This document shows, one piece after another, positions 1 through 64,000 of a stretch of DNA of 64,000 bases. The stretch covers positions 372,001 through 436,000 of the forward strand of contig MVIG01000002.1 in NCBI GenBank assembly GCA_002086835.1, given 5' to 3'. The stretch comes from Mycolicibacterium porcinum (lineage in GTDB: Bacteria > Actinomycetota > Actinomycetes > Mycobacteriales > Mycobacteriaceae). A program made the position numbers and the translations under genes. Under the pieces are notes generated by a model. It saw only the letters and a list, made by a program, of their open reading frames with translations, did not search any database and had not been told where the DNA came from. The first letter of the stretch is position 1, and every line of letters starts with the position of its first letter.

Positions 1-3000
1 CTTCGCGGTCTGCTTGATGTGCAGCGCACCGTGCGCGACGCCCCCACCGGCATCGATGTCACCAAGCTGGCCCGGATCACCGTGATCGGTGAGGCCGAGG
101 AAGTCCGTGACGCGCTGCGGGCCTGGATCGCCCAGGCTGTCACCTGGCACGACCCGACCATGCTCGGGGTGGCCCTGGCCTCGCCGGACGTCGACGCGGA
201 TACCTGGTCGTGGCTGAAATGGCTGCCGCACGTGGATATTCCGTCGCAGGCCGACGGTGTCGGCCCGGCGCGGTACCTGGCCACCGGTGTGACCGAGCTT
301 CGCGGACAACTCGATTCGGCGCTGGCCGGACGGCCGGCCTTCCCGGCGGCGGCAGACCAGGCGCTGAAGCACCTGCTGGTCGTGCTCGACGATCCCGAAG
401 CCGACCCCGACGACATCGCACGGAAGCCCGGCCTGACCGGGGTGACCGTGATCCACCGCAGCGAGACGCTGCCCAACCGTGAGCAGTACCCCGATCCCGA
501 GCGGCCCATCCTGCGGGTCATCGAGGGCCGGATCGAGCGGTGGCAGAGCAACGGTTGGCAGCCCTACGTCGACAAGGCCGACGCGATGTCGGCCGCGGCC
601 GCCGCTCACATCGCGCGCCGGTTGTCGCGCTGGGACTCCAACCCCGGCTACGTGCGGTCGACCGCCACCGGCGGCGCCACCTTCACGACGCTGCTCGACA
701 TCCCGGATGCCTCGGCCCTGGACGTGGCCGACCTGTGGGCTCCGCGGAACCGCGACGACGAACTGCGCGTGCCGATCGGGGTCACCGCCACCGGCGAGCC
801 GCTGTACTTCGACCTCAAGGACGAGGCCGAGGGCGGTATGGGTCCACACGGCCTGATGATCGGTATGACCGGTTCGGGCAAGTCCCAGACGCTGATGTCG
901 ATCCTGTTGTCACTGTTGACCACTCACTCCGCCGAGCGGCTCATCGTGATCTACGCGGACTTCAAGGGTGAGGCCGGAGCCGACATCTTCCGCAACTTCC
1001 CGCAGGTGGTCGCGGTCATCTCGAACATGGCCGAGAAGCGGTCGCTGGCCGACCGGTTCGCCGACACCCTGCGCGGTGAGGTGGCCCGCCGTGAGCAGAT
1101 GCTCAAGGAGGCCGGCCGCCGGGTCCAGGGCAGTGCTTTCAACTCGGTCACCGAGTACGAAGCTGCCATCGCAGCGGGGCACGACCTGCCCCCCATGCCG
1201 ACGCTGTTCGTGGTCGCCGACGAGTTCACCCTGATGCTCGCCGAGCATCCCGAGTACGCGGACCTGTTCGACTACGTCGCGCGCAAGGGCCGCTCGTTCC
1301 GGATCCACATCCTGTTCGCGTCGCAGACGCTGGACGTGGGCCGGATCAAGGACATCGACAAGAACACGTCGTACCGGATCGGCCTGAAGGTGGCCAGCCC
1401 CAGCATCTCCCGGCAGATCATCGGGGTCGAGGACGCCTATCACATCGAATCCGGACGCGAGCACAAGGGCGAGGGCTTCCTGGTGCCGGCTCCCGGCGCG
1501 GTGCCGATCAAGTTCCGCAGCACCTATGTCGACGGCATCTATGACCCGCCGCGGGCCGAGAAGTCGATCGTGGTGCGGGCCCTGCCGCAGCCGCAGCTGT
1601 TCACGGCCTCGCGGGTCGAGCCCGAGCCCGACACCGTCATCGTCACCAACGAACCCGAGATCGACGTCGCGCCGCCGCGCAAGCTGATCGCCACCATCGG
1701 CGACCAGCTGGCCGCCTACGGCCCGCAGGCACCCAAGCTGTGGCTGCCGCCGCTGGACGACGCGATCGCCCTCGACGACGTGCTGGCCGGCGCCGACATC
1801 GAACCCGGCCAATTGCGTTGGCCGCTGGGTGAAATCGACAAGCCGTTCGAGATGCGCCGCGACGCTCTCGTGTACGACGCGAACTCGTCGGCGGCCAACG
1901 TGCTGATCCACGGCGGTCCGCGCTCGGGCAAGTCGACCGCGCTGCAGACATTCGTCCTGTCCGCGGCTGCCCTGCACTCGCCGAGCGAAGTGAGCTTCTA
2001 CTGCCTGGATTACGGCGGCGGACAGCTCGCAGGCCTGTCGGATCTGGCCCACGTCGGCAGTGTGGCGACCCCGTTGGAGCCCGAGCGCATCCGCCGTACC
2101 TTCGGCGAGCTCGAGCAGCTGCTGCAGGCCCGTCAGCGCCAAGGTGCGGTGAGCCGGGTGGGCAAGTATTCCGACGGCTACGGCGAAGTGTTCCTGGTCA
2201 TCGACAACCTGTACGCGTTCAGCCGGGACAACACCGACACGTTCAACACCCGTAACCCGTTGCTGGCCAAGGTGACCGAGCTGGCCAACACCGGTCTGGC
2301 CTACGGCATCCACGTCATCATCACCACGCCGAACTGGCTGGAGGTGCCGCTGGCGATGCGTGACGGCCTGGGCCTGCGCCTGGAGCTCAAGCTGCACGAC
2401 AGCCACGACAGCATCGTGCGTGTGGTGGGTGCGCTGCGACGTCCGGCCGAGTCGGTCCCGGCCGACCAGCCGGGCCGCGGCCTGACCATGGCCGCCGAAC
2501 ACTTCCTGTTCGCCGAGCCGCAGCTGAGCGACATCGCCGTCATCAACGCCCGCTACCCGGGGCAGAGCGCACCGCCGGTGCGTCTGCTGCCCACGGCGCT
2601 GGCTCCGGCCGCGCTGGCACCGCTGTACCCGGCGCCCGAGCAGGTGGTCATCGGGCAGCGCGAAGAGGACCTGGCACCGGTCGTGCTCGACTTCAAGACC
2701 AACCCGCTGCTCGCGGTCTTCGGCGATACCCGGTCGGGCAAGACGACGTTGCTGCGTCACATCATCCGGACCATCCGCGAGAACTCGCGGCCGGACGAGG
2801 TGGCCTTCACCGTCATCGACCGACGGCTGCACCTGGTCGAGGAGCCGTTGTTCCCGGACAACGAGTACACCGCCAACATCGATCGCGTGCTGCCGGCGAT
2901 GCTGGGTCTGTCAGCCCTCATCGAGAAGCGCCGTCCGCCTGCCGGTTTGAGTGCTCAGGAGCTCAGTGCCTGGAATCAGCGCACGGGTTCGGACGGTCAC

Positions 3001-3402
3001 ATCCACTACCTGATCATCGACGACGTGGACCAGATCCCCGACGGCCCCGCCATCAGCGGGCCGTTCGCGGGGCAGCGTCCGTGGACCAACATCGTGAACC
3101 TGTTGGCCGAGGCAACCGATCTGGGCCTACGTGTCATCGTGACCGCCCGGGCCACCGGGTCGGCGCACGCGGTGATGACCGCGCCGCTGCTGCGTCGTCT
3201 CAATGATCTGCAAGCGACCACCCTGATGCTGTCGGGCAATCCCGCCGACAGCGGCAAGCTCCGCGGACACCGGTTCGCCCGGTTCCCCGCGGGACGTGGC
3301 ATGTTGCTCGGCGACGGCGACGCGCCCGAGTTCGTCCAGCTCGTCAACCCACTCATCGATGACACGGCGCTGTCCGTGAACAACGGGAGAAAGGAATTCT
3401 GA
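1..3402 (+). CDS. eccC3: ESX-3 type VII secretion ATPase EccC3 (5' partial)
   Basis: This is the motor ATPase of the ESX-3 type VII secretion system, an inner-membrane-anchored FtsK/SpoIIIE-family protein that recognises EsxG/EsxH and PE/PPE substrates. The reading frame is open from base 1, so the N-terminus (membrane segments and about 200 residues) lies outside the window. Three successive P-loop ATPase domains are visible: GMTGSGKS near base 865, GGPRSGKS near base 1915 and GDTRSGKT near base 2725, each followed by a Walker-B-like stretch (VVADEF, LVIDNL, LIIDDVD). The stop overlaps the start of PE5 by one base (TGATG). The gene order that follows (PE, PPE, two Esx, EspG, EccD, MycP, EccE) identifies the locus as ESX-3, which is known to act in iron and zinc acquisition. 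Confidence 0.97.
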
Positions 3403-3713
3403 TGACATTGCGGGTAGTTCCGGAAGGATTGACCGCCGCGAGCGCGGCTGTCGAGGCGCTCACCGCGCGCCTGGCCGCCGCCCACGCGGCCGCCGCCCCC
3501 GTCGTCTCGGCGGTGATCCCACCTGCCGCCGACGCGGTGTCGCTGCAGACCGCGACCGGGTTCAGCGCGCACGGAGCCCAGCACTCGGCGCTGGCTGCCC
3601 AGGGCGTGGAGGAACTCGGCCGCTCGGGTGTCGGCGTCGGGGAGTCCGGTGCCAGCTACGTCACCGGCGATGCCATGGCGGCCGCGTCCTACCTGACTGC
3701 GCGCGGCTTCTGA
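3402..3713 (+). CDS. PE5: PE family protein PE5 (ESX-3)
   Basis: A 103-residue protein that is nearly all Ala-rich helix, as expected for a PE protein that pairs with the next gene's PPE protein as a secreted heterodimer. It carries the general type VII secretion signal YxxxD (YVTGD) near residue 87. The classical N-terminal Pro-Glu is displaced, reading RVVPEGL at residues 4-10. The ATG overlaps the eccC3 stop, with GGAGAAAGG upstream as ribosome site, and the PPE start follows after one base. The position between eccC3 and PPE4 matches PE5 of M. tuberculosis and M. smegmatis. Confidence 0.93.
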
Positions 3714-3714
3714 C

Positions 3715-5277
3715 ATGACTGCCCCCATCTGGATGGCCCTACCGCCCGAGGTGCACTCGACGCTGCTCTCCAGCGGCCCGGGCGCCGGGCCGTTGCTGGC
3801 CGCAGCGGGGGCCTGGCAGTCGCTGAGCACTGAATACGCCTCGGCAGCAGCAGAACTCACCAGTGTGCTGGGTGGGGTGCAGGCCGGGTCGTGGGAGGGC
3901 CCGAGCTCGGAGCAGTACGTGGCGGCCCATGGGCCCTACCTGACGTGGTTGGCGCAGCAGAGTGCCAACAGCGCGGCGGTGGCGGTGCAACACGAAACAG
4001 CGGCCGCGGCCTACACCACGGCGCTGGCGGCCATGCCGACGTTGCCCGAGCTGGCGCTGAACCACGTTGTGCACGGCGTCCTGATCGCCACGAACTTCTT
4101 CGGCATCAACATGATTCCGATCGCGGTCAACGAGGCCGATTACGTCAGGATGTGGGTCCAGGCGGCCACCACCATGGCGACCTATCAGGCCGTCTCGGGT
4201 GCCGCCGTCATGGCGGCTCCCGCCAGCGCGCCGTCGCCGATGTTGCTCAAACCCGTTGTGGGGGAGGCGGGTACCGCTTCGGCCAACGCGCAGCAGATGA
4301 TGACGCAGGCTCAGGCAGGCGAATCCGGTTCGGCGATGGAGAATTCGAACATCATCTCCGACCTGCTCGAGCAGTACCTGAAGAATGTGCCGGGCGGGCA
4401 GGACATCATCGACTTCCTCAAAGATCCGCTGGGCAATCTGCAGAAGCTGCTCAACGACTTCTTGACCGACCCGATCGGTGCGTGGGGTACCTGGGGACCG
4501 TTGTTGTCAGCGGTCGCATACCAGGTGTTCACCAACCTGGTGGGCTGGCCGACCTGGGGCATGATCCTCGCGTCACCGTTCCTGATTCCGGCCCTGGCGG
4601 CGCTGGGGATCACCGGATTGGTGCTGCTCATCGACCACGTGATGCAACCGCCCGCCGAGCCGGCCCCGGCAGATGCGCCCGTCGAGCCCGCGCCGGTGGC
4701 CGAACAGCAGCGGTCGTACCCCTTGGCGGGCCTACCCGCACCCGGTGGCACCGCGGTGGGCGTCGGTGCGCCCGCAGGTGCTCCCGCGGCCGGTGCGGGC
4801 GGGGTCGCGGCACCCGCTCCGGCGGCAGCGGCAGCGTTCGCTCCGTATGCGGTGTTGGGCAGTGACCCCGACGAGGGTTTCAGCCCGACCGTGGGCGGCA
4901 AGTCCACCGCCTCGGCGCCGGCCTCTGGGATCCCCGCCGCCGCCTCCGGGGTGGCGGCATCGCTGGCGGCGCGGCGCAAGCGTCGGCGCAAGCGGGGTGC
5001 GGCGCTGGAAGACCACGCCTACGCGGATGCCTACATGGACTACGAGGCGCCCGATCCGGAACCGGCGCCGAAGCCGGAACCACGCGTGCGTGCCTCTGAA
5101 AGCGGTGCCGGCACCATGGGATTCACCGGCACCGAATCGAAATCCGATGCGACCGCGGCCGGGCTGACCACCCTGGCCGGCGAGAGATTCGACGAGAGCC
5201 CTGTCTCGCCGATGCTGCCCGGTTCCTGGGACCCCGATGAGGCCCCGGGTGATCCGGAAGGGGGTTCCCGCAGCTGA
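3715..5277 (+). CDS. PPE4: PPE family protein PPE4 (ESX-3)
   Basis: A 520-residue PPE protein, secreted as a complex with PE5 and chaperoned by EspG3. The PPE motif is at residues 10-12 (ALPPEV), followed by the helical hairpin with SWEG (WxG). A hydrophobic helix around residues 280-310 is followed by a long Pro/Ala-rich linker and then a basic RRKRRRKR patch near residue 422 and an acidic tail, giving an unusually long low-complexity C-terminus. The known role of ESX-3 PE/PPE proteins in siderophore-bound iron uptake makes that the likely job here; it is inferred from the locus rather than seen directly. Confidence 0.94.
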
Positions 5278-5326
5278 CCAGACCGCTCGTGCATGACCAT
5301 CCACCAACGATCCGAAAGGAAAAACC

Positions 5327-5620
5327 ATGAGTCTGTTGGACGCTCACATCCCCCAGCTGATCGCCTCCGAGGCCGCCTTCGGCGCCAAGGCCGCGCTGAT
5401 GCGCAGCACCATCGCCCAGGCCGAGCAGGCCGCCATGTCCTCGCAGGCCTACCACATGGGTGAGGCCTCAGCCGCGTTCCAGGCCGCTCACGCCCGGTTC
5501 GTCGAGGTGTCGGCCAAGGTCAACGCACTGCTCGACATCGCGCAGCTCAACCTCGGCGACGCCGCGAGCACCTACGTCGCCCAGGATGCCGCCGCCGCCA
5601 GCACCTACACCTCGGTCTAG
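5327..5620 (+). CDS. esxG: ESX-3 secreted protein EsxG
   Basis: A 97-residue WXG100-superfamily protein, the EsxG partner that folds with EsxH into a heterodimeric four-helix bundle and is exported by ESX-3. EsxG-type proteins lack a true WxG turn; here the turn reads YHMGEA. The start ATG has a good ribosome site (GAAAGGA) about 7 bases upstream. A 49-bp gap separates it from PPE4, and esxH follows 29 bases downstream, so the pair is surely co-transcribed. Confidence 0.96.
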
Positions 5621-5649
5621 CCGAACAAGCAACGGATACAGGAGTTTTC

Positions 5650-5937
5650 ATGTCACAGATCATGTACAACTACCCGGCCATGCTGGCTCACGCCGGGGAG
5701 ATGAACACCTACTCGGGTGCGCTGCACGCCGTCGGTGCCGACATCGCCGCCGAGCAGGCCGCGCTGAGCAGCGCCTGGCAGGGTGACACCGGTATGACCT
5801 ACCAGGCCTGGCAGGCCCAGTGGAACCAGGCCATGGAAGAGCTGACCCGCGCCTACCGGGCGATGGCCTCGACTCACGAGATGAACACCATGTCGATGAG
5901 CGCGCGGGACGCGGCCGAAGGTGCCAAGTGGGGCTGA
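5650..5937 (+). CDS. esxH: ESX-3 secreted protein EsxH
   Basis: A 95-residue WXG100 protein with the WxG turn in SSAWQGDTG. It pairs with EsxG and is secreted by ESX-3; the equivalent M. tuberculosis protein (TB10.4) binds zinc and interferes with host ESCRT. The ATG follows AGGAG with 6-base spacing. The adjacent espG3 starts ten bases after the stop. Confidence 0.96.
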
Positions 5938-5946
5938 TGGGCAGCA

Positions 5947-6891
5947 GTGCGGGCTAACGCTGTCGAGCTGACCACCGACCAGGCCTGGTACCTCGCCGAG
6001 GTACTCGGCGCCGGGGCGTATCCGTGGGTGCTGGCCATCACGCCGCCCTACAGCGAACCGGCGCAGCGGTTCGGTTTTGCCGCCGAGCAGGCCGCTGAAC
6101 TGACTCGGATGGGTGTGCTCGACGCCAGTGGTGAGGTCAATCCGCAGGTGGCGCACTGGGTTCGGCTGGTATGCCGGTCGACCCAGTGGCTCGACCTGCG
6201 GTTTGTCTCCGGCCCGGGGGATCTGCTGCGCGGGATCGTGGCCCGAGGGTCGCTTGTGCGAGGAGGCGACCAGCACGGCCCCGACGGGCGCACGGTCGTG
6301 GTGCTGCGCAACGCGCAGCTGGTGACGTTCACCGAGATGGACATCAACCACCCGCACGGCCTGGTGCCGGTGCTCACCGCCGGCCTGTCGCAACGCAGGC
6401 CGGCGCGGTTCGAGGAGTTCGCGCTGCCGGCCGCGGCCGGTGCCCGCGCCGACGAGCAGATCCGTAACGGCACGCCGCTGATCGAAGTGCTGGGATTTCT
6501 CGGTGTCCCGGCCTCGGCGCGGCCGATCGTGGAGTCGGTGTTCGACGGGCGACGCACCTACGTCGAGATCGTGGCCGGCGAACACCGCGACGGTCACCGG
6601 GTCACCACCCAGGTGGGAGTCAGCATCATCGACACCCCCGAGGGCCGGATTCTGGTGTCCCCGTCGAAAGCCTTCGACGGGGAATGGATTTCGACCTTCA
6701 CGGCGGGCACAGCCGAGGCGATCGCGATGGCGATCGAACGGCTCACGGCCTCGCTGCCCAGCGGCTCCTGGTTCCCCGACCAGCCGCTGATCCGCGACTT
6801 CGACGAAGCAGCGATACCCGACCGCGTAACTACCAACAGCGCTGTATCCCACCGAGATTCACGCTCCATGAGAAGAACCCAGAAAGCATAG
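5947..6891 (+). CDS. espG3: ESX-3 PE/PPE chaperone EspG3
   Basis: A 314-residue cytosolic chaperone of the EspG family, which binds the tip of PE-PPE heterodimers and delivers them to the ESX-3 channel. The start is GTG; the protein opens with [19 protein letters not shown], typical of mycobacterial EspG3. The C-terminal 30 residues after DEAAIPDRV are polar and probably disordered. Its stop lies 2 bases before the eccD3 ATG, indicating translational coupling. Confidence 0.95.
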
Positions 6892-6893
6892 GA

Positions 6894-8321
6894 ATGTCCG
6901 ACAACACTGTGATGCCGATCGTTCGGGTGGCCGTGCTGGCCGCTGGAGACGACGGCGGCCGGCTGACCGAGATGGCCCTGCCGTCCGAGCTGCCGTTGCG
7001 CGAGATCCTGCCCGCGGTCCAGCGCATCGTGCTCCCCGCCGGGGGCGACGGTGCCGATAGCGGCGACAACGGCGCCGGCGACCCGGTGCGGCTCAGCCTG
7101 GCCCCGGTTGGCGGTGCGCCCTACAGCCTGGATGCCACGCTCGACACGGTCGGTGTGGTGGACGGGGATCTGCTTGCCCTGCAGGCTGTTCCCGCCGGCC
7201 CGGCGGCCCCGCGCATCGTGGAGGACATCGCCGATGCCGCCGTGATCTTCTCGGCTACCCGCCGGCGTCCGTGGGGCGCGGCCAACATCGCGCGCTACGC
7301 ATCGCTGGCCCTGATCGGACTCATCCTGGTCGGCACCGGGCTGGGCGTGGCCCACCGCGTGGTGACCGGTGAAGTGCTCGGACTCTTCGTCGTCGGTGGG
7401 ATCGCCATCGCGACCGTGTTCGCCGCGCTGTCGACCAGGCGCCGGTCACCTGCGCTGGCCACCGCGCTGGCCGTCACCGCACTCGTCCCGGTCGCCGCGG
7501 CGTTCGCCCTCGGTGTGCCAGGTGAATTCGGCGCGCCGAGCATTCTTCTGGCTGCAGCCGCAGTGGCCGCATGGTCGCTGATCAGCATGGCCAGCTCGCC
7601 CGACGATCGGGGCATCGCGGTGTTCACCGCGACCGCGGTCGCCGGAGTCGGCGTGTTGCTGGTCGCCGGTGCGGCCTCGCTGTGGGTGATCAACTCGACG
7701 GTGATCGGGTGTGCTCTCGTCGTCATCGCGCTGGTGGTGACCGTCCAGGCGGCCCAGTTGTCCGCGATGTGGGCCCGCTTCCCGCTGCCGGTCATCCCGG
7801 CACCGGGCGATCCGTCTCCGTCGGCACATCCGCTTTCGGTGTTGGCGGACCTGCCGCGCCGGGTCCGCGTGAGCCAGTCGCACCAGACCGGCGTGATCGC
7901 CGCGGGCGTGCTGCTCGGGGTGGCCGGGTCGGTGGCCCTGGTCGGCTCACCGACCGCGTCTCCGTGGGCCTGGTACATCGTGGTGGCCGCTGCGGTCGGC
8001 GCCGCCCTGCGGGCCCGGGTCTGGGACTCCGCCTCGTGCAAGGCATGGCTGCTCGGCCATCCCTACCTGCTGACCGTTGTCTTGTTGGTGGCCTTCGCAA
8101 TCGACGGTCGCTACCAGGCCGCCTGGTTTGCCCTGGCGGCACTGGCCGGCCTGGTCGTGGTGTGGGTCGTCGCCGCGCTGAACCCGCGGGCCGCCTCCCC
8201 GGACACCTACTCGCTGCCGATGCGGCGCCTGGTCGGCTTCCTGGCCACCGGCCTCGATGCTTCGCTGATTCCGGTGATGGCGTTCCTGATCGGGCTGTTC
8301 AGCCTCGTTCTCGACAGGTGA
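6894..8321 (+). CDS. eccD3: ESX-3 membrane channel protein EccD3
   Basis: A 475-residue polytopic membrane protein that forms the central scaffold of the ESX-3 inner-membrane complex. The N-terminal ~95 residues form the ubiquitin-like YukD domain (IVRVAVLAAGDDGGRLTEM...), followed by about eleven hydrophobic segments. The chosen ATG is two bases after the espG3 stop and gives the family length; longer in-frame extensions would run back into espG3 and are rejected. Confidence 0.95.
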   Translation: MSDNTVMPIVRVAVLAAGDDGGRLTEMALPSELPLREILPAVQRIVLPAGGDGADSGDNGAGDPVRLSLAPVGGAPYSLDATLDTVGVVDGDLLALQAVPAGPAAPRIVEDIADAAVIFSATRRRPWGAANIARYASLALIGLILVGTGLGVAHRVVTGEVLGLFVVGGIAIATVFAALSTRRRSPALATALAVTALVPVAAAFALGVPGEFGAPSILLAAAAVAAWSLISMASSPDDRGIAVFTATAVAGVGVLLVAGAASLWVINSTVIGCALVVIALVVTVQAAQLSAMWARFPLPVIPAPGDPSPSAHPLSVLADLPRRVRVSQSHQTGVIAAGVLLGVAGSVALVGSPTASPWAWYIVVAAAVGAALRARVWDSASCKAWLLGHPYLLTVVLLVAFAIDGRYQAAWFALAALAGLVVVWVVAALNPRAASPDTYSLPMRRLVGFLATGLDASLIPVMAFLIGLFSLVLDR

Positions 8322-8328
8322 TGAATCG

Positions 8329-9729
8329 GTGATCCACAAGAGCCTGGGTGTTCTGGCCACAACCGGTCTGGTGTTGTTGGTCGGCGCCCCGTCGGCGGGT
8401 GCCGTCAGCCCGCCCGAGGTCGATCCACAGATCGCCCCGCCGGCCGGTAGTGCCGGCCCGGTGGGCGCGATGGCGCAGCGTTCGGCGTGTGCCACCACCG
8501 GCGTGCTGCCTGGCACTGATCCCGGATCGGTCAATCCGAATCAGTTGGCGCTCAACCTGTCCGGCGCCTGGAAGCAGAGCCGTGGCCAGGGGCAGACGGT
8601 CGCTGTCATCGACACCGGTGTGCAGCCGGGACCCCGGCTGCCGCACGTCGAAGGCGGCGGCGACTTCATCGAGTCGACCGATGGCCTGACCGACTGTGAC
8701 GGCCACGGGACCTCGGTGGCCGGACTCATTGCCGGGCAGCCCGGGGCCGACGGCTTCTCCGGCGTGGCGCCCGACGCCCGGTTGATCTCGATCCGGCAGA
8801 ATTCGCCTCGGTTCGCGCCCCGCGCGGCCGGCGGCGACATGGCCGAGGCTCGGGTGGCGGCCGACGTGGCCAGCCTGGCCCGCGCCGTCGTGCGCGCGGC
8901 CGATATGGGTGCACGCGTCATCAACATCTCCGTGGTGACCTGCATGCCCGCCGACAAACACATCGACCAGAACGAACTCGGTGCGGCACTGCGTTATGCG
9001 GCGGTCGAGAAGGACGCGGTGATCGTCGCGGCCGCGGGAAACACACAGGGCGGCGTCACCACCGGATCGGCGTGCGGATCCAACCCGTTGTCGGGTGCCC
9101 CCGATGATCCGCGTAACTGGGGCGGCGTCTCCTCGGTGTCCATCCCCTCGTGGTGGCAGCCCTATGTGCTGTCCGTCGGCGCTCTCAACGCCACCGGTCA
9201 GCCTTCGGCATTCACCATGGCCGGACCCTGGGTCGGCATCGCGGCGCCTGGCGAGAACATCTCCTCGGTGAGCAACGCACCCGGCGGAGGATTGTCCAAC
9301 GCCATGACCACCGATCAGGACAAGATGGTCCCGCTCAGTGGCACCAGCTACGCCGCGGCGTACGTGTCCGGTGTTGCGGCCTTGGTGCGCAGCAAGTTTC
9401 CCGATTTGAACGCACGCCAGGTGGTACACCGGCTGACCACGACGGCCCAGGGTGCTCCTCGTTCGCCGTCGAACGTGATCGGCGCCGGCGGGGTCGATCC
9501 GGTCGCCGCGCTCACCTGGGATGTCGCCGACATGCCGCTCGATGGCCCGGAGGCTCCCGCAGGCAAACCCATTGCCGCACCGGAAGAACCGGCCCCGCGG
9601 GACAACACCGGGCGAATCGTCGCATTTGCCGGCACCGGAGCACTTGCGCTGGCGGCCATGGCGTGGGCCTTTTTTGCTCCTCGCGTGCGCGCCGCCTCCA
9701 GCACGTACCGACGGAAGGACCACTCATGA
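8329..9729 (+). CDS. mycP3: ESX-3 mycosin protease MycP3
   Basis: A 466-residue subtilisin-like membrane protease that caps the ESX-3 complex on the periplasmic side. There is an N-terminal signal peptide (hydrophobic residues 7-25, cleavage near AGA). The catalytic triad is complete: Asp95 in VAVIDTG, His126 in DGHGTSVAG and Ser340 in SGTSYAAA. A C-terminal transmembrane helix (around residues 428-450) is followed by a short basic tail. The start is GTG, 7 bases after eccD3. It overlaps eccE3 by four bases (ATGA). Confidence 0.96.
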   Translation: MIHKSLGVLATTGLVLLVGAPSAGAVSPPEVDPQIAPPAGSAGPVGAMAQRSACATTGVLPGTDPGSVNPNQLALNLSGAWKQSRGQGQTVAVIDTGVQPGPRLPHVEGGGDFIESTDGLTDCDGHGTSVAGLIAGQPGADGFSGVAPDARLISIRQNSPRFAPRAAGGDMAEARVAADVASLARAVVRAADMGARVINISVVTCMPADKHIDQNELGAALRYAAVEKDAVIVAAAGNTQGGVTTGSACGSNPLSGAPDDPRNWGGVSSVSIPSWWQPYVLSVGALNATGQPSAFTMAGPWVGIAAPGENISSVSNAPGGGLSNAMTTDQDKMVPLSGTSYAAAYVSGVAALVRSKFPDLNARQVVHRLTTTAQGAPRSPSNVIGAGGVDPVAALTWDVADMPLDGPEAPAGKPIAAPEEPAPRDNTGRIVAFAGTGALALAAMAWAFFAPRVRAASSTYRRKDHS

Positions 9730-10655
9730 CCGCCCGACTTGCGTTGGCATCCCTGTTCGTCGTGGCGGCCGTGCTGGCCCGGCCGTGGCAGACCAACACC
9801 GAACGCTGGGTGCTCGGCGTCTCCGCCGCCGCGGTGGTACTGCTGCTGGCCTGGTGGGGCGGGATGTTCCTGACCACCCGGGTGGCCCGGCACTTCGGGG
9901 TGTTGCGGCGCAACCTCTCCAAGAAGCAGCCTGAAGCGGCGCCCGATTCGGAGACCGTCGTGCTGCGGGTCGACCCCGCGGACCCGGCCCAGCTCCCAGT
10001 CGTGGTCAGCTACCTGGACCGCTACGGCATCCGCTGCGACAAGGCCCGGGTGACCCACCGCGATGCCGGCGGTTCTCGCCGCAGCTGGATCAGCCTGACC
10101 GTGGCCGCGGTGGACAACCTCGATGCGTTGCGTGCCCGGTCATCGCGGATCCCGTTGCGCGACACCACGGAAATCGTCGGCCGCCGGCTCCGTGACCATC
10201 TGCAGGAGCAGGGCTGGACCGTCACCCTCGTCGACGGGGTGGATTCCCCGCTGCCCGAGCCGGGCAAGGAAATCTGGCGCGGGGTGAAGGACGACTCGGG
10301 ATATGTTGCGGCATACCGCGTCAACGTCAGCGACAAGCTGGAGGCCGTCCTGGCCGGGGTGCGCGCGCTGCCCGCCCAGGAAACCTGGACCGCACTGGAG
10401 TTCACCGGTCCTCCGGCGCAGCCGCAGCTGACGGTGGGTGCGGCGTTGCGCACTGCGGACCGGCCCCCGCGGCGGGCCCCGCTGGCCGGCCTGAAATCGA
10501 CCGCCGGTCGGCATCGTCCCGCGTTGGCAGCGCTGAACCCGTTGTCTTCGGACCGTCTGGACGGCACCCCGTCCGCGTTGCCGTCGGCGCTGCTGGCGTC
10601 GGTCGAGCCGTCAGTCGAACATGAAATCCCGCAGGAAGTGGGTCATCCGGCGTAG
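9726..10655 (+). CDS. eccE3: ESX-3 membrane complex protein EccE3
   Basis: A 309-residue protein with two N-terminal transmembrane helices (residues 3-20 and 28-48) and a periplasmic C-terminal domain, as expected for EccE, the peripheral subunit of the ESX membrane complex. The ATG overlaps the mycP3 stop (ATGA). The last 45 bases overlap, tail to tail, the 3' end of the hydrolase gene on the other strand, so the two transcripts are complementary at their ends. This is the last gene of the ESX-3 locus. Confidence 0.93.
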   Translation: MTARLALASLFVVAAVLARPWQTNTERWVLGVSAAAVVLLLAWWGGMFLTTRVARHFGVLRRNLSKKQPEAAPDSETVVLRVDPADPAQLPVVVSYLDRYGIRCDKARVTHRDAGGSRRSWISLTVAAVDNLDALRARSSRIPLRDTTEIVGRRLRDHLQEQGWTVTLVDGVDSPLPEPGKEIWRGVKDDSGYVAAYRVNVSDKLEAVLAGVRALPAQETWTALEFTGPPAQPQLTVGAALRTADRPPRRAPLAGLKSTAGRHRPALAALNPLSSDRLDGTPSALPSALLASVEPSVEHEIPQEVGHPA

Positions 10656-11828
10656 GTAGTCCGGCTGGCTCACATGCAGCAGGTGGTTGCCGGGGAACCA
10701 GTGGAACGCGCAGCGATCCCAGTGTTCCCAGAGCATTTCGGCCTGCTGCGGCGGAGCCAGCCGGTCACCGAGGCCGGTGATGATCAGTCGTCGTTCCTTG
10801 GGTACCAGGGGGCGGTAGTTGAGCGGTGAGGTGTAGCGCGCCGCCGCTTCCGTCAACGCCGGGTCGGTTCTGGCCACGAGCCGTTGCAGGGCCACCAGCT
10901 TGTTGGCCGGGAACCACTCGTCGACCGTGCGATCCGGCGTCACCACAGGAACATTCGGGACTACGGCCTGAATCCTGTCGTCCACGCCGGCCAGCAGCGC
11001 CGAGGTGAAGCCGCCCAGAGAAATGCCGGTCAAAGCGATCCGGTTGACTCCCGTGGACTCCAGATAGTCGATCAACGAACGAAAGTCGTGCACGGCCTGG
11101 GCCATCGCCTCGGAGAAGCCGGCGAATCCGTGGGAGAAGAATCCGTAACCGCTGAACGGGGAGAATCTTTCGGCGCGGCGACCGTGAAACGGCAGGGTGT
11201 ACAACAACACGTCGTACCCGGAGCGATAGAACCACGGCAACGACAGGAACAGGCCGTTCGCCAGATACGGCGACCCCATGAAGCCGTGGATCACACACAG
11301 AGTGGGATGCGGCCCGTCGTCATGGCGCCAATGCTGGGCCCGGACAACGTTGTTGCGGGTGAACCCGCCGCACATGTCACGCATCCCGGGGTTGACCGCG
11401 GTGAAGCTGCTGTCGAACCGGATGTTCTCCACCCGGCCGTGCGCGATCAGTTCGGCGACGGGATTGGCCCGGCGGGTGGACACCCGGGGTGGCCGGGTGG
11501 GAGCCGGAAACGACACCGCGGGATCCTGTGCGGTCGCCAGGTCGGCATAGAACCGCATGTGGTCGTTCTCGGTTCGGGATTCCGACGGGTGCAGCATCGA
11601 TGCCAGGGTGGTCGGCACCATCGACGTCGCCACGATCGAGGCGACCCCGGTGCGCAACGCGATGTCCGCGATGGCGGAGGCGTCGACGATGGCTTTCTGT
11701 CGCAGGGTCAGATCGGACCGGCGGGGCAGGCCGCGCGCACCGGCATCACCGCCGGGGACGTCAGGAACAGGGATCGGGGGTTCGACCGGATCTGCGCTGG
11801 ACGGCTCCACGATCCCGATGCTAACCAA
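10611..11828 (-). CDS. alpha/beta hydrolase family protein (Rv0293c-like)
   Basis: A protein of about 405 residues with the alpha/beta hydrolase fold: an oxyanion strand VIHGFMGSPY, the nucleophile elbow GISLGG, an acidic residue in ITGLGDRLAPP and a late His in FPGNHLLHVS. The substrate is unknown. The first possible start is TTG, five bases after the stop of the amidohydrolase; a GTG six codons later (at 11810) is an alternative. It occupies the position of Rv0293c next to eccE3 in M. tuberculosis. It is probably co-transcribed with the upstream amidohydrolase. Confidence 0.85.
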   Translation of the reverse strand: MVSIGIVEPSSADPVEPPIPVPDVPGGDAGARGLPRRSDLTLRQKAIVDASAIADIALRTGVASIVATSMVPTTLASMLHPSESRTENDHMRFYADLATAQDPAVSFPAPTRPPRVSTRRANPVAELIAHGRVENIRFDSSFTAVNPGMRDMCGGFTRNNVVRAQHWRHDDGPHPTLCVIHGFMGSPYLANGLFLSLPWFYRSGYDVLLYTLPFHGRRAERFSPFSGYGFFSHGFAGFSEAMAQAVHDFRSLIDYLESTGVNRIALTGISLGGFTSALLAGVDDRIQAVVPNVPVVTPDRTVDEWFPANKLVALQRLVARTDPALTEAAARYTSPLNYRPLVPKERRLIITGLGDRLAPPQQAEMLWEHWDRCAFHWFPGNHLLHVSQPDYLRRMTHFLRDFMFD

Positions 11829-11832
11829 CTGC

Positions 11833-12711
11833 TCAGCTCAGCCCGAACAACTTCGCGGCGTTGTCGTGCAGAACATTGCGGCGCCAGGTGTCGTCGATAC
11901 CGGGCAGGTCGATCAGGTGGTGGATGGCCTCGGCGTACCCGTACGGAATGTTCGGGAAGTCGCTGCCCCACAGGATGTGCTCACCCAAGGCTTTCAGCCG
12001 GCTGACCTCGGTGGTGGGGAACGGCATCGTCTCTTCGACGAACGGGGTGAACGCCATCGTGGTGTCCAGCCGCACATCGTCGTACCGCTCGGCGAGATCG
12101 AGGAACGCCGAGTACTCGGGCATGCCCATGTGCGCGACGATCAGCGGCAGTCTCGGGTAGCGGCTCAACAGTTTTGCGATCGGATCCGGGCCGGTGAAGT
12201 CGCCCGGTGCCGGGCCGGAACCGCAATGGATGACCACCGGGACGCCGGCATCCTCGATCTGGCCCCACACCTCGTCGAGCAGGGGATCGTTCGGTTCGTA
12301 GTTGCCGACCTGGATGTGGGCCTTGAACACCTGGGTACCTGCGGCGATGGCGTCTCTGACGTAGCTCGCGGCCTGTTGCTCGGGGTAGAACGTCGCAGTG
12401 GCCAGGCAGTCCGGGGTGTCCTGCGCGAACCCCCGCGCCCACTGGTTGAGCCAGGCGGCCATGTCCGGCTTGTGTGGATAGATCAGCGAGGAGAACCTGG
12501 TGATGCCGAACTCCCGCAGGGTGGCCACACGCTGCGCCTCGTCTGCGCGGTACGTGATGGGCCATGCCCGGCCGATCAGCGGGCCTTGGCTGTCGAAGTA
12601 CTGCCACACCTTGTCCATCACGTTCTTGGGCATGAAGTGGGTGTGCACGTCGACGATGCCGGGCAGGCCCAGCTCCGTCCAGATTTGCCGGACTTTCTTC
12701 GCTTCATCCAT
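11833..12711 (-). CDS. amidohydrolase family 2 (ACMSD-like) metal-dependent hydrolase
   Basis: A 292-residue TIM-barrel metal-dependent hydrolase or decarboxylase of the Amidohydro_2 family. The metal motif HxH is in VDVHTHFMP near residue 23, further ligands lie in VIHCGSGP and IVAHMGMPE, and the catalytic Asp is in WGSDFPNIPYG. The family includes ACMSD and gamma-resorcylate decarboxylase; which substrate is used here cannot be read from sequence. It is followed five bases later by the hydrolase gene, suggesting a two-step catabolic pair. Confidence 0.88.
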   Translation of the reverse strand: MDEAKKVRQIWTELGLPGIVDVHTHFMPKNVMDKVWQYFDSQGPLIGRAWPITYRADEAQRVATLREFGITRFSSLIYPHKPDMAAWLNQWARGFAQDTPDCLATATFYPEQQAASYVRDAIAAGTQVFKAHIQVGNYEPNDPLLDEVWGQIEDAGVPVVIHCGSGPAPGDFTGPDPIAKLLSRYPRLPLIVAHMGMPEYSAFLDLAERYDDVRLDTTMAFTPFVEETMPFPTTEVSRLKALGEHILWGSDFPNIPYGYAEAIHHLIDLPGIDDTWRRNVLHDNAAKLFGLS

Positions 12712-12860
12712 CGTGCCCCGACCATATCGACAGTCATCTGACAGCTCCGCGTCGGCTTTGCACTGCTCGTCACAACTGTCCCATCAGCCCTGGCGGAGGT
12801 GGTGAAAGTGGGTACTGCCGGTGGTAGCACTGCCTGCGAGCGCCCGGCATGATCGAGGGC

Positions 12861-13625
12861 ATGTGGAATCCGGAAACCTATCTCGCTTTCGCTGACCATC
12901 GGGGCCGGCCGTTCTACGACCTGCTCTCTCGGGTGGCGGCCACGGCGCCGCGCCGCATCGTCGACCTCGGGTGCGGTCCGGGCAACCTGACCGAGACACT
13001 GGCCCAACGCTGGCCCGGCGCCACGCTGGAAGCGTGGGACAGCTCACCGGAGATGGTGACGGCCGCGCAGGCTCGTGGGCTGGAGGCGCACGCCGGGGCC
13101 ATCGAGGACTGGAAACCACAACCCGACACCGACGTGGTCATCTCCAACGCGGCGCTGCAGTGGGTGCCCTCGCATCGCGAACTCGTGGTGCGTTGGGCCG
13201 GGCAACTGCCGGCCGGGTCCTGGATCGCCTTCCAGGTGCCCGGCAATTTCGACGCGCCGTCGCATCATGCGGTGCGCGCGCTGGCCCGGCGCGAGCCGTT
13301 CGTCGAGCCGCTGCGAGACATGCCGTGGCGTGATGTGGGCCAGGTGGATACGCCCGCCGAGTACGCCGGCCTGCTGACCGATGCGGGCTGCGTGGTGGAT
13401 GCCTGGGAGACCACCTATGTGCACCAATTGACCGGCGAGACACCCGTTCTGGACTGGATCACCGGGACGGCCCTGACTCAGGTGAAAGGCCGGCTGCCCG
13501 AGGAGCTGTGGGAGCAATACCGTCAGGCCATCATCCCGATGCTGGCCGAGGCCTACCCGCGCCGAGCCGACGGCACCACGTTCTTCCCGTTCCGTCGCGT
13601 GTTCGTGGTCGCTCAAGTGCGGTAA
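12861..13625 (+). CDS. tam: trans-aconitate 2-methyltransferase
   Basis: A 254-residue SAM-dependent class I methyltransferase. The SAM-binding motif I is [12 protein letters not shown] near residue 39, with the acidic motif II in [10 protein letters not shown] and motif IV in [12 protein letters not shown]. Tam methylates trans-aconitate, an inhibitor formed from the TCA intermediate cis-aconitate. The ATG at 12861 ([10 protein letters not shown]) is chosen because Tam homologues start this way; an in-frame ATG four codons upstream is possible. In M. tuberculosis tam (Rv0294) also lies between Rv0293c and stf0. Confidence 0.92.
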
Positions 13626-13679
13626 ATCATTACCCTGCAGGTAATCGACATGCGTACTACGTCGTTCGAGTATGGGCGC

Positions 13680-14522
13680 ATGCCGACTTTCACGACCGCA
13701 GACCGCGCCGACATCCACTACACCGACACCGGCATCGGGCCGGTTCTGGCCTTCACCCACTCCTGGGGACTCAATTCCGGTCAGTGGCAGCAGGTGATCG
13801 AGCGCCTGGTGGACAAGGGCTTTCGTTGTGTGAGCTATGACCGGCGCGGGCACGGACGCTCCGGCGCCTACGACGGCGAGTGGACAGTGGATCTGCTCGC
13901 CGATGACCTGGCCGCGCTGCTCGATCACCTGGACCTCGATGATGTGACGCTGGTGGGGCACTCGCTGGGGTGCGGTGAGATCGTGCGCTACCTCAGCCGG
14001 CACGGCACCGGGCGGGTGAATCGTGCGGTGCTGGTGGCGCCACAGCTTCCGATGGTGGTCGCCGCTCCGGACAACCCGGACGGTGTTCCCGAGGAGATGA
14101 TCGACCTCATGACTGCCGCGCTGGAACGCGATGTGCGGCAATGGTGTATCGACAACGCCCCGCCCTTCTTCGGTGACCACCCGGTGTCACCTGACGTGAT
14201 GGACTGGACCATCGTCCAGATCGCGGCGTTGCCCGTCGCGACTGTGGTCGGGACCCAGCGGATGGGTGCCCACGCCGACTACCGCGCCGAGCTGACAGAA
14301 CTCGACCTGCCGGTTCTGGTGATCCAGGGTGATGCCGACGCGTCGACGCCTATCGAGCTCACCGGGCGCCGCACCGTCGCGCTGCTGCCTGATGCGGAAC
14401 TCGTCGAGATCCCCGGCGCCGCCCACGGGCTGTACGTCACCCATGCCGACCGCATCGCCGATGCGATTTGTGGAGCCTCGGCCGTGATCGATACGGCTGA
14501 GACTCCACAAATCATTGGTTAG
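13680..14522 (+). CDS. alpha/beta hydrolase (haloperoxidase/esterase-like)
   Basis: A 280-residue alpha/beta hydrolase with a full catalytic set: nucleophile GHSLGCGE, acid in IQGDADASTP and His in GAAHGLYVTH. The family resembles cofactor-free haloperoxidases and esterases; the natural substrate is unknown. The ATG beginning MPTFTTADRAD is preferred, with an alternative ten codons upstream. Its stop overlaps the cysNC stop by four bases, tail to tail. Confidence 0.87.
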   Translation: MPTFTTADRADIHYTDTGIGPVLAFTHSWGLNSGQWQQVIERLVDKGFRCVSYDRRGHGRSGAYDGEWTVDLLADDLAALLDHLDLDDVTLVGHSLGCGEIVRYLSRHGTGRVNRAVLVAPQLPMVVAAPDNPDGVPEEMIDLMTAALERDVRQWCIDNAPPFFGDHPVSPDVMDWTIVQIAALPVATVVGTQRMGAHADYRAELTELDLPVLVIQGDADASTPIELTGRRTVALLPDAELVEIPGAAHGLYVTHADRIADAICGASAVIDTAETPQIIG

Positions 14523-16378
14523 CGACGGGTGTTGAGCAGATCGATGACCTGCTGGACCAGATCGTCGATGACAGCGCCGGTGGTGTCGAGCACCAGATCG
14601 GGATTCTCGGGCGCTTCGTAGGGAGCGTCGACACCGGTCAGGCCCTTGAGCTCACCCGAGCGGGCTCGCGCATAGAGCCCCTTGGGATCCCGGCGCTCGC
14701 ACTCGGCCAGCGAGGTCGCGACATGCACCTCGATGAACGGCAGCTTGGCGGCGTCGTTGAGCGCTCGCGCGGTCTCCCGGTCGGACTTCAGCGGCGACAC
14801 CAACGAAGCCAGCGCCACCACACCCGCATCGGCCAGCAGCCGGGTCAGATGCCCGACGCGGCGGATGTTCTCGGTGCGGTCACCGGCCGAGAAGCCGAGA
14901 TCGTCGGACAGGCCGTGGCGCAGGTTGTCGCCGTCGAGCAGGTAGGCCACCTGGCCCGATTCGACCAGGGCCCGCTCGACAGCCACCGCGAGCGTGGACT
15001 TGCCCGAGGCGGGCAGGCCGGTGAACCAGATGGTCGCACCGCGCTGTCCCGTGCTGTTCCACCGGTATTCGCGATCCAGTGACGACGGATGCCATTTGAT
15101 GTCGGACCGGTTGTGCCCGCTCGGCTTGAGTTCCCGCGCCTGCAGGATGATGCCGGCGCCGACGGTGTCATTGGACACCTCGTCGATCAGGATGAACGCA
15201 CCGTTGTCACGGTTGTCGGCGTAGTTGTCTGCCACCAGCACCGAGCTGGTGCGCAGCGTGACGGAACCGATGTCGTTGAGCGCCAGCTCAACCGGGGACT
15301 CGGCCTCGTCGAGGGTTTCCGGATCGAGCTTGGTGTGCAATTCCTGGACCGTGGCCCGCACCGTGCGCGTGCCCTGCTTGAGGGCCAGGCGATCGCCCGC
15401 GCGCAGCGGGTTGTCGAAGAACCAGCACACCGTCGCGTCGATCTCCCGGGCCAGCACCGGTACCACGGCATCCTCGGAGGCGCTGACGAACACATCGCCA
15501 CGGCCGACGTCGATATCGTCCGCCAGCTCGATCGAAACCGACAGCGGTGCAACGCCTACCGATCGGTCCTCGTCCAAGGTGTCCAGGGCCGTGACCACCG
15601 AGCGGGTGCCGGCGGGCAGGCTCACCACGGGATCGCCGACCTGAATCGTGCCCGCCGACAGCCGGCCGGTGTAGCGGCGGCGCTGCTCGGCAGTCGGGCG
15701 GGACACCCACTGCACGGCCAGCCGCAGGTTCGCCGGATCGGCATACGGCGCCGTCAGCTCGATACCCTCGAGGTATTCGAGCAGCGTGGGCCCCTCGTAC
15801 CAGGGAGTGTTGTCGGAGCGGTGCACGACGTTGTCGCCCAGCTTGGCCGCGATCGGGATGACGGTGAGATCGAGACCGCCGAGCCGGTCGGCGACCTGCC
15901 GGAGCTCGCGCTCGACCTCGGCGAAGCGGTCCTTGTCGAAGCCGACGAGATCGATCTTGTTGATCGTGGCCACGAAGTGCTTGATGCCCAACAGCTTCGC
16001 GATGCGGGCGTGCCGACGGGTCTGGCGCAGCACCCCGGCCCGGGCGTCGACCAGCAGGATCGCCACGTGCGCGTTGGAGGCGCCGGTGAACATGTTGCGG
16101 GTGTAGCGCTCGTGCCCCGGGGTGTCGGCCAGGATGTAGCTGCGGGTGGCGGTGGAGAAGAACCGGTAGGCCACATCGATCGTGATGCCCTGCTCGCGCT
16201 CGGCGCGCAGCCCGTCGGACAACGCCGCCAGGTCGGCCACACCCTCCGAATCGGTCACGGCCTCAAGGTGATCCAGCGGCAGGCTGTCCGTGTCGTGCAG
16301 CAGCCGGCCGATCAGGGTGCTCTTGCCGTCATCGACCGAACCGGCGGTGGTGATGCGCAGAAGCTGACGCGTGCTCAT
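14519..16378 (-). CDS. cysNC: bifunctional sulfate adenylyltransferase subunit 1/adenylylsulfate kinase CysNC
   Basis: A 619-residue fusion. The N-terminal CysN part is an elongation-factor-like GTPase (P-loop AGSVDDGKST, DTPGHERYTRN, NKIDLVGFD) that drives ATP sulfurylase with CysD. The C-terminal ~170 residues are APS kinase (P-loop GLPASGKST) that turns APS into PAPS. The start ATG (MSTRQLLRI) is linked to the upstream cysD through a ten-codon reading frame. The unit lies directly downstream of stf0 and cysD, so the PAPS it makes is probably meant for the sulfotransferase as well as for assimilation. Confidence 0.96.
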   Translation of the reverse strand: MSTRQLLRITTAGSVDDGKSTLIGRLLHDTDSLPLDHLEAVTDSEGVADLAALSDGLRAEREQGITIDVAYRFFSTATRSYILADTPGHERYTRNMFTGASNAHVAILLVDARAGVLRQTRRHARIAKLLGIKHFVATINKIDLVGFDKDRFAEVERELRQVADRLGGLDLTVIPIAAKLGDNVVHRSDNTPWYEGPTLLEYLEGIELTAPYADPANLRLAVQWVSRPTAEQRRRYTGRLSAGTIQVGDPVVSLPAGTRSVVTALDTLDEDRSVGVAPLSVSIELADDIDVGRGDVFVSASEDAVVPVLAREIDATVCWFFDNPLRAGDRLALKQGTRTVRATVQELHTKLDPETLDEAESPVELALNDIGSVTLRTSSVLVADNYADNRDNGAFILIDEVSNDTVGAGIILQARELKPSGHNRSDIKWHPSSLDREYRWNSTGQRGATIWFTGLPASGKSTLAVAVERALVESGQVAYLLDGDNLRHGLSDDLGFSAGDRTENIRRVGHLTRLLADAGVVALASLVSPLKSDRETARALNDAAKLPFIEVHVATSLAECERRDPKGLYARARSGELKGLTGVDAPYEAPENPDLVLDTTGAVIDDLVQQVIDLLNTRR

Positions 16379-16410
16379 CAGAATCCCCTGTTCTTCGCGC
16401 GAGCGCTCAT
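16378..16410 (-). other. ten-codon reading frame bridging cysD and cysNC
   Basis: Between cysD and cysNC a small frame encodes [10 protein letters not shown]. Its ATG overlaps the cysD stop (TGATG) and its own stop overlaps the cysNC ATG in the same way; both junctions share the octamer TGATGAGC. This is a plausible stop-restart bridge that keeps CysD and CysN translation in ratio, or a fortuitous result of a small duplication. No peptide function is claimed. Confidence 0.4.
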
Positions 16411-17321
16411 CAGAAGTAACCCTCTCGCTTGCGGTCTTCCATCGCCGCCACCGAAGTCCGGTCATCGGCGCGGGTCTCTCCGCGCTCGGAGACGGTGGCC
16501 GCCGATATCTCGGTGATCACGCGGTCGATGGTGGTGGCCTGGGACCGCACCGCGCCGGTGATGGTGAGGTCGCCGACGGTGCGGTAGCGCACCCACTCCA
16601 CGGCGGCCGTCTCGGACTCGGCAGGGGCGGCGTATTCCGACACCGCGAGCAGGATGCCGTCGCGCTCGAAGACCTCGCGTTCGTGGGCGAAGTAGATCGA
16701 CGGCAGCTCAAGGTTTTCCAGCTCGATGTAGCGCCAGATGTCGAGCTCGGTCCAGTTCGACAGCGGGAACACCCGCACCTGCTCACCCTTGCGGATCCGG
16801 CCGTTGTACAGCGACCACGGCTCGGGGCGCTGGGCCCGCGGATCCCACTGGCCGAACTCGTCGCGGAAGCTCAGGATGCGCTCCTTGGCCCGGGCGCGTT
16901 CTTCGTCGCGGCGGGCGCCGCCGAACGCCGCGTCGAATCCGCCGGCCTCCAACGCGTCGAGCAGTGTGCGGGTCTGCTGCCGGTTGCGGGACGCCCCGGG
17001 CCCCGGGTCGGCGACGCGGCCGCTGTCGATGGTCTCCTGCACCGACCCGACGAGAAGCTTGTGCCCATGCCCGGTGGTGCGGCGGTCGCGGAACTCGATG
17101 ACCTCCGGGAAGTTGTGCCCGGTGTCCACGTGCAGCACCGGGAACGGCAGTGGCGAAGGCTGGAAGGCCTTCTCGGCCAACCTCAACAGGACGATAGAGT
17201 CCTTACCCGCCGAGAACAGCAGCACCGGCCGCTGCAGTTCGGCCACCACCTCCCGGATGATGTGCACCGCTTCGGCTTCCAGTAGGCGCAGCTCGTCGAC
17301 GTGCAAAAGATCGAGACTCAT
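16410..17321 (-). CDS. cysD: sulfate adenylyltransferase subunit 2 CysD
   Basis: A 303-residue PP-loop ATP pyrophosphatase-type protein; SAGKDS in residues 37-42 is the PP-loop. CysD forms APS from ATP and sulfate, powered by the GTPase CysN. The start overlaps the stf0 stop by four bases (ATGA), showing a stf0-cysD-cysNC operon. In M. tuberculosis the sulfate-activation genes are at a separate locus from stf0, so this linkage is notable. Confidence 0.96.
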
Positions 17322-18121
17322 ACCGGCAGACCCTCCTTCTCGGCATCACGGCGGTAGCGGTCCACCCATTCGTCGGATCGCTGATCGGCCTGGCGCTCAA
17401 GGACCGGCTGCGGTGCCAGCCGCGGGTCCAGGCCGAGCGCTTCCAGCACCGTGGCCACCACGGTGGTGAGGTTGCGCCACAGGTAGGGGTACGACACGTC
17501 GATGGGGGAGATGTTCTCCTCGGCGAACCAGGAGCGCCAGCCCTCCTCCTGGGCCTGCAGCAGCTTGACCACGTGGGCGATGGCGCCGGCGTGATACTCG
17601 GCGCGAGCGTCGCGCACCGGGTCGGCCCGGCCGCGCCAGACCCTGGTCTGCACCGCCCGCCAGAACGAAACCGCCTGTGACACAACGTCGGGCCGGTAGA
17701 CGTGGATCAGCACCGGATCGGTGCCGGTGACATCGCGGATGGCGGCGAGCAGCCCGGGCCCGGACCGGTCGGGCAGGCCCTCTACGCGTTCGAGCAGCAG
17801 CGGGGTCTGGTTCCACATCAGCTTGCCACCCCACACTCCGTTGGGGGTGCGGCCGACGGTGCGGATGTAGTCGCGCCAGATCTCCGACGGGGCCAGATCC
17901 GGCTTGCCTTCGACCAGCGGATCGAGCAGGCGCAGGATCGACTCGTCCTCAACTCCGGCGAACCATTCGCGGGGCTGTGGCGACATGCTGGTGGTCGGCA
18001 GGTACTGGAAGAACTCCTGGGGCTCACCGGCCATGCCCGTGGAGCGCAGGGACTCCACCAGCAAGGTGCTGCCGCTGCGCTGGGAAGCGAGCACCAGGTA
18101 GGCGGTCGGATGATCTGGCAT
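17318..18121 (-). CDS. stf0: trehalose 2-sulfotransferase Stf0
   Basis: A 267-residue sulfotransferase that moves sulfate from PAPS to the 2-position of trehalose, the first step toward sulfolipid-type glycolipids. The PAPS 5'-phosphosulfate loop is ASQRSGST near residues 12-19, and the sequence around [12 protein letters not shown] and [18 protein letters not shown] closely follows the structurally known M. smegmatis Stf0. The ATG at 18121 ([10 protein letters not shown]) gives the family length; upstream in-frame starts add a basic extension and are not favoured. It heads the operon with cysD and cysNC, 78 bases downstream of the sulfatase gene. Confidence 0.95.
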
Positions 18122-18199
18122 GGGCGAGACTCTAACCATCATTGATTTGCGGCGCCTATTCAAAGAAGCGTCAAGAGTTTTAATTCACCGAGATGAAAA

Positions 18200-19570
18200 C
18201 TATTGGCGGGTATCGGTGATGCCACGGTCGGCGGCGATGGCGGATCGGCTGGTGGCGGGACGGCCGTGAATACTCAGATAAGTCTGGGTATAACGCTCGG
18301 AAATGCGGGTCCCGGCGAACTCGGAGGGGATGACGTCGAGGGTCTTCTGGCGCCAGTCGTTCAGTAGGAGCGCGAGGTTCTCGGCGATCGCTTCGGCCTT
18401 GTCGGTGGCATCGGGTCCCAGCAGGTTGTTGCGTTCGGTGGGATCGGTGACGAGGTCGTACAGTTCGCGGTCCGGTCGGGGGCTCAGGACCGTGTCGCCG
18501 AGAGCCCGTGCGGGTGGGCTGTCGGCAATATCCCATGGCAGATCCAACAATGGTCGCGCCGCGTAATTCTCGATATAGCTGTATTCCTTTGTGCGGATCG
18601 CACGAATGGGGTCGAAAGAATCGTGATACGTCTTTGTGGTGTACACCTCGGAGCGGATCTCGTCGGTCTCTGTCGAGTTGGCGGTGAGGTTGCTGGCGTG
18701 TGACAACCCCTCGACCTCGCCGGGGATCTCGACCCCGAGTAGCTCCAGCAGGGTGGGCAACAGGTCGACGCCGCTGAACAAGTCGTCGTAGCGACGTGGA
18801 GCGATCGAAGAACCCCGCGGCGGACGCACGATCAATGCGATGCCGGTGCCGGCGTCGTACAGCGTCGACTTCGCCCTGGGTAGTGCGGGCCCGTGGTCGG
18901 TCATGAAGACCACCCAGGTGTTCTCGTCGAGGCCGGCCGCGGCCAGGGCGCCGAGCAGTTCGCCGACCTTCGCGTCGGCAACCGCAATCGACCCGTAGAA
19001 CTCGGCGAGGTCGTCGCGCACCGCAGAGCTGTCGGGCAGGTAGTCGGGCACCTCGACGGACCCCGATTCGGCGGGTTCGTAGCGGTCCCTCGGATATGGG
19101 CGGTGCGTCTCGAAGAACCCGGTGGTCAGCAGGAACGGTTGTTGCGGAGCGTCGGCCAGCCACGCGGTGGCCTGTTCGACGACGTACTCGCAGAACGAAT
19201 TCGACACGTCGAATTCGTGATAGCCGAGGTTCGCCGGGTATGACGTCTCGTGCTGCATGCCGAATAGTGTTGTGTGCCAACCTGATTCGGCAAGAATATG
19301 CGGCAGGGTGCGCACTCCGGCGCGGTACTCCCAGCCGTGATGCGCCAGTCCTACCAGGCCGTTGCTCTGCGGGTACCTTCCGGTGAACAGCGAACCGCGC
19401 GACGGTGAGCACAGCGGCGCGGTGGCGTGTGCGCGGGTGAACAGGATCCCTTCGGCGGCGAGCTGGTCGAGGTGTGGGCTGGCCACATCGGGGTGGCCGT
19501 ATGCGCCCAGGTAACGCCCGAGGTCGTGCCAGTGCACGACCAGCAGGTTCTGCTGTTGCGGCTCGGTCAC
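18200..19570 (-). CDS. sulfatase (Rv0296c-like)
   Basis: A 456-residue type I sulfatase. The formylglycine signature is CSPSR with Cys54, and the metal-binding Asp16 (WHDLGRYLG) and MTDHGPALP follow the alkaline phosphatase superfamily pattern. No signal peptide is visible, so it is probably cytosolic, as for Rv0296c of M. tuberculosis which holds the same place beside stf0. The start is GTG. With stf0-cysDNC downstream on the same strand, it could remove the sulfate that Stf0 adds or recycle sulfate esters. Activation needs a formylglycine-generating enzyme encoded elsewhere. Confidence 0.9.
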   Translation of the reverse strand: MTEPQQQNLLVVHWHDLGRYLGAYGHPDVASPHLDQLAAEGILFTRAHATAPLCSPSRGSLFTGRYPQSNGLVGLAHHGWEYRAGVRTLPHILAESGWHTTLFGMQHETSYPANLGYHEFDVSNSFCEYVVEQATAWLADAPQQPFLLTTGFFETHRPYPRDRYEPAESGSVEVPDYLPDSSAVRDDLAEFYGSIAVADAKVGELLGALAAAGLDENTWVVFMTDHGPALPRAKSTLYDAGTGIALIVRPPRGSSIAPRRYDDLFSGVDLLPTLLELLGVEIPGEVEGLSHASNLTANSTETDEIRSEVYTTKTYHDSFDPIRAIRTKEYSYIENYAARPLLDLPWDIADSPPARALGDTVLSPRPDRELYDLVTDPTERNNLLGPDATDKAEAIAENLALLLNDWRQKTLDVIPSEFAGTRISERYTQTYLSIHGRPATSRSAIAADRGITDTRQ

Positions 19571-19682
19571 GTCACATCCTTTCGTTCCACCCTACGACCG
19601 AACCGTCTGAGCTTGCTGACCGCAACCGTTTGGCTCACCGAGAGCTACTTAATCGTCGCGGGGTGATCGGTAGGGTGAGGGC

Positions 19683-20405
19683 ATGCCGACCGCCACCGAA
19701 CCCGCTGCGGTCAGCGGCTATGAGGCCCGCTGGGAGCAGCACAACACCGAGCGGCGGGCGCAGATTCTGCAGGCGGCGGTCGCGTTGATCGAGGAGAATC
19801 CCTCGGGCGCCGAGATCTCGATGGCGCGAATCGCCGACCGCGCCGGACTGGCGAAGTCGGTGGTGTACCGCCAGTTCAGCGGCAAAGACGAGCTCGAGCG
19901 ACGCGTCCGGTCCTTCGTGTTCGACGATTTCGCGGCGGTGCTCGACAGCAACCTCGACGTCTCCAACGGCTCCTTGCGCGACATCCTCACCCGCACCGTG
20001 GCGGCGGTTGCCGACTGGATGCTCGACCATCCGCGGCTCGACGAGTTCGTCCGGCGCGGCCCGACGTATGACGGCGATGGCTCGCTCGACGCGGTCAGCG
20101 AGCTCAAGCTGCGTATGACCAGGCAGTCCGAGGGGATCATCGCCACGATCGCGCAGACCATCGGGGTGGATGACAGCGCGTTCAAGACGGTTCCGTTCGC
20201 GGTGGTGACGATGGTGGAGGCCACGTTGTCGGCATGGATCCGCGGTGCCGCGCCGGAACGGTCGCGCGAAGAGATCGTGACGCACCTGGCCGACTTCGGC
20301 TGGTATGTGCTGGACGGCGCGGCGCGCGCAAGCGGGTTGGACATCAACCGCGACGACGAGTTGACGTCGGTGATCGCCGGGCTGATGAACCGCGAGGACC
20401 GCTAA
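19683..20405 (+). CDS. TetR family transcriptional regulator
   Basis: A 240-residue TetR regulator. The N-terminal helix-turn-helix is in IADRAGLAKSVVYRQFSGKDEL (approximate residues 49-69), followed by a helical ligand domain. It is divergent from the sulfatase (112-bp gap) and convergent with fprB, whose stop it overlaps by four bases. Its targets could be the sulfatase promoter or the aurF-like/fprB operon, which has a TetR-sized inverted repeat upstream; the sequence alone does not decide. Confidence 0.88.
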   Translation: MPTATEPAAVSGYEARWEQHNTERRAQILQAAVALIEENPSGAEISMARIADRAGLAKSVVYRQFSGKDELERRVRSFVFDDFAAVLDSNLDVSNGSLRDILTRTVAAVADWMLDHPRLDEFVRRGPTYDGDGSLDAVSELKLRMTRQSEGIIATIAQTIGVDDSAFKTVPFAVVTMVEATLSAWIRGAAPERSREEIVTHLADFGWYVLDGAARASGLDINRDDELTSVIAGLMNREDR

Positions 20406-21829
20406 GCAAGCAACCCGGCGTTGTAATCGTCGACCAGGCTGCGCACCGTCTCCTGGGCGCACGACTTGTTGGTGCCGATGAACCCCGTCGGCCCGCGTTT
20501 GATCCATCCGGTGACGAACGCGCCCCGGACACCCGGCACGCGGCCACTCTCGTGCGGCACCGTCGAGGTGGCCTCGTCGAACGGCAGCCCCGGCACCGGA
20601 CGGCCGCGGTACCCGATGGAGGTCAGCACCAGCCCAGTCTCGATGACGCGTTGGAGCCCGGTCGCTTTCACCCGCGTCGAACCGTCGGGTGCGGCAACCA
20701 GCTCGTTGTGGACGAATTCCACCCCCTCAGTGTCAGATTCGCCGAGGATCGCGGTCGGCGACAACAGATACTCGAGCACGATCCGGCGGTTGCCCTCACC
20801 ACGCGGCGCCGCGCGCAGGATCTCCGCACGTGGGTCGGAGTCCGGCAGGGTCCGCAGGTCCTCGTCGCGAACGACGACGTCGACTCCCGGGGTCGAGCAC
20901 AGCCCGACCAGTTCGGGAATGGTGAAGGCCGACTGCTCGATGCCGCGCCGGCCGACCACGACAACCTCTTCGATCGCACTGTCGCGCAACGCCTTCAGGG
21001 CGTGGGGGGCGATCGACGTGGAGGCCAGCCGATCCGGGTCCATGGTGAGGATGCGCGCCACGTCGAGGGCTACGTTGCCGTTGCCGATGACCAGGGCGCG
21101 GTGATGGGACAGGTCGAAGGACCGGTCGGCGACGTCGGGATGGCCGTTGTACCAGGCGACGAACTCGGTGGCCGAGGTGACGCCGGGCAGATCGATGCCA
21201 TCAATGTCGAGGCGACGATCCGTGGCAGCGCCGACGGCGTAGATGGCGGCGTGGTGCTCGGAGAGGATCTCGTCGTGGGTGACGTCCCTACCGACCTCGA
21301 CACCCAACCGCATCTCGAGGCGTGGGTCGGCGGCGATGTGATCGAACTGGCGCGAGACGCTGCGGGTGCGCTGATGATCGGGTGCCACGCCGAACCGGGC
21401 CAAACCGTATGGCTGTGTGAGCCGTTCATACATCCGCACCCGGGCTCCGGGGATGGTCAGGACTTCTTCGGCGGCGTACATCGCAGCCGGTCCGGATCCG
21501 ACGATCGCCACCCGTAGGTCGCCGGCACGCACCTGCAGAGGCGGAACGACCGGCGCCAGGATCGGCCGTGGCCGGGGTGTGGCGTAGAAGCCGGCGTTCA
21601 GCGTGGCGAACACGTCTTCGTCGGCGGTCAGCTTGGTGTGCGGTTTGATCGCGTCCACCGGGCAGGCCGTCACACACGCCCCGCAGTCGACGCATTCCAC
21701 CGGGTCGACGTAGAGCATCTGGGCGGTGTGGAAGTCGGGCTCGTCGGGTGTGGGGTGGATGCAGTTGACCGGGCAGGCGTAGACGCACGACGCGTCGCTG
21801 CAGCAGGACTGCGTGATGACGTGAGGCAT
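20402..21829 (-). CDS. fprB: ferredoxin--NADP reductase FprB with N-terminal ferredoxin domain
   Basis: A 475-residue protein with two parts. Residues 1-60 form a bacterial 7Fe/8Fe ferredoxin (CCSDASCVYACPVNC and CVDCGACVTACPVD). The rest is an adrenodoxin-reductase-like flavoprotein with an FAD site VAIVGSGPAAMYAAEE near residue 107 and an NADP site LVIGNGNVALDVARI near residue 242. It passes electrons from NADPH to ferredoxin. The ATG overlaps the stop of the AurF-like gene (TGATG), so it is likely the dedicated reductase for that oxygenase; the same pair exists as Rv0885-Rv0886 in M. tuberculosis. Confidence 0.95.
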   Translation of the reverse strand: MPHVITQSCCSDASCVYACPVNCIHPTPDEPDFHTAQMLYVDPVECVDCGACVTACPVDAIKPHTKLTADEDVFATLNAGFYATPRPRPILAPVVPPLQVRAGDLRVAIVGSGPAAMYAAEEVLTIPGARVRMYERLTQPYGLARFGVAPDHQRTRSVSRQFDHIAADPRLEMRLGVEVGRDVTHDEILSEHHAAIYAVGAATDRRLDIDGIDLPGVTSATEFVAWYNGHPDVADRSFDLSHHRALVIGNGNVALDVARILTMDPDRLASTSIAPHALKALRDSAIEEVVVVGRRGIEQSAFTIPELVGLCSTPGVDVVVRDEDLRTLPDSDPRAEILRAAPRGEGNRRIVLEYLLSPTAILGESDTEGVEFVHNELVAAPDGSTRVKATGLQRVIETGLVLTSIGYRGRPVPGLPFDEATSTVPHESGRVPGVRGAFVTGWIKRGPTGFIGTNKSCAQETVRSLVDDYNAGLLA

Positions 21830-22824
21830 CAGGCCAGCGCAACCGCTTCACGGTCCGGTACGCCGCGGTAGCGGGCGGCCTCACCGTCGATGCCGCAGCG
21901 CTTCCAGACCCACCGCCCGACGCGGTTCATCAGACCGAGTTCCTCGCTGAGGGCGCGCATTTCACCGAAGTAGCCGGACAGGATCTTGCGGGAGTGCGGG
22001 CTGCGCCAGAACGCGTCCTTGATCACCGCACGCGGAATCCCTAACTCCTCGCCGAACGACTTCGGCGGAGCCACGATCTCGTGCGCCAGCCAGCGCAGGG
22101 TGAGGGGAAAGGCGACGCACGCGAATGCCTTCATCCGCCAGGAGCGTTCCGGCATATGGGTTTTGAGGAACTCGTGCGCCCAGGAGATGTGGCGGGCTTC
22201 CTCGGCGATGTGGATCTGCATGGTCCGCAACACCGCGGGCGGAATGTTGGCGCCCTCGCGGATCAGACCTTTCTGGAAGTGGTCGATCGGCTCTTCGCCG
22301 GCGAGGATGCCCGCCATGAACGCCGTGGGTGAGTACTGGCCGACCAGGCCGATGTAGGGCGACAGCCGGCGGAACAGTGGTCGCATGCCCGGCACGTCGA
22401 CGCCGCTGCGGTTCACCAGCTCCTGGAACATCTGGATGTGGTTGCACTCTTCGGTCATCTCGTGCAACGCGTAGCGGAACTCGGGCGAGTTGTTGGGCAG
22501 CTTCATGATGAAGGCCATCAGCCCGCGGATGAGGATGCTCTCGAAGGCCGCACCCACCTTGACCGAGTTGAGTGTCCGCCAGCGTCCGATCTCGATCTGA
22601 CGGGCCAGGGGCTGGGCCTGGTACCACGCGGTGGCGCCCAGCGGATCGACGTTCGGTGACAGGACCCAGCGGGGATCGTCGAGGTCGATCGCCAGTTCGG
22701 GGGAGTCCCACGCGATGTCCAGGTACGGGTCGAAGCGACGGCGCACGGAACCTTCGGACAGCGTCTGCAACAGATCCTGGTAATCCGCATCCAGCGATGC
22801 GGCGTCAGGGGAGCTCGAAGCCAT
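21829..22824 (-). CDS. AurF-like diiron oxygenase
   Basis: A 331-residue protein with the helical diiron fold of the p-aminobenzoate N-oxygenase AurF family. Ligand-type motifs are spaced as in that family: Glu95 in AAFESI, EECNHIQMF at 125-133, GILAGEE at 172-178 and HIAEEARHISWAHE at 205-218. The substrate is unknown: AurF oxidises amines, and other relatives act on different substrates. Translational coupling to fprB supplies a likely electron donor. An inverted repeat 7-35 bases upstream of the ATG suggests repressor control. Confidence 0.85.
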   Translation of the reverse strand: MASSSPDAASLDADYQDLLQTLSEGSVRRRFDPYLDIAWDSPELAIDLDDPRWVLSPNVDPLGATAWYQAQPLARQIEIGRWRTLNSVKVGAAFESILIRGLMAFIMKLPNNSPEFRYALHEMTEECNHIQMFQELVNRSGVDVPGMRPLFRRLSPYIGLVGQYSPTAFMAGILAGEEPIDHFQKGLIREGANIPPAVLRTMQIHIAEEARHISWAHEFLKTHMPERSWRMKAFACVAFPLTLRWLAHEIVAPPKSFGEELGIPRAVIKDAFWRSPHSRKILSGYFGEMRALSEELGLMNRVGRWVWKRCGIDGEAARYRGVPDREAVALA

Positions 22825-22830
22825 GGCGAC

Positions 22831-22859
22831 AATTTACCGAGACTTTGGGTCCCGGTAAA
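22831..22859. promoter_or_regulatory. inverted repeat upstream of the AurF-like gene
   Basis: ATTTACCG and CGGTAAAT form perfect 8-bp arms with a 13-bp spacer, ending 7 bases before the AurF-like start codon. Size and position suit a dimeric repressor, possibly the TetR protein encoded at 19683-20405. It could also serve as the terminator of the gene at 22875-23357. Confidence 0.5.
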
Positions 22860-22874
22860 TACCGATTTGCGGAT

Positions 22875-23357
22875 TTACGGGTGGTACGGCACCCCGACCG
22901 CGCGGAACACGTACTCGGGCCCGACGTCGAAGGCCAGTGACCGGCGTGGGAGCTGCGTCAGGACCTCGTCCGGTATTTCGGTCTTGTAGTGCAGCGACAG
23001 CTGGCCGCGGCAGCGCCGGTCGATCTGGCCCACATCGGCGGTCAGCGTGAGCCCGGCGGGGTCGAGTTCGGCATGGACCGCACCGATCTGCGGCGCCGAC
23101 CACGGCTGGTCGATGCTGCGCCCGGCAAGCTTGGGCAGGGTGGACATCGTGGCCAGCGCGCGGTAGTTCGTCAGGACCAGTGCCCCCGCATAGCTCGCGA
23201 CACTGCCCGCTGATCGTTTGCCCGGGATCGCTCCGGTGAAGCGCCTGGTCACCGGGACGTACTCGGCGAGAAAGAGGATGCCTTCGGCCTCGGCTTCGGC
23301 CCGTAGACCCTCCGGCAGAGCGCCGATGTGCATCAGCTTTCGCAGGATCAGTGCCAT
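22875..23357 (-). CDS. conserved mycobacterial protein of unknown function (Rv0307c-like)
   Basis: A 160-residue protein without signal peptide or membrane helix. The first half (MALILRKLMHIGALPEGLR) looks helical; the second half is a strand-rich domain with TNYRALATMSTL and RGQLSLHYKTE. I do not recognise a catalytic motif. It is placed divergently from the PAP2 gene, as Rv0307c is from Rv0308 in M. tuberculosis. The ATG at 23357 is preferred to an in-frame ATG ten codons upstream. Confidence 0.8.
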   Translation of the reverse strand: MALILRKLMHIGALPEGLRAEAEAEGILFLAEYVPVTRRFTGAIPGKRSAGSVASYAGALVLTNYRALATMSTLPKLAGRSIDQPWSAPQIGAVHAELDPAGLTLTADVGQIDRRCRGQLSLHYKTEIPDEVLTQLPRRSLAFDVGPEYVFRAVGVPYHP

Positions 23358-23415
23358 GTTCTCGACGGTAGCGCGCAAACATGGCAAATCGGTTGGAGCT
23401 GGTAGAGATGATCTG

Positions 23416-24087
23416 ATGAAAACTCGGGACCGGCGGCTGATCGTGAGCGCGGTGGGGGCCGTCGCGGTGTACGTGGCGCTGTGGGTCGGTTACGCGATGC
23501 AGTGGACGTGGCTGGGCGACATCGATGCCGCCGGGCTGGAAGGCCCGTACCGGTATGGCGCGGCGCACCCGGCCTGGGTGACGGCGTGGGACGTGTTCTG
23601 CACGGTGCTCGGGCCGTTCGCGTTCCGGTTGCTGGCGTTGGTGATCATCATCGTCGCGCTGCTGCGTCGGCAGCGCCGCATCGCGCTGTTCCTGGTGCTG
23701 ACCGTCGAACTCAGTGCGGTGACGACCGAGCTGGCCAAGTTCCTGGCGGACCGTCCGCGTCCGGACACGGCACTGGTCCACGCGCTCTCGACGTCGTTCC
23801 CGTCCGGGCACGCGCTGGGCGTGATGGTCTCGGTGCTGGCGTTGTCGGCGCTGGCGTGGCCGGGGATTCGCCCCGGGCTTCGAGCCTGGTGGGTGGCGGC
23901 CGGGGTGCTCGTCGTCGTCGCGATCGGGGTGGGCCGGGTGGTGCTCAACGTCCATCACCCCTCGGATGTGATGGCGGGCTGGGCTTTGGGTTACGCCTGG
24001 TTCGTCGCGGTCTACCTGCTGTACCCGCCCTATCCGGAGGTCACGGCAGTGGACGGAACACCGGCAGCACGCGATAGCGCACGCTGA
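23416..24087 (+). CDS. PAP2 family membrane phosphatase (Rv0308-like)
   Basis: A 223-residue polytopic membrane protein of the phosphatidic acid phosphatase type 2 family. All three catalytic motifs are present: KFLADRPRP, PSGH in SFPSGHALG and GRVVLNVHHPSDV, where the His acts as general base. About six hydrophobic segments place the active site outside the cytoplasmic membrane. Likely substrates are lipid or polyprenyl phosphates. Its last 47 bases overlap, tail to tail, the next gene, which also contains a PAP2 domain. Confidence 0.9.
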   Translation: MKTRDRRLIVSAVGAVAVYVALWVGYAMQWTWLGDIDAAGLEGPYRYGAAHPAWVTAWDVFCTVLGPFAFRLLALVIIIVALLRRQRRIALFLVLTVELSAVTTELAKFLADRPRPDTALVHALSTSFPSGHALGVMVSVLALSALAWPGIRPGLRAWWVAAGVLVVVAIGVGRVVLNVHHPSDVMAGWALGYAWFVAVYLLYPPYPEVTAVDGTPAARDSAR

Positions 24088-25504
24088 AACTCGCCTCGCT
24101 GAGTGCCTCGCCCACCTCGCCGTCATGGGCCACGGTGGTGGGCCCGTCGACCGCGACGAACCGGAACTCCGGAACCTGGAGCTCGTGATAGAGCGGGCTG
24201 CGTTCGAGCCGGCCCAGCGCCACCGCCGCCGCGATGCGCAGCCGGCTGAACCGCCGCCCGGTCTCCAGGATCCGCACGTCGATCAGGCCGTCGTCGAGAC
24301 GCGGGCGCAGGGACGGGGCGAATCCGGACGGGAAGTACGTCGAGTTGCCCAGGAAGAACAATTCGGTCTGAAGGGTCTTGTCGTCGTAGCTGATCCGGAC
24401 CGGGGCCTCCCGGCGCAGTGTCAGATACAGGGCGTAGATCCCGGCCAACCGCTTGCCCAGCCGGTGTTCGAGCATCTCCCGCGTCCGCACGTACTTCGGG
24501 TAGGCGCCGATGCTGGCGGTGTTGATCACCATGCGTTCCTCGTTGAGGCACACCAGGTCGACGTAGGCCGCGGACCCCTCGGCGATCGCCTTCACGGTCC
24601 GTGCCACCGACTCGCAGCCGATGTCCTTGGCGAAGTGGTTGAACGTCCCGCCGGGAAACACCGCCAGCGGAACACCGGCCTCGACGGCGATCCCCGCCGC
24701 GCACGCCACCGTGCCGTCGCCGCCGCCGACTGCGAGCACCTCGGTTCGTCCGGCCGTCTCCCGCAACACCGCCTCGATGTCGTCGTCATCGCCGAGCTCG
24801 ATGATCTCGGCGTGTGGCAAGGCTTTTCGGACCTCATCGATGATTCGCGCGCCGGTGCCGTCGCCAGACGCGGGGTTGATGACCAGGGCGACGCCGGCGC
24901 CGTCCGGCCGGGGCTCGGTGCGGTATCGCAGCGGATCGGATTTCGGCAGGGTCGCCGCCGGGATGGTGGGGACGACGCGGGCGCCGAGTACCGCGATGGC
25001 GGCGCCGATGCCGAATCCGGCGAACACGTCACCGGGATAGTGGGCACCGGTGGCGACCCGGGACAACCCGACCAAGCCGGCGAGCAGCGCCAGCGGGAGG
25101 CCGGCCGGCGCGGACTCGAGGCCGACACCTACGGCGAAGGCCGCGGCGCTGGCGGAGTGCCCCGATGGCAGCGAAGGTGATGTCGGCATGCGCCGAATCC
25201 GCCGCGCTATCGGAATCAGGCGGTGATCCGGCCGGGGCCGCCGCCAGATCCGTTTGGCCACCTGATTGGTCAGCAGGCTCGTCACCGCCAGGCTGACCAC
25301 CCCGCGGGCGGCCCCGCGACGGACCGACGCGCTGCCGAGCACGCCCAGTCCCGCCGCGATGGCGAACCACAGCTTGGAATGATCCGCGGCCCTGGTCAGC
25401 CGGGGCATCAGGCTGTCCAAAAGTGGGCTGGGTGACTCGGCGACGGCCTCGAAGACCTCGCGGTCCAGAGTGCCCAAGCCCTTGCCGATCGCACGCACGT
25501 CCAT
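24041..25504 (-). CDS. fused PAP2 phosphatase / diacylglycerol kinase-like protein
   Basis: A 487-residue two-domain protein. Residues 1-185 form a PAP2 membrane domain (KRIWRRPRP, SLPSGHSASA, SRVATGAHYPGDV); residues 205-487 form a DAGK/YegS-type lipid kinase (VINPASGDGTG, VGGGDGTVACA, FPGGTFNHFAKD). Such fusions pair a lipid phosphatase with a lipid kinase, whose activities would be opposite in direction. Whether both are active on one lipid is unknown. It has no counterpart between Rv0308 and Rv0309 in M. tuberculosis as far as I recall, so it may be an insertion. Confidence 0.9.
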   Translation of the reverse strand: MDVRAIGKGLGTLDREVFEAVAESPSPLLDSLMPRLTRAADHSKLWFAIAAGLGVLGSASVRRGAARGVVSLAVTSLLTNQVAKRIWRRPRPDHRLIPIARRIRRMPTSPSLPSGHSASAAAFAVGVGLESAPAGLPLALLAGLVGLSRVATGAHYPGDVFAGFGIGAAIAVLGARVVPTIPAATLPKSDPLRYRTEPRPDGAGVALVINPASGDGTGARIIDEVRKALPHAEIIELGDDDDIEAVLRETAGRTEVLAVGGGDGTVACAAGIAVEAGVPLAVFPGGTFNHFAKDIGCESVARTVKAIAEGSAAYVDLVCLNEERMVINTASIGAYPKYVRTREMLEHRLGKRLAGIYALYLTLRREAPVRISYDDKTLQTELFFLGNSTYFPSGFAPSLRPRLDDGLIDVRILETGRRFSRLRIAAAVALGRLERSPLYHELQVPEFRFVAVDGPTTVAHDGEVGEALSEASFSVRYRVLPVFRPLP

Positions 25505-25525
25505 GGAGACAACCTAGCCTGACCA

Positions 25526-25545
25526 TTGACAAAAAATCTTGTCAA
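25526..25545. promoter_or_regulatory. inverted repeat, candidate ArsR operator
   Basis: TTGACAA and TTGTCAA form perfect 7-bp arms around a 6-bp A-rich spacer, ending 15 bases before the GTG of the ArsR-type regulator. The left arm also reads as a -35-like TTGACA. This is the expected size and place for an autoregulatory winged-helix operator. Confidence 0.6.
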
Positions 25546-25560
25546 GGTGAGGATGCAGGA

Positions 25561-26169
25561 GTGCTCGATGTCGAGGTGATCGCCGACCCCGCGACTGCCG
25601 TCGTGGCACTGGATCCGATCCGCAGCCGATTACTGGCCGAACTGACCGAGCCGGCATCCGCCGCGACACTGGCCGCTCGCGTAGGAATCGCCCGGCAGAA
25701 GGTGAATTACCACCTGCGTGCGCTGGAACAGCACAACCTGGTCGCGATTGCGGGTGAGCGGCGATGGGGCGGCCTCACGGAGCGCCTCCTTGTCGCAACG
25801 GCGTCGTCCTACGTGGTTTCGCCCGGCGCGTTGGGACCGGCGTCCGCCGATCCCGGTCGCGCCTCCGACAGGCTTTCGGCGAGCTACCTGATCGCGGTCG
25901 CGGCACGATCGGTCAGCGAGGTGGGTGAGCTGTGGCGGACGGCCCGCTCGCGGAACAAGCGGTTGGCCACGCTGTCGATCGATGCCGTGGTGCGGTTCCG
26001 CTCGCCCGCCGAGCGGGCTGCGTTCACACGTGAACTGTCCGAAGCGGTGGCCGGACTGACAGCGCGCTATCACGACGAATCCAATGCCGAGGGTCGTGCC
26101 CACCGAGTAGTGATCGCGGCATACCCGGCCCCGGGCACCGATGTGAAGGAGGAGCCGAAATGCCCCTGA
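25561..26169 (+). CDS. ArsR family winged-helix transcriptional regulator
   Basis: A 202-residue regulator with an N-terminal winged helix (ATLAARVGIARQKVNYHLRAL at about residues 38-58). It lacks clustered Cys residues, so it is not an obvious metal sensor. GTG at 25561 is chosen because GGTGAGG lies 8 bases upstream. It overlaps the next SRPBCC gene by 10 bases; ArsR plus AHSA1/SRPBCC pairs are a common bacterial two-gene unit. Confidence 0.85.
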   Translation: MLDVEVIADPATAVVALDPIRSRLLAELTEPASAATLAARVGIARQKVNYHLRALEQHNLVAIAGERRWGGLTERLLVATASSYVVSPGALGPASADPGRASDRLSASYLIAVAARSVSEVGELWRTARSRNKRLATLSIDAVVRFRSPAERAAFTRELSEAVAGLTARYHDESNAEGRAHRVVIAAYPAPGTDVKEEPKCP

Positions 26170-26984
26170 AGAGAGACGATTCCGGACGCCGCTGGGTCGA
26201 GATGGAGTTCTTGGTGCCGGGAACTCCCGAACAGGTGTGGCAGGCTATCGCTACCGGGGCGGGCATGACCGCATGGTTCACTCCCACGACGGTCGACGAA
26301 CGTATCGGCGGCGCAATCACATTCGACTTCGGTGACGAGGACTGTGGCGACCCCTCTCCGTCAGGAGTGGTCACCGGCTGGGAGCCGCCGGTCAGGTTCG
26401 CCTACGAGGAGCCGGGTTGGAACGGCGACGCGCCGCCCGTGGCCACCGAAGTGGTGGTCACCAGCCGGTCCGGCGACACCTGTGTGGTGCGGATGGTGCA
26501 CAGCCTGTTCACCGAGAGGGACGACTGGGACGACGAATTGGAGAGCTTTGAGAGCGGCTGGCCCGGTTTCTTCGAGGTGTTGCGGATGTACCTGCGCCAT
26601 CACGCGGGACAGCCGGCAGCCACCGTCCACGCGATGATCTCGCACTCCGACGGCATGGCAACGGTGTGGCCACGCTTGATCGCGGCGCTCGACGCGGCGC
26701 CGTATTACGGTGCACGGATCGACAGCCCGGATGGAGCGCCGCGGCTGTCCGGTGTCGTAGAACGCGTCAAGCAGGACGCGCATTCGTGCGAGATGATGGT
26801 GTCCCTGGAAGAGCCCCTCGGCGGCACTGCGGTTATCGGCAGTTGTCCCATGGGTGACGAGACCCGGGCGATGGTGACGCTGTTCCTCTACGGCGACGGC
26901 GCCGCCGAGACCGCCGCGGCCGAACAATCGAAGTGGATCTCCTGGCTGAGCGGGCTCGTAGCCGGCAGGGGAGCCGCGACCTGA
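26160..26984 (+). CDS. SRPBCC (AHSA1/START-like) domain protein
   Basis: A 274-residue protein whose first 150 residues form an AHSA1-type SRPBCC fold (FLVPGTPEQVWQAIATGAGM, GVVTGWEPPVRFAYEEP), a hydrophobic-ligand cavity domain. The remaining ~120 residues look like a second related domain. It overlaps the ArsR gene and is surely co-regulated with it. The ligand is unknown. Confidence 0.85.
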   Translation: MPLKRDDSGRRWVEMEFLVPGTPEQVWQAIATGAGMTAWFTPTTVDERIGGAITFDFGDEDCGDPSPSGVVTGWEPPVRFAYEEPGWNGDAPPVATEVVVTSRSGDTCVVRMVHSLFTERDDWDDELESFESGWPGFFEVLRMYLRHHAGQPAATVHAMISHSDGMATVWPRLIAALDAAPYYGARIDSPDGAPRLSGVVERVKQDAHSCEMMVSLEEPLGGTAVIGSCPMGDETRAMVTLFLYGDGAAETAAAEQSKWISWLSGLVAGRGAAT

Positions 26985-27035
26985 TCGTGTCTGAACCTTT
27001 ACGTCAGCGATAGCCTGCCCATCGAAGATGGACGG

Positions 27036-27689
27036 ATGCGCCGACTGCTCGCCCTGCTGTGTGCCGGGGTGCTGGCACTGGCATGCGCACCGACGGCCGG
27101 TGCCGTCGACCCACCGTGGTTCGCCCCTTCCGTCGGCAACGCCACCCAGGTGATTTCGGTTGTCGGCGTGGGTGGTTCGAAAGCCAAGATGGATGTCTGG
27201 CAACGCGGGCCCACGGGCTGGCAACCGATCGGTGCCGGGATCGACGCCAACATCGGCGCCAATGGAATGGCCCCGCAAACCCACGACGGTGAAATGAAGA
27301 CGCCCATGGGCGTTTTCAGCCTGGACTTCGCCTTCGGCACCGCGCCCAATCCCGGCGGTGGCCTGCAGTACGTACAGGTCGGCTCGGACCATTGGTGGGA
27401 CGGTGACATGAAGAGCCCGACCTACAACACCATGCAGGTGTGCAAGAAGGCGCAGTGCCCGTTCAACACCGACCCGAGTAGCGGGACGGAGAATCTTCAG
27501 ATCCCCCAGTACAAGCACGCTGTGGTGATGGGGGTGAACAAGGCCAGGGTGCCCGGCAACGGTGGCGCGTTCTTCGTGCACACCACCGATGGCGGGCCCA
27601 CGGCAGGCTGTGTCGCGATCGACGACGCCACCCTGGTGAAGATCATGCAGTGGTTACGGCCGGGTGCCGTCATCGCCGTCGCGAAGTAG
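27036..27689 (+). CDS. exported L,D-transpeptidase-like (YkuD) protein (Rv0309-like)
   Basis: A 217-residue secreted protein with signal peptide (residues 1-23, cleavage after AGA). The C-terminal motif FFVHTTDGGPTAGCVAIDD resembles the YkuD catalytic pattern (His upstream, Ser/Thr-x-Gly-Cys), with Cys as likely nucleophile. This suggests peptidoglycan cross-linking or a related acyl transfer in the cell wall. It holds the place of Rv0309 of M. tuberculosis, next to an Rv0310c-like gene, two bases away on the opposite strand. Confidence 0.85.
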   Translation: MRRLLALLCAGVLALACAPTAGAVDPPWFAPSVGNATQVISVVGVGGSKAKMDVWQRGPTGWQPIGAGIDANIGANGMAPQTHDGEMKTPMGVFSLDFAFGTAPNPGGGLQYVQVGSDHWWDGDMKSPTYNTMQVCKKAQCPFNTDPSSGTENLQIPQYKHAVVMGVNKARVPGNGGAFFVHTTDGGPTAGCVAIDDATLVKIMQWLRPGAVIAVAK

Positions 27690-27690
27690 C

Positions 27691-28158
27691 TCAAAGATTC
27701 AGTGCGGCACCGGGTTCGAGTTTGAAGTTGAGCCCCTCCAGCGACAGCGTGGCGTCATAGGTGCGGTCATAGCCGGTGCTGCTGATCTTCCAGCCGTCGG
27801 CGGTGCGGCGGTAGGTGTCGTGATAGAACGCCGAGCCGAACAGCATGAAGTTCATGGCGGCGACGATCACGCGGTCCTGCAGGTACCAGGTGGCGGTGGC
27901 CTCGTCCCCGTTCACCTCGATCTCGGGGTGCGCGACGCGGTGCTCGGTGATGACCTCGGGGCCCAGCGAGCTCTTCATGTACTCGACGAGTGAGTCGCGG
28001 TCGGTGAAGTGCAGGGTCTTGCCCATGGACTGCCCGTAGTCGCCCTTGATGTCCTCGGTCAGGGTGTCGGCGAACTCGTCCCAGTGCTTGGTGTCCAGCG
28101 CTCGCAGGTACCGGTACTTGACTTGCTTGATGTCGTCGATGTCACCCATGCCCGACAT
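27691..28158 (-). CDS. SnoaL-like (NTF2 superfamily) protein (Rv0310c-like)
   Basis: A 155-residue protein of the NTF2/SnoaL cone fold (DIKQVKYRYLRALDTKHWDEF, then YHDTYRRTADGWKIS). The start is at 28158 or, three codons later, at 28149. Members include polyketide cyclases, dehydratases and non-enzymatic ligand binders, and the reaction is not clear here. It is convergent with the L,D-transpeptidase-like gene with a one-base gap. Confidence 0.85.
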   Translation of the reverse strand: MSGMGDIDDIKQVKYRYLRALDTKHWDEFADTLTEDIKGDYGQSMGKTLHFTDRDSLVEYMKSSLGPEVITEHRVAHPEIEVNGDEATATWYLQDRVIVAAMNFMLFGSAFYHDTYRRTADGWKISSTGYDRTYDATLSLEGLNFKLEPGAALNL

Positions 28159-28199
28159 TGGAGCACACTGGCCCGAGCGCGCGTAGTGCAATCCCGGCG

Positions 28200-29708
28200 C
28201 TACCCGGAACGGGTGAGGTCTCGGGTGGCCGGGCCCTCGATCAGGGTGCCGTCGGGAGCGAATCGGGAGCCGTGCAGCGGGCAGTCCCACGACTTGTCCG
28301 CGTCGTTCCAATTCACGATGCCGCCCAGGTGGGGGCACACCGGTGACACCGTGCGCTCGACCCCGTCGACGACGCTGTGCGCCTCCAGATGCCACGGCGG
28401 CCCGGTGACCACGCCACAGTCTTCGGCGGCAGCGGTACCGATCCGAGTCAGCGGGGCGATCCAGCCCTTCGCGAGATTCAATCCGACCGTCAGGTTGGCC
28501 TGCACCGCGGTGGTGAGCCCGGACAGTTCGTGCGGGCTCCAGCTCGCGAAGGCCTCGGCCCAGTCCATCCGACCGCCCAGCATGCGGCCGGCCAACGCCA
28601 GTGCCGCGGCCACCCCGTTGGTCATCCCCCATTTGTCGAAACCCGTTGCCACCTGGATCTCTTCGCGTCCGGGCAGGATCGGGCCGGCATAGGGAAGCCC
28701 GTCGACGGGGGCATAGTCCTGTGCAGACCAGAAATGGGTCTGCACAGCGCCGGGCCAGTGCAGCTTGGCCCAGGATGCGAGCTCATCGACAGCTGCGGCG
28801 GGGTCACGGCTGCGACCCACCGGATGGCCTGCCCCGCCGACGATGAGGCGTTCACCGTCAGCGGTCGGGACCGAACGTGTTGAGCGCGTGGGGGAATCGG
28901 CCGAGATGAACATGCCGTGGGTGATATCGCCGGGCACCTGGAAGGACATGCAGTAGGACCGGTGGGGCGTCAGCCGCGCGAAGAACCCGCCTCGGTCCAG
29001 GATCGGCACACCGGTGGCCAGTACGCATCGATTTGCCAGTACGTCGACTTCCGTGCCGCTACCGGTCTGCACCCGTAGTTTCAGGCGAGCGCCGCCGTCG
29101 TGGCTGACACGTTGCACTCTGGTGCCTTCGACCAGGCGCCCTTCGCGTTCGAGCAGTTCGGCGATCAGGCTGTCCAGGAATGGCATGGGGTCGAACTGGG
29201 CCTGATCGGCCAATCGGACGCCGCCGTGGAAGGGGAAGGGCACGTCGGCGTCGTCGACCCACTCGACATCCAGGCCCGCGGTCCGGCACGCGTCCAGTTC
29301 GGCCTTGGCCTTTGCGACGCCATGAGGTGACTGGGCGTAGGTGTAGGCATCCTCGCGCTGCAGACCGATCCCGCGCTGCGCGCAGTAGTCGATCAACCAC
29401 TGCTGCCCTTCGCGGTTGCCTTCCACGTACTGCCGGGCCACCTCCGGCGAATGCTTGGCCGCGATGTCGGTCATCCGAGTGCCTTGCAGCAGGCTGATCT
29501 TCGCGGTGGTGTTCCCGGTCGCGCCGGCGCCTGCGGTGCGGGCCTCCAGGACCATCACGTCCCGACCGGCCCGGGCCAGCAGGACGGCCGTGACCAGACC
29601 GGTGATTCCGGCACCCACCACGACGACGTCGGCCGTGCGCTGCGCTTCGTCGGAGAGAGTGGGCGCTACGAGGTGGACCGGGCGGTCGGCCAGCCAGAGG
29701 GATGTCAT
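28200..29708 (-). CDS. FAD-dependent oxidoreductase with C-terminal Rieske domain
   Basis: A 502-residue protein. Residues 25-380 are a DadA/glycine-oxidase-like flavoprotein (FAD site VVVVGAGITGLVTAVLLARAG). The last ~90 residues form a Rieske [2Fe-2S] domain with CPHLGG and CPLHGSRF. Electrons may pass from an oxidised amine or alcohol to the Fe-S centre. The ATG MTSLWLADRP is chosen; an in-frame extension of 74 codons upstream is Cys/Pro-rich and implausible. Confidence 0.9.
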   Translation of the reverse strand: MTSLWLADRPVHLVAPTLSDEAQRTADVVVVGAGITGLVTAVLLARAGRDVMVLEARTAGAGATGNTTAKISLLQGTRMTDIAAKHSPEVARQYVEGNREGQQWLIDYCAQRGIGLQREDAYTYAQSPHGVAKAKAELDACRTAGLDVEWVDDADVPFPFHGGVRLADQAQFDPMPFLDSLIAELLEREGRLVEGTRVQRVSHDGGARLKLRVQTGSGTEVDVLANRCVLATGVPILDRGGFFARLTPHRSYCMSFQVPGDITHGMFISADSPTRSTRSVPTADGERLIVGGAGHPVGRSRDPAAAVDELASWAKLHWPGAVQTHFWSAQDYAPVDGLPYAGPILPGREEIQVATGFDKWGMTNGVAAALALAGRMLGGRMDWAEAFASWSPHELSGLTTAVQANLTVGLNLAKGWIAPLTRIGTAAAEDCGVVTGPPWHLEAHSVVDGVERTVSPVCPHLGGIVNWNDADKSWDCPLHGSRFAPDGTLIEGPATRDLTRSG

Positions 29709-30124
29709 AGTGGTGGCTGTACCCGCAGGCAGGAAAGTCAAACGTGGGCCTGCGGCGCGCTGCTGAGCACCGTAGAAGCATTGATGCGAAACAGCTTTGG
29801 ATGACACTCTCTCGGGTGCGGGCATCCTTCCCGGGCACTGTGGCGAATGTGCGGGTTTTTGCGGCGGAGACGCGGTGCCGGACCCGACAAGCCGCACGCT
29901 CGTCGCAGGGGGCGGGCATCGATACGTCAAGTGCGGCGCGGCTGCGTGAAATAGTAGCCAGGTCGCTTAATTGACCATTATCCGCAGTAACCACCTACGT
30001 TCCTGTGTGCCACATTAGTGTTGCTGAAGCGGTCAAAGCCGCACCGGCGGAACGCGCTTGGCGACCATCCTCACGGAGTGTCAGACTGCCCCGGCGCCGC
30101 GCGACGGCTATGGTGGCGAACGTT
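29709..30124. other. intergenic region without a recognised gene
   Basis: A 416-bp divergent spacer between the Rieske-flavoprotein gene and the Hsp70-like gene. Base composition falls near 29940-30020, where promoters for the plus-strand gene are likely (for example TTGACC at 29971), but no convincing -10 element, hairpin or small gene stands out. Confidence 0.5.
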
Positions 30125-31972
30125 ATGAGCGGCCCGTTGGGGTTGTCGATCGGGACCACCAACTTGGTTGCGGCGCGGGTCGGCAATCAACCTGTCAGCC
30201 GGCGTTCGGTGTTGACCTTGTCGACCGACCGGACGCCGCAAGTCGGCATGCCCGAATCCGGCTCCGGCGTCACGCTGAGCGGCTTCGTCGAGCGCGTCGG
30301 CGATCCGGTACCCCTGGTGGCGCCCGACGGCGCCTCCTATCCCGCTGACACCCTGCTTGTCGAGGCGCTCGACGCGATGGTGGAACTCGCCGGCGGTCCC
30401 TCCGAGCAGCTGGCCATCGCCGTTCCCGCGCACTGGGGAGCGCCCACGATGCGCGCCCTGCGCAATGCGCTGCGCACCAACCCGACCTTCTCCCGCGACG
30501 GACGGCCGCCGCGGTTGGTTCCCGACGCCGTCGCCTCCCTGGCCGCCCTGCGCGCCAATCCGGGCCTGCCGCCCAACGGTGTGGTGGCCCTGCTGGACTT
30601 CGGCGGCGGCGGTACCAGCATCACGCTGGCCGATGCCGCGGCGGGCTTCGAGCCGATCGACGAGACCACCCGTTATCCCGATTTCTCCGGCGACCAGATC
30701 GATCAGGCGTTGCTGACGCATGTGCTCGACGGCGTGGCCCAGGCCGGCGGAATCGATCCGGCGGGTACGGCGGCGGTCGGATCGCTGGCCCGGTTACGTG
30801 AGGAATGCCGTCAGGCCAAGGAACGGCTGTCGGCGGACACCGCGACCGATCTGGTGGTGGAACTGCCCGGCTATTCGGCCACTGTGCGGGTGACGCGCAC
30901 CGAACTCGAGTCGTTGATGCAGGCTCCGCTCGCTGGTGCGTTGGATGCGCTGGAAAAAGCGTTGGAGCGCGACGGGATCAGTTGGCAGGCCGTTTCGGCG
31001 GTGGTGACCATCGGTGGCGGTGCCAGCATTCCGCTGGTGACTCAACGGCTTTCGGAACATTCGCAGGCCGTGGTGGTGACGACGCCGCAGCCCGCACTAG
31101 ATGCTGCGATCGGCGCGGCGCTGTCAGCCGCTTACCTCGCCGACGCCGATGCGCAAACCGGTATGGCGCCCACCCTGGGTGCGGCGGCTGTGGTCCCGCC
31201 GGTCGAAATGCCCTCCGGCGCAGGAGGTTCTGAGGGTTCCTCCACCTTCCGTGCACTGGCCTGGTCCGAGGACGACGCCGACGACGACGTCGTGCCGTAC
31301 ACCGGCCCCGACCTGATCGACTCCTACGGCAGCGAGACCGCGGCGCGCCCGGCCGTGCAGTACGTCCCGCCGACCGGTCCGATCGAGCAACCGCGCGGGG
31401 GCTGGGAACGGCTGCCGTTGACCGTTTTCGCGGTGGCCGCGGCGTTGGTCCTGGTCGCCATCGGCGGGGTCACGTATGCGCTGACCAGCGCGACGGGCAC
31501 CGCGCCGAGTTCCGAGGTCAAGCCGCCCGAGCCCAAGCCGTTGCCGCCGCAGGAGGTGGCACCCAGCCCGGTCGAGGCCCCGCCGCCGGCCCCGGTCGAG
31601 CCGCCGCCCGCGCCTGAGCCGGTGACCCAGGCCCCGCCGCCGGTCACCGTCACCCAGGCCCCGCCGCCACCGCCGGTGACGGAGACGCGCGTCGTCACGC
31701 AGACGACCACGCCGCCTCCCGTCACCACGACCACGACCACGACCACCACGACGGTGCCGACCACGACGACCACGACGACGACACCGCCGACAACTACCAC
31801 CACGGTGCCGACCACGACCACCACGACGACGAACCCGATGACGACGACGTACGTCACCGTGCCGTTCGTCCCGGTGCCGATTCCGATCCAGGTGCCGAAC
31901 CGGGGAGAGACCCAGCAGCCCCAGTACCCGTACCAGCAGCAGCCGCAGTACCCATACCAGCCTTACCCGTGA
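30125..31972 (+). CDS. Hsp70-like membrane protein with Pro/Thr-rich tail (Rv0312-like)
   Basis: A 615-residue protein. Residues 1-350 form an Hsp70/actin-type ATPase domain (LGLSIGTTNLVAARVG, LLDFGGGGTSITLAD, VVTIGGGASIP) lacking a substrate-binding domain. A single transmembrane helix (about residues 438-460) leads to an exported tail of Pro/Val/Glu then long Thr-rich runs and a Tyr/Gln/Pro end. The arrangement, a cytosolic ATPase tied to a wall-spanning tail, is that of Rv0312. The ATG MSGPLGLS is preferred; ATG 15 bases upstream is possible. Confidence 0.87.
   Translation: MSGPLGLSIGTTNLVAARVGNQPVSRRSVLTLSTDRTPQVGMPESGSGVTLSGFVERVGDPVPLVAPDGASYPADTLLVEALDAMVELAGGPSEQLAIAVPAHWGAPTMRALRNALRTNPTFSRDGRPPRLVPDAVASLAALRANPGLPPNGVVALLDFGGGGTSITLADAAAGFEPIDETTRYPDFSGDQIDQALLTHVLDGVAQAGGIDPAGTAAVGSLARLREECRQAKERLSADTATDLVVELPGYSATVRVTRTELESLMQAPLAGALDALEKALERDGISWQAVSAVVTIGGGASIPLVTQRLSEHSQAVVVTTPQPALDAAIGAALSAAYLADADAQTGMAPTLGAAAVVPPVEMPSGAGGSEGSSTFRALAWSEDDADDDVVPYTGPDLIDSYGSETAARPAVQYVPPTGPIEQPRGGWERLPLTVFAVAAALVLVAIGGVTYALTSATGTAPSSEVKPPEPKPLPPQEVAPSPVEAPPPAPVEPPPAPEPVTQAPPPVTVTQAPPPPPVTETRVVTQTTTPPPVTTTTTTTTTTVPTTTTTTTTPPTTTTTVPTTTTTTTNPMTTTYVTVPFVPVPIPIQVPNRGETQQPQYPYQQQPQYPYQPYP
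31690..31850 (+). repeat. low-complexity Thr/Pro-coding repeat
   Basis: Irregular ACG/ACC repeats encode runs of threonine broken by Pro, Val and Met. The unit is not regular enough for a VNTR, but such tracts can vary in length between strains. Confidence 0.7.
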
Positions 31973-32021
31973 CGAAATACGGCTGAGCGCGCTACCTTTC
32001 GATCAACAATCGGGAGGCACT

Positions 32022-32465
32022 GTGAAGCGCATCTATGCCGTCGTCGTCGGCGCCGTCACCGCCATGTCCGTGTCGGCCGCTTCGGCGGCCGCCACCCCCG
32101 CCGAAGGCGACGTGGTGCGCACCGATCTTGGTCAGGGCACCACCACCGCACCGATCTGGGTGGTGACCGCGGGCCAGCCCACCACCTTGCATGTGCAGGG
32201 CCTGCTGCTCAAGCCGGGCGCCGGCAGCGGTTGGCACAGCCATCCCGGGTGGGAGCAGTCGGTGATCAACCACGGTGCCGTGGTGGTGCAGACGGCGGCC
32301 GACTGCACGCCGGTGGAGTACGCGGCGGGCCAGGCGGTGATCATTCCGGCCGGGGTGGCGCACCGGGTGACCAATGAGGGCGCCGTCGACGCCGACGTCG
32401 TGGTGACCTACACGCTGCCGGCCGACGCACCGGTGCGGGACGACGCCCCGGCCGTGTGTCCCTAG
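32022..32465 (+). CDS. exported cupin domain protein
   Basis: A 147-residue protein with a signal peptide (cleavage near ASAAA) and a single cupin barrel. Cupin motif 1 is seen in GSGWHSHPGWEQ (two His and a Glu as likely metal ligands) and motif 2 in AGVAHRVTNEG. The start is GTG after AATCGGGAGG. A function as a small metal-dependent dioxygenase or isomerase outside the membrane is possible but unknown. Confidence 0.85.
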   Translation: MKRIYAVVVGAVTAMSVSAASAAATPAEGDVVRTDLGQGTTTAPIWVVTAGQPTTLHVQGLLLKPGAGSGWHSHPGWEQSVINHGAVVVQTAADCTPVEYAAGQAVIIPAGVAHRVTNEGAVDADVVVTYTLPADAPVRDDAPAVCP

Positions 32466-32543
32466 CTGCGAAAACGCATCTGGCACCACGAAACTTTGGG
32501 CAGGGGTCGGATATGTGGGTAAGAGTTCGGTTAAGGTTCTGCT

Positions 32544-33431
32544 GTGCCTGAGATGGATCGTCGCAGTGTGATGTTCATGATGGGTCTGGGGGTGGCAGCG
32601 GCTGCATTGCCTGCCGGGACGGCGAATGCCGACCCGGCACTTGGCGATAACCCGCCTGCGCCTGCCCCCGGAGCGCCCACCCCGCCCGCCGCTGCCGCAG
32701 CGCAGCCGCCCTTCCTGTTCCAGGATGAGTTCAACGGCCCGGCCGGCTCTCCGCCGGACCCGGCGTGGTGGCACTTGATCCCGGAGCGCGAGACCATCAA
32801 GAACCCTGTCGAGTGGGACAAGCCGTTCAACATGGGCCGCTACGTCACCGACACCGAGCACGCCTTCCAGGACGGCAAGGGCAACCTGGTGATCCGCGCG
32901 ACGCGCGGTCCGGGCACCACGATCCAGGAGAAGTACGCCAGCGCCAAGGTCGTCGGCAACTGGCGTGGCGGCATCGGCACCACGTGGGAAGCCCGGGTCA
33001 AGCTCAACTGCCTGACCGACGGCGCCTGGCCCGCGTTCTGGCTGCTGAATGACGATCCCGTCCGCGGTGGCGAGGTTGACCTCGTCGAGTGGTACGGCAA
33101 CCGGGACTGGCCGTCGGGCTCGACAGTGCACGCCCGGCTGGACGGCGAGTCGTTCGCCACCAACCCGCACCCGATCGACAGCGGGTGGCACACCTGGCGG
33201 ATGTCGTGGACCCCGCAGGGCATGTACTTCTGGAAGGACTACGCCCCGGGCATGGAGCCGTTCTTCGAGGTTCCGGCGAACTCGTTGGAGGACTGGCCCT
33301 TCAACGATCCGGGCTACACGCTGGTGCCGGTGTTCAACATCGCCGTCGGCGGCTCGGGCGGTCGCGATCCGAGCGGCGGTAACTACCCTGCCGAGATGCT
33401 GGTCGACTGGATCCGCGTCTTCCAGGGCTGA
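32544..33431 (+). CDS. secreted GH16 beta-glucanase (Rv0315-like)
   Basis: A 295-residue glycoside hydrolase family 16 enzyme, likely an endo-beta-1,3-glucanase. The catalytic signature ExDxxE is present as GGEVDLVEW near residue 176, and TTWEARVKLNCLTDGAWPAFWLL is family-typical. The signal peptide carries a twin arginine (MDRRSVMFMMGLG), as in Rv0315, indicating Tat export. The start is GTG at 32544 or ATG at 32553. It is convergent with the alcohol dehydrogenase gene across a long hairpin. Confidence 0.92.
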   Translation: MPEMDRRSVMFMMGLGVAAAALPAGTANADPALGDNPPAPAPGAPTPPAAAAAQPPFLFQDEFNGPAGSPPDPAWWHLIPERETIKNPVEWDKPFNMGRYVTDTEHAFQDGKGNLVIRATRGPGTTIQEKYASAKVVGNWRGGIGTTWEARVKLNCLTDGAWPAFWLLNDDPVRGGEVDLVEWYGNRDWPSGSTVHARLDGESFATNPHPIDSGWHTWRMSWTPQGMYFWKDYAPGMEPFFEVPANSLEDWPFNDPGYTLVPVFNIAVGGSGGRDPSGGNYPAEMLVDWIRVFQG

Positions 33432-33439
33432 GTTTTTCG

Positions 33440-33502
33440 CGCCGAGAGTTGGCTTATGTGCGATTTTTCGCGAGAATTTCGTACACAAGCCAACTTTCGG
33501 CG
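33440..33502. terminator. long near-perfect inverted repeat between convergent genes
   Basis: Two 24-base arms (33440-33463 and 33479-33502) match with three transitions, around a 15-base loop. It starts 9 bases after the GH16 stop and ends just before the alcohol dehydrogenase stop, so it can terminate both transcripts. Arms this long are unusual for a mycobacterial terminator and could be a small mobile repeat. Confidence 0.75.
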
Positions 33503-33503
33503 T

Positions 33504-34517
33504 TTAAGGGGTGACGGCTGTCCGGAGCTTTCCGGGCGGCGGAGTGCGTAGCGCCGTTTCGATGTCCACGAGCGGCACCGGTGCGACGACGAGCGCTTCC
33601 CACGGATAGTGCTCGCGAGTGTCGTCAAGAAATTTGACGGCCTGATGCAGGTGCCGCGGCTCGTAGTTGTGCACGCCGGTGATGGTCAGCCATTGCCGCA
33701 CAACGGTTTCCGGGTCGACAGCCAATGGCGGCCCCGGAGTAACTGAGCCGGCCAGCACCAGGGTGCCGCCGATATCGAGGCGGCCCAAGGCATCGGCGAC
33801 GGCGGCGGATGAACCGGTGTAGTCGATCGCCACGTCGACCGGGCTGCCGTCAGAGGCGCGGCCGCCGAAGCGCGTCGCCAACTCCATGCGGTCCGCGTTG
33901 CGGTCGACGACCTGAACATCGGCTCCGGACGTAGCGCATGCCGCCACCGCGGTGAGCCCGAGCATGCCCGCCCCGTTGATGAGAACCCGCTGCCCGGCCA
34001 GCTCGCCGGCGGCTTCCACGGTGGCCATCACCGTCGCCGTCGCGCACGCGGCCGGTGCGGCCACCGCATCGGAAAGCGTGTCGGGGACGACAGCGATCGT
34101 GGTGCCGCGCGGCAGAACCACGTGTGCGGCATAGGAACCCGACAACGCCCAGCCCCCGTCGAACGCCTCGTGGCCGACCTTGCGCACCGACAGGCATTTG
34201 GCGCTCAGCCCGGACCGGCACCGCGGGCACTCACCGCAGGCCACCGTGACCGACCAGATAACACGTTGGCCGACTTGGGCATCCGCGGCCGGCCCGACGG
34301 CGACGACGTCACCGACGGCCTCATGGCCGAGCACCGACGGGCAGGGCGCGCTGCGTCGTCCCATGACGGTGTGCAGGTCGCTGCCGCACACCGTGGCGAG
34401 CCGCACCCGAACCAGGACGTCACCGACGCCCAGTTCAGGGACCGGCACCATCCGCACGTCGACGCCGGAGCCGGTCCACACCGCGGCCGCTGTCACACGA
34501 GGCGGGATCTGATCCAT
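33504..34517 (-). CDS. zinc-binding alcohol dehydrogenase linked to phosphonate transport
   Basis: A 337-residue medium-chain dehydrogenase. Catalytic zinc ligands are in CGSDLHT and GHEAVG, structural zinc Cys residues in CGECPRCRSGLSAKC, and the NAD(P) site is INGAGMLGLTAVAAC. It belongs to a clade repeatedly found with phosphonate genes (TIGR03366-type). It overlaps the phnE end by 25 bases and is the last gene of the phn operon. It may oxidise an alcohol or phosphonate derived from the imported substrate; no C-P lyase genes are in the window. Confidence 0.85.
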   Translation of the reverse strand: MDQIPPRVTAAAVWTGSGVDVRMVPVPELGVGDVLVRVRLATVCGSDLHTVMGRRSAPCPSVLGHEAVGDVVAVGPAADAQVGQRVIWSVTVACGECPRCRSGLSAKCLSVRKVGHEAFDGGWALSGSYAAHVVLPRGTTIAVVPDTLSDAVAAPAACATATVMATVEAAGELAGQRVLINGAGMLGLTAVAACATSGADVQVVDRNADRMELATRFGGRASDGSPVDVAIDYTGSSAAVADALGRLDIGGTLVLAGSVTPGPPLAVDPETVVRQWLTITGVHNYEPRHLHQAVKFLDDTREHYPWEALVVAPVPLVDIETALRTPPPGKLRTAVTP

Positions 34518-36085
34518 CCGGCCAACCTTTCGATGGCGTAGACGATGACGAAGATGACGAGGACGATCGCGCCGGCGACGTCGAAGTTCAACGTGCGGAT
34601 CGACTCGAACAACAGGTAGCCCACACCACCCGCACCGACGATGCCCAGGATGGTCGAGGTACGCACGTTCACGTCGAACAGGTACAGGCTGGATCCGACC
34701 ATTGCGGGCATGGCTTGCGGAATCACGGCGGAGAACAACGTCTTCCACCAGCCGCCACCCACGGATCGGACGGCCTCCAGGGGGCCGGGATCGATCTCCT
34801 CGACCGCGTCGGCCACCAGTTTGGCCAGGAATCCGATCGATCCGATGGCCAGTGCGCAGGTGCCCGCGACCGGGCCGAGCCCCAACGCCGCGACGAACAC
34901 CACGGCCAGGATCAGCTCGGGCACGGACCGAACCAACAGGATCCAGCCGCGAGCGGCCCAATAGACCAGCGGGTGGGGAGTGACGTTGCGGGCGGCCAGG
35001 ATGCCGACCGGGATGGACAGCACGACACCGATGGCAGTGGACACCACACCGATCGCGACGGTTTGACCAGCCGCGGTGAACAATTCGCCGCCCAGCGCCG
35101 AGAAGTTGGGTGGGATCATCCGGGCGAACACCTCGATGGCCGGACCCACCCAGGTGATCAGTGACAGCGGGTTGATCTTCAGCACCACGAGGGCCGCGAG
35201 GCAGGTTGCGACCAGCGCACCGCCGAACACGAACCGCGCGACACGCTCCCGGGCCGGGTTCGACTGCGCGGAATCCAGCAGCATGCGCCGGATCACGATG
35301 GACAGCAGTTCCATCGCGGCGATGATCGCCAGGATGACGCAGGCGATGCCGAGAGCACGCGGATAGATCAAGCCCCGCAGGGCATCCTGCAACGCGAAGC
35401 CGATGCCGCCGGCGCCGACGAACCCGAGCACCACTGACATGCGCAGGTTGATGTCGATGCGGTAGATGAAGGTGGCGATCCACGACGGGATGGCCTGCGG
35501 GACGACGGCGTTGAGCATCTCGCGGAAGTACCCCACACCCGTGCTGCGGACTGCCTCGCGTGGGCCGGGGTCGGTCTGCTCGATGGCATCGGCGAACACC
35601 TTGCCGAGCATGCCGATGGAATGGATGGCCAGCGCGAGAATGCCGGGTAGCACTCCGATTCCGAGGGCCCGCACGAACAGGACCGCGAACAACAGGTCCG
35701 GCATGGCGCGGCAGAACGTGATGATCGCCCGGGCTGCCGCCTGCACGGCGGGGTGCGGGGTGGTGTTGCGCGCGGCCAGAAACGCCAGTGGCACTGAGGC
35801 GATCGCGGCGAGCACGGTGCCCAGCACCGCCATCAATAACGTCTCGACGGCCAGCCCACCGATGCGCCCCGGATCATCGAGCCGGGGCGGAATCATCCGT
35901 TTCAGCAGGGCGGCGACCTCGTCGACCCCGTCCAGCAGGGTTCCCGGCGCGAAGTCAATAGACCAGGCCGCGACGAGGGTGGCCAGCACTGCGCCTATTG
36001 CGACCAGGTGCAGCAGCCCGGGCAGCGGCCTGCGTACGGGCGTGGGAGGCGCGGGTGTCGGACGTTCGGTCAGATCGGTACTCAC
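34493..36085 (-). CDS. phnE: fused double PhnE-type ABC permease
   Basis: A 530-residue permease made of two consecutive PhnE domains (about 30-275 and 290-530). Each has its own BPD-transport coupling stretch (AIEQTDPGPREAVRSTGVG and AVEEIDPGPLEAVRSVGGG) and the same MIPP start. Usual PhnE is one ~270-residue subunit that dimerises; here the dimer is covalent. GTG at 36085 overlaps the phnC stop (GTGA). It is part of the uptake system for phosphate, phosphite or phosphonates. Confidence 0.92.
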   Translation of the reverse strand: MSTDLTERPTPAPPTPVRRPLPGLLHLVAIGAVLATLVAAWSIDFAPGTLLDGVDEVAALLKRMIPPRLDDPGRIGGLAVETLLMAVLGTVLAAIASVPLAFLAARNTTPHPAVQAAARAIITFCRAMPDLLFAVLFVRALGIGVLPGILALAIHSIGMLGKVFADAIEQTDPGPREAVRSTGVGYFREMLNAVVPQAIPSWIATFIYRIDINLRMSVVLGFVGAGGIGFALQDALRGLIYPRALGIACVILAIIAAMELLSIVIRRMLLDSAQSNPARERVARFVFGGALVATCLAALVVLKINPLSLITWVGPAIEVFARMIPPNFSALGGELFTAAGQTVAIGVVSTAIGVVLSIPVGILAARNVTPHPLVYWAARGWILLVRSVPELILAVVFVAALGLGPVAGTCALAIGSIGFLAKLVADAVEEIDPGPLEAVRSVGGGWWKTLFSAVIPQAMPAMVGSSLYLFDVNVRTSTILGIVGAGGVGYLLFESIRTLNFDVAGAIVLVIFVIVYAIERLAGWIRSRLV

Positions 36086-36894
36086 GAGGGACGGGCCGCC
36101 GAACGCGCTGCGGGGTCGACGCGTTGATAGATCTCCATGACGTCGTCGCGGGTCATCCCGACCGCGGGCCGGTCCAGGATCTTCTGGCCGTTGCGCAGGC
36201 CGACGAGGCGGTGCGCCCAGCCGAGTGCGAGGTCTACCTGGTGCAGCGTGCACACCACGGTCAGCTTCTCCTCGATGCACACCCGGAACAGCAGATCCAT
36301 GACCACACCGGCATTTTCGGGATCGAGCGAGGCGACGGGCTCGTCGGCCAGCAGTAGGCCGGGCTTCTGCATCAGGGTGCGGGCGATGGCGACCCGCTGC
36401 TGTTGGCCACCGGAGAGGGTGTCGGCGCGGCGGTCGGCGTAGTCGGCCAGACCGACCCGGTCCAGATAGGTCAGCGCCTCGGCGCGCATCGTCCTGGGGT
36501 AGGTCAGCGCGCCGTAGCGGGGGAGTCGCAGCTGCCCCAGCCCGCCGATCAGGACGTTCTCCAGGCAGCTCAACCGGCCGACCAGGTTGAAGTGCTGGAA
36601 CACGAACCCCACGTTGCGGCGTAGGGCGCGCAGCTGTTTGGCCGAGGCTCGATTGACGTGGGTGCCACCGACCTCGACACTGCCGGAGGTCACCGGATGC
36701 AACCCGTTGAGGCAGCGCAGCAGCGTGGACTTGCCAGAGCCGGACAGGCCGAGCAGCACCAGCATCTCGCTGCGCCGCACCTCGAGGCTGACCTGGTCGA
36801 GAGCCAGGGTGTCACCGAAGCGTTTGGTGACGTCCTTGGCGATGACGACGAGATCGTCGCCCGCGACGGTGTGGTGGGGTCCGTTGCTGGTCAC
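36082..36894 (-). CDS. phnC: phosphonate/phosphate ABC transporter ATP-binding protein PhnC
   Basis: A 270-residue ABC ATPase. Walker A is GLSGSGKST, the signature LSGGQQQRVAIART and Walker B LLLADEPVASLD, with the H-loop in CTLHQVDLA. It energises PhnE for import of the ligand bound by PhnD. The start is GTG, six bases after the phnD stop. Confidence 0.95.
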   Translation of the reverse strand: MTSNGPHHTVAGDDLVVIAKDVTKRFGDTLALDQVSLEVRRSEMLVLLGLSGSGKSTLLRCLNGLHPVTSGSVEVGGTHVNRASAKQLRALRRNVGFVFQHFNLVGRLSCLENVLIGGLGQLRLPRYGALTYPRTMRAEALTYLDRVGLADYADRRADTLSGGQQQRVAIARTLMQKPGLLLADEPVASLDPENAGVVMDLLFRVCIEEKLTVVCTLHQVDLALGWAHRLVGLRNGQKILDRPAVGMTRDDVMEIYQRVDPAARSAARPS

Positions 36895-36900
36895 GGGTTT

Positions 36901-37878
36901 TCAGCCCTTGCACTTCTCGGAGCCGGTGACGTCGCAGACGTGGCGCACGCCGCTGTAGTCCGAGTCCTCGACGGGGACGAAGCCCCAGGCCCGCTCGTCG
37001 GTGATCCGGCAGGCGTCATCCTGGCAGAAGCCCTCGGCTTCCAGGTTGGGCACGTTGACCTTGTCGGAAAAGAGTGTCTTGAGCTTGCCGATGGCCTCGC
37101 TGCCCAGAGCGTCGTTGGCCGCGAACACGGATCCGGCGATGGTCTCGGACTTCCATACCGTCTTGAGCTGACCGGGTTTGAGGTCGCCCTTGGCGATCAT
37201 GGTCTTGTCGACCATCGTGTCGAACGCGAAGCCGGCATCGCAGTCTCCGTTGGCGATCGCCAGGGCCGAGGAGTCGTGGCCGCCGGCGAAGATCGGGGAC
37301 ATCGCCCTGGACAGATCACCTTCAGATCCGGATTTGATCACCCCGGCCTCGATCAGCCCGGCAGTCGGATAGAGGAAGCCCGAGGTCGAGCTGGGGTCTA
37401 CGAAGCAGACCTTCTTACCGGCGAAGTCCTTGAGGCCGTTGACGTTCGCCTCGTTTGCGCGGGCCAGGCCGTAGGACTGGTAGCCGGGCTTGGCGCCCTG
37501 TTCCTGGATCACCGCGCCGACCGGCGTGATCTTGGCGCCGTTGACCCCGGCGACCACGTAGGCGAACGGCCCGAAGAAGGCCAGGTCGACGTTGTTGGCG
37601 ATGATGCCCTCGACCACCCCGGCGTAGTCGGAGGCCTGCACGAACTCGACCTTGGAACCGGTCTCCTTCTCCAGCAGCTTGATCAGCGGCTGGTAGCTGG
37701 CCTTGAGGTCGGTGGAATTCTCTGCCGGAATGGCAGCCAAGGTGATGGTCTCCGGGAAGCCCTGGGCGGTCGTGGCGCCGGAGTTGCTCGAGCTCGAACA
37801 ACCGGACAACGCCAGTGCGGTGCAGGCGGTTGCCACGGCCGCGATTCGGGCCGGCTTACACAGGGTGCGGAACTTCAT
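36901..37878 (-). CDS. phnD: phosphonate/phosphate ABC transporter substrate-binding lipoprotein PhnD
   Basis: A 325-residue periplasmic binding protein with lipoprotein signal (lipobox LSGC, Cys near residue 26). The body follows the PhnD family (ENSTDLKASYQPLIKLLEKETG, NNVDLAFFGPFAYV, FVDPSSTSGFLYPTAGL). The likely ligand is phosphate, phosphite or a phosphonate; the M. smegmatis equivalent was described as a high-affinity phosphate system. It is the first gene of the operon and lies downstream of two PhnF-type operators. Confidence 0.94.
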   Translation of the reverse strand: MKFRTLCKPARIAAVATACTALALSGCSSSSNSGATTAQGFPETITLAAIPAENSTDLKASYQPLIKLLEKETGSKVEFVQASDYAGVVEGIIANNVDLAFFGPFAYVVAGVNGAKITPVGAVIQEQGAKPGYQSYGLARANEANVNGLKDFAGKKVCFVDPSSTSGFLYPTAGLIEAGVIKSGSEGDLSRAMSPIFAGGHDSSALAIANGDCDAGFAFDTMVDKTMIAKGDLKPGQLKTVWKSETIAGSVFAANDALGSEAIGKLKTLFSDKVNVPNLEAEGFCQDDACRITDERAWGFVPVEDSDYSGVRHVCDVTGSEKCKG

Positions 37879-37964
37879 GGCGCGGAGGACCTTTCGGGGC
37901 GGGGACGTTTGACGGGCAGTGCGCGAGCGGGGGTGCGCAACTGCCCTGCCCCACACCCTGGGCG

Positions 37965-38036
37965 TTGGTCTATACCAACGGGTGCATCGAAGTTGGCGAG
38001 GAGGTTAACAACGCGGCAAGTCTTGGTCTATACCAA
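37965..38036. promoter_or_regulatory. two PhnF operators between phnD and phnF
   Basis: The palindrome TTGGTCTATACCAA occurs twice, at 37965-37978 and 38023-38036, 58 bp apart. The core TGGTCTATACCA is the reverse complement of the TGGTATAGACCA site reported for the M. smegmatis PhnF repressor and fits the HutC-subfamily operator pattern. One copy lies 20 bases before phnF and the other 87 bases before phnD, so one repressor can control both directions. Confidence 0.9.
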
Positions 38037-38055
38037 CGCTTGGTACTGTGAGCGG

Positions 38056-38772
38056 GTGGCCGCGAGCGCAGAACCGAGGGTTCTCAAGCATCAGGTTGTC
38101 CGCGCGCAACTGGAGCGATTGCTCGACGACCTGGAGGTCGGAGACTCATTCCCCGCCGAGCGGGAGATCGCGGAACGGTTCGATGTCGCCCGCGAGACGG
38201 TCCGGCAGGCATTACGAGAGTTGTTGCTGGCCGGTCGCATTGAACGCCGCGGCCGGACCACCATCGTCGCCCGGCCCAAGATCCTGCAGCCCCTGTCCAT
38301 GGGGTCTTATACCGAGGCTGCCAAGGAACAGGGCCGCAGTGGTGGCCGCATCCTGGTCGGCTGGAGCGACCTGATCGCCGACGACATCTTGGCCGGCCAG
38401 CTCGGCATCGACGTCGGCGCACCCATCCTGCAACTTGAGAGAGTCCTGACCACCGACGGCATCCGGGTGGGTCTGGAGACCACCAAGCTGCCCGCCACCC
38501 GATACCCGGGGCTGCGGGAGACCTTCGACTACCGCGACTCGCTCTACGCCGAGATCCGCAGCCGCGGGATTCATTTCGCGCGAACCGTCGACACCATCGA
38601 GACCGCGCTGCCGGACTCCCGGGAATCGGCGCTGCTCACCGTGGACAGCCGGACCCCGATGTTTCTGCTCAACCGAGTGTCATACGACCAGAACGGAATT
38701 CCGATCGAGCAACGACGCTCGCTGTATCGGGGTGACCGGATGACCTTTACTGCGGTGATGACGGCGCCGTAG
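38056..38772 (+). CDS. phnF: GntR/HutC family repressor PhnF
   Basis: A 238-residue regulator with an N-terminal GntR winged helix (FPAEREIAERFDVARETVRQAL) and a C-terminal UTRA effector domain (GAPILQLERVLTTDG...). It is divergent from phnDCE. In M. smegmatis PhnF represses phnDCE under phosphate sufficiency, and the operator sequence here is the same. GTG at 38056 is used because upstream in-frame sequence covers the operators. Confidence 0.93.
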   Translation: MAASAEPRVLKHQVVRAQLERLLDDLEVGDSFPAEREIAERFDVARETVRQALRELLLAGRIERRGRTTIVARPKILQPLSMGSYTEAAKEQGRSGGRILVGWSDLIADDILAGQLGIDVGAPILQLERVLTTDGIRVGLETTKLPATRYPGLRETFDYRDSLYAEIRSRGIHFARTVDTIETALPDSRESALLTVDSRTPMFLLNRVSYDQNGIPIEQRRSLYRGDRMTFTAVMTAP

Positions 38773-38785
38773 CGACCGCCCGCGG

Positions 38786-38823
38786 CAATCGACCCCCGCC
38801 CGCCGCCGGGCGAGGGTCGATTG
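38786..38823. terminator. hairpin terminator between phnF and the exported pseudogene
   Basis: Arms of 17 bases (38786-38802 and 38807-38823, one mismatch) around a 4-base loop lie between the convergent ends of phnF and the gene at 38832. A GC-rich stem without U-tract is typical of mycobacterial bidirectional terminators. Confidence 0.75.
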
Positions 38824-38831
38824 GGTCTGTG

Positions 38832-40252
38832 TTACTTGGAATCGCTGGAACTGCTCGAGCCAGGGCCCTTGTCAGAACTGGTGGCGGAGGCCGGCTTCTT
38901 CTCCGGTTTGGTGAAGGCCTTCTTGACGCTTTCGCCGATCTTGTTGACGGTGGCTGAGATTCCGTCGCGGACGTCCGAGGCCACTTTGGCGGCGGGCTTG
39001 GTGCCCAGGGTGTCGGCCTTACCTGGCGTCGCGATGAGACTCTTACGCACGAGTGGAACGGGTTCCTGGTTGGTGGGCGTGGATCCCGAGGTGCCGACGG
39101 GTGCGGATTCATCTACCGCGGCCACTGAATCAGGCTGTGTGGCAACGGTATCTGCTTTTGGCGTTGCCTCATTCTTAGTCGCCGTGAGAGTTGGATCTGT
39201 CGATAGCGTCACTGTCGGGGCGGCGGACGCATCGGGAACTGTGGATGCGTCCGCAGGCATGAGTGCCAGCGGCGGCTTCGGCTTCGGCTTTCCAATTGCT
39301 CGTGCGACCGTTTCAGTAGCTCTCAATAAGCTACTGAGTGGGCCGTACTTACCTAGCATCCCGCTATCGCCCCAGTATGAATATCCGTTCAGCACCGCAC
39401 CGGCCATCACTGCCGGGAAGTTGACGGCAATGCTCGCCGCAGTCTCGGCATCACCAGCCTTGACCGCATCCACGAATCCTTGGGCGCTATCGGCCAGCGC
39501 AGTACTGAAGGTACTCCCTATGCCGTTGAGGAACGCTTGGCCCGGACTGACAACAAGACCCGGCAATGCCGTGACAAATTTGCCAAAGTTTGTCGCTGTG
39601 CTGGAGGCGGCGTCCCCAAGTTGCAGCACTGCGACCAATTTTCCGAAGTCTTTTGCCGGGCTGGCGACCAGCGGATCCCAGAGGGTCAGCACAGAGAATC
39701 CGAGTTGGCTCACCGGTGCGTTGATGAGCGCCAACCAGGCATAGTTGATCGCATCGTCGACCTCGCCCGCCTCAAGATAGCTGAAGGCCTCTTGGAGACG
39801 GGTCACCGATGAGTATGGGTTGTTAGGATCCAACAGGCCCTCCGCCGCGGTAACCAGCGACTGCAAAATGGTGCCGACTTGCGTGGCATCCGCCATCCGA
39901 TTGGCCATGATCTGCTGCACCACGGCGCCGACCTCCTGCCAATCGGGATCGAAACTGCCGATCGGCTTCGATGCGTTGGCGGTCTGGTTGGCGATGATCT
40001 GCCGCAAGATAGGGAAAGGATTGTTTGCGAACGTCTGACCGAGGGCCTCGGCATTCGTGACTGCCTTCGTCAGTACCGATGCCCAGGTGTCGAGCGGGTT
40101 GGTGAACGCGGACAGCTCAACTGCGGCCTGCGTCGGCAGTGTGGGTAGGTGGACGTCGAGGGCGGGGGGGGAGCTAGGGGAGTGGCTGCGATGACACTGG
40201 CGCTGACGAGGGCTATCCCCGCAGTCGCATAGGGCCGTAGAGCGAGGTTCAA
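38832..40252 (-). pseudogene. exported mycobacterial protein, paralogue 1, frameshifted in a G8 tract
   Basis: This is the partner of the gene at 40504-41724. Both start with TTG behind GAAGGAG, share a signal-like N-terminus (NLALRPYATAGIALV) and end in a KxASDVRDGIS...GESVKKAF tail. In this copy the frame is lost at the G8 run 40164-40171 (C8 on the coding strand), just after the signal segment; nine bases would restore a frame continuous with the 391-residue downstream part. The paralogue has GGGTGG there and is intact. It may be a true pseudogene, a phase-variable tract or a sequencing error. The middle region is helical and Ala-rich with no recognised domain. Confidence 0.75.
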
Positions 40253-40363
40253 CTCGGTCTCCTTCGGTTCAGATGAGGGCGTCAGCTGCGGCTGACTGGC
40301 CGAAAATACGGACCGATCCGCAGACGCGCATTCACATTCTTTTCGGCTTGCGAAATATTTCGG
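40253..40363 (-). promoter_or_regulatory. duplicated 5' leader of exported paralogue 1
   Basis: This 111-bp stretch upstream of the TTG start is about 92% identical, without gaps, to 41725-41835 ahead of paralogue 2. It contains the stem GTCAGC-TGCG-GCTGAC (40281-40296) and ends in the AT-rich palindrome CGAAATATTTCG (40351-40362), which may mark the promoter. Conservation of non-coding DNA suggests a regulated leader or recent duplication. Confidence 0.6.
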
Positions 40364-40417
40364 CCAAGGAAGTCGAGTTGTGGTCGGCCACGCTGGGCCA
40401 GTAAGCGAGTCGGCACA

Positions 40418-40474
40418 GAAGCACTCCCCCAAACGGAAACTGAGTCTCTCGGTCCGAAATTGGGGGAGTGCTTC
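40418..40474. terminator. perfect 15-bp inverted repeat downstream of exported paralogue 2
   Basis: GAAGCACTCCCCCAA (40418-40432) pairs perfectly with 40460-40474 across a 27-base loop. It lies 30 bases after the stop of paralogue 2 and is probably its terminator. Confidence 0.75.
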
Positions 40475-40503
40475 AAAGCGGCTGGCAGGCCAATGTGGCA
40501 GTG

Positions 40504-41724
40504 CTACTTGGTATCCCCCGTCCCTCCGGCACTGGTGCCCTTGTCGGTGGGCTTACCTATCGACTTCTTCTCCGGTTTGGCGAATGCCTTCTTGACGCTT
40601 TCGCCGATCTTGTTGGCGGTGGACGAGATTCCGTCGCGGACGTCAGAGGCCACCTTCGCGGCCGGCTTGCTGGTGGCGCCCAGAGACCCGGTCTTGCCAG
40701 GAGTTGCGGCGAGGCTCTGGCGGACGAGTGATGCTGTCGCCTGCTTGGCAGGTTTGGGCGTAACACCCTCTGTCGCAGGTGAGTCCAAAGAAGCAGTATC
40801 GGTCTCAGGCGCGGCTGGTGCCGGATCTATTGCCAATGCCACCGTCGGCGCAGCGGCAGCATCTGGAGCCGACGAAATGCGCGCCGACTCGGGGAAGGTG
40901 GGTGGCGGGGTCGGCTTCCCGATTGCTTCCGCGGCACGCTCTTGCCAGTCCACGAAGGCCCTGATGGGCCCGTACGCGCCCAACAGCCCGCTTCCTCCAA
41001 ACGGAGCGTATCCATTCAGCGCAGCACCGGCCAGAACGGCAGGTGCATTGAGCGCTATGCCCGCTGCCGTCTCGACATCACCCGTCTTGATCGCATCGAC
41101 AAATCCTTGAGCGCTTTCCTTAAGAGCGAACTCTATGCTGCCCATCGTGCCGAGGAAGGTCATACCCGCGGCGATGACAAGGTTGGGCACCATTGCGACA
41201 AATTTTTGGACGTTCGTCGTCACTCCATTGATCACGTCAAACGTGCCGAGCAGAGGGAACCCGACGCTGAAGGCAGGGGAAATGATGAGTGCGCTGTACA
41301 CGCTGTCGATGGCGTCCGCGACGTCACCTGCCACGGCTTGGCTGACTGCCTGCTGCAGCAAGCTGACCGAACTGGACGGGCTACTAGGATCTAGCAGGCC
41401 TCCAATGCCAGTGGCCACTGCCTGTCCGATGCCAGCCAGCTTGGTCGCATTCGCCGTCTGATTGGCGATGACCTGGCGCAGGATCGGTGCCGGGTTCTCG
41501 GCGATGGCCTGGCCGAGTGCTCCGACGTCGGTAATGGTCGCCGTCACTACGGAAGCCCAGGTGTCGAGCGGGTTGGTGAAGGCCGACAGCTCGACCGACG
41601 CTTGCGAGGGTAACGCGGGCAAGTGGACGTCGGGGGCGGGTGGAGCTAGGGGAGTGGCTGCGATGACACTGGCGCCAACGAGGGCTATCCCCGCAGTCGC
41701 ATAGGGCCGTAGAGCGAGGTTCAA
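40504..41724 (-). CDS. exported mycobacterial protein of unknown function, paralogue 2
   Basis: A 406-residue protein starting at TTG with GAAGGAG 7 bases upstream; this start puts a hydrophobic signal-like segment (YATAGIALVGASVIAATPLAP) at the N-terminus. Residues 40-260 are helical and Ala-rich with repeated ILRQVIANQTAN-like and AQGFVDAIKTGDVETAA segments; residues 270-350 are a Pro/Ala/Thr linker; the basic C-terminus ends SDVRDGISSTANKIGESVKKAF. The family is typical of mycobacteria and I cannot assign a function. It is a tandem duplicate of the frameshifted gene at 38832-40252. Confidence 0.8.
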   Translation of the reverse strand: MNLALRPYATAGIALVGASVIAATPLAPPAPDVHLPALPSQASVELSAFTNPLDTWASVVTATITDVGALGQAIAENPAPILRQVIANQTANATKLAGIGQAVATGIGGLLDPSSPSSSVSLLQQAVSQAVAGDVADAIDSVYSALIISPAFSVGFPLLGTFDVINGVTTNVQKFVAMVPNLVIAAGMTFLGTMGSIEFALKESAQGFVDAIKTGDVETAAGIALNAPAVLAGAALNGYAPFGGSGLLGAYGPIRAFVDWQERAAEAIGKPTPPPTFPESARISSAPDAAAAPTVALAIDPAPAAPETDTASLDSPATEGVTPKPAKQATASLVRQSLAATPGKTGSLGATSKPAAKVASDVRDGISSTANKIGESVKKAFAKPEKKSIGKPTDKGTSAGGTGDTK

Positions 41725-41835
41725 CTCGGTCTCCTTCGGTTCGGATGAGGGCGTCAGCTGTGGCTGACTGGCCGAAAATACGGATTCATCCGAAGACACG
41801 CATTCACATTCTTTTTGGCTTGCGAAATATTCCGG
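41725..41835 (-). promoter_or_regulatory. duplicated 5' leader of exported paralogue 2
   Basis: Counterpart of 40253-40363 with about nine substitutions. The stem is kept as GTCAGC-TGTG-GCTGAC (41753-41768), while a change sits in the loop (TGCG to TGTG). The downstream end reads CGAAATATTCCG, so the perfect palindrome of copy 1 is broken here. Confidence 0.6.
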
Positions 41836-41940
41836 TGAGGGGAATCAGGTGAGGACGAGTCGGGCCAAATCGTCGGTGTCGGGTCGTCAGGGCGCGTAGC
41901 CTGTCGCCGTCCGTGATCGTTGTGCCTGGGGGTTATGCGG

Positions 41941-42795
41941 ATGCGAATGAAGCCGTGGGATGGTGACAGGCCGTTGACTCCACGCATCGTCCTGGAGCAG
42001 AAGGACGTCGCCGCGCGTGGGTTGTCGTTCACGTTCGGGACAGAGCAGATATCCGAACCTACGGATTGGTGCAGTTTCAGCGACACTCACCACCTGGTGT
42101 ACGTATACCGCGGCGGCACAATGCGTTCGATGCAGACCGCGCTCGATTGGGGGCCGTCCGGGCAGGTGATGCCGATCGCGGGGGACGTCTGGTGGAAGCC
42201 GGCCGGTGTCCCATGCGCGGCCTTGGTTCAGGGCGACGTCGCGGGATACTGCGAGGTCGCCATCCCGCGTCGGGTGATCGGTGACACCGCACTATTGCCG
42301 CGGATCAAGTACCGAGATCTGCTGATGCACCACCTGGTCGAGGTGATCTACAGCGTCGCCGATCGTGATGATGCGATGGCACGGCTGCTCACCGACTCCG
42401 TCGCCGAGACCATGCGCCTGTTGATCCGGGACAAGTACGCCGAGGCGCCGCCGAAGGCGCGCGAACACCGGACCTTCGATGCCGCTGAACGTCAGATGCT
42501 GGTGGACTACCTCAACGACAGCCTCGACTCCGATATTCACCTGGACGCCCTGGCGCAGTTGACCGGCATGCCGGTCCAGGGATTCATCGGCGCCTTCCGT
42601 CGGGCCTTTCACACCACGCCGTATCAGTTCCTGCTGGACCTGCGGATCGACCGGGCCAAGACACTCTTGCTGACGACATCGCAGACGGTCGCGGAAATCG
42701 CTTCGTCAGTAGGTTTTTCGACGCCAAGTCATTTCGCGACCGCGTTCCGGAGACGGGTCGGCATCTCGCCGAGTAGCTACCGTCACCGGTCGTGA
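41941..42795 (+). CDS. AraC family transcriptional regulator, copy 1
   Basis: A 284-residue AraC regulator with an N-terminal cupin-type sensor (TPRIVLEQKDVAARGLSFTFG, DWCSFSDTHHLVYVYRGG) and a C-terminal double HTH (LDALAQLTGMPVQGFIGAFRR, QTVAEIASSVGFSTPSHFATAF). The ATG at 41941 has GGGGG 8 bases upstream; neighbouring ATGs at 41935 and 41947 are alternatives. It converges on a paralogue at 42822-43682, with which it shares sequence along the whole length. Confidence 0.88.
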   Translation: MRMKPWDGDRPLTPRIVLEQKDVAARGLSFTFGTEQISEPTDWCSFSDTHHLVYVYRGGTMRSMQTALDWGPSGQVMPIAGDVWWKPAGVPCAALVQGDVAGYCEVAIPRRVIGDTALLPRIKYRDLLMHHLVEVIYSVADRDDAMARLLTDSVAETMRLLIRDKYAEAPPKAREHRTFDAAERQMLVDYLNDSLDSDIHLDALAQLTGMPVQGFIGAFRRAFHTTPYQFLLDLRIDRAKTLLLTTSQTVAEIASSVGFSTPSHFATAFRRRVGISPSSYRHRS

Positions 42796-42821
42796 TCTCC
42801 TGCTTTGGCGTACCCGTGAGG

Positions 42822-43682
42822 TCAGAGCAGATTGCGGTAGCTGCTCGGGGACACTCCCACGCGATGCCGGAATGCGGTGGCGAAATGATTCGGCGTAGAG
42901 AACCCCACCATGGCACCGATTTCGGTGACGGTTCGCGGTGTGTTCAGCAGCAACGTCTTGGCGCGGTCGATCCGTCGGTCCAGCAGGAACTGATACGGCG
43001 TGGTGTGAAACGCATCCCGGAAGGCTTTGATGAAGTTGCCCACCGACATCTTCGCCTGCTGCGCAAGTGTTTCGAGCGTGATCTCCGAGTCCAGGCTGTC
43101 CTCGAGGAACTCGATGAGCCGCGAGCGGGTGGCTGAATCCAGGATGTTGGCCCGGAATTCGGTCCGCCGCGGCGGCGTCTCCGTGTAGTTGTCGGTGATC
43201 AGCAGTCGCAAGGTCTCACCGATCGACTCGGTGAGCAGGCGCGCGAGGGCGTCGTCACGATCGGCGACATCGTGAATGCGCTCGACCATCTGGTGGATCA
43301 AGGGATCGTGGTGTTTGACGCGTGGAATCAACGTCGTCTCGCCGAGCACGTGACTCGGGATGGCGATCTCGCAGTATTCGGCGGTGCTTCCTTCGACCAG
43401 CGACGCACATTTGTCGCCGGCCGGCACCACCCACATGTCACCGACATCCGGCAGCGACTGGCCCGACGGGCCCCAGTCCAGATCGGTCTCCATCGATCGC
43501 AGGCGCCCGGCGCGGTGCACGAAGACCAGATGGCGGGAGTCGTCGAAGCAACACCAATCGGTCGTGGAGTCGATCTGCTCGGTGGCGAATCTCAGGGACA
43601 TGCCGCGGGTGGCCACGCCCCGCTCGCCCAGAACCACGCGTCGGGTAAGTGGGCGGTCGTCGTTCCACAGCTTCATCGCCAC
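42822..43682 (-). CDS. AraC family transcriptional regulator, copy 2
   Basis: A 286-residue AraC regulator, clearly paralogous to the gene at 41941 (shared DRPLT.R.VL, DLDWGPSGQ, FHTTPYQFLLD.RIDRAKTLLL). GTG at 43682 is preferred because AGGAGG lies 9 bases upstream; an ATG two codons later is possible. Only 26 bases separate the two convergent stops. The neighbouring exported paralogues may be targets, but nothing in the sequence proves it. Confidence 0.88.
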   Translation of the reverse strand: MAMKLWNDDRPLTRRVVLGERGVATRGMSLRFATEQIDSTTDWCCFDDSRHLVFVHRAGRLRSMETDLDWGPSGQSLPDVGDMWVVPAGDKCASLVEGSTAEYCEIAIPSHVLGETTLIPRVKHHDPLIHQMVERIHDVADRDDALARLLTESIGETLRLLITDNYTETPPRRTEFRANILDSATRSRLIEFLEDSLDSEITLETLAQQAKMSVGNFIKAFRDAFHTTPYQFLLDRRIDRAKTLLLNTPRTVTEIGAMVGFSTPNHFATAFRHRVGVSPSSYRNLL

Positions 43683-43949
43683 GCGCGACAACCTCCTGGG
43701 CGATTTGCGTCGGCGTAAATCTGGACAGCAGCGTAGCGACGGAGAGACGAGCGGGCGGGCATTTTTTTGAATTGAAGTAGCCATCACCGCAGCGCGCGGC
43801 GTTCTTAGAAACCGTTCGCTCCCGTGACCAATTCGTGACCTTTGACCTCGGTAAACACGCCGAAAATGTGCTTGACAGTCATTTAAGGAAACTCTCAGAA
43901 CGGGCGGGCGGTTGCTGCGATGCCCCGATAGTGCCCGTAAGGTGCCCGT

Positions 43950-44630
43950 GTGGGCCGACACGCATTAGCCAGCCCCAGCCAGCGCAAACTGCCGGCTGTC
44001 GCGGCTGCGATCATCGCGCCGGTCGCTGCGTTCTTCGCGAGTGCCAGTGGTGCTCCGTCATCCCCGTTTTCCGACGCCGCCAAACCTGTCGCGGCTCCCG
44101 CACCCGCCCCCGAGCCGACCTGCTGCATGGAGATCGTGGCCGCCCCGGCATCCGCGTCGACCGCTGTCGCGCAAACGGTGGGGCTGAGCGCAAACCAAGC
44201 GGCACCGGCAACGGCCTCTCGCTGGCGCGTCATCAACATCCCGCAGCTGCTGCCCGTCGGCCTCGCCCCGGAGCGCGGGCTGCAGGTCAAGACCATCCTG
44301 GCGTCGCGCGCCGTCAGCGCCGACTTCCCCGAGATCCACGACATCGGCGGCGTCCGTCCCGATGCGCTGCGCTGGCACCCCAACGGCCTCGCGCTCGACG
44401 TGATGATCCCGAACCCCAGCAGCTCCGCGGGCATCGCGCTCGGCAACCGGATCGTCGCGTACGCCCTGAAGAACGCGGACCGCTTCGCCCTGCAGGACGC
44501 CATCTGGCGGGGTACCTATTACACGCCCGACGGCGGAGCCAAAGCCGGCGGCTACGGCCACTACGACCACGTCCACCTCACCACCAAGGGTGGCGGCTAC
44601 CCGACCGGCGGCGAGCTGTACTTGCGCTGA
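43950..44630 (+). CDS. exported VanY/M15-like protein
   Basis: A 226-residue protein with a signal-like segment (AVAAAIIAPVAAFFASASG), a Pro/Ala linker with adjacent cysteines (TCCME), and a C-terminal domain with HPNGLALDV near residue 149 and GHYDHVHL near residue 207. These match the HxxGxAxD and HxH zinc patterns of M15/VanY-like peptidases and of related mycobacterial cell-wall proteins. A role in peptidoglycan trimming is plausible. The start is GTG; a frame shift of two bases to an adjacent GTG does not fit the protein. Confidence 0.78.
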   Translation: MGRHALASPSQRKLPAVAAAIIAPVAAFFASASGAPSSPFSDAAKPVAAPAPAPEPTCCMEIVAAPASASTAVAQTVGLSANQAAPATASRWRVINIPQLLPVGLAPERGLQVKTILASRAVSADFPEIHDIGGVRPDALRWHPNGLALDVMIPNPSSSAGIALGNRIVAYALKNADRFALQDAIWRGTYYTPDGGAKAGGYGHYDHVHLTTKGGGYPTGGELYLR

Positions 44631-44675
44631 GCGTGTCGCCTGATCAGGGAGCTCTGCGCCGCTTAGATTCGCGTC

Positions 44676-45599
44676 GTGGCGCGCAGAATGTCGTTCCGCC
44701 GGGCTCGGTCGGTGATGAGCGCCGAGATCGCCGCCATCCGTCGCACCGATCCTGATCTCGACGCCGGTGACATCGCCGGATTTACCTTGCCGATCCTGGT
44801 GCGGGCCCTGGGTGTGGTGGCCATCGGTGTGGTGCCCCTGCTCGTGGTCCGCAACGGTGAGACCGCGAACGAACAACTGGTCCCCGTCATCGGCTCGCTG
44901 GCGCTCGTGATCATCTGTGCGGCCGTGGTGGCCTGGCTGATCTCGATCGTCATCTCCGGGCTGGTGGTGATGATCCTGTACCGGACCCGGCCGGCGTCGT
45001 CCTCGCGGTTGGTGATGCGCATCCTCACCGACTCCTTCATGCGCATCGACGACTCCACCTCGGCGCTGATGCTGCTGGCCCTGCTGGCCGGTCTGCTGTC
45101 GCTGGCGTTCGGGCTGCCGACGCGCAGCGGCGATGAGCTGGCCAACTCGGTGCTCGACGACCTTCTGGCCGCTCAGATCGGGGTGCTGCTGGTGGCGCTC
45201 GGCTTCGCGTTCGTCGCCGAATCGATCCGCTCGGCCGCCGACATCGTCGACGACCAGTCGCTGCTGCTGGCCTGGCCGTGGGCATTGATCATCGCGTCGC
45301 TGAGCTGGGTGCTGGCCACCGTCATCGGCCCATTCGAGGCGACGCGCATGCTGACCATCCTGTTGCACGAATGGTTGCCCGCCGTCGTCGACGGCAGGCC
45401 CAGTGCGCAGGTGATCGCCGAACTGGTGCCACCCTCGGCGCGGTGGTGGGTGGCCTTCGGCCCGCTGCCGATCATCGCCGCGATCTGGGCCTACGAGGCA
45501 TACCGACACGGCGGATTCGTCGCGATCCGGAGGTTCTTCGAGGACGACGGACCTTCCGGGCCGGATGCTCCCCGCGACAGCGACGCGCCCGCGGGTTAG
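44676..45599 (+). CDS. multi-pass membrane protein of unknown function
   Basis: A 307-residue protein with six or seven hydrophobic segments (about 37-60, 71-100, 130-148, 165-185, 200-222, 260-280) and a short acidic C-terminus. No family motif is recognised. It lies 25 bases before the ABC exporter gene on the same strand and may be its partner. Confidence 0.75.
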   Translation: MARRMSFRRARSVMSAEIAAIRRTDPDLDAGDIAGFTLPILVRALGVVAIGVVPLLVVRNGETANEQLVPVIGSLALVIICAAVVAWLISIVISGLVVMILYRTRPASSSRLVMRILTDSFMRIDDSTSALMLLALLAGLLSLAFGLPTRSGDELANSVLDDLLAAQIGVLLVALGFAFVAESIRSAADIVDDQSLLLAWPWALIIASLSWVLATVIGPFEATRMLTILLHEWLPAVVDGRPSAQVIAELVPPSARWWVAFGPLPIIAAIWAYEAYRHGGFVAIRRFFEDDGPSGPDAPRDSDAPAG

Positions 45600-45624
45600 C
45601 CTTCGCGGAAAAAAGGGGGTGCCG

Positions 45625-47445
45625 GTGGCTGTGGCCTCGTCGCTGCGCCTGGTGTGGCGCAGCCTGGGCATGCTGCGTGCGGTCCGGGGTGTGCTGGTTC
45701 TGCTGTTGGTGGTCGGGGTGATCGCCTCGGCATTGCCTTACTTCACGGTGGCCGCCTTCGGGCCGATGGTCCAGGTCATCTCCGAGGCCGGGAACAACGG
45801 AAACCTCAGCGGCGTATGGGATTTGACTGGCCCGCTGGTGGCCCGCCAGGACGGCCTACTGCACTCCCTGGCCGGGCCGGTGCCGTTCGCCGTGCTGTTG
45901 ACGGTCTGGGCGTCCTCGCTGGTGCTGACCCAGCTCATGTACTTCGTCAACGCCTGGATCGGCGCCTGGGTCGAGCGGGTGCTGGTGGTCGATATCCGCC
46001 AGCGCGTCCACGACCACCTACAGTCGTTGTCCCTGGATTTCTTCCTGGGTTCGCGCAGCGGCGAGCTCATGCACCGGGTGATGACGGAATCCACTGCTGT
46101 GCAACGGCTTTTGACCGACTGTCTGCTGCCGCCGTTGATCGACGCGGTGGTGCTGGTGGTGGTGATCAGCTACCTACTGGCGATCTCGTGGCAGATGACG
46201 GTGGCCGCGCTGGTGCTCACCCCGCTGGCGCTGCTCACCCTCCGATTCGCCGGCCGCCACGTGCAGGCGGTGATGACGCGGGTGCGAAACGCCGAGCGGG
46301 CGATGGCCACCGAGGTGGAGCAGACGATCAGCGGGATCGCCGAGATCCAGACGTTCAATGCGCAACCGGTCCGCAGCAAGCGATTCCATACGGTCTCGGA
46401 GGAAGCTGCGAAGGGATCGGCGGCCTCGGTGGTCTGGATGCAGGCCACCGTCAACGGCTCGCAGATCTTCGTCGCGCTGAGCACCGTGGTCGTGCTCCTG
46501 GTCGGGGTCGGGCTCAGCGGGCACTTCGGGCTGACATTCGCCGGCCTCCTGGTATTCGCGGGTGTGGTTCCGGTGATGTTCAGTGCCGCGCAACGGGTTC
46601 TCGGTGCCTACACCACCTACCAGTCGCTGACGCCGAACGTGACGTCCACCTACGAACTGCTCGACACCCGGCCGTCGGTGCGGGAAGCCGTCGACGCCAT
46701 CGCGCTGGGAGAGGTGCACGGCAACCTGGTGTTCGAGGATGTGACGTTCGGGTATGTGCCCGGCGAGAACGTGCTCGACGGCTTGTCTTTCACCGTCTCC
46801 GAGGGGGAGACGGTGGGCCTGGTCGGCGGGATCGGGTCGGGCAAGTCGACGGTGTTCAACCTGCTGCTGCGGTTCCGGGATCCGCAACGCGGGCGGATCC
46901 TGTTGGACGGCAACGACATCTCGACCGTCACCCTTTCGTCGTTGCGCGATCAGGTGTCCAAGCTCGCCCAGTTCCCGTTCTTCACCAAGGACACCATCCG
47001 GGAGAACATTCGGCTGGCCCGGCCCGACGCCACCGACGCCGACATCGAAGCAGCCTGCACCGAGGCGCACATCCATTCCGTCATCACGACGAAGATGCAC
47101 GACGGCTACGACACCGTGGTGGACGTGCAGGTGCCCTCCGGTGGGCAGAAGCGGCTGATCGCCCTGGCGCGCTGCCTGCTGCGCCGGCCCGAGGTGCTAC
47201 TGCTCGACGAGCCGACGGAGAACCTGGACGCCGACCAGCGGGCGCGAATGATCAGAGTGATCCGCGATTACGCCAAAGACCGCACCTGCCTGGTGGTCAG
47301 CCACGATCTGGATTTCATTGCCGCGGTGGCGGACCGGATCCTGGTGCTCGAGGATGGGCACATCACCCAGAGCGGCGATCACCAGGCGCTGATGGCCCAG
47401 GGCGGGCTCTACAAGCGACTGCACGAGGTGCAGAACGGGCCCTAG
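45625..47445 (+). CDS. ABC-type multidrug/lipid exporter (fused TMD-NBD)
   Basis: A 606-residue half-transporter with a six-helix exporter domain (residues 1-320) and a C-terminal ATPase: Walker A GGIGSGKST, signature PSGGQKRLIALARC, Walker B LLLDEPTENLD, H-loop VVSHD. The signature has Pro in place of the usual Leu in LSGGQ. It probably works as a homodimer. GTG at 45625 sits 5 bases after AAGGGGG; GTG at 45619 is an alternative. The substrate is unknown. Confidence 0.9.
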   Translation: MAVASSLRLVWRSLGMLRAVRGVLVLLLVVGVIASALPYFTVAAFGPMVQVISEAGNNGNLSGVWDLTGPLVARQDGLLHSLAGPVPFAVLLTVWASSLVLTQLMYFVNAWIGAWVERVLVVDIRQRVHDHLQSLSLDFFLGSRSGELMHRVMTESTAVQRLLTDCLLPPLIDAVVLVVVISYLLAISWQMTVAALVLTPLALLTLRFAGRHVQAVMTRVRNAERAMATEVEQTISGIAEIQTFNAQPVRSKRFHTVSEEAAKGSAASVVWMQATVNGSQIFVALSTVVVLLVGVGLSGHFGLTFAGLLVFAGVVPVMFSAAQRVLGAYTTYQSLTPNVTSTYELLDTRPSVREAVDAIALGEVHGNLVFEDVTFGYVPGENVLDGLSFTVSEGETVGLVGGIGSGKSTVFNLLLRFRDPQRGRILLDGNDISTVTLSSLRDQVSKLAQFPFFTKDTIRENIRLARPDATDADIEAACTEAHIHSVITTKMHDGYDTVVDVQVPSGGQKRLIALARCLLRRPEVLLLDEPTENLDADQRARMIRVIRDYAKDRTCLVVSHDLDFIAAVADRILVLEDGHITQSGDHQALMAQGGLYKRLHEVQNGP

Positions 47446-47456
47446 TCGTCCTCGGT

Positions 47457-47610
47457 TAAGCGTTGTATTTCAGGCATAACTGCTTGACTGCTCGATGCTG
47501 TACATGCCATGGTGGTTATGCCTCATTTTTCAAGCATAGGGGTGGATATGGCTGTCCCACGTCGCACGAGACCGTCGATGGACGTCCCTATGCCTGAAAT
47601 TGCACGCATA
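47457..47610. promoter_or_regulatory. three HipB-type operator repeats
   Basis: The pattern TATGC-N12-GCATA occurs at 47517-47538 and 47589-47610, and with one mismatch (TAAGC) at 47457-47478. The two perfect sites flank or lie within the first codons of hipB. Multiple spaced palindromes of this kind are the known mode of HipB autorepression, although the E. coli site has a different sequence. Confidence 0.75.
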
Positions 47611-47799
47611 GGGAGGCTCTTCGCTGAGCGCCGTGTCACGCTGCGCCTCACGCAGCAAGCCGTCGCTGACTTGGCCGGTGTGTCCCGCTCCAGTATTCAG
47701 TCGCTGGAGCGGGGAAGCGGTTCGATCAAGTTCGGTTCGGTCCTCGAGATCGCCGAGGTTTTGGGTCTGCACTTCAAGGTCAGTGAGGCGGCCGAATGA
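47548..47799 (+). CDS. hipB: HipB-like antitoxin (XRE family)
   Basis: An 83-residue DNA-binding antitoxin with an XRE helix-turn-helix (LTQQAVADLAGVSRSSIQSLERG). ATG at 47548 is preferred since AGGGG lies 5 bases upstream; starts at 47509 or 47518 would cover an operator, and ATGs at 47578 and 47590 are possible shorter starts. Its stop overlaps the hipA ATG by four bases. It should bind HipA and repress the operon through the repeats at 47457-47610. Confidence 0.88.
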   Translation: MAVPRRTRPSMDVPMPEIARIGRLFAERRVTLRLTQQAVADLAGVSRSSIQSLERGSGSIKFGSVLEIAEVLGLHFKVSEAAE

Positions 47800-49019
47800 C
47801 TCCTGAAGCTCACGATCTCCGCGAGGTCGTCGAAGCTGATATTTACCTCGGCGATGACCGCGTTGCACATCTTGTTCGGCAGGTAGGTGACCAGATCAGC
47901 TTCGATTACGTCGCTGAGGGCCCTGCCGTCGGCGCGCTTCGGGACAAGTCGGTCTCGTGGTCGTTACTGCGGTCTCGCGATTACCCCGTCGTCACCACGG
48001 GCGGTGCCGTTCCTGCGTTCTTCGCGGGCCTGTTGCCGGAAGGGGTGCGACTGGGCGTCGTGACCACATCGACCAAGACTTCCGCTGACGATCACTTGAC
48101 GCTGCTGCTGGCGATCGGAGCGGACACCATCGGCAACGTCCGCGTATTTCCAGCCGGGGCTGACCCGGTGCAGCCGGCTGCGATGTTCGATCCTGAGCAG
48201 GACACAGACTTCCGCTTGGTCTTCGAAAAGCTAACTGGTTCGGTTTCTGCCGACCCGGTGGGTCTGGCGGGAGTTCAGCCGAAGGTCAGTGCCGGAATGG
48301 TCTCGGCGCCGACGCAAACGCGTTCGGGGCCGGCGATACTCAAACTCAACCCAGTGGAGTACCCGTTGCTCGTCGAGAACGAGCACTTCTTCATGACCAT
48401 GGCTGCGGTATGCGGATTGCGAACTGCCGCAACGTCACTGCTGCACGATGCCGAAGGCCGCAGCGCCCTGCTCGTCACCAGATTCGACCGCGCGGGTGCG
48501 ACGCGCATTGCGCAGGAGGACGCATGCCAGGTGGCGGGCGTCTATCCCGCCTCGAAGTACCGCATCACCACCGAGGCTGCCATCACAGGCCTCGCCGAGG
48601 CGTGCGCGCGCGGCGGCGGCTCGAAGGTGGCCGCGACCGCCGAGCTGCTCAAGACCGTCGTATTCTCCTGGCTTATCGGAAACGGTGATCTGCACGGAAA
48701 GAGCTTGTCGATCTATGACCTCGACGGGGTGTGGCAGCCAACGCCCGCATACGACCTCTTGTGCACTCAACCCTATGCAGACTGGCGAGACCCTATGGCG
48801 CTCAACCTTTTCGGCCGAGCCAACCGGCTCTCTCGGGCCAACTTCGTCGATGCCGGCGAGCGCCTCGGTATCAGGGCACGTGCGACGACGAGAATGATCG
48901 ATGAACTTGTCGACGCTGCCTATGACTGGCCGGACCGATGTGGACAGATCGGTTTCGGCGACCGGCAGACAGAGCTTCTGGCCGACATGCTGCGGACGAG
49001 ACTGGGCAGCTTGAAATAG
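47796..49019 (+). CDS. hipA: HipA-like serine/threonine kinase toxin
   Basis: A 407-residue HipA-family kinase. The N-terminal domain contains GLLPEGVR at 78-85, the P-loop-like segment is GVQPKVS at 159-165, the catalytic loop is NGDLHGKS at 296-303 (Asp298) and the metal Asp is in AYDLL (Asp320). HipA of E. coli phosphorylates GltX and causes persistence; the target here is unknown. All key residues are present, so it is probably active and kept in check by HipB. Confidence 0.9.
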   Translation: MTPEAHDLREVVEADIYLGDDRVAHLVRQVGDQISFDYVAEGPAVGALRDKSVSWSLLRSRDYPVVTTGGAVPAFFAGLLPEGVRLGVVTTSTKTSADDHLTLLLAIGADTIGNVRVFPAGADPVQPAAMFDPEQDTDFRLVFEKLTGSVSADPVGLAGVQPKVSAGMVSAPTQTRSGPAILKLNPVEYPLLVENEHFFMTMAAVCGLRTAATSLLHDAEGRSALLVTRFDRAGATRIAQEDACQVAGVYPASKYRITTEAAITGLAEACARGGGSKVAATAELLKTVVFSWLIGNGDLHGKSLSIYDLDGVWQPTPAYDLLCTQPYADWRDPMALNLFGRANRLSRANFVDAGERLGIRARATTRMIDELVDAAYDWPDRCGQIGFGDRQTELLADMLRTRLGSLK

Positions 49020-49146
49020 GGCTGGTCCTGGCTGTGTCCGTGCTCTCCCTATGCGCCACAACGCCATTCATATTCATTAGACATGCTCTACGTCTAGGAT
49101 TCAAGCCACATGCTGGCAGTAATCCTCGGCGTAAGTGCTTCCAGCC

Positions 49147-49764
49147 TTAGTCCTCCTCGGATTCGGGCTCGGGCTCGGCGTCCGGCACGTCGAGCCTGCG
49201 CGCGAACATCAGCACGAGGTCGTGAATCGGCGCCTCCCGGAGCCCGCCCCACTCCGGGCCCACTGCGAAGTCAGCGTCGGTCGCGACAAAGCGGTAGCCC
49301 GGCAGGTCGCGCTGCGGGGCGAACGGAAACTTCATGTGCCACAGGCGGTCTGCGACGGCGACGGCTGCGTCTGTGGGCATCGTCCGCTCGATCCCGAGCG
49401 GGATGCAGATGTCCTGGGTGTGGATCAGGATGTCGAGCAGCGGGTCGACTTCCTTGGTCAGGGGCGGGCGCTTCCGCGACCCTGCCATGGCGCGGATCCG
49501 CGCGGTGATGGCTGCGGGCTCGGCCGGATCTTCCAGCGCGGCCCGGCGGACCACGGCGTCGAACCGGAATCCCGATTTGATCGCCGCGGGCAGCATTTCG
49601 CCGATGCCCGCGTGGGACTGGGTGATGTGGATGGCGACCTCGCGCACGGTCCAGCCCGCGCACAGTGAGGGCGTCGACCACTGCTCGGGCTGGAGAGTGT
49701 CGAGCAGGTCGGCGAGCGCTCCACGCTGCTCATCGACGTTGCGCCAGATCGTGTCGGAGTCCAC
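49147..49764 (-). CDS. mycothiol-dependent maleylpyruvate isomerase-family protein (DinB fold)
   Basis: A 205-residue DinB/MDMPI-type four-helix protein. Likely metal His residues lie in VREVAIHITQSHAG (residues 41-54) and ILIHTQD near residue 115. The family uses mycothiol, the actinobacterial thiol, for isomerisation or detoxification. The start is GTG. The C-terminus is acidic. Confidence 0.82.
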   Translation of the reverse strand: MDSDTIWRNVDEQRGALADLLDTLQPEQWSTPSLCAGWTVREVAIHITQSHAGIGEMLPAAIKSGFRFDAVVRRAALEDPAEPAAITARIRAMAGSRKRPPLTKEVDPLLDILIHTQDICIPLGIERTMPTDAAVAVADRLWHMKFPFAPQRDLPGYRFVATDADFAVGPEWGGLREAPIHDLVLMFARRLDVPDAEPEPESEED

Positions 49765-49820
49765 GGCCCGCTCCTATCGTCAGGGTTCTCTGATCAAAAT
49801 AGTCGGGCGTGCAAACAGCA

Positions 49821-49851
49821 CTCTGGCCCAGCACCAGGTGCTGGGCCAGAG
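49821..49851. terminator. perfect 14-bp hairpin terminator downstream of the arylsulfatase
   Basis: CTCTGGCCCAGCAC (49821-49834) and its perfect complement (49838-49851) flank a 3-base loop. A run of 11 C (49855-49865) separates it from the arylsulfatase stop; on the transcript this is a G11 run. Confidence 0.85.
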
Positions 49852-49869
49852 CGTCCCCCCCCCCCGGGC

Positions 49870-52389
49870 TCAGTCGGTCGCGAACGCGGCCTGCGCCTCC
49901 TTGTCGAGGTCGATGTACTTCTCCTCGCTCACGTCCACCGCCACGCCCTTGATGGTGCCGCCGGTGAACCGGCCCGGATTCTGGTACAGCTCCGACACGT
50001 TGTCGCCGCTGTCGAACCCGACGCACAACCCGTCCCCGGCCAGGGTGAACTTGCCGATCTGGGCCCGCATCGGTCCCTTGGCCGCCTCTTTGCCGTCAAC
50101 GTAAAGGATTGTGGTTCCCAGGGATTCACCGTGGTCGCCCTTCTTCTCCCAGATGAACTCCATGCCCAGCGCGTGCTTGCCCTCGGGCAGCGGGCCGGAG
50201 GCGAACACCTGCTCGGGCTTGATGCCCAAGAAGTTGTAGACGTAGTGCAGCTTGTTGTCCTTGATGAACAGGGCATGCCCGCCGAAGCGCGATCCATGCG
50301 CAAACAACACGCCCTGGGCATCCTTGGTCATATCGACATCGGCGATGATCTTGTAGGACCGGCCGCGAATGTTGACCGCCACGCCCTCGGGCACCGGCGC
50401 GGTGTCCGGGTAGTAGAGGTAGCGGGTGCGGGGCGGTTCGAACTGGGGCCGCTCGATGGTGATCATCTCGACGGCGGTGCGGTCATCGAGGGGCAGGACG
50501 TAGTTGTTCTTGGCCTCCTCGTTCCACGCGTCGATCAGCTCCTTGAGTTTCTCCGGATTCTGATCGGCGACGTTCTTGGCCTCGGAGCGATCCTCGTCGA
50601 CGTGGAAGAGCTCCCACTTGTCCTGATCGAAATGGCCCTTGCCGCTGATCGGCGCGTGCAGCGCTGACGCTTTCCAGCCGTCCTGCCAGATCCCGCGGGT
50701 GCCCAGCATCGCGTAGTACTGCCGCTTCTTGGTGGTGGGCGCATCGGCACCGTCGAAGCTGTACCGCATCGACACTCCGTTGATCGGGTATTGCTTGATG
50801 CCGCGATACTCCTCGGGCATCTCGATGCCCGCGACGTCGAGAATGGTCGGGACGACGTCGGTCACGTGATGGTACTGATGGCGCACCTCGCCCTTGGCCT
50901 TGATGCCCTTGGGCCAGTGGATCACCATCGGGTCGCAGGTGCCGCCCGAGAACTGCGAATACCGTTTGAACATCTGGAATGGGGTCGAGAACGCCACCGC
51001 CCAGCCCGTCGGGTAGTGGTTGTAGGTATCGGGAGTGCCGAGCTTGTCGAGCATTTTCATGTTCTCGGCCAGGTCATCGGGGTAGCCGTTGAAGAATTTG
51101 TTCTCGTTGACCGAACCGTTCGGCGACCCTTCACCCGATGCGCCGTTGTCGGCGCAGTAGAAGAGGACGGTGTTGTCCAGCTGCCCGGTCTGCTCCAAGT
51201 AGTCGACGACCCGCCCGACCTGAGCATCGGTGTACTCGGAGAAACCGGCGAACACCTCAGCCATGCGGGAGAACAACTTCTTCTCGTCCGGGCTCAGCGA
51301 GTCCCACGGCCGTACCGCGTCAGCTTCCAACGCGACGTCTTCGGGCAGCGGATTAATCGGGGTCAGCTCAGTGCCCTTGGGCATGATGCCCTTGTCGATC
51401 ATCCGCTTGAGCACCCACTCGCGGTAGGCCTCGTAGCCGTCGTCGAACTTGCCCTTGTATTTCGCGGAGTACTCCTCCGGGCTGTGGTGAGGTGCGTGGT
51501 TCGCGCCGGGGCAGAACCACATGTACCAGGGCTTGGAAGGGTTGCTGGACCGCTGGTCCCGCAGCATTCGGATCGCTTGATCGGCAAGGTCTTTCGACAG
51601 GTGATAACCCTGCTCGGGAGGATACGGTTGGTCGATGAACCGGTTGTCCTCGGACAGGTCGGGGTACCACTGGTTGGTTTCGCCGCCGAGGAAGCCGTAG
51701 AACCGGTCGAAGCCCTTCTGCAGCGGCCACTCCGATTTGCTGCCGCCGCTGGAGACGTCCTCTTCGGGGACGTTGTGGTCCTTGCCCACCCAGAAGGTGC
51801 TGTAGCCGTTGTCCTGCAACACTTGTCCCACCGTCGCGCATTGCGCGGGCAGGCGCGCGGCCGCGCCCGGGAAGCCGTCGGACCCCTCGGTGATGCTGGC
51901 GAACCGGTTCACGTGGTGATTGCGGCCGGTCAACATGCAGGAGCGGGTCGGCGAGCACAGTGCTGTGGTGTGCCACTGCGAATAGGTGAGGCCGTTGTCG
52001 GCCAGCTTTTGCAGCGTCGGCATGTTGATCCGGCCGCCGTACGGCGACCACGAGGCCATACCGGTGTCGTCGAACAGCACCACCAGAACGTTCGGCGCAC
52101 CCTCCGGGGCGTGCTTGAGCTCGAAGGGCTTCCAGTCCGGCTTCGAATCCCGAACGTCGAGTTCGATCTTTCCGTCGAAGCCCTCGTTGATGCCCGTGCC
52201 ATAGTCGGGCGGACCTGCGTGTCCGCCGGCGCCCGGCGTACTGCCGGTCTTGTCGGCGTCATTGCAGGACGCCAGTGCACCCACGGCGGCCGCGCCTACT
52301 CCGGCGGCTGCGATGCCCCCCAGCATCGAACGCCGCGACAGCTTGCCGCGTTTCTCGGTTTCGGTGATGTCATCGTTGCTCGATTCCAT
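49870..52389 (-). CDS. Tat-exported lipoprotein arylsulfatase
   Basis: An 839-residue sulfatase. The N-terminus has a twin-arginine motif (LSRRSMLGG, Arg19-Arg20) and a lipobox ending at Cys42 (ALASC), so it is a Tat-exported lipoprotein. The formylglycine signature is CSPTR (Cys145), with metal Asp residues in LFDDTG at 106-111. The C-terminal ~200 residues look like a lectin/LamG-like strand domain. It would release sulfate from environmental esters outside the membrane. An inverted repeat overlaps the start codon and a MarR gene lies upstream. Confidence 0.93.
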   Translation of the reverse strand: MESSNDDITETEKRGKLSRRSMLGGIAAAGVGAAAVGALASCNDADKTGSTPGAGGHAGPPDYGTGINEGFDGKIELDVRDSKPDWKPFELKHAPEGAPNVLVVLFDDTGMASWSPYGGRINMPTLQKLADNGLTYSQWHTTALCSPTRSCMLTGRNHHVNRFASITEGSDGFPGAAARLPAQCATVGQVLQDNGYSTFWVGKDHNVPEEDVSSGGSKSEWPLQKGFDRFYGFLGGETNQWYPDLSEDNRFIDQPYPPEQGYHLSKDLADQAIRMLRDQRSSNPSKPWYMWFCPGANHAPHHSPEEYSAKYKGKFDDGYEAYREWVLKRMIDKGIMPKGTELTPINPLPEDVALEADAVRPWDSLSPDEKKLFSRMAEVFAGFSEYTDAQVGRVVDYLEQTGQLDNTVLFYCADNGASGEGSPNGSVNENKFFNGYPDDLAENMKMLDKLGTPDTYNHYPTGWAVAFSTPFQMFKRYSQFSGGTCDPMVIHWPKGIKAKGEVRHQYHHVTDVVPTILDVAGIEMPEEYRGIKQYPINGVSMRYSFDGADAPTTKKRQYYAMLGTRGIWQDGWKASALHAPISGKGHFDQDKWELFHVDEDRSEAKNVADQNPEKLKELIDAWNEEAKNNYVLPLDDRTAVEMITIERPQFEPPRTRYLYYPDTAPVPEGVAVNIRGRSYKIIADVDMTKDAQGVLFAHGSRFGGHALFIKDNKLHYVYNFLGIKPEQVFASGPLPEGKHALGMEFIWEKKGDHGESLGTTILYVDGKEAAKGPMRAQIGKFTLAGDGLCVGFDSGDNVSELYQNPGRFTGGTIKGVAVDVSEEKYIDLDKEAQAAFATD

Positions 52390-52420
52390 GCGGGCAACCC
52401 TAAGCACGGTTTGCCCGCAT
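52388..52420. promoter_or_regulatory. inverted repeat overlapping the arylsulfatase start codon
   Basis: ATGCGGGCAA and TTGCCCGCAT are perfect 10-bp arms around 13 bases. On the coding strand the last two bases of the second arm are AT of the start ATG. It could be a repressor operator (for the MarR protein) or a hairpin that hides the start codon. Confidence 0.65.
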
Positions 52421-52505
52421 TGTCCGGATAAATCACCACAGATTCGATAACAGTCGATAGACGTTGTGGCCCAAGGCATCTCCCGGATGCGATGCCGATC
52501 TGTCA

Positions 52506-52524
52506 ATCACCCATTTCGGGTGAT
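52506..52524. terminator. small hairpin after the MarR gene
   Basis: ATCACCC-ATTTC-GGGTGAT forms 7-bp perfect arms beginning 3 bases after the MarR stop. It may end the MarR transcript ahead of the arylsulfatase gene. Confidence 0.55.
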
Positions 52525-52526
52525 GT

Positions 52527-53012
52527 CTACAGTGGAATCGGGCGATTCAGGTCGTCGCCGTCATCGTCGACGAGTAGCTCGTGAAAACTCCGCAAAGCCG
52601 ACGCGCACGCCGCGCGCTCCGCCGGGTCGAGGCGGTCGAGCACTCGGCTCAGCTCTCGGCGGCGCCGGGTGGTGACCTGGCGAACCAGTTTGCGTCCGCG
52701 GTCGGTCAGTGACAGCGTGACGACGCTGCGGTTGGTGGGATCGGATCCGCGGACCAGATGACCAGATGCATCCAACCGATCGGCCAACCGTGTCACCGTC
52801 GAACCCACCACGCCGAGCGCCTGGGCGCACTCCGTCGAGGTCGACTTCCCGCGCTCCTGCAGGACGAGCAACAGCCGGAATTGCGGGAGCGAAAGCTCCA
52901 GCTGTTCAACACTGCGAAGCGCCACGCCCACCAGATCTCGGGTTGCCACTTCGAATGTCGACAGTTCGTCGACCGGAGTTCGGGTCATGTCTCGCTGCGA
53001 CGCGCTGCCCAT
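52527..53012 (-). CDS. MarR family transcriptional regulator
   Basis: A 161-residue winged-helix regulator (STECAQALGVVGSTVTRLADRLDASG with wing GSDPTNRSVVTLSLT). It lies 137 bases upstream of the arylsulfatase gene on the same strand and is the obvious candidate for its control. The ligand is unknown. Confidence 0.87.
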   Translation of the reverse strand: MGSASQRDMTRTPVDELSTFEVATRDLVGVALRSVEQLELSLPQFRLLLVLQERGKSTSTECAQALGVVGSTVTRLADRLDASGHLVRGSDPTNRSVVTLSLTDRGRKLVRQVTTRRRRELSRVLDRLDPAERAACASALRSFHELLVDDDGDDLNRPIPL

Positions 53013-53234
53013 TCAGCGAGTATCCCACGCGAACGGGTTCCGTGGCGGGGAGTCGTTGCCTTGGCACCGAATATCCGTGCGGAGTGCAGTTTCCCGTCGA
53101 TTGTGGATACATCTGTGAGCAAAAAGCCCGCATTTCAAGGTGATTCGGAATACCTGTCGGTTGCCAGGTTTGGGCGACAGCATCTTCAGCACATTCTCGG
53201 GGAACGCTCAGGTACCACGCACATACTGACTGCC

Positions 53235-53897
53235 GTGCGCCTGAAGTCGTGGCCGGCGGTGGTGTGGCGATATGTTCGCAGCGCCCCACTGACATATGCG
53301 TGGTTGGCAGTTCTGCTCGTCACAACGATCATCCAGCGTCAGACACACGGGCGGGAGCTGCACGACCTTCTGGTTCAGAGCTCGACCAACATCCACCATC
53401 TGGGGACCGACCCGCTGTACGTGTTGGTCACCAGCCTGTTCTGGATCGACGGCAGGTTCTGGACCCCGTACCTGGTGTTGTTCAGCCTCATTCTGGCTCC
53501 CGCCGAACGCTGGCTCGGTCAAATACGCTGGCTGGCAGTGGGTTTGATCGCCCATGTGCTGGCGACCTACATCAGCGAGGGCCTGCTGTACCTGGCCATC
53601 CATGACCACGTCGCGCCCGAGCGGCTCGTCCATGTCCGCGACGTCGGGGTGAGTTACTTCCTCGCCGGGGTGGGCGCCGTGCTGGCGTACCGGATCGCGC
53701 GGCCGTGGCGTTGGCTCTATCTGGGCGTGGCGTTCGCGTACTTCGGTGTCGCGTTGGTCAACAATATCAACTTCACCGCGATCGGCCATGTGTCCGCGCT
53801 GCTGATCGGGTTGTGCTGTTATCCGCTTGTGCGGCGGCGGGTTGGGCGCGTTGGGTCTGCGCCCGCTTCGGCGTCGATTTCTACCGCAGGTTCGTAG
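53235..53897 (+). CDS. rhomboid-like membrane protein
   Basis: A 220-residue protein with about six transmembrane helices. A Ser in GVSYFLAGVG and a late His in AIGHVSALLIG resemble, in a loose form, the Ser-His pair of rhomboid intramembrane proteases; the canonical GxSG is not exact, so activity is uncertain. GTG at 53235 is chosen as the start of the conserved part; an in-frame GTG at 53115 would add 40 residues without clear homology. Confidence 0.7.
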   Translation: MRLKSWPAVVWRYVRSAPLTYAWLAVLLVTTIIQRQTHGRELHDLLVQSSTNIHHLGTDPLYVLVTSLFWIDGRFWTPYLVLFSLILAPAERWLGQIRWLAVGLIAHVLATYISEGLLYLAIHDHVAPERLVHVRDVGVSYFLAGVGAVLAYRIARPWRWLYLGVAFAYFGVALVNNINFTAIGHVSALLIGLCCYPLVRRRVGRVGSAPASASISTAGS

Positions 53898-53955
53898 CCA
53901 CGGCCGATCGACAGCCCGGGCGTCGAAACCGGCGCGCCACCGATCCGCCTTACTG

Positions 53956-54639
53956 TCATGGCTGGGACAACAGTGCCACCACCGCGTCGGTCAACGTCGC
54001 GCGGGCTATCTCGAGGTCCGAGGTGAATCCAACCTGACGCTCGTTGCTGAGGCCCCGGATCGCGGCCGGAAGCAGGCACCGCACCCGGTACAGCTGGTCC
54101 GGGTCGAGATCGAGCCCGTCCATCAGGTAGTCGAAGCCTTGAATCCAATCGAGTTCGCGGGCTGCGAAAGCCGCTGCCGTCTGGGGGTATTCGGCGGCGA
54201 TATCGGAGCGTCGCGCCGGCAGCGAGGTGCGCAGTGCCGTCAGCGCCCGCCCCTCGGTGGTGTCCAGGTAATTCCACACCGAGTCGATGGCTGCCGTCAC
54301 CCGCTCATGCAAGGTGCCGCTGCGCGTCACGGAATCATTGGATGACCAACTGCGGGAATGGATCTCGGTGATCACTGCGACCCACAAGCCGTCCAGGTCG
54401 CCGAACTGATGCTGCACCGTACCCCAGGTCACGCCCGCATCCTTGGCGATGCGGTTCGCCGACACCGGCTCGCCACAGCTGCCAGCCAGGCAGCGGATGG
54501 CGACGTCGAGCAGACGCGCACGGGTCTCCAGCCCGCGCTTGTTCAGCTTGGTGCCCGCGGCCGAGGTGACCGCGGAGGGAACCGCCGCCTGCCACTGCTC
54601 CTGAGCACGGGCGGCCTGCGGGGATTCACGGGCGCTCAG
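53956..54639 (-). CDS. TetR family transcriptional regulator (start unclear)
   Basis: A TetR regulator of about 200-227 residues. The HTH is in SANRIAKDAGVTWGTVQHQFGD. It runs directly on from the F420-oxidoreductase gene on the same strand. No ATG, GTG or TTG lies in frame between the HTH and the upstream stop; the CTG at 54639, overlapping the oxidoreductase stop, would allow translational coupling. Either a CTG start is used or the 5' end has suffered an indel. Confidence 0.75.
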   Translation of the reverse strand: MSARESPQAARAQEQWQAAVPSAVTSAAGTKLNKRGLETRARLLDVAIRCLAGSCGEPVSANRIAKDAGVTWGTVQHQFGDLDGLWVAVITEIHSRSWSSNDSVTRSGTLHERVTAAIDSVWNYLDTTEGRALTALRTSLPARRSDIAAEYPQTAAAFAARELDWIQGFDYLMDGLDLDPDQLYRVRCLLPAAIRGLSNERQVGFTSDLEIARATLTDAVVALLSQP

Positions 54640-55736
54640 GCAAACCTGCCCGGGTTCGCCGCGACCGCCCGGCGCAGCGCCGGCCGGTTCTCTCGGTAGG
54701 CATGCACGACGGGTGCCAGTTCGTGCGGGCTCGCCCCGTGCATGATGACCGAATGGGTGCCCAATTCGAACTGCCGGGCGATGGTGGCCGCGCAGTCCTG
54801 CGGTGATCCCTTGGCCACCGAATCCAGCCATTCGGTGGGCATCAGCTCGCCGATGCGTTGCAGCGTCTCGAATGAAGCACTGGCGTCGATCGGCCCGGCA
54901 GCGGCCGCATCGGTGAACAGTTCTGACTGCTTGATCCGCTCCCAGACTGCCGGATCCCAGCCGTTGGCCGTGACCAGAACGTCCGCGTATGCCTGCAGGT
55001 AAGTCGCCAGGCGTCCGACGCCACGACGCAACTGGTCCTCCTCCGACAACGCGTCGGGGACGGTCGCCAGGCACGCCCAGATGCGGACGCTGTCGGGATC
55101 CCGACCCGCGCGCTCGGCGCCCCGGCGCACCGCCTCGACCGACGCCGTCGTCGCCTCGTCGGAGAAAAAGGTATGGAGCACAACGAAATCGGCGATCTCG
55201 CCAGCGAGCTCCATCGTCTTGGGGCCCACCGCCACCAAGCCGATGGGAGGTCCGTCGGGCAGGCCGCTAGCATGGCGCAGGAAAGGCCACTTCCCGGCCG
55301 GACCGTCGTGGTCCAGGATCATCTCGCCGGCCCAGAGCCGGCGCAGGATGCCGAAGAAGTCCCGTAGCCGGGCCTCGGTCACCACGGGCAGGCCGATCGC
55401 CTGCCAGTACGCCGCCATGCCGCGGCCGAACGCCATGGCGAAGCGGCCCTCGGTCAGCGCGTGCATCGTGGAGCCGATCGTCGCGGTGACCGTGGGGTGC
55501 CGCGTGTGGTAGTTGGTCGACGGCGCGATACCCAGAGTGGTGCTGGCGCCCGCGACCGCGCCTGACAGGACAGCCGGGTCTTTCACCGTGAAGCGTTCAC
55601 CGATGTGGCAGGAGCCCAGGCCGAGCTCGTCGGCCGTGCGGGCCTCGGGCAGGACCACTCGGACATCCGCGGGGTGGCGGGTCACGGCGTAGTAGCCGAG
55701 CTCGTTGAGCTGGTCGTCAGGGTGGTTCGCGCTCAA
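54636..55736 (-). CDS. LLM class F420-dependent oxidoreductase
   Basis: A 366-residue luciferase-like TIM-barrel protein (ARTADELGLGSCHIGERF, LGIAPSTNYHTRHPTVTATIGSTM). Mycobacterial members use coenzyme F420 to reduce or oxidise secondary alcohols, ketones or xenobiotics. The start is TTG at 55736 with GAGAGG 7 bases upstream. It is followed by the TetR gene, which probably controls it. Confidence 0.87.
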   Translation of the reverse strand: MSANHPDDQLNELGYYAVTRHPADVRVVLPEARTADELGLGSCHIGERFTVKDPAVLSGAVAGASTTLGIAPSTNYHTRHPTVTATIGSTMHALTEGRFAMAFGRGMAAYWQAIGLPVVTEARLRDFFGILRRLWAGEMILDHDGPAGKWPFLRHASGLPDGPPIGLVAVGPKTMELAGEIADFVVLHTFFSDEATTASVEAVRRGAERAGRDPDSVRIWACLATVPDALSEEDQLRRGVGRLATYLQAYADVLVTANGWDPAVWERIKQSELFTDAAAAGPIDASASFETLQRIGELMPTEWLDSVAKGSPQDCAATIARQFELGTHSVIMHGASPHELAPVVHAYRENRPALRRAVAANPGRFA

Positions 55737-55976
55737 TTACATGCCTCTCGTTCCGTGGACGCCTAGCACTGTCGGCCGCGGTGAGCACAATTGTCAATGA
55801 GGGTTCTCAATGAATGGACGGTCAGGGCGGCGGGAGCCGAGTCCCGGCAAGATCAAGCGCACGCACGACGGTGAAGAGTGCCATCCGCCAAGGTGCGCTG
55901 AAGTATTGTGCTGCAACCACTTTCGAGGCCTGCCGGCCGGGGCGTCCGTCAGGAAGCTGGCCGCGCCAGTGTCGGC

Positions 55977-56225
55977 CTACCAGCTGGTGCCGTCGAGCCC
56001 CGGAATCACGCACCGGCCGTCAGCGGCCACCCGCCCGATCAGCATGCCGTCATACCCCGTGCACGCCGAGTTGAGCGGCTCGCAGGTGTTGACGGACGTG
56101 ATGACCTTGCCGGGGCCGCAGGCGGAGCCGGGTGCCGGCGGGTCGGCATTGGCGACGGCGGTGCTCAAGCCCAGCGTCAGTGTTGCTGCGGCAGTGACGA
56201 CAAGTAAGCGGGTCGCGTTGTACAT
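55977..56225 (-). CDS. small exported Cys-containing protein
   Basis: An 82-residue protein with a clear signal peptide (ATRLLVVTAAATLTLGL, cleavage after VANA) leaving a ~57-residue mature peptide with four Cys, probably in two disulfides. The ATG at 56225 is preferred to a start ten codons upstream. No family is recognised. It lies just outside the left end of the tRNA islet. Confidence 0.75.
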   Translation of the reverse strand: MYNATRLLVVTAAATLTLGLSTAVANADPPAPGSACGPGKVITSVNTCEPLNSACTGYDGMLIGRVAADGRCVIPGLDGTSW

Positions 56226-56383
56226 GATCGGTACCTCCGGGCGATGCCCCGACAAGTGCCAATGCTACTCGCGTGGTCCATGTCGTTGCCGATGATCGCG
56301 CGCCAGATTTGCGTGCGTGAGGCGGAAGTGTCAATTGCCCGCGTTTGGGGTCCAGGCGCGCAGTTGCGTCGCTGACCTGCATG

Positions 56384-56434
56384 TGTGGAGCCGATGACGG
56401 GAATCGAACCCGCGTATTCAGCTTGGGAAGCTGA
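56384..56434. repeat. left attachment repeat (attL-like), tRNA-Gly 3' fragment
   Basis: 51 bases identical to 61137-61187, covering the CCA end, T-arm and part of the anticodon arm of tRNA-Gly. Identity stops abruptly at both sides. Confidence 0.92.
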
Positions 56435-56778
56435 CGTAAGGCGATTTCGAATGTCCTGGTGCGTCTCAAACCTGGGCTGCCAGCCCAGCCCATCGTCGTG
56501 CATCGTTGCACGCCGCAGGCCGGGATTTCGCCAGCGACTGGCGCGCGTTATCGATTCGCTTGCCGCGCTCGCTTAAGGTAGTAGTCCCGGGCAGTTCACT
56601 TGTCCGCTGCGCGAAGCTGGTGCCGTAGCTCATTCCGCCCACTATGGCACGGAGCTTTGGGGCGGTGATTACCCGCCTGTCAGCAATCGTTTACGAAGGC
56701 TGATCTTGAGCGTATTCGGCATTAACGTAGCGTGAAGCCCGACCAGCCGGGGAGTGGACCAACTGTTGATCCGCGGAG
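56435..56778. other. non-coding stretch between attL and the RT gene end
   Basis: No convincing gene. It contains a short hairpin (CTGGGCT-GCC-AGCCCAG, 56472-56488) and otherwise no clear structure. It lies downstream of the RT stop. Confidence 0.5.
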
Positions 56779-58311
56779 CTAGTCGTAGGTGTACAGCTTA
56801 TTCGCACCCGGAACCACGCCGAAACCGTAAGTCTGAGTCGCATTTCGAACGACGCGGGCAATACGCATGAAGCTGGGTATACGCAGGTCGATCGTCTGGC
56901 CTGTTGACAACGATACTGTGGTGAATCCGATCAGTTCTCGCCGGGATAAGCCATGCGGATTCGGCGTGGGTAAACCTTGCTCGACGAGGAGGCTGCGGCG
57001 GCGGCGCAGGGCAAGCCAGATCTCGTTCGAAAGCCAGCCGTCAAGAGCAGATAGTTGCTGTCCGTCGTCAACCAGTGGAAAGAAGGCCATCACGCCTTCG
57101 AATGACATGAACGGAATTGATCCCTGCATGAATCTGTAAATCTGATTTTCGCTCAGCGGTCCATATATATAACGACGTACCTGAGAGATGCACGTAATGT
57201 AATCGCGATCGTTTCGCGTGATGCGATCAGCCGACTGTCTGCCTGCCATGATTTCGCGCAACAGATTATTATAGATCAGATTGCCAATCTTTGTTTTTAT
57301 TCGATCGACAGCTGAATCACGCATCCGCACTGTCCCTAACCCAACGGAATGTCCCAGGTAGTCAACCGACGTAGTGCTCGCAAGTTCGGTTCTGGCCTCT
57401 CCATGTCTGACCAAAAGCCGTATTCCAGGACTCTTGGCTGCATTGATCGGCGTGCCTATCTGTTCGGCCGCCTCGTGTAGTAACTCGGCAGCCATGCAAA
57501 TTCGGCTGTAATCGGGACTCCAGATCAATGTATCGTCCGCATACCGCACAAACCCGACACCTAATCGCTCAAGGGCTCGGTCGAGCTTGGTTGCGGCTAT
57601 GTTGGCCAAAAAGAGGCTCACTGAAGTGCCTTGAGCCAAGCCGACGTGGCCTGAATACTGGAGTTGACCGGTACCCGATCTTACCAAGTGTGGAATCGGC
57701 GTGTCGAGAAAGGCATGAATGAGTTGATCCTCAAGAGGTGTCTTTACGATGCCTAGGTCATTCATGGAATCGTATAGATACTGGTGATTTATTCGGTCGA
57801 AGTATTTCGTGAAATCATACTCAGCAATGAATATTCGGTGCTTGTCTTTCAGCTCGTGTTGCGCATATGACAGGGCATCGTGAGGAGACAATCCGGATCG
57901 GTAGGCGAACGCTCGTGCACTCATGCGGGACAGATTTTTTCGCGAGAGCGACTGCAGCAATCTGTAGGATATGACCTCGTCGGCGATCTGAAATGACGTT
58001 ACAGTCCGGGTTCCTCCGCCAGGCTTTTCCAGCTCAAATTGTGCGGGCGCAAAAGGGGCATACGTGCCACGCTTTAAGCTAGCACTGATCGAGTGTGCAA
58101 TCTTAGCTGCTCGGGCGCGGACACGGTACGGGTCGAACCCTGGAGAAATATCCCAAAGAGGCGGGCGTTGCACGTGCAATCGCGCGGGCTCGCCCACGCA
58201 ACGGCGCGCGCGGCGAACATTCTCGTCGAACACCCACTTGGCATAACGCTCGTGGTTACGTATGCGCCGTGTGGCCGCCGACTCGATCGCCTCTTGCAGC
58301 TTCCACCACAC
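56779..58311 (-). CDS. reverse transcriptase, probable phage-defence or unknown-group type
   Basis: A 510-residue RNA-directed DNA polymerase. RT blocks are in order: EKPGGGTRTVTSFQIADEV (95-113), first catalytic Asp in EYDFTKYFDRI (164-174), GLAQGTSVSLFLANI (224-238), VRYADD (255-260) and VDYLGH near 318. The C-terminal ~180 residues have no maturase, HNH or primase motif that I recognise. GTG at 58311 follows AGGGAG with 5-base spacing. It is more AT-rich than its surroundings. The upstream non-coding leader is long and structured, as in RT systems that use an associated RNA. Class within the RT tree cannot be set by eye. Confidence 0.9.
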   Translation of the reverse strand: MWWKLQEAIESAATRRIRNHERYAKWVFDENVRRARRCVGEPARLHVQRPPLWDISPGFDPYRVRARAAKIAHSISASLKRGTYAPFAPAQFELEKPGGGTRTVTSFQIADEVISYRLLQSLSRKNLSRMSARAFAYRSGLSPHDALSYAQHELKDKHRIFIAEYDFTKYFDRINHQYLYDSMNDLGIVKTPLEDQLIHAFLDTPIPHLVRSGTGQLQYSGHVGLAQGTSVSLFLANIAATKLDRALERLGVGFVRYADDTLIWSPDYSRICMAAELLHEAAEQIGTPINAAKSPGIRLLVRHGEARTELASTTSVDYLGHSVGLGTVRMRDSAVDRIKTKIGNLIYNNLLREIMAGRQSADRITRNDRDYITCISQVRRYIYGPLSENQIYRFMQGSIPFMSFEGVMAFFPLVDDGQQLSALDGWLSNEIWLALRRRRSLLVEQGLPTPNPHGLSRRELIGFTTVSLSTGQTIDLRIPSFMRIARVVRNATQTYGFGVVPGANKLYTYD

Positions 58312-58898
58312 GGCAACTCCCTAAGAAAGAGGTTAGGGGCCAGGCGGACCGCCCAGCCCCTAACCGGCTAACTCGCGTCAAGGAAATTATGCAATTACGC
58401 TGCCTCGGACTTTCACCCCAGGCGTCGAGTAGGCGGGCGGTGATCAACCGGTGCCCCGACCTGCTATTGACGCGAAGCCTAGCTCCTCTTGGAGCCCAGA
58501 TTGACCATACCAATAACCGACGGCACGATTGGGATGAGACAACCCTACGCGGTGAACGACCTCGACGACGGACCTGCAAACAAGTTATACGGTGCCGGCG
58601 GACTAGTGGCAGGCAGACGATCCGGCATGTGAGGACGTTTCAGCCACGCGCCGCCTCGATCCATAGCCCGACGTCGCTTTGCCGACACATGACTCGGCGA
58701 CCTCGTCAACTTTAAGGAATCGCTCATTGCCTGGTGGGCTGGCTGTGACGCCGGCACGGTTCTCGATACGAGCGACTCAGCGATTGAAAGCAGCGCGTAC
58801 GTGCTCGCGAGTTTCCATGGAGTGGTGTGTTCGGGTTCCATCCGGTTCGCTGCCTCGACGGCCCTCCCCTACCAGATCACGCGCTCGCTTTCATTGTG
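58312..58898 (-). ncRNA. structured leader / candidate RT-associated non-coding RNA
   Basis: 587 bases without a credible gene, upstream of the RT on its strand. Visible structure: a perfect nested hairpin at 58331-58365 (GGTTAGGGGC with GCCCCTAACC, inner GGCGG with CCGCC) 20 bases from the start codon; CGCGTCAA (58374-58381) complementary to 58467-58474; and GCTCC-TCTT-GGAGC (58482-58495). The part nearest the RT is thus foldable over about 165 bases. Whether it is template, primer or only an mRNA leader is unknown. Confidence 0.5.
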
Positions 58899-59110
58899 TT
58901 AGGCCGCGACAACATGTGGTCGATGGTTCGGAGGCAAACCGTCAATCTCCGCCAGCCAGATTTCCGCGTCTGCGGCCGATAGAAGTCTCTGCCGCCGAGC
59001 AGCTTGACACTCGTCGGGCCGCGGGTTCGATTCCAGCGCAAGTAGCTCAGGGTGTGTACGGACACCTCGACGAGGTTGGCGAGTTTGGCTGGTGCTAGGA
59101 GGTCTTTGTC
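58899..59110 (-). pseudogene. excisionase (AlpA/HTH_17-like) remnant
   Basis: The frame starting near 59110 encodes LLAPAKLANLVEVSVHTL..W..TRGPTSVKLLGGRDFY, a typical MerR-like excisionase HTH. Near 58980 the match moves to another frame (SAADAEIWLAEIDGLP), which would complete the usual YRRADVEAWLAE end. The shift makes the gene broken. Confidence 0.7.
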
Positions 59111-59189
59111 GAGCGGTTCCCGGGCAGTCGCGGTCCACGAATTTAGTGCAGTGCAGGATTTTCCGTTATACGGAACGGGAGACCGGGCC

Positions 59190-59402
59190 GCGCTGCTGTC
59201 GCCGGAGTTGAAGTTCCATTCGGTCCGCACACGTACGCCAGCTTGTGCGGAGAGGCAGGGATTCCGGTGGCAGGTGGCGGAGTTCATGGGCCATGCGAAC
59301 CCCACCACCGAACGCATCTACCCCCACGTCTACAAAAAGGGCGACCACGACGACGTCATGAGCCAGCTCGGAGCGACGCCGCGCAGTCAGTTGAGCGGAT
59401 AA
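59190..59402 (+). pseudogene. tyrosine integrase C-terminal remnant
   Basis: Only the C-terminal catalytic part remains, spread over two frames: KFHSV, then PHTYASLCGEAGIPV, then WQVAEFMGHANPTTERIYPHVYKKGDHDDVM. These are the HxxR/H and MGH...Y regions of phage-type tyrosine recombinases with at least two frameshifts; the N-terminus is lost. It explains the att repeats and shows the islet is fixed. Confidence 0.82.
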
Positions 59403-59441
59403 CGTTGTGCCGCTCAGACGTTAGTCCGGCTTAACAAGCTA

Positions 59442-60005
59442 CTAATTGCGTGCCTGTCGAGCCTGTGATTGCGGCTGGGCTGGCTTGATGTGAATGTCGT
59501 CTGGGACATCGATAGCGTCTTGGCGCAGACCTATGAATTGGATCAGGGTTCCCATCAGCGGCAACAGGCTCGCGATAGCCCAGGACGAGAAGAATCCGAC
59601 AATCGCGCCTAACGGTGCGACCAACCATGTTGGGGCCGTGCGCGGAACCGTCGAGAGCACAAGAAGGCCGAGTAGGGAAAAGACGCCGATCGCCGTCGTG
59701 AACAGAAACGGGGTCATGTAGGTCACAGGATCTCTGCCTATCGCCCGAAGCTTGCGCAGAAACGCTTGGTCCAGAAAGGCGGTTTGGATTGCTGTTGCTG
59801 CGATGACCGCACCAATCACTGCACCGACGACTCCGGCGGTGACACTAACCGCCCCTACAAGTAGGTCGGGTCGGGTGAGGCCGAGAACCAGCCCACCTAT
59901 CAGCCCGGCGACGCCGATGACGAGATCGATCCCTAGGACATCGCCGAAATCCATCGCCTTGACCGCCGCCCAAAGGTGACGCGTCACTCCGCTATCGTCT
60001 GACAT
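59442..60005 (-). CDS. islet membrane protein of unknown function
   Basis: A 187-residue protein with four or five hydrophobic segments (about 24-44, 49-72, 95-120, 126-150) and a polar C-terminal tail. ATG at 60005 follows GGGAGG at 7 bases. It lies 61 bases downstream of the larger cytosolic gene on the same strand. No family recognised. A soluble protein plus small multi-pass protein recalls the architecture of membrane-acting phage-exclusion pairs; this is only an analogy. Confidence 0.75.
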   Translation of the reverse strand: MSDDSGVTRHLWAAVKAMDFGDVLGIDLVIGVAGLIGGLVLGLTRPDLLVGAVSVTAGVVGAVIGAVIAATAIQTAFLDQAFLRKLRAIGRDPVTYMTPFLFTTAIGVFSLLGLLVLSTVPRTAPTWLVAPLGAIVGFFSSWAIASLLPLMGTLIQFIGLRQDAIDVPDDIHIKPAQPQSQARQARN

Positions 60006-60066
60006 CTCACCACCTCCCGTCGAACATTCGTTCGTACGGTACCGCTACGGGCCGACAAATCCCCTT

Positions 60067-60972
60067 TCAGCTCAGTTCCGGCTGCTCGGGCTTGCCTCTG
60101 CTCGCAACATACTCGCGCAACGCTGCAAGAACCACATCTATGCCCTGCTGTAGGTTGTTGCCGAAGTCGGACACCTCGACCGAGTCGATTGTCTCTCGTG
60201 AGTTGAATGTCGCCTTCCCGACGCCGTGGAGGCCACGCGACACCATGACGACGTCGAGATCGCCGGTTTCGGTGCCTACCAGCTTCTCCTGGAACTCGTC
60301 GGAGTCGACATCGAGGGTCTTTCGCGGCCGTGCCGCAAACTCCTCAGTTTTGCGGTTCGCGCCGAGCGCCCGCATCTCCCGTCGATCGTCGTCGAGGTTC
60401 TTCCCAGGGTTTGTGAACTTGATCGTTCGTCTGAGGTTATGCACCAGTGGGTTCCGTCGTATCCATTCTCGGATCACTCCAGTTGAAGTGACGAGGTCCA
60501 CCTCCCATTCCGTAGGCATGAGCCCCAGCTTCGCTACAGCGTGGTTGAGCACGTTCTCAAGCCCTACCCGGAAGGAACTATCTTGTAAGCGTGCAGTGGT
60601 CGCGAAAGCGACCCAGCGTTCTCCATCGCGTAGGTCGACCGCGAATGGCACGATCGTTTGTTCGTTGGCGGCGTCGGAATCCTCCACCTGTGCCTTCATC
60701 CACGAGAAGGCTTCGTCGTCAAACGAGACTTGTTGCTGCCGCTCGGAAAAACCGAGAACGCCAGTCAGGAAGTCACCTTCGGCCGTTACTGTCATGTCGC
60801 CCGCAATCCACCTCCTCCCCGGGCGGTTCGCGGTGCTCTCCTGTGTGAATGTCGTGAGGTGGCTATCGGCGAGGACTTTCATGTCTTCTGCAAAGCTGCG
60901 TTCCTCAAACGTTTCCTGGTTCGGATTGCGGCGATTGATTCGCCCGAACACAACCCGCCGACCGCGCGCCAT
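60067..60972 (-). CDS. islet soluble protein of unknown function
   Basis: A 301-residue protein without signal peptide or membrane helix. It opens RRVVFGRINRRNPNQETFEERSF and has a strand-rich first half; the middle contains REWIRRNPLVHNLRRTIKFTNPG, and the C-terminus is helical. I do not recognise the family. ATG at 60972 has a G-rich site upstream; GTG at 60987 is an alternative. It probably forms an operon with the membrane protein that follows and is carried as cargo of the tRNA islet. Confidence 0.78.
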   Translation of the reverse strand: MARGRRVVFGRINRRNPNQETFEERSFAEDMKVLADSHLTTFTQESTANRPGRRWIAGDMTVTAEGDFLTGVLGFSERQQQVSFDDEAFSWMKAQVEDSDAANEQTIVPFAVDLRDGERWVAFATTARLQDSSFRVGLENVLNHAVAKLGLMPTEWEVDLVTSTGVIREWIRRNPLVHNLRRTIKFTNPGKNLDDDRREMRALGANRKTEEFAARPRKTLDVDSDEFQEKLVGTETGDLDVVMVSRGLHGVGKATFNSRETIDSVEVSDFGNNLQQGIDVVLAALREYVASRGKPEQPELS

Positions 60973-61136
60973 CAACTGGCCCCCCACTCTGTAAACCTCA
61001 CGCTGTTCGGAGCGGACGATATCCGAGAGGCAGCAAGAGTTGCGGGAAATTGGTACGCGTTAGCGGTACAAGCGCGGTACAGGATTGCCGCGCAAACGCC
61101 TTGGGGGCCTGAAAACCCCGCTCTGCCTGCTAGAAC

Positions 61137-61187
61137 TGTGGAGCCGATGACGGGAATCGAACCCGCGTATTCAGCTTGGGAAGCTGA
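61137..61187. repeat. right attachment repeat (attR-like) within tRNA-Gly
   Basis: 51 bases identical to the left copy at 56384-56434; here they are the functional 3' part of the tRNA gene. Confidence 0.92.
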
Positions 61188-61212
61188 TGTTCTGCCATTG
61201 AACTACATCGGC
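61139..61212 (-). tRNA. tRNA-Gly (anticodon CCC)
   Basis: Cloverleaf on the minus strand: acceptor GCCGATG pairs with CATCGGC, D-arm GTTCAATGGCAGAAC, anticodon arm TCAGC-TTCCCAA-GCTGA (anticodon CCC), T-arm CGGGTTCGATTCCCG, discriminator T and an encoded CCA. It is intact and is the integration target of the islet to its left. Confidence 0.96.
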
Positions 61213-61573
61213 ATGGTGCTGACGAAGGATAGCAACCCAGCCCCGGCTGTGGGGAAGGCGGGCAGACATCTTCTCGGTGAGTCTAAGAAATTGACGCCGA
61301 CGGATCCGACGGACGATGGCCCGCGATTGGCGAAGGGTTTCGGTGAGGCCGACGGGCGGCTGCCCAGTGCGGACCCGGAGCCTAGGCAGGTGCGGCGAAA
61401 CAGATGACCCCAGAACGTGATTGCCGTTCCCACGGCACCCTGAGAATCGGGTAAAAGCACGGGCCGTCATTCTCAGACGCTCTCTCTACCGTTGGTTCTC
61501 GTGGGCTCCATCCGGCGCTGAATGGAGCGAACAGGCCCGCAGCCCGGGCCGAATCAATCGAGGGGTTGCACCC
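61213..61573. other. intergenic region after tRNA-Gly
   Basis: 361 bp with no convincing gene. It holds an inverted repeat CTGAGAAT (61440-61447) / ATTCTCAG (61469-61476) that may belong to the promoter of the next gene, and presumably the tRNA promoter near 61215-61260. Confidence 0.5.
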
Positions 61574-62587
61574 ATGGATGTTGTTATCGGAATTGCCATG
61601 ACCTCGCGCGACGCCCGGCTTCTCCTGGTGGAGGGCACTCACGGCGACGGCGCGGTCATCGACCACGGGTCGCTCGACGCGGACACCCGCCCCGCCGTCG
61701 AGCACCGTGGTTTCCGCGAGCGCGTCGTCAACGCGGTGATCGACACCCGCGACACCGCCCCGGCCAACGGCTACACCGTCACGCGCGTGGCGCTGACCTG
61801 GACCGACGCGGTGGCCGCTGAGGCCAATTTGGTCCTGGACGCCCTCACTGAGCAGGGCATCACCAACGTCGGAGTGGTCTCCACGGCCGACGCGCTGGAA
61901 GCCGCCGCCGAATACACCGTCCAGATCGCCGACTGCGACTCGATCGCGTTGTGCGTGGTGGAACCCGAAGCGACTCTGCTCGCCGTGGTCGGCGCCGAGG
62001 GCGAGAACGGGAAGCGTCGAGTACGCAGCCGCCTACTGGACGGGCCTGACGAGGCCACGGCAGTGCTGGCGCTGTGCGGCGTCTGCGACAGCTTCCCCGA
62101 ACGCGTCGACGCGATCGCCATCGCGGGATCCTCCCCGGACGTGGAAAGTCTTGTCGAAGAGGTGAATTCGGTGATGCCGCGCCCCGTCGTCCTCGGTGAC
62201 GACGCCGCCCTGCTGCTGGCGCGAGGTGCGCTGCTTTCCAGTGCCGGCATTCGCCACGATGCCGTGCCGACACCCGGGCGCGACCCGCTGATGCGCACCC
62301 TGACCACCGTCATGGCTACGGCGGTGCTGATTCTGGCGGGGTCGGTGTTTCTGGCGCTCACGGTGCAAGGCAGGAATGGCCCCACGCCGCCGCAGACATC
62401 GACCTCGGCTGAGCACACCGCGCCGGTGTCGCCCGCCGGGCCGCTGCTGCCGCCGCCGGCCGGCACCGGCCAGCAGGTCCACACCGTGGCGTGCAGGGTG
62501 CTGCCATTGTGGGCGCATCAGAAACCCGTGACCGGGCCGTGCGCCGACACCCCCTTGCCGCCGTTGCCGCAGGTGGTCCGGCGCTGA
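61574..62587 (+). CDS. mycobacterial one-TM protein (DUF7159-like)
   Basis: A 337-residue protein. Residues 1-230 form an actin/sugar-kinase-like alpha/beta domain that opens [20 protein letters not shown], a pattern I associate with a mycobacterial family (DUF7159-like). One transmembrane helix (about 242-264) leads to a short Pro-rich exterior with two Cys. ATG at 61574 is chosen. Function is unknown. It precedes dcd by 17 bases. Confidence 0.75.
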
Positions 62588-62604
62588 ACCGATACGCTCG
62601 TCGG

Positions 62605-63174
62605 GTGCTGCTCTCCGATCGAGACATCCGGGCCGAGATCGCCGCGAAACGCCTGGCCATCGAGCCGTTCGACGATGCCTTGGTGCAGCCGTCGAGCGTC
62701 GACGTGCGCCTGGACAACCTGTTCCGGGTCTTCAACAACACCCGTTACACCCACATCGACCCGGCCAAACAGCAGGACGAGCTGACCTCCCTCGTCGAGC
62801 CCGCCGAAGGCGAGCCGTTCGTGCTGCACCCGGGCGAGTTCGTGCTCGGCTCGACGCTCGAGGTGTGCACACTGCCCGACGACCTGGCCGGACGTCTGGA
62901 AGGCAAGTCCTCGCTGGGTCGTCTCGGATTGTTGACGCATTCGACGGCCGGGTTCATCGACCCGGGCTTCTCCGGGCACATCACCCTGGAGCTCTCCAAC
63001 GTGGCCAACCTGCCGATTACGTTGTGGCCCGGCATGAAGATCGGCCAGCTCTGCCTGCTGCGGCTGACCAGCCCGGCTGAGCACCCGTATGGCAGTGACA
63101 AGGTCGGCTCGAAATACCAGGGCCAGCGGGGTCCGACGCCGTCACGCTCGCATTTGAACTTCATCAAGTCGTAG
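62605..63174 (+). CDS. dcd: dCTP deaminase (bifunctional dCTP deaminase/dUTPase type)
   Basis: A 189-residue trimeric enzyme of the dUTPase superfamily. Typical features are [35 protein letters not shown] and the C-terminal [10 protein letters not shown]. The actinobacterial enzyme converts dCTP to dUMP directly, supplying thymidylate synthesis. The start is GTG, giving the usual length. The same gene (Rv0321) follows a tRNA-Gly region in M. tuberculosis. Confidence 0.95.
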
Positions 63175-63461
63175 GCACCACTGGGCGCGCCACGACGGTG
63201 GGCCCGGCCCGCGATCGCGCCGCTTTCTACCTGTGGGCTGTGGAAATTCGCGATCGACAGCCCTGGCGTGGAAATCGGCGCAGCGGCGCGACGCGCCGAG
63301 TCGAAGCGACGCTGCGCCGCCAACGCGACGCGCCGGGCAAGCCGACCCAGGCCCGGTGAACTTTCAGTAACCACACCGCAACACGAAACACGGCTGAAAC
63401 ATGCGCGCCGCGTGGCTGAAACGCGCGCCCGACATTCTCGTCGAGACCAAAGGAGCTCGAC

Positions 63462-64000
63462 GTGCCCGAAATCGATCCGGCCGCCACAGCCTGGCTGCTC
63501 GCCAGTACCGCGCTGGTCCTGCTGATGACCCCCGGCCTCGCCATCTTCTACGGCGGCATGGTCCGCACCACCGGCGTGCTCAACATGATCATGATGAGCT
63601 TCATCTCGATCCCGCTGGTGACGGTGGCCTGGCTGCTGGTCGGCTACACCCTGGCGTTCTCCGATGACGCCGGCGGCGGCCTGATCGGCGGCCTGCAGCA
63701 CTTCGGCATGCTCGGCATCACGCCAAGCACCGCCCACGGAGCGGTGCCCGAGCTGCTGTTCGCCACGTTCCAGCTGACCTTCGCGATCATCACTGCCGCC
63801 CTGGTCAGCGGTGCCATCGCGGACCGCGCGAAGTTCGCGGCCTGGATGCTGTTCGTGCCGGTGTGGGCCGTCGCGGTGTACGCCGTGGTCGCGCACTGGG
63901 TGTGGGGACCGGGCGGCTGGCTGGCCGGCCTCGGCGTGCTCGACTATGCCGGCGGCCTCGTCGTCGAGATCGTGTCCGGCTCGTCGGCCCTGGCGCTGGC
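63462..64000 (+). CDS. amt: ammonium transporter (3' partial)
   Basis: First 179 residues of an Amt/MEP/Rh ammonium channel: AWLLASTALVLLMTPGLAIFYGGMVR is the family-typical first helix, followed by FQLTFAIITAALVSGAIADR and VVAHWVWGPGGWLA (with a pore His to follow). GTG at 63462 has AAAGGAG 6 bases upstream. The frame is open to the window end. The 287-bp spacer before it holds no other gene. Confidence 0.93.
   Translation, partial: MPEIDPAATAWLLASTALVLLMTPGLAIFYGGMVRTTGVLNMIMMSFISIPLVTVAWLLVGYTLAFSDDAGGGLIGGLQHFGMLGITPSTAHGAVPELLFATFQLTFAIITAALVSGAIADRAKFAAWMLFVPVWAVAVYAVVAHWVWGPGGWLAGLGVLDYAGGLVVEIVSGSSALAL

Follow-up and report, generated by a model that had tools for sequence, protein, structure and literature searches.

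The locus considered here raises the question of what a small element inserted in a tRNA gene carries, and whether this cargo serves phage defense. The window (the whole stretch of 64,000 nucleotides that was analyzed) contains an islet of 4.75 kb flanked on each side by a 51-bp copy of the 3′ portion of a tRNA-Gly(CCC) gene, the two copies being identical. We hold with moderate confidence that this degraded islet carries, as its main cargo, a DRT9-clade system of a reverse transcriptase (RT) and a non-coding RNA, which would act by abortive infection, and that the neighboring two-gene unit is independent of it.

Islet boundaries and mobility-gene remnants

The boundaries and the remnants of mobility genes are as follows.

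56384..56434, no strand: left attachment-site copy, 51 bp from the 3′ portion of tRNA-Gly
61137..61187, no strand: right attachment-site copy, nearly all within the intact tRNA gene
61139..61212, minus strand: intact tRNA-Gly (CCC) gene (ARAGORN; Rfam tRNA, 73.7 bits)
59193..59375, plus strand: tyrosine integrase remnant, ~64 aa near the C-terminus, matching the integrase of genome G004
58899..59138, minus strand: possible excisionase remnant, weak match

The perfect tRNA-derived direct repeats described in an earlier note on this DNA were confirmed: the two copies are identical over 51 bp at a spacing of 4753 bp, the right one being the 3′ part of the intact tRNA gene. So long an exact copy (51 bp) from the 3′ portion of a tRNA gene could not plausibly arise by chance. 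Insertion at tRNA-Gly is further supported by genome G021, the best flank match among 40 other sampled genomes (DNA identity to the window of 85% in the left flank and 82–83% in the right), where both flanks join at a single tRNA copy. The integrase is decayed, as proposed earlier, with ~64 near-C-terminal residues being all that was found; these are 53% identical to residues 400–463 of the 480-aa integrase of G004, which carries an island at the same tRNA. Since the integrase is broken, the islet may be a relic. Decay of an excisionase is plausible but less firmly borne out, the best match of the candidate spanning 42 aa at 45% (E = 0.006). The tRNA-derived repeats, the integrase (as a remnant only), and the unoccupied site in the relative G021 identify the islet as a tyrosine-integrase element, now degraded, that lies in a mycobacterial tRNA-Gly(CCC) gene.

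Reverse transcriptase and upstream RNA

The main cargo consists of the RT gene and an RNA directly upstream of it.

56779..58311, minus strand: DRT9/UG28-clade RT, 510 aa, with YADD at residues 257–260 and C-terminal Y507 and Y509
58329..58500, minus strand: modeled part of a DRT9-type non-coding RNA (fold z −4.48; covariance model; covariation on 16 loci)
58504..58509, minus strand: TATGGT, −10 element of a presumed promoter for the RNA
58331..58365, minus strand: terminator-like hairpin (16 pairs) at the 3′ end of the RNA, then TCTTTCTT

The RT frame is open and free of internal stops, in agreement with the earlier description of an intact RT. The PADLOC Drt9 model matches it with 591.1 bits over residues 1–506, the next RT model reaching 105.7 bits. 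The best solved relative (E = 6e-88) is one sequence present in six PDB entries, four of which (9VKU, 9VMA, 9NLX, and 9NLV) are the DRT9 papers' own structures (PMC12483538, PMC12489045). The locus list was cleared of 14 of its 43 entries (L047–L060) as other RTs (E of 6e-23 or weaker). In the RT tree (30 rows, omitting L028 and L031, which are score-close to L029, and the partial L037), the window RT falls within the actinobacterial DRT9s, together with those of Mycobacterium sp. IS-1264 (99/99) and G082 (100/100). A very long branch was observed in this tree for L017. The YADD motif (Y257-A-D-D260) is invariant across RT alignment A1, and the C-terminus, LYTYD, forms a Y-x-Y. Judged by its sequence, the window RT is a member of the anti-phage DRT9 (UG28) clade, and not of the UG17 clade, whose UG17/DRT10 model gives 77.8 bits. 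Generic RVT_1 and maturase matches would fit a group II intron maturase or a retron unrelated to DRT defense, a reading of negligible probability given that the NCBIfam maturase model gives 109 bits (cut-off 300), the tree places the window among DRT9s, and Rfam yields no intron or retron RNA in 55800–61800. The RT thus lies outside the group II maturases, and its family placement supports the proposed role in phage defense, the activity itself being presumed from sequence. Searches with the RT gave 10 weak partial matches in phages, 842 plasmid records (2 covering at least 80%, from Hymenobacter and Thioclava), and 40 loci in viral contigs, one of which (L061) is of DRT9 strength.

The structured RNA of ~175 nt, which the earlier note had missed, completes the system as its other half; published DRT9 loci have such an RNA in the same place, directly upstream of the RT. 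Its 5′ end would lie near 58500, and its 3′ tail probably reaches about 58323. The RNA covariance model scores the window at 136.5 bits, the window itself being part of the seed, and matches 8 of the 24 loci outside its seed, two of which (L028 and L029) share one RNA sequence; the RNA pattern has no match in the viral contigs. In alignment A5, both partners are changed in 32 of the 39 pairs (21.6 on average in shuffles, 0/500 of which reach 32), and covariation amounts to 0.533 vs. 0.188 when shuffled and at most 0.157 when slid. A TANNNT motif near the −10 place occurs in 16/16 loci vs. a shuffled mean of 1.9, the range having been picked after viewing the sequences.

A close comparison is the DRT9 locus of Mycobacterium sp. 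IS-1264 (L018, NZ_MBES01000002.1), whose RT is 81% identical to that of the window and whose template loop is identical at 21/21 positions. The two RTs differ with pN of 0.121 and pS of 0.789, i.e., under purifying selection between genomes. This locus lies near a tRNA-Ala, whereas the window system sits in the tRNA-Gly(CCC) islet; neither a flanking tRNA repeat nor, in its available flanks, the two-gene unit was found. As to the earlier proposal that the cargo is under selection while the mobility genes decay, this comparison bears on the RT between genomes; inside the islet selection cannot be measured, because no second islet copy was found.

Template loop and predicted product

The product of the system should be set by a single loop of the RNA.

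58381..58401, minus strand: template loop AGCGTAATTGCATAATTTCCT, with a three-U tract at 58384–58386
58393–58397 (TAATT), 58390–58392 (GCA), 58385–58389 (TAATT), minus strand: A-B-A′ pattern in the template loop

The template AUAAUUUCC is predicted to be unpaired at 0.97 or more; since the U tract is paired in single-sequence folds of L021, L022, and others, its openness is not common to all relatives and such folds are weak evidence. A small hairpin before the template was considered as a common DRT9 RNA feature and dropped, as among relatives outside the window's clade a similar hairpin is predicted clearly only in L024 and partly in L020; this tips the balance very slightly from poly-dA towards the tandem-repeat product discussed below. 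The longest U run in the modeled window RNA is three, in AAUUUC. In DRT9 RNAs a U4 tract, called universally conserved by Tang et al., is described as templating poly-dA, and loss of one U abolished defense in a tested DRT9 (PMC12483538); in their discussion, the same authors treat the exact number of uridines needed for templating as an open question (PMC12483538). Because U4 is absent, a poly-dA product cannot be assumed, and the system is therefore filed as a DRT9-clade RT-RNA system and not as a proven poly-dA DRT9. U3 tracts occur at three separate places of the RT tree, two other lineages having open RT frames (for loci that the covariance model does not cover, the tracts were identified by visual inspection; L037, L042, and L044 are not included).

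By analogy with DRT9, the ~175-nt RNA would be transcribed from its own promoter and fold into the DRT9 scaffold, holding a short, single-stranded template next to the active site of the RT. This enzyme would prime on its own C-terminal tyrosines and recopy the same few template bases, so that repetitive DNA would build up on phage infection and stop the cell. From the three-U tract AAUUUC, mainly poly-dA made by slippage is judged the most likely product.

The U3 tract invites two other readings. It is possible, though we consider it unlikely, that the clade switched its product, the UAAUU-GCA-UAAUU template directing the synthesis of (TGCAATTA)n, a tandem repeat of 8 nt, rather than poly-dA. 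The window RNA lacks U4 and has both the A-B-A′ pattern and the stem-loop before the template that DRT10 needs (PMC12632851), the pattern also resembling that of telomerase RNA. The unit GCGUAAUU|GCAUAAUU is 7/8 identical, with p of 0.006 and 0.015 in plain shuffles (2000 in each of two runs, both on the loop common to the window and L018) and 0/2000 in each run of dinucleotide shuffles. G082 (L010) carries a near-duplicate of 10 nt in its own loop (p 0.04–0.06), and the remaining 13 loops are lower on the tandem-unit measure. However, this test was chosen post hoc on 16 loops, 13 of them distinct, where the window and L018 count as one case; the longest exact repeat is weaker (p 0.06–0.08 plain, 0.02 dinucleotide), is equally long in L026, which has U4, and has p of 0.5–0.6 in L010. 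Moreover, a small hairpin is predicted to contain or adjoin the first A (0.89 for two pairs and 0.67 for the third; 0.85 in L018), and the RT is a DRT9, not a UG17/DRT10. More improbable still is a decayed template and a dead system, with the RT frame open by recency only. The broken integrase and the missing U4 agree with this reading, given the fatal loss of one U in the tested DRT9, but the loop stayed fixed in IS-1264 while the RTs diverged, and U3 tracts accompany open RT frames in two other lineages.

Two-gene unit and comparison with known systems

The remaining part of the islet is occupied by two genes.

60067..60987, minus strand: first gene of the two-gene unit, 306 aa, matching no known family
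59442..60005, minus strand: second gene of the two-gene unit, 187 aa, modeled with low confidence as having four helices of membrane length

Neither frame is interrupted, and in G797, another actinobacterium, orthologs of the two genes (37–38% and 42% identity) lie next to each other, in line with the earlier description of an intact unit. Neither protein has a match at 1e-5 in phages and plasmids; for the 306-aa protein, a search of phages at E up to 10 gave 16 records (best E about 2), viral contigs gave none, and the best E in the PDB was 0.095. The predicted fold of the 306-aa protein (mean pLDDT 39) was set aside, and that of the 187-aa protein (mean pLDDT 62) was used for the helix pattern only. 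The pair may comprise a soluble sensor and a membrane effector. A RexAB-like reading was rejected, as a weak RexB match (E = 0.015) failed in profile comparison (hhalign probabilities of 0.1% and 0.4%, with profiles of two sequences only); a YLATT match of the G797 homolog was also set aside as weak (E = 0.067).

The RT, the RNA, and the pair all lie within 4.3 kb, and SLATT_5 genes are found ahead of the RNA in 4 related loci and behind the RT in the Thioclava plasmid. A single multi-part system with the membrane protein as effector, as SLATT may be elsewhere, could account for this arrangement, yet we regard it as very improbable. In G797 the pair stands without an RT match across the 14 kb covered, the flanks of 32 other DRT9 loci (<1 kb to ~9 kb per side) contain no homolog of either protein, and the integrase remnant separates the two units. 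The 187-aa protein matches no SLATT family in Pfam and is missed by the four-gene SLATT model, which is too narrow, since it also misses the Thioclava SLATT. A grouping of the RT and the pair into one system is thus unsupported, and by these sequence comparisons the two-gene unit appears to be a separate, rare module and a second independent cargo.

These results document a DRT9 system in Mycobacterium, along with the RNA, the −10 element, and the mobile carrier that belong to it; a full-text search found no paper on DRT9 in mycobacteria, supplementary homolog lists and most subscription papers being outside its scope. New is a template loop with U3 instead of U4, kept unchanged while the RT diverged, at one of three U3 places. 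The U3 loci make the minimum DRT9 template, and a possible change of product, directly testable. If true, the tandem-repeat reading would mean that a mycobacterial DRT9 clade replaced its homopolymer template by a duplicated one, an independent switch from homopolymer to repeat inside DRT9, yielding telomerase-like (TGCAATTA)n DNA.

Among known systems, the likeness of the two-gene unit to RexA-RexB of phage lambda, a soluble and a multi-pass membrane protein, is an idea only. DRT10 (UG17) has an A-B-A′ repeat in a template loop that follows a stem-loop, and the window RNA shows a candidate pattern of this kind (5-3-5), its post hoc p-values being suggestive and its first A falling mostly in a predicted hairpin. 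DRT10 primes on serine and requires a SLATT partner; the window RT has DRT9-type C-terminal tyrosines, and none of the five islet frames has a SLATT match in Pfam. DRT9 (UG28), as described for SenDRT9 and E. coli DRT9 (PMC12483538, PMC12489045), shares with the window the RT clade, the YADD motif, the upstream structured RNA, and a template loop preceded by a stem-loop; a SLATT gene is only occasionally nearby and not required. The C-terminal Y-x-Y is also common to both (Y496/Y498 of 499 in E. coli DRT9, Y507/Y509 of 510 in the window). The published systems are protein-primed poly-dA makers that form a hexamer, act by abortive infection, and have U4, whereas the window system has the three-U tract and resides on a mycobacterial tRNA islet.

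Integration at the tRNA-Gly(CCC) gene

The islet lies in a Mycobacterium genome of 6.96 Mb and is bounded by two copies of tRNA-Gly(CCC) sequence that are identical over 51 bp, as the earlier note had described for a tRNA-Gly insertion with direct repeats. The features concerned are the following:

61139-61212, minus strand: intact tRNA-Gly(CCC) gene
56384-56434: second copy of the 3' part of tRNA-Gly, 51 bp without mismatch, 4753 bp from the tRNA copy
56779-58311, minus strand: reverse transcriptase (RT), 510-aa frame

The empty site that the note had proposed to look for in relatives was found in G021, the genome with the best flank match among the 40 others sampled: a single tRNA copy joins the left and right flanks (DNA identity 85% and 82-83%), which identifies the 4.75 kb as an insertion. 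In mycobacteria, integration recurs at the tRNA-Gly(CCC) gene, which makes it a hot spot. At least one further partial tRNA copy was found in 5 of the 15 fetched sites (L133, L135, L136, L138, and L144), and none in the stretch fetched for the other 10, mostly covering about 5-8 kb on that side; in G010, a copy is about 30 kb off. The hot spot is seen at the tRNA-Gly(CCC)-dcd site of G020, G004, G018, G002, G017, and G010 (L133, L135, L136, L138, L144, and L146). A defence-family scan of nine cargo proteins from this site yielded strong matches for a cytosine DNA methylase (G002) and a SoFic-type Fic protein (G018), a weak one for a G004 protein (mad8, 2e-5), and no defence-family match for the rest.

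The integrase is decayed, as previously reported: all that survives is a stretch of about 64 residues near the C-terminus. This remnant is closest to the integrase of the G004 island at the same tRNA (74% DNA identity over 189 bp), and in both elements the cargo lies between integrase and tRNA. The nearest DRT9 relative, L018 of Mycobacterium sp. IS-1264, is located near a tRNA-Ala, with no flanking repeat found, and the DRT9 module was therefore not simply inherited at the tRNA-Gly site.

The two-gene unit, encoding proteins of 306 and 187 aa, is a separate rare module. The 306-aa protein has no match in any other of 248 genus genomes and a homologue in one other of 316 phylum genomes, where it adjoins a homologue of the 187-aa protein (identities 37-38% and 42%); the 14 kb read at that locus contain no match to the window RT. 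That orthologue, in another actinobacterium (L148:6137-7568), has a PD-Lambda-5_B-like DNA methyltransferase gene nearby. We infer that the unit may combine a sensor with a membrane effector.

A DRT9 reverse transcriptase and its upstream RNA

The phage-defence-type RT proposed earlier is supported at family level by the PADLOC Drt9 model (591 bits; next RT model, 106), whereas the NCBIfam group II maturase model reaches 109 bits, far under its cut-off of 300, and a maturase was rejected. Among solved structures, its closest relative is a single sequence shared by six PDB entries (E = 6e-88), of which 9VKU, 9VMA, 9NLX, and 9NLV are named DRT9 in two papers (PMC12483538, PMC12489045). A 30-row tree places the window RT with the IS-1264 RT (81% identity, support 99/99) and then with that of G082 (66% identity to the window RT, 100/100), within actinobacterial DRT9s. 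The window RT has YADD and a C-terminal Y-x-Y; in E. coli DRT9, the C-terminal tyrosines Y496 and Y498 are required for cDNA synthesis (PMC12489045).

Counting the window genome, DRT9 is rare in this sample, occurring in 4/248 and 4/307 genus genomes (the identical four; two further matches near 1e-31 in the 248-genome count were treated as other RTs), 4/397 order genomes, and 1/396 phylum genomes. A full-text search, which covers articles and not supplements, where homologue tables may list some, returned no paper linking DRT9 and mycobacteria.

Among other DRT9 loci, five carry a SLATT_5 membrane gene (L024, L027, L030, L032, and L017); in four it precedes the RNA, and in a Thioclava plasmid it follows the RT. 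The RTs of L024, L030, L032, and L017 retain a single tyrosine within the last 12 residues. The G082 locus (L010, 7520-16540) lies between a PDC-S06-type ATPase gene and HerA-like plus PD-Lambda-5_B-like genes, surroundings that look like a defence island.

The sequence directly upstream of the window RT outfolds all 200 shuffles (z -4.48). Of 24 further loci, a covariance model built from 9 loci recovers 8 at E 0.0002 or better, L028 and L029 among them having one RNA sequence, and misses 16, 12 of which lie outside Actinomycetota. In the alignment of 16 loci, 87.6% of cells pair and 32/39 pairs vary on both sides; covariation reaches 0.533, vs 0.188 shuffled and at most 0.157 when slid. These counts are biased towards structure because the alignment was fitted to it. 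All 16 loci have a -10 element (TANNNT) whose start lies 4-16 nt ahead of the model start (8-10 nt in 15), where shuffling gave a mean of 1.9 loci and never more than 8, for a position range picked after inspection of the sequences; the list of a general sigma-70 scan lacks the window site. At its 3' end the RNA has a 16-pair hairpin and then TCTTTCTT.

Uridine run of the template loop and predicted product

In published DRT9 RNAs, the template is U123-U126 (U124-U127 in E. coli numbering; PMC12489045), described as universally conserved, and loss of one U abolished defence in the DRT9 tested (PMC12483538). The window loop is AGCGUAAUUGCAUAAUUUCCU, and the modelled RNA has no U run longer than three. 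Ten of the 16 loops compared have U4 and five at most U3 (window, L018, L029, L030, and L032). The remaining one, L010, holds U4 together with an AAUUUC block; this G082 RNA (L010:11431-11598), where one loop adds a GCAUAAUUUC block to the canonical U4 one, is perhaps intermediate between the canonical and window forms. Sequences read by eye have U4 in L035, L036, L038, L041, L045, and L061 and U5 in L033, L034, L039, L040, and L046; L017 apparently has U4. In the tree, the U3 loci occupy three separate positions: window and L018 share one, L030 and L032 another, and L029 has its own. By a simple reading of the tree, U3 would therefore have arisen more than once.

The loop is identical between the window and L018 (21/21) and the remaining RNA differs by 15.5%; the probability of an unchanged loop by chance is 0.03. 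Canonical loops are conserved equally strictly in L019, L021, and L023 and slightly less so in L020, L022, and L043. The two RTs differ by pN 0.121 and pS 0.789 (the latter saturated). Given these values and the kept loop, U3 is compatible with an enzyme working for a long time.

In the predicted fold of the window RNA, single folds being a guide only, GCGUAAUUGC forms a small hairpin (pair probabilities 0.89 for two pairs and 0.67 for one) and AUAAUUUCC is single-stranded at 0.97 or above, which favours poly-dA as the predicted product, through U3 slippage. A similar hairpin is clear among relatives only in L018 (0.85) and L024 (0.76) and partial in L020 (0.42); the U tract is predicted to be paired in several, e.g., L021 and L022. 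The rival reading, a tandem repeat copied from an A-B-A' template (UAAUU-GCA-UAAUU), draws on a tandem unit unusual for what the loop is composed of (two plain-shuffle runs, p 0.006 and 0.015; 0.04-0.06 in L010), but this was a post hoc test on a set of 16 loops that holds 13 distinct sequences and includes relatives, which do not count as independent. The exact 5-nt repeat is less unusual (p 0.06-0.08 plain, 0.02 dinucleotide), and the U4 locus L026 has an equally long one. Compared with known systems, the window RNA has at most U3 where published DRT9 RNAs have a U4 template, and its loop contains repeated UAAUU around GCA, a pattern that may correspond to the A-B-A' arrangement described for the DRT10 template (PMC12632851).
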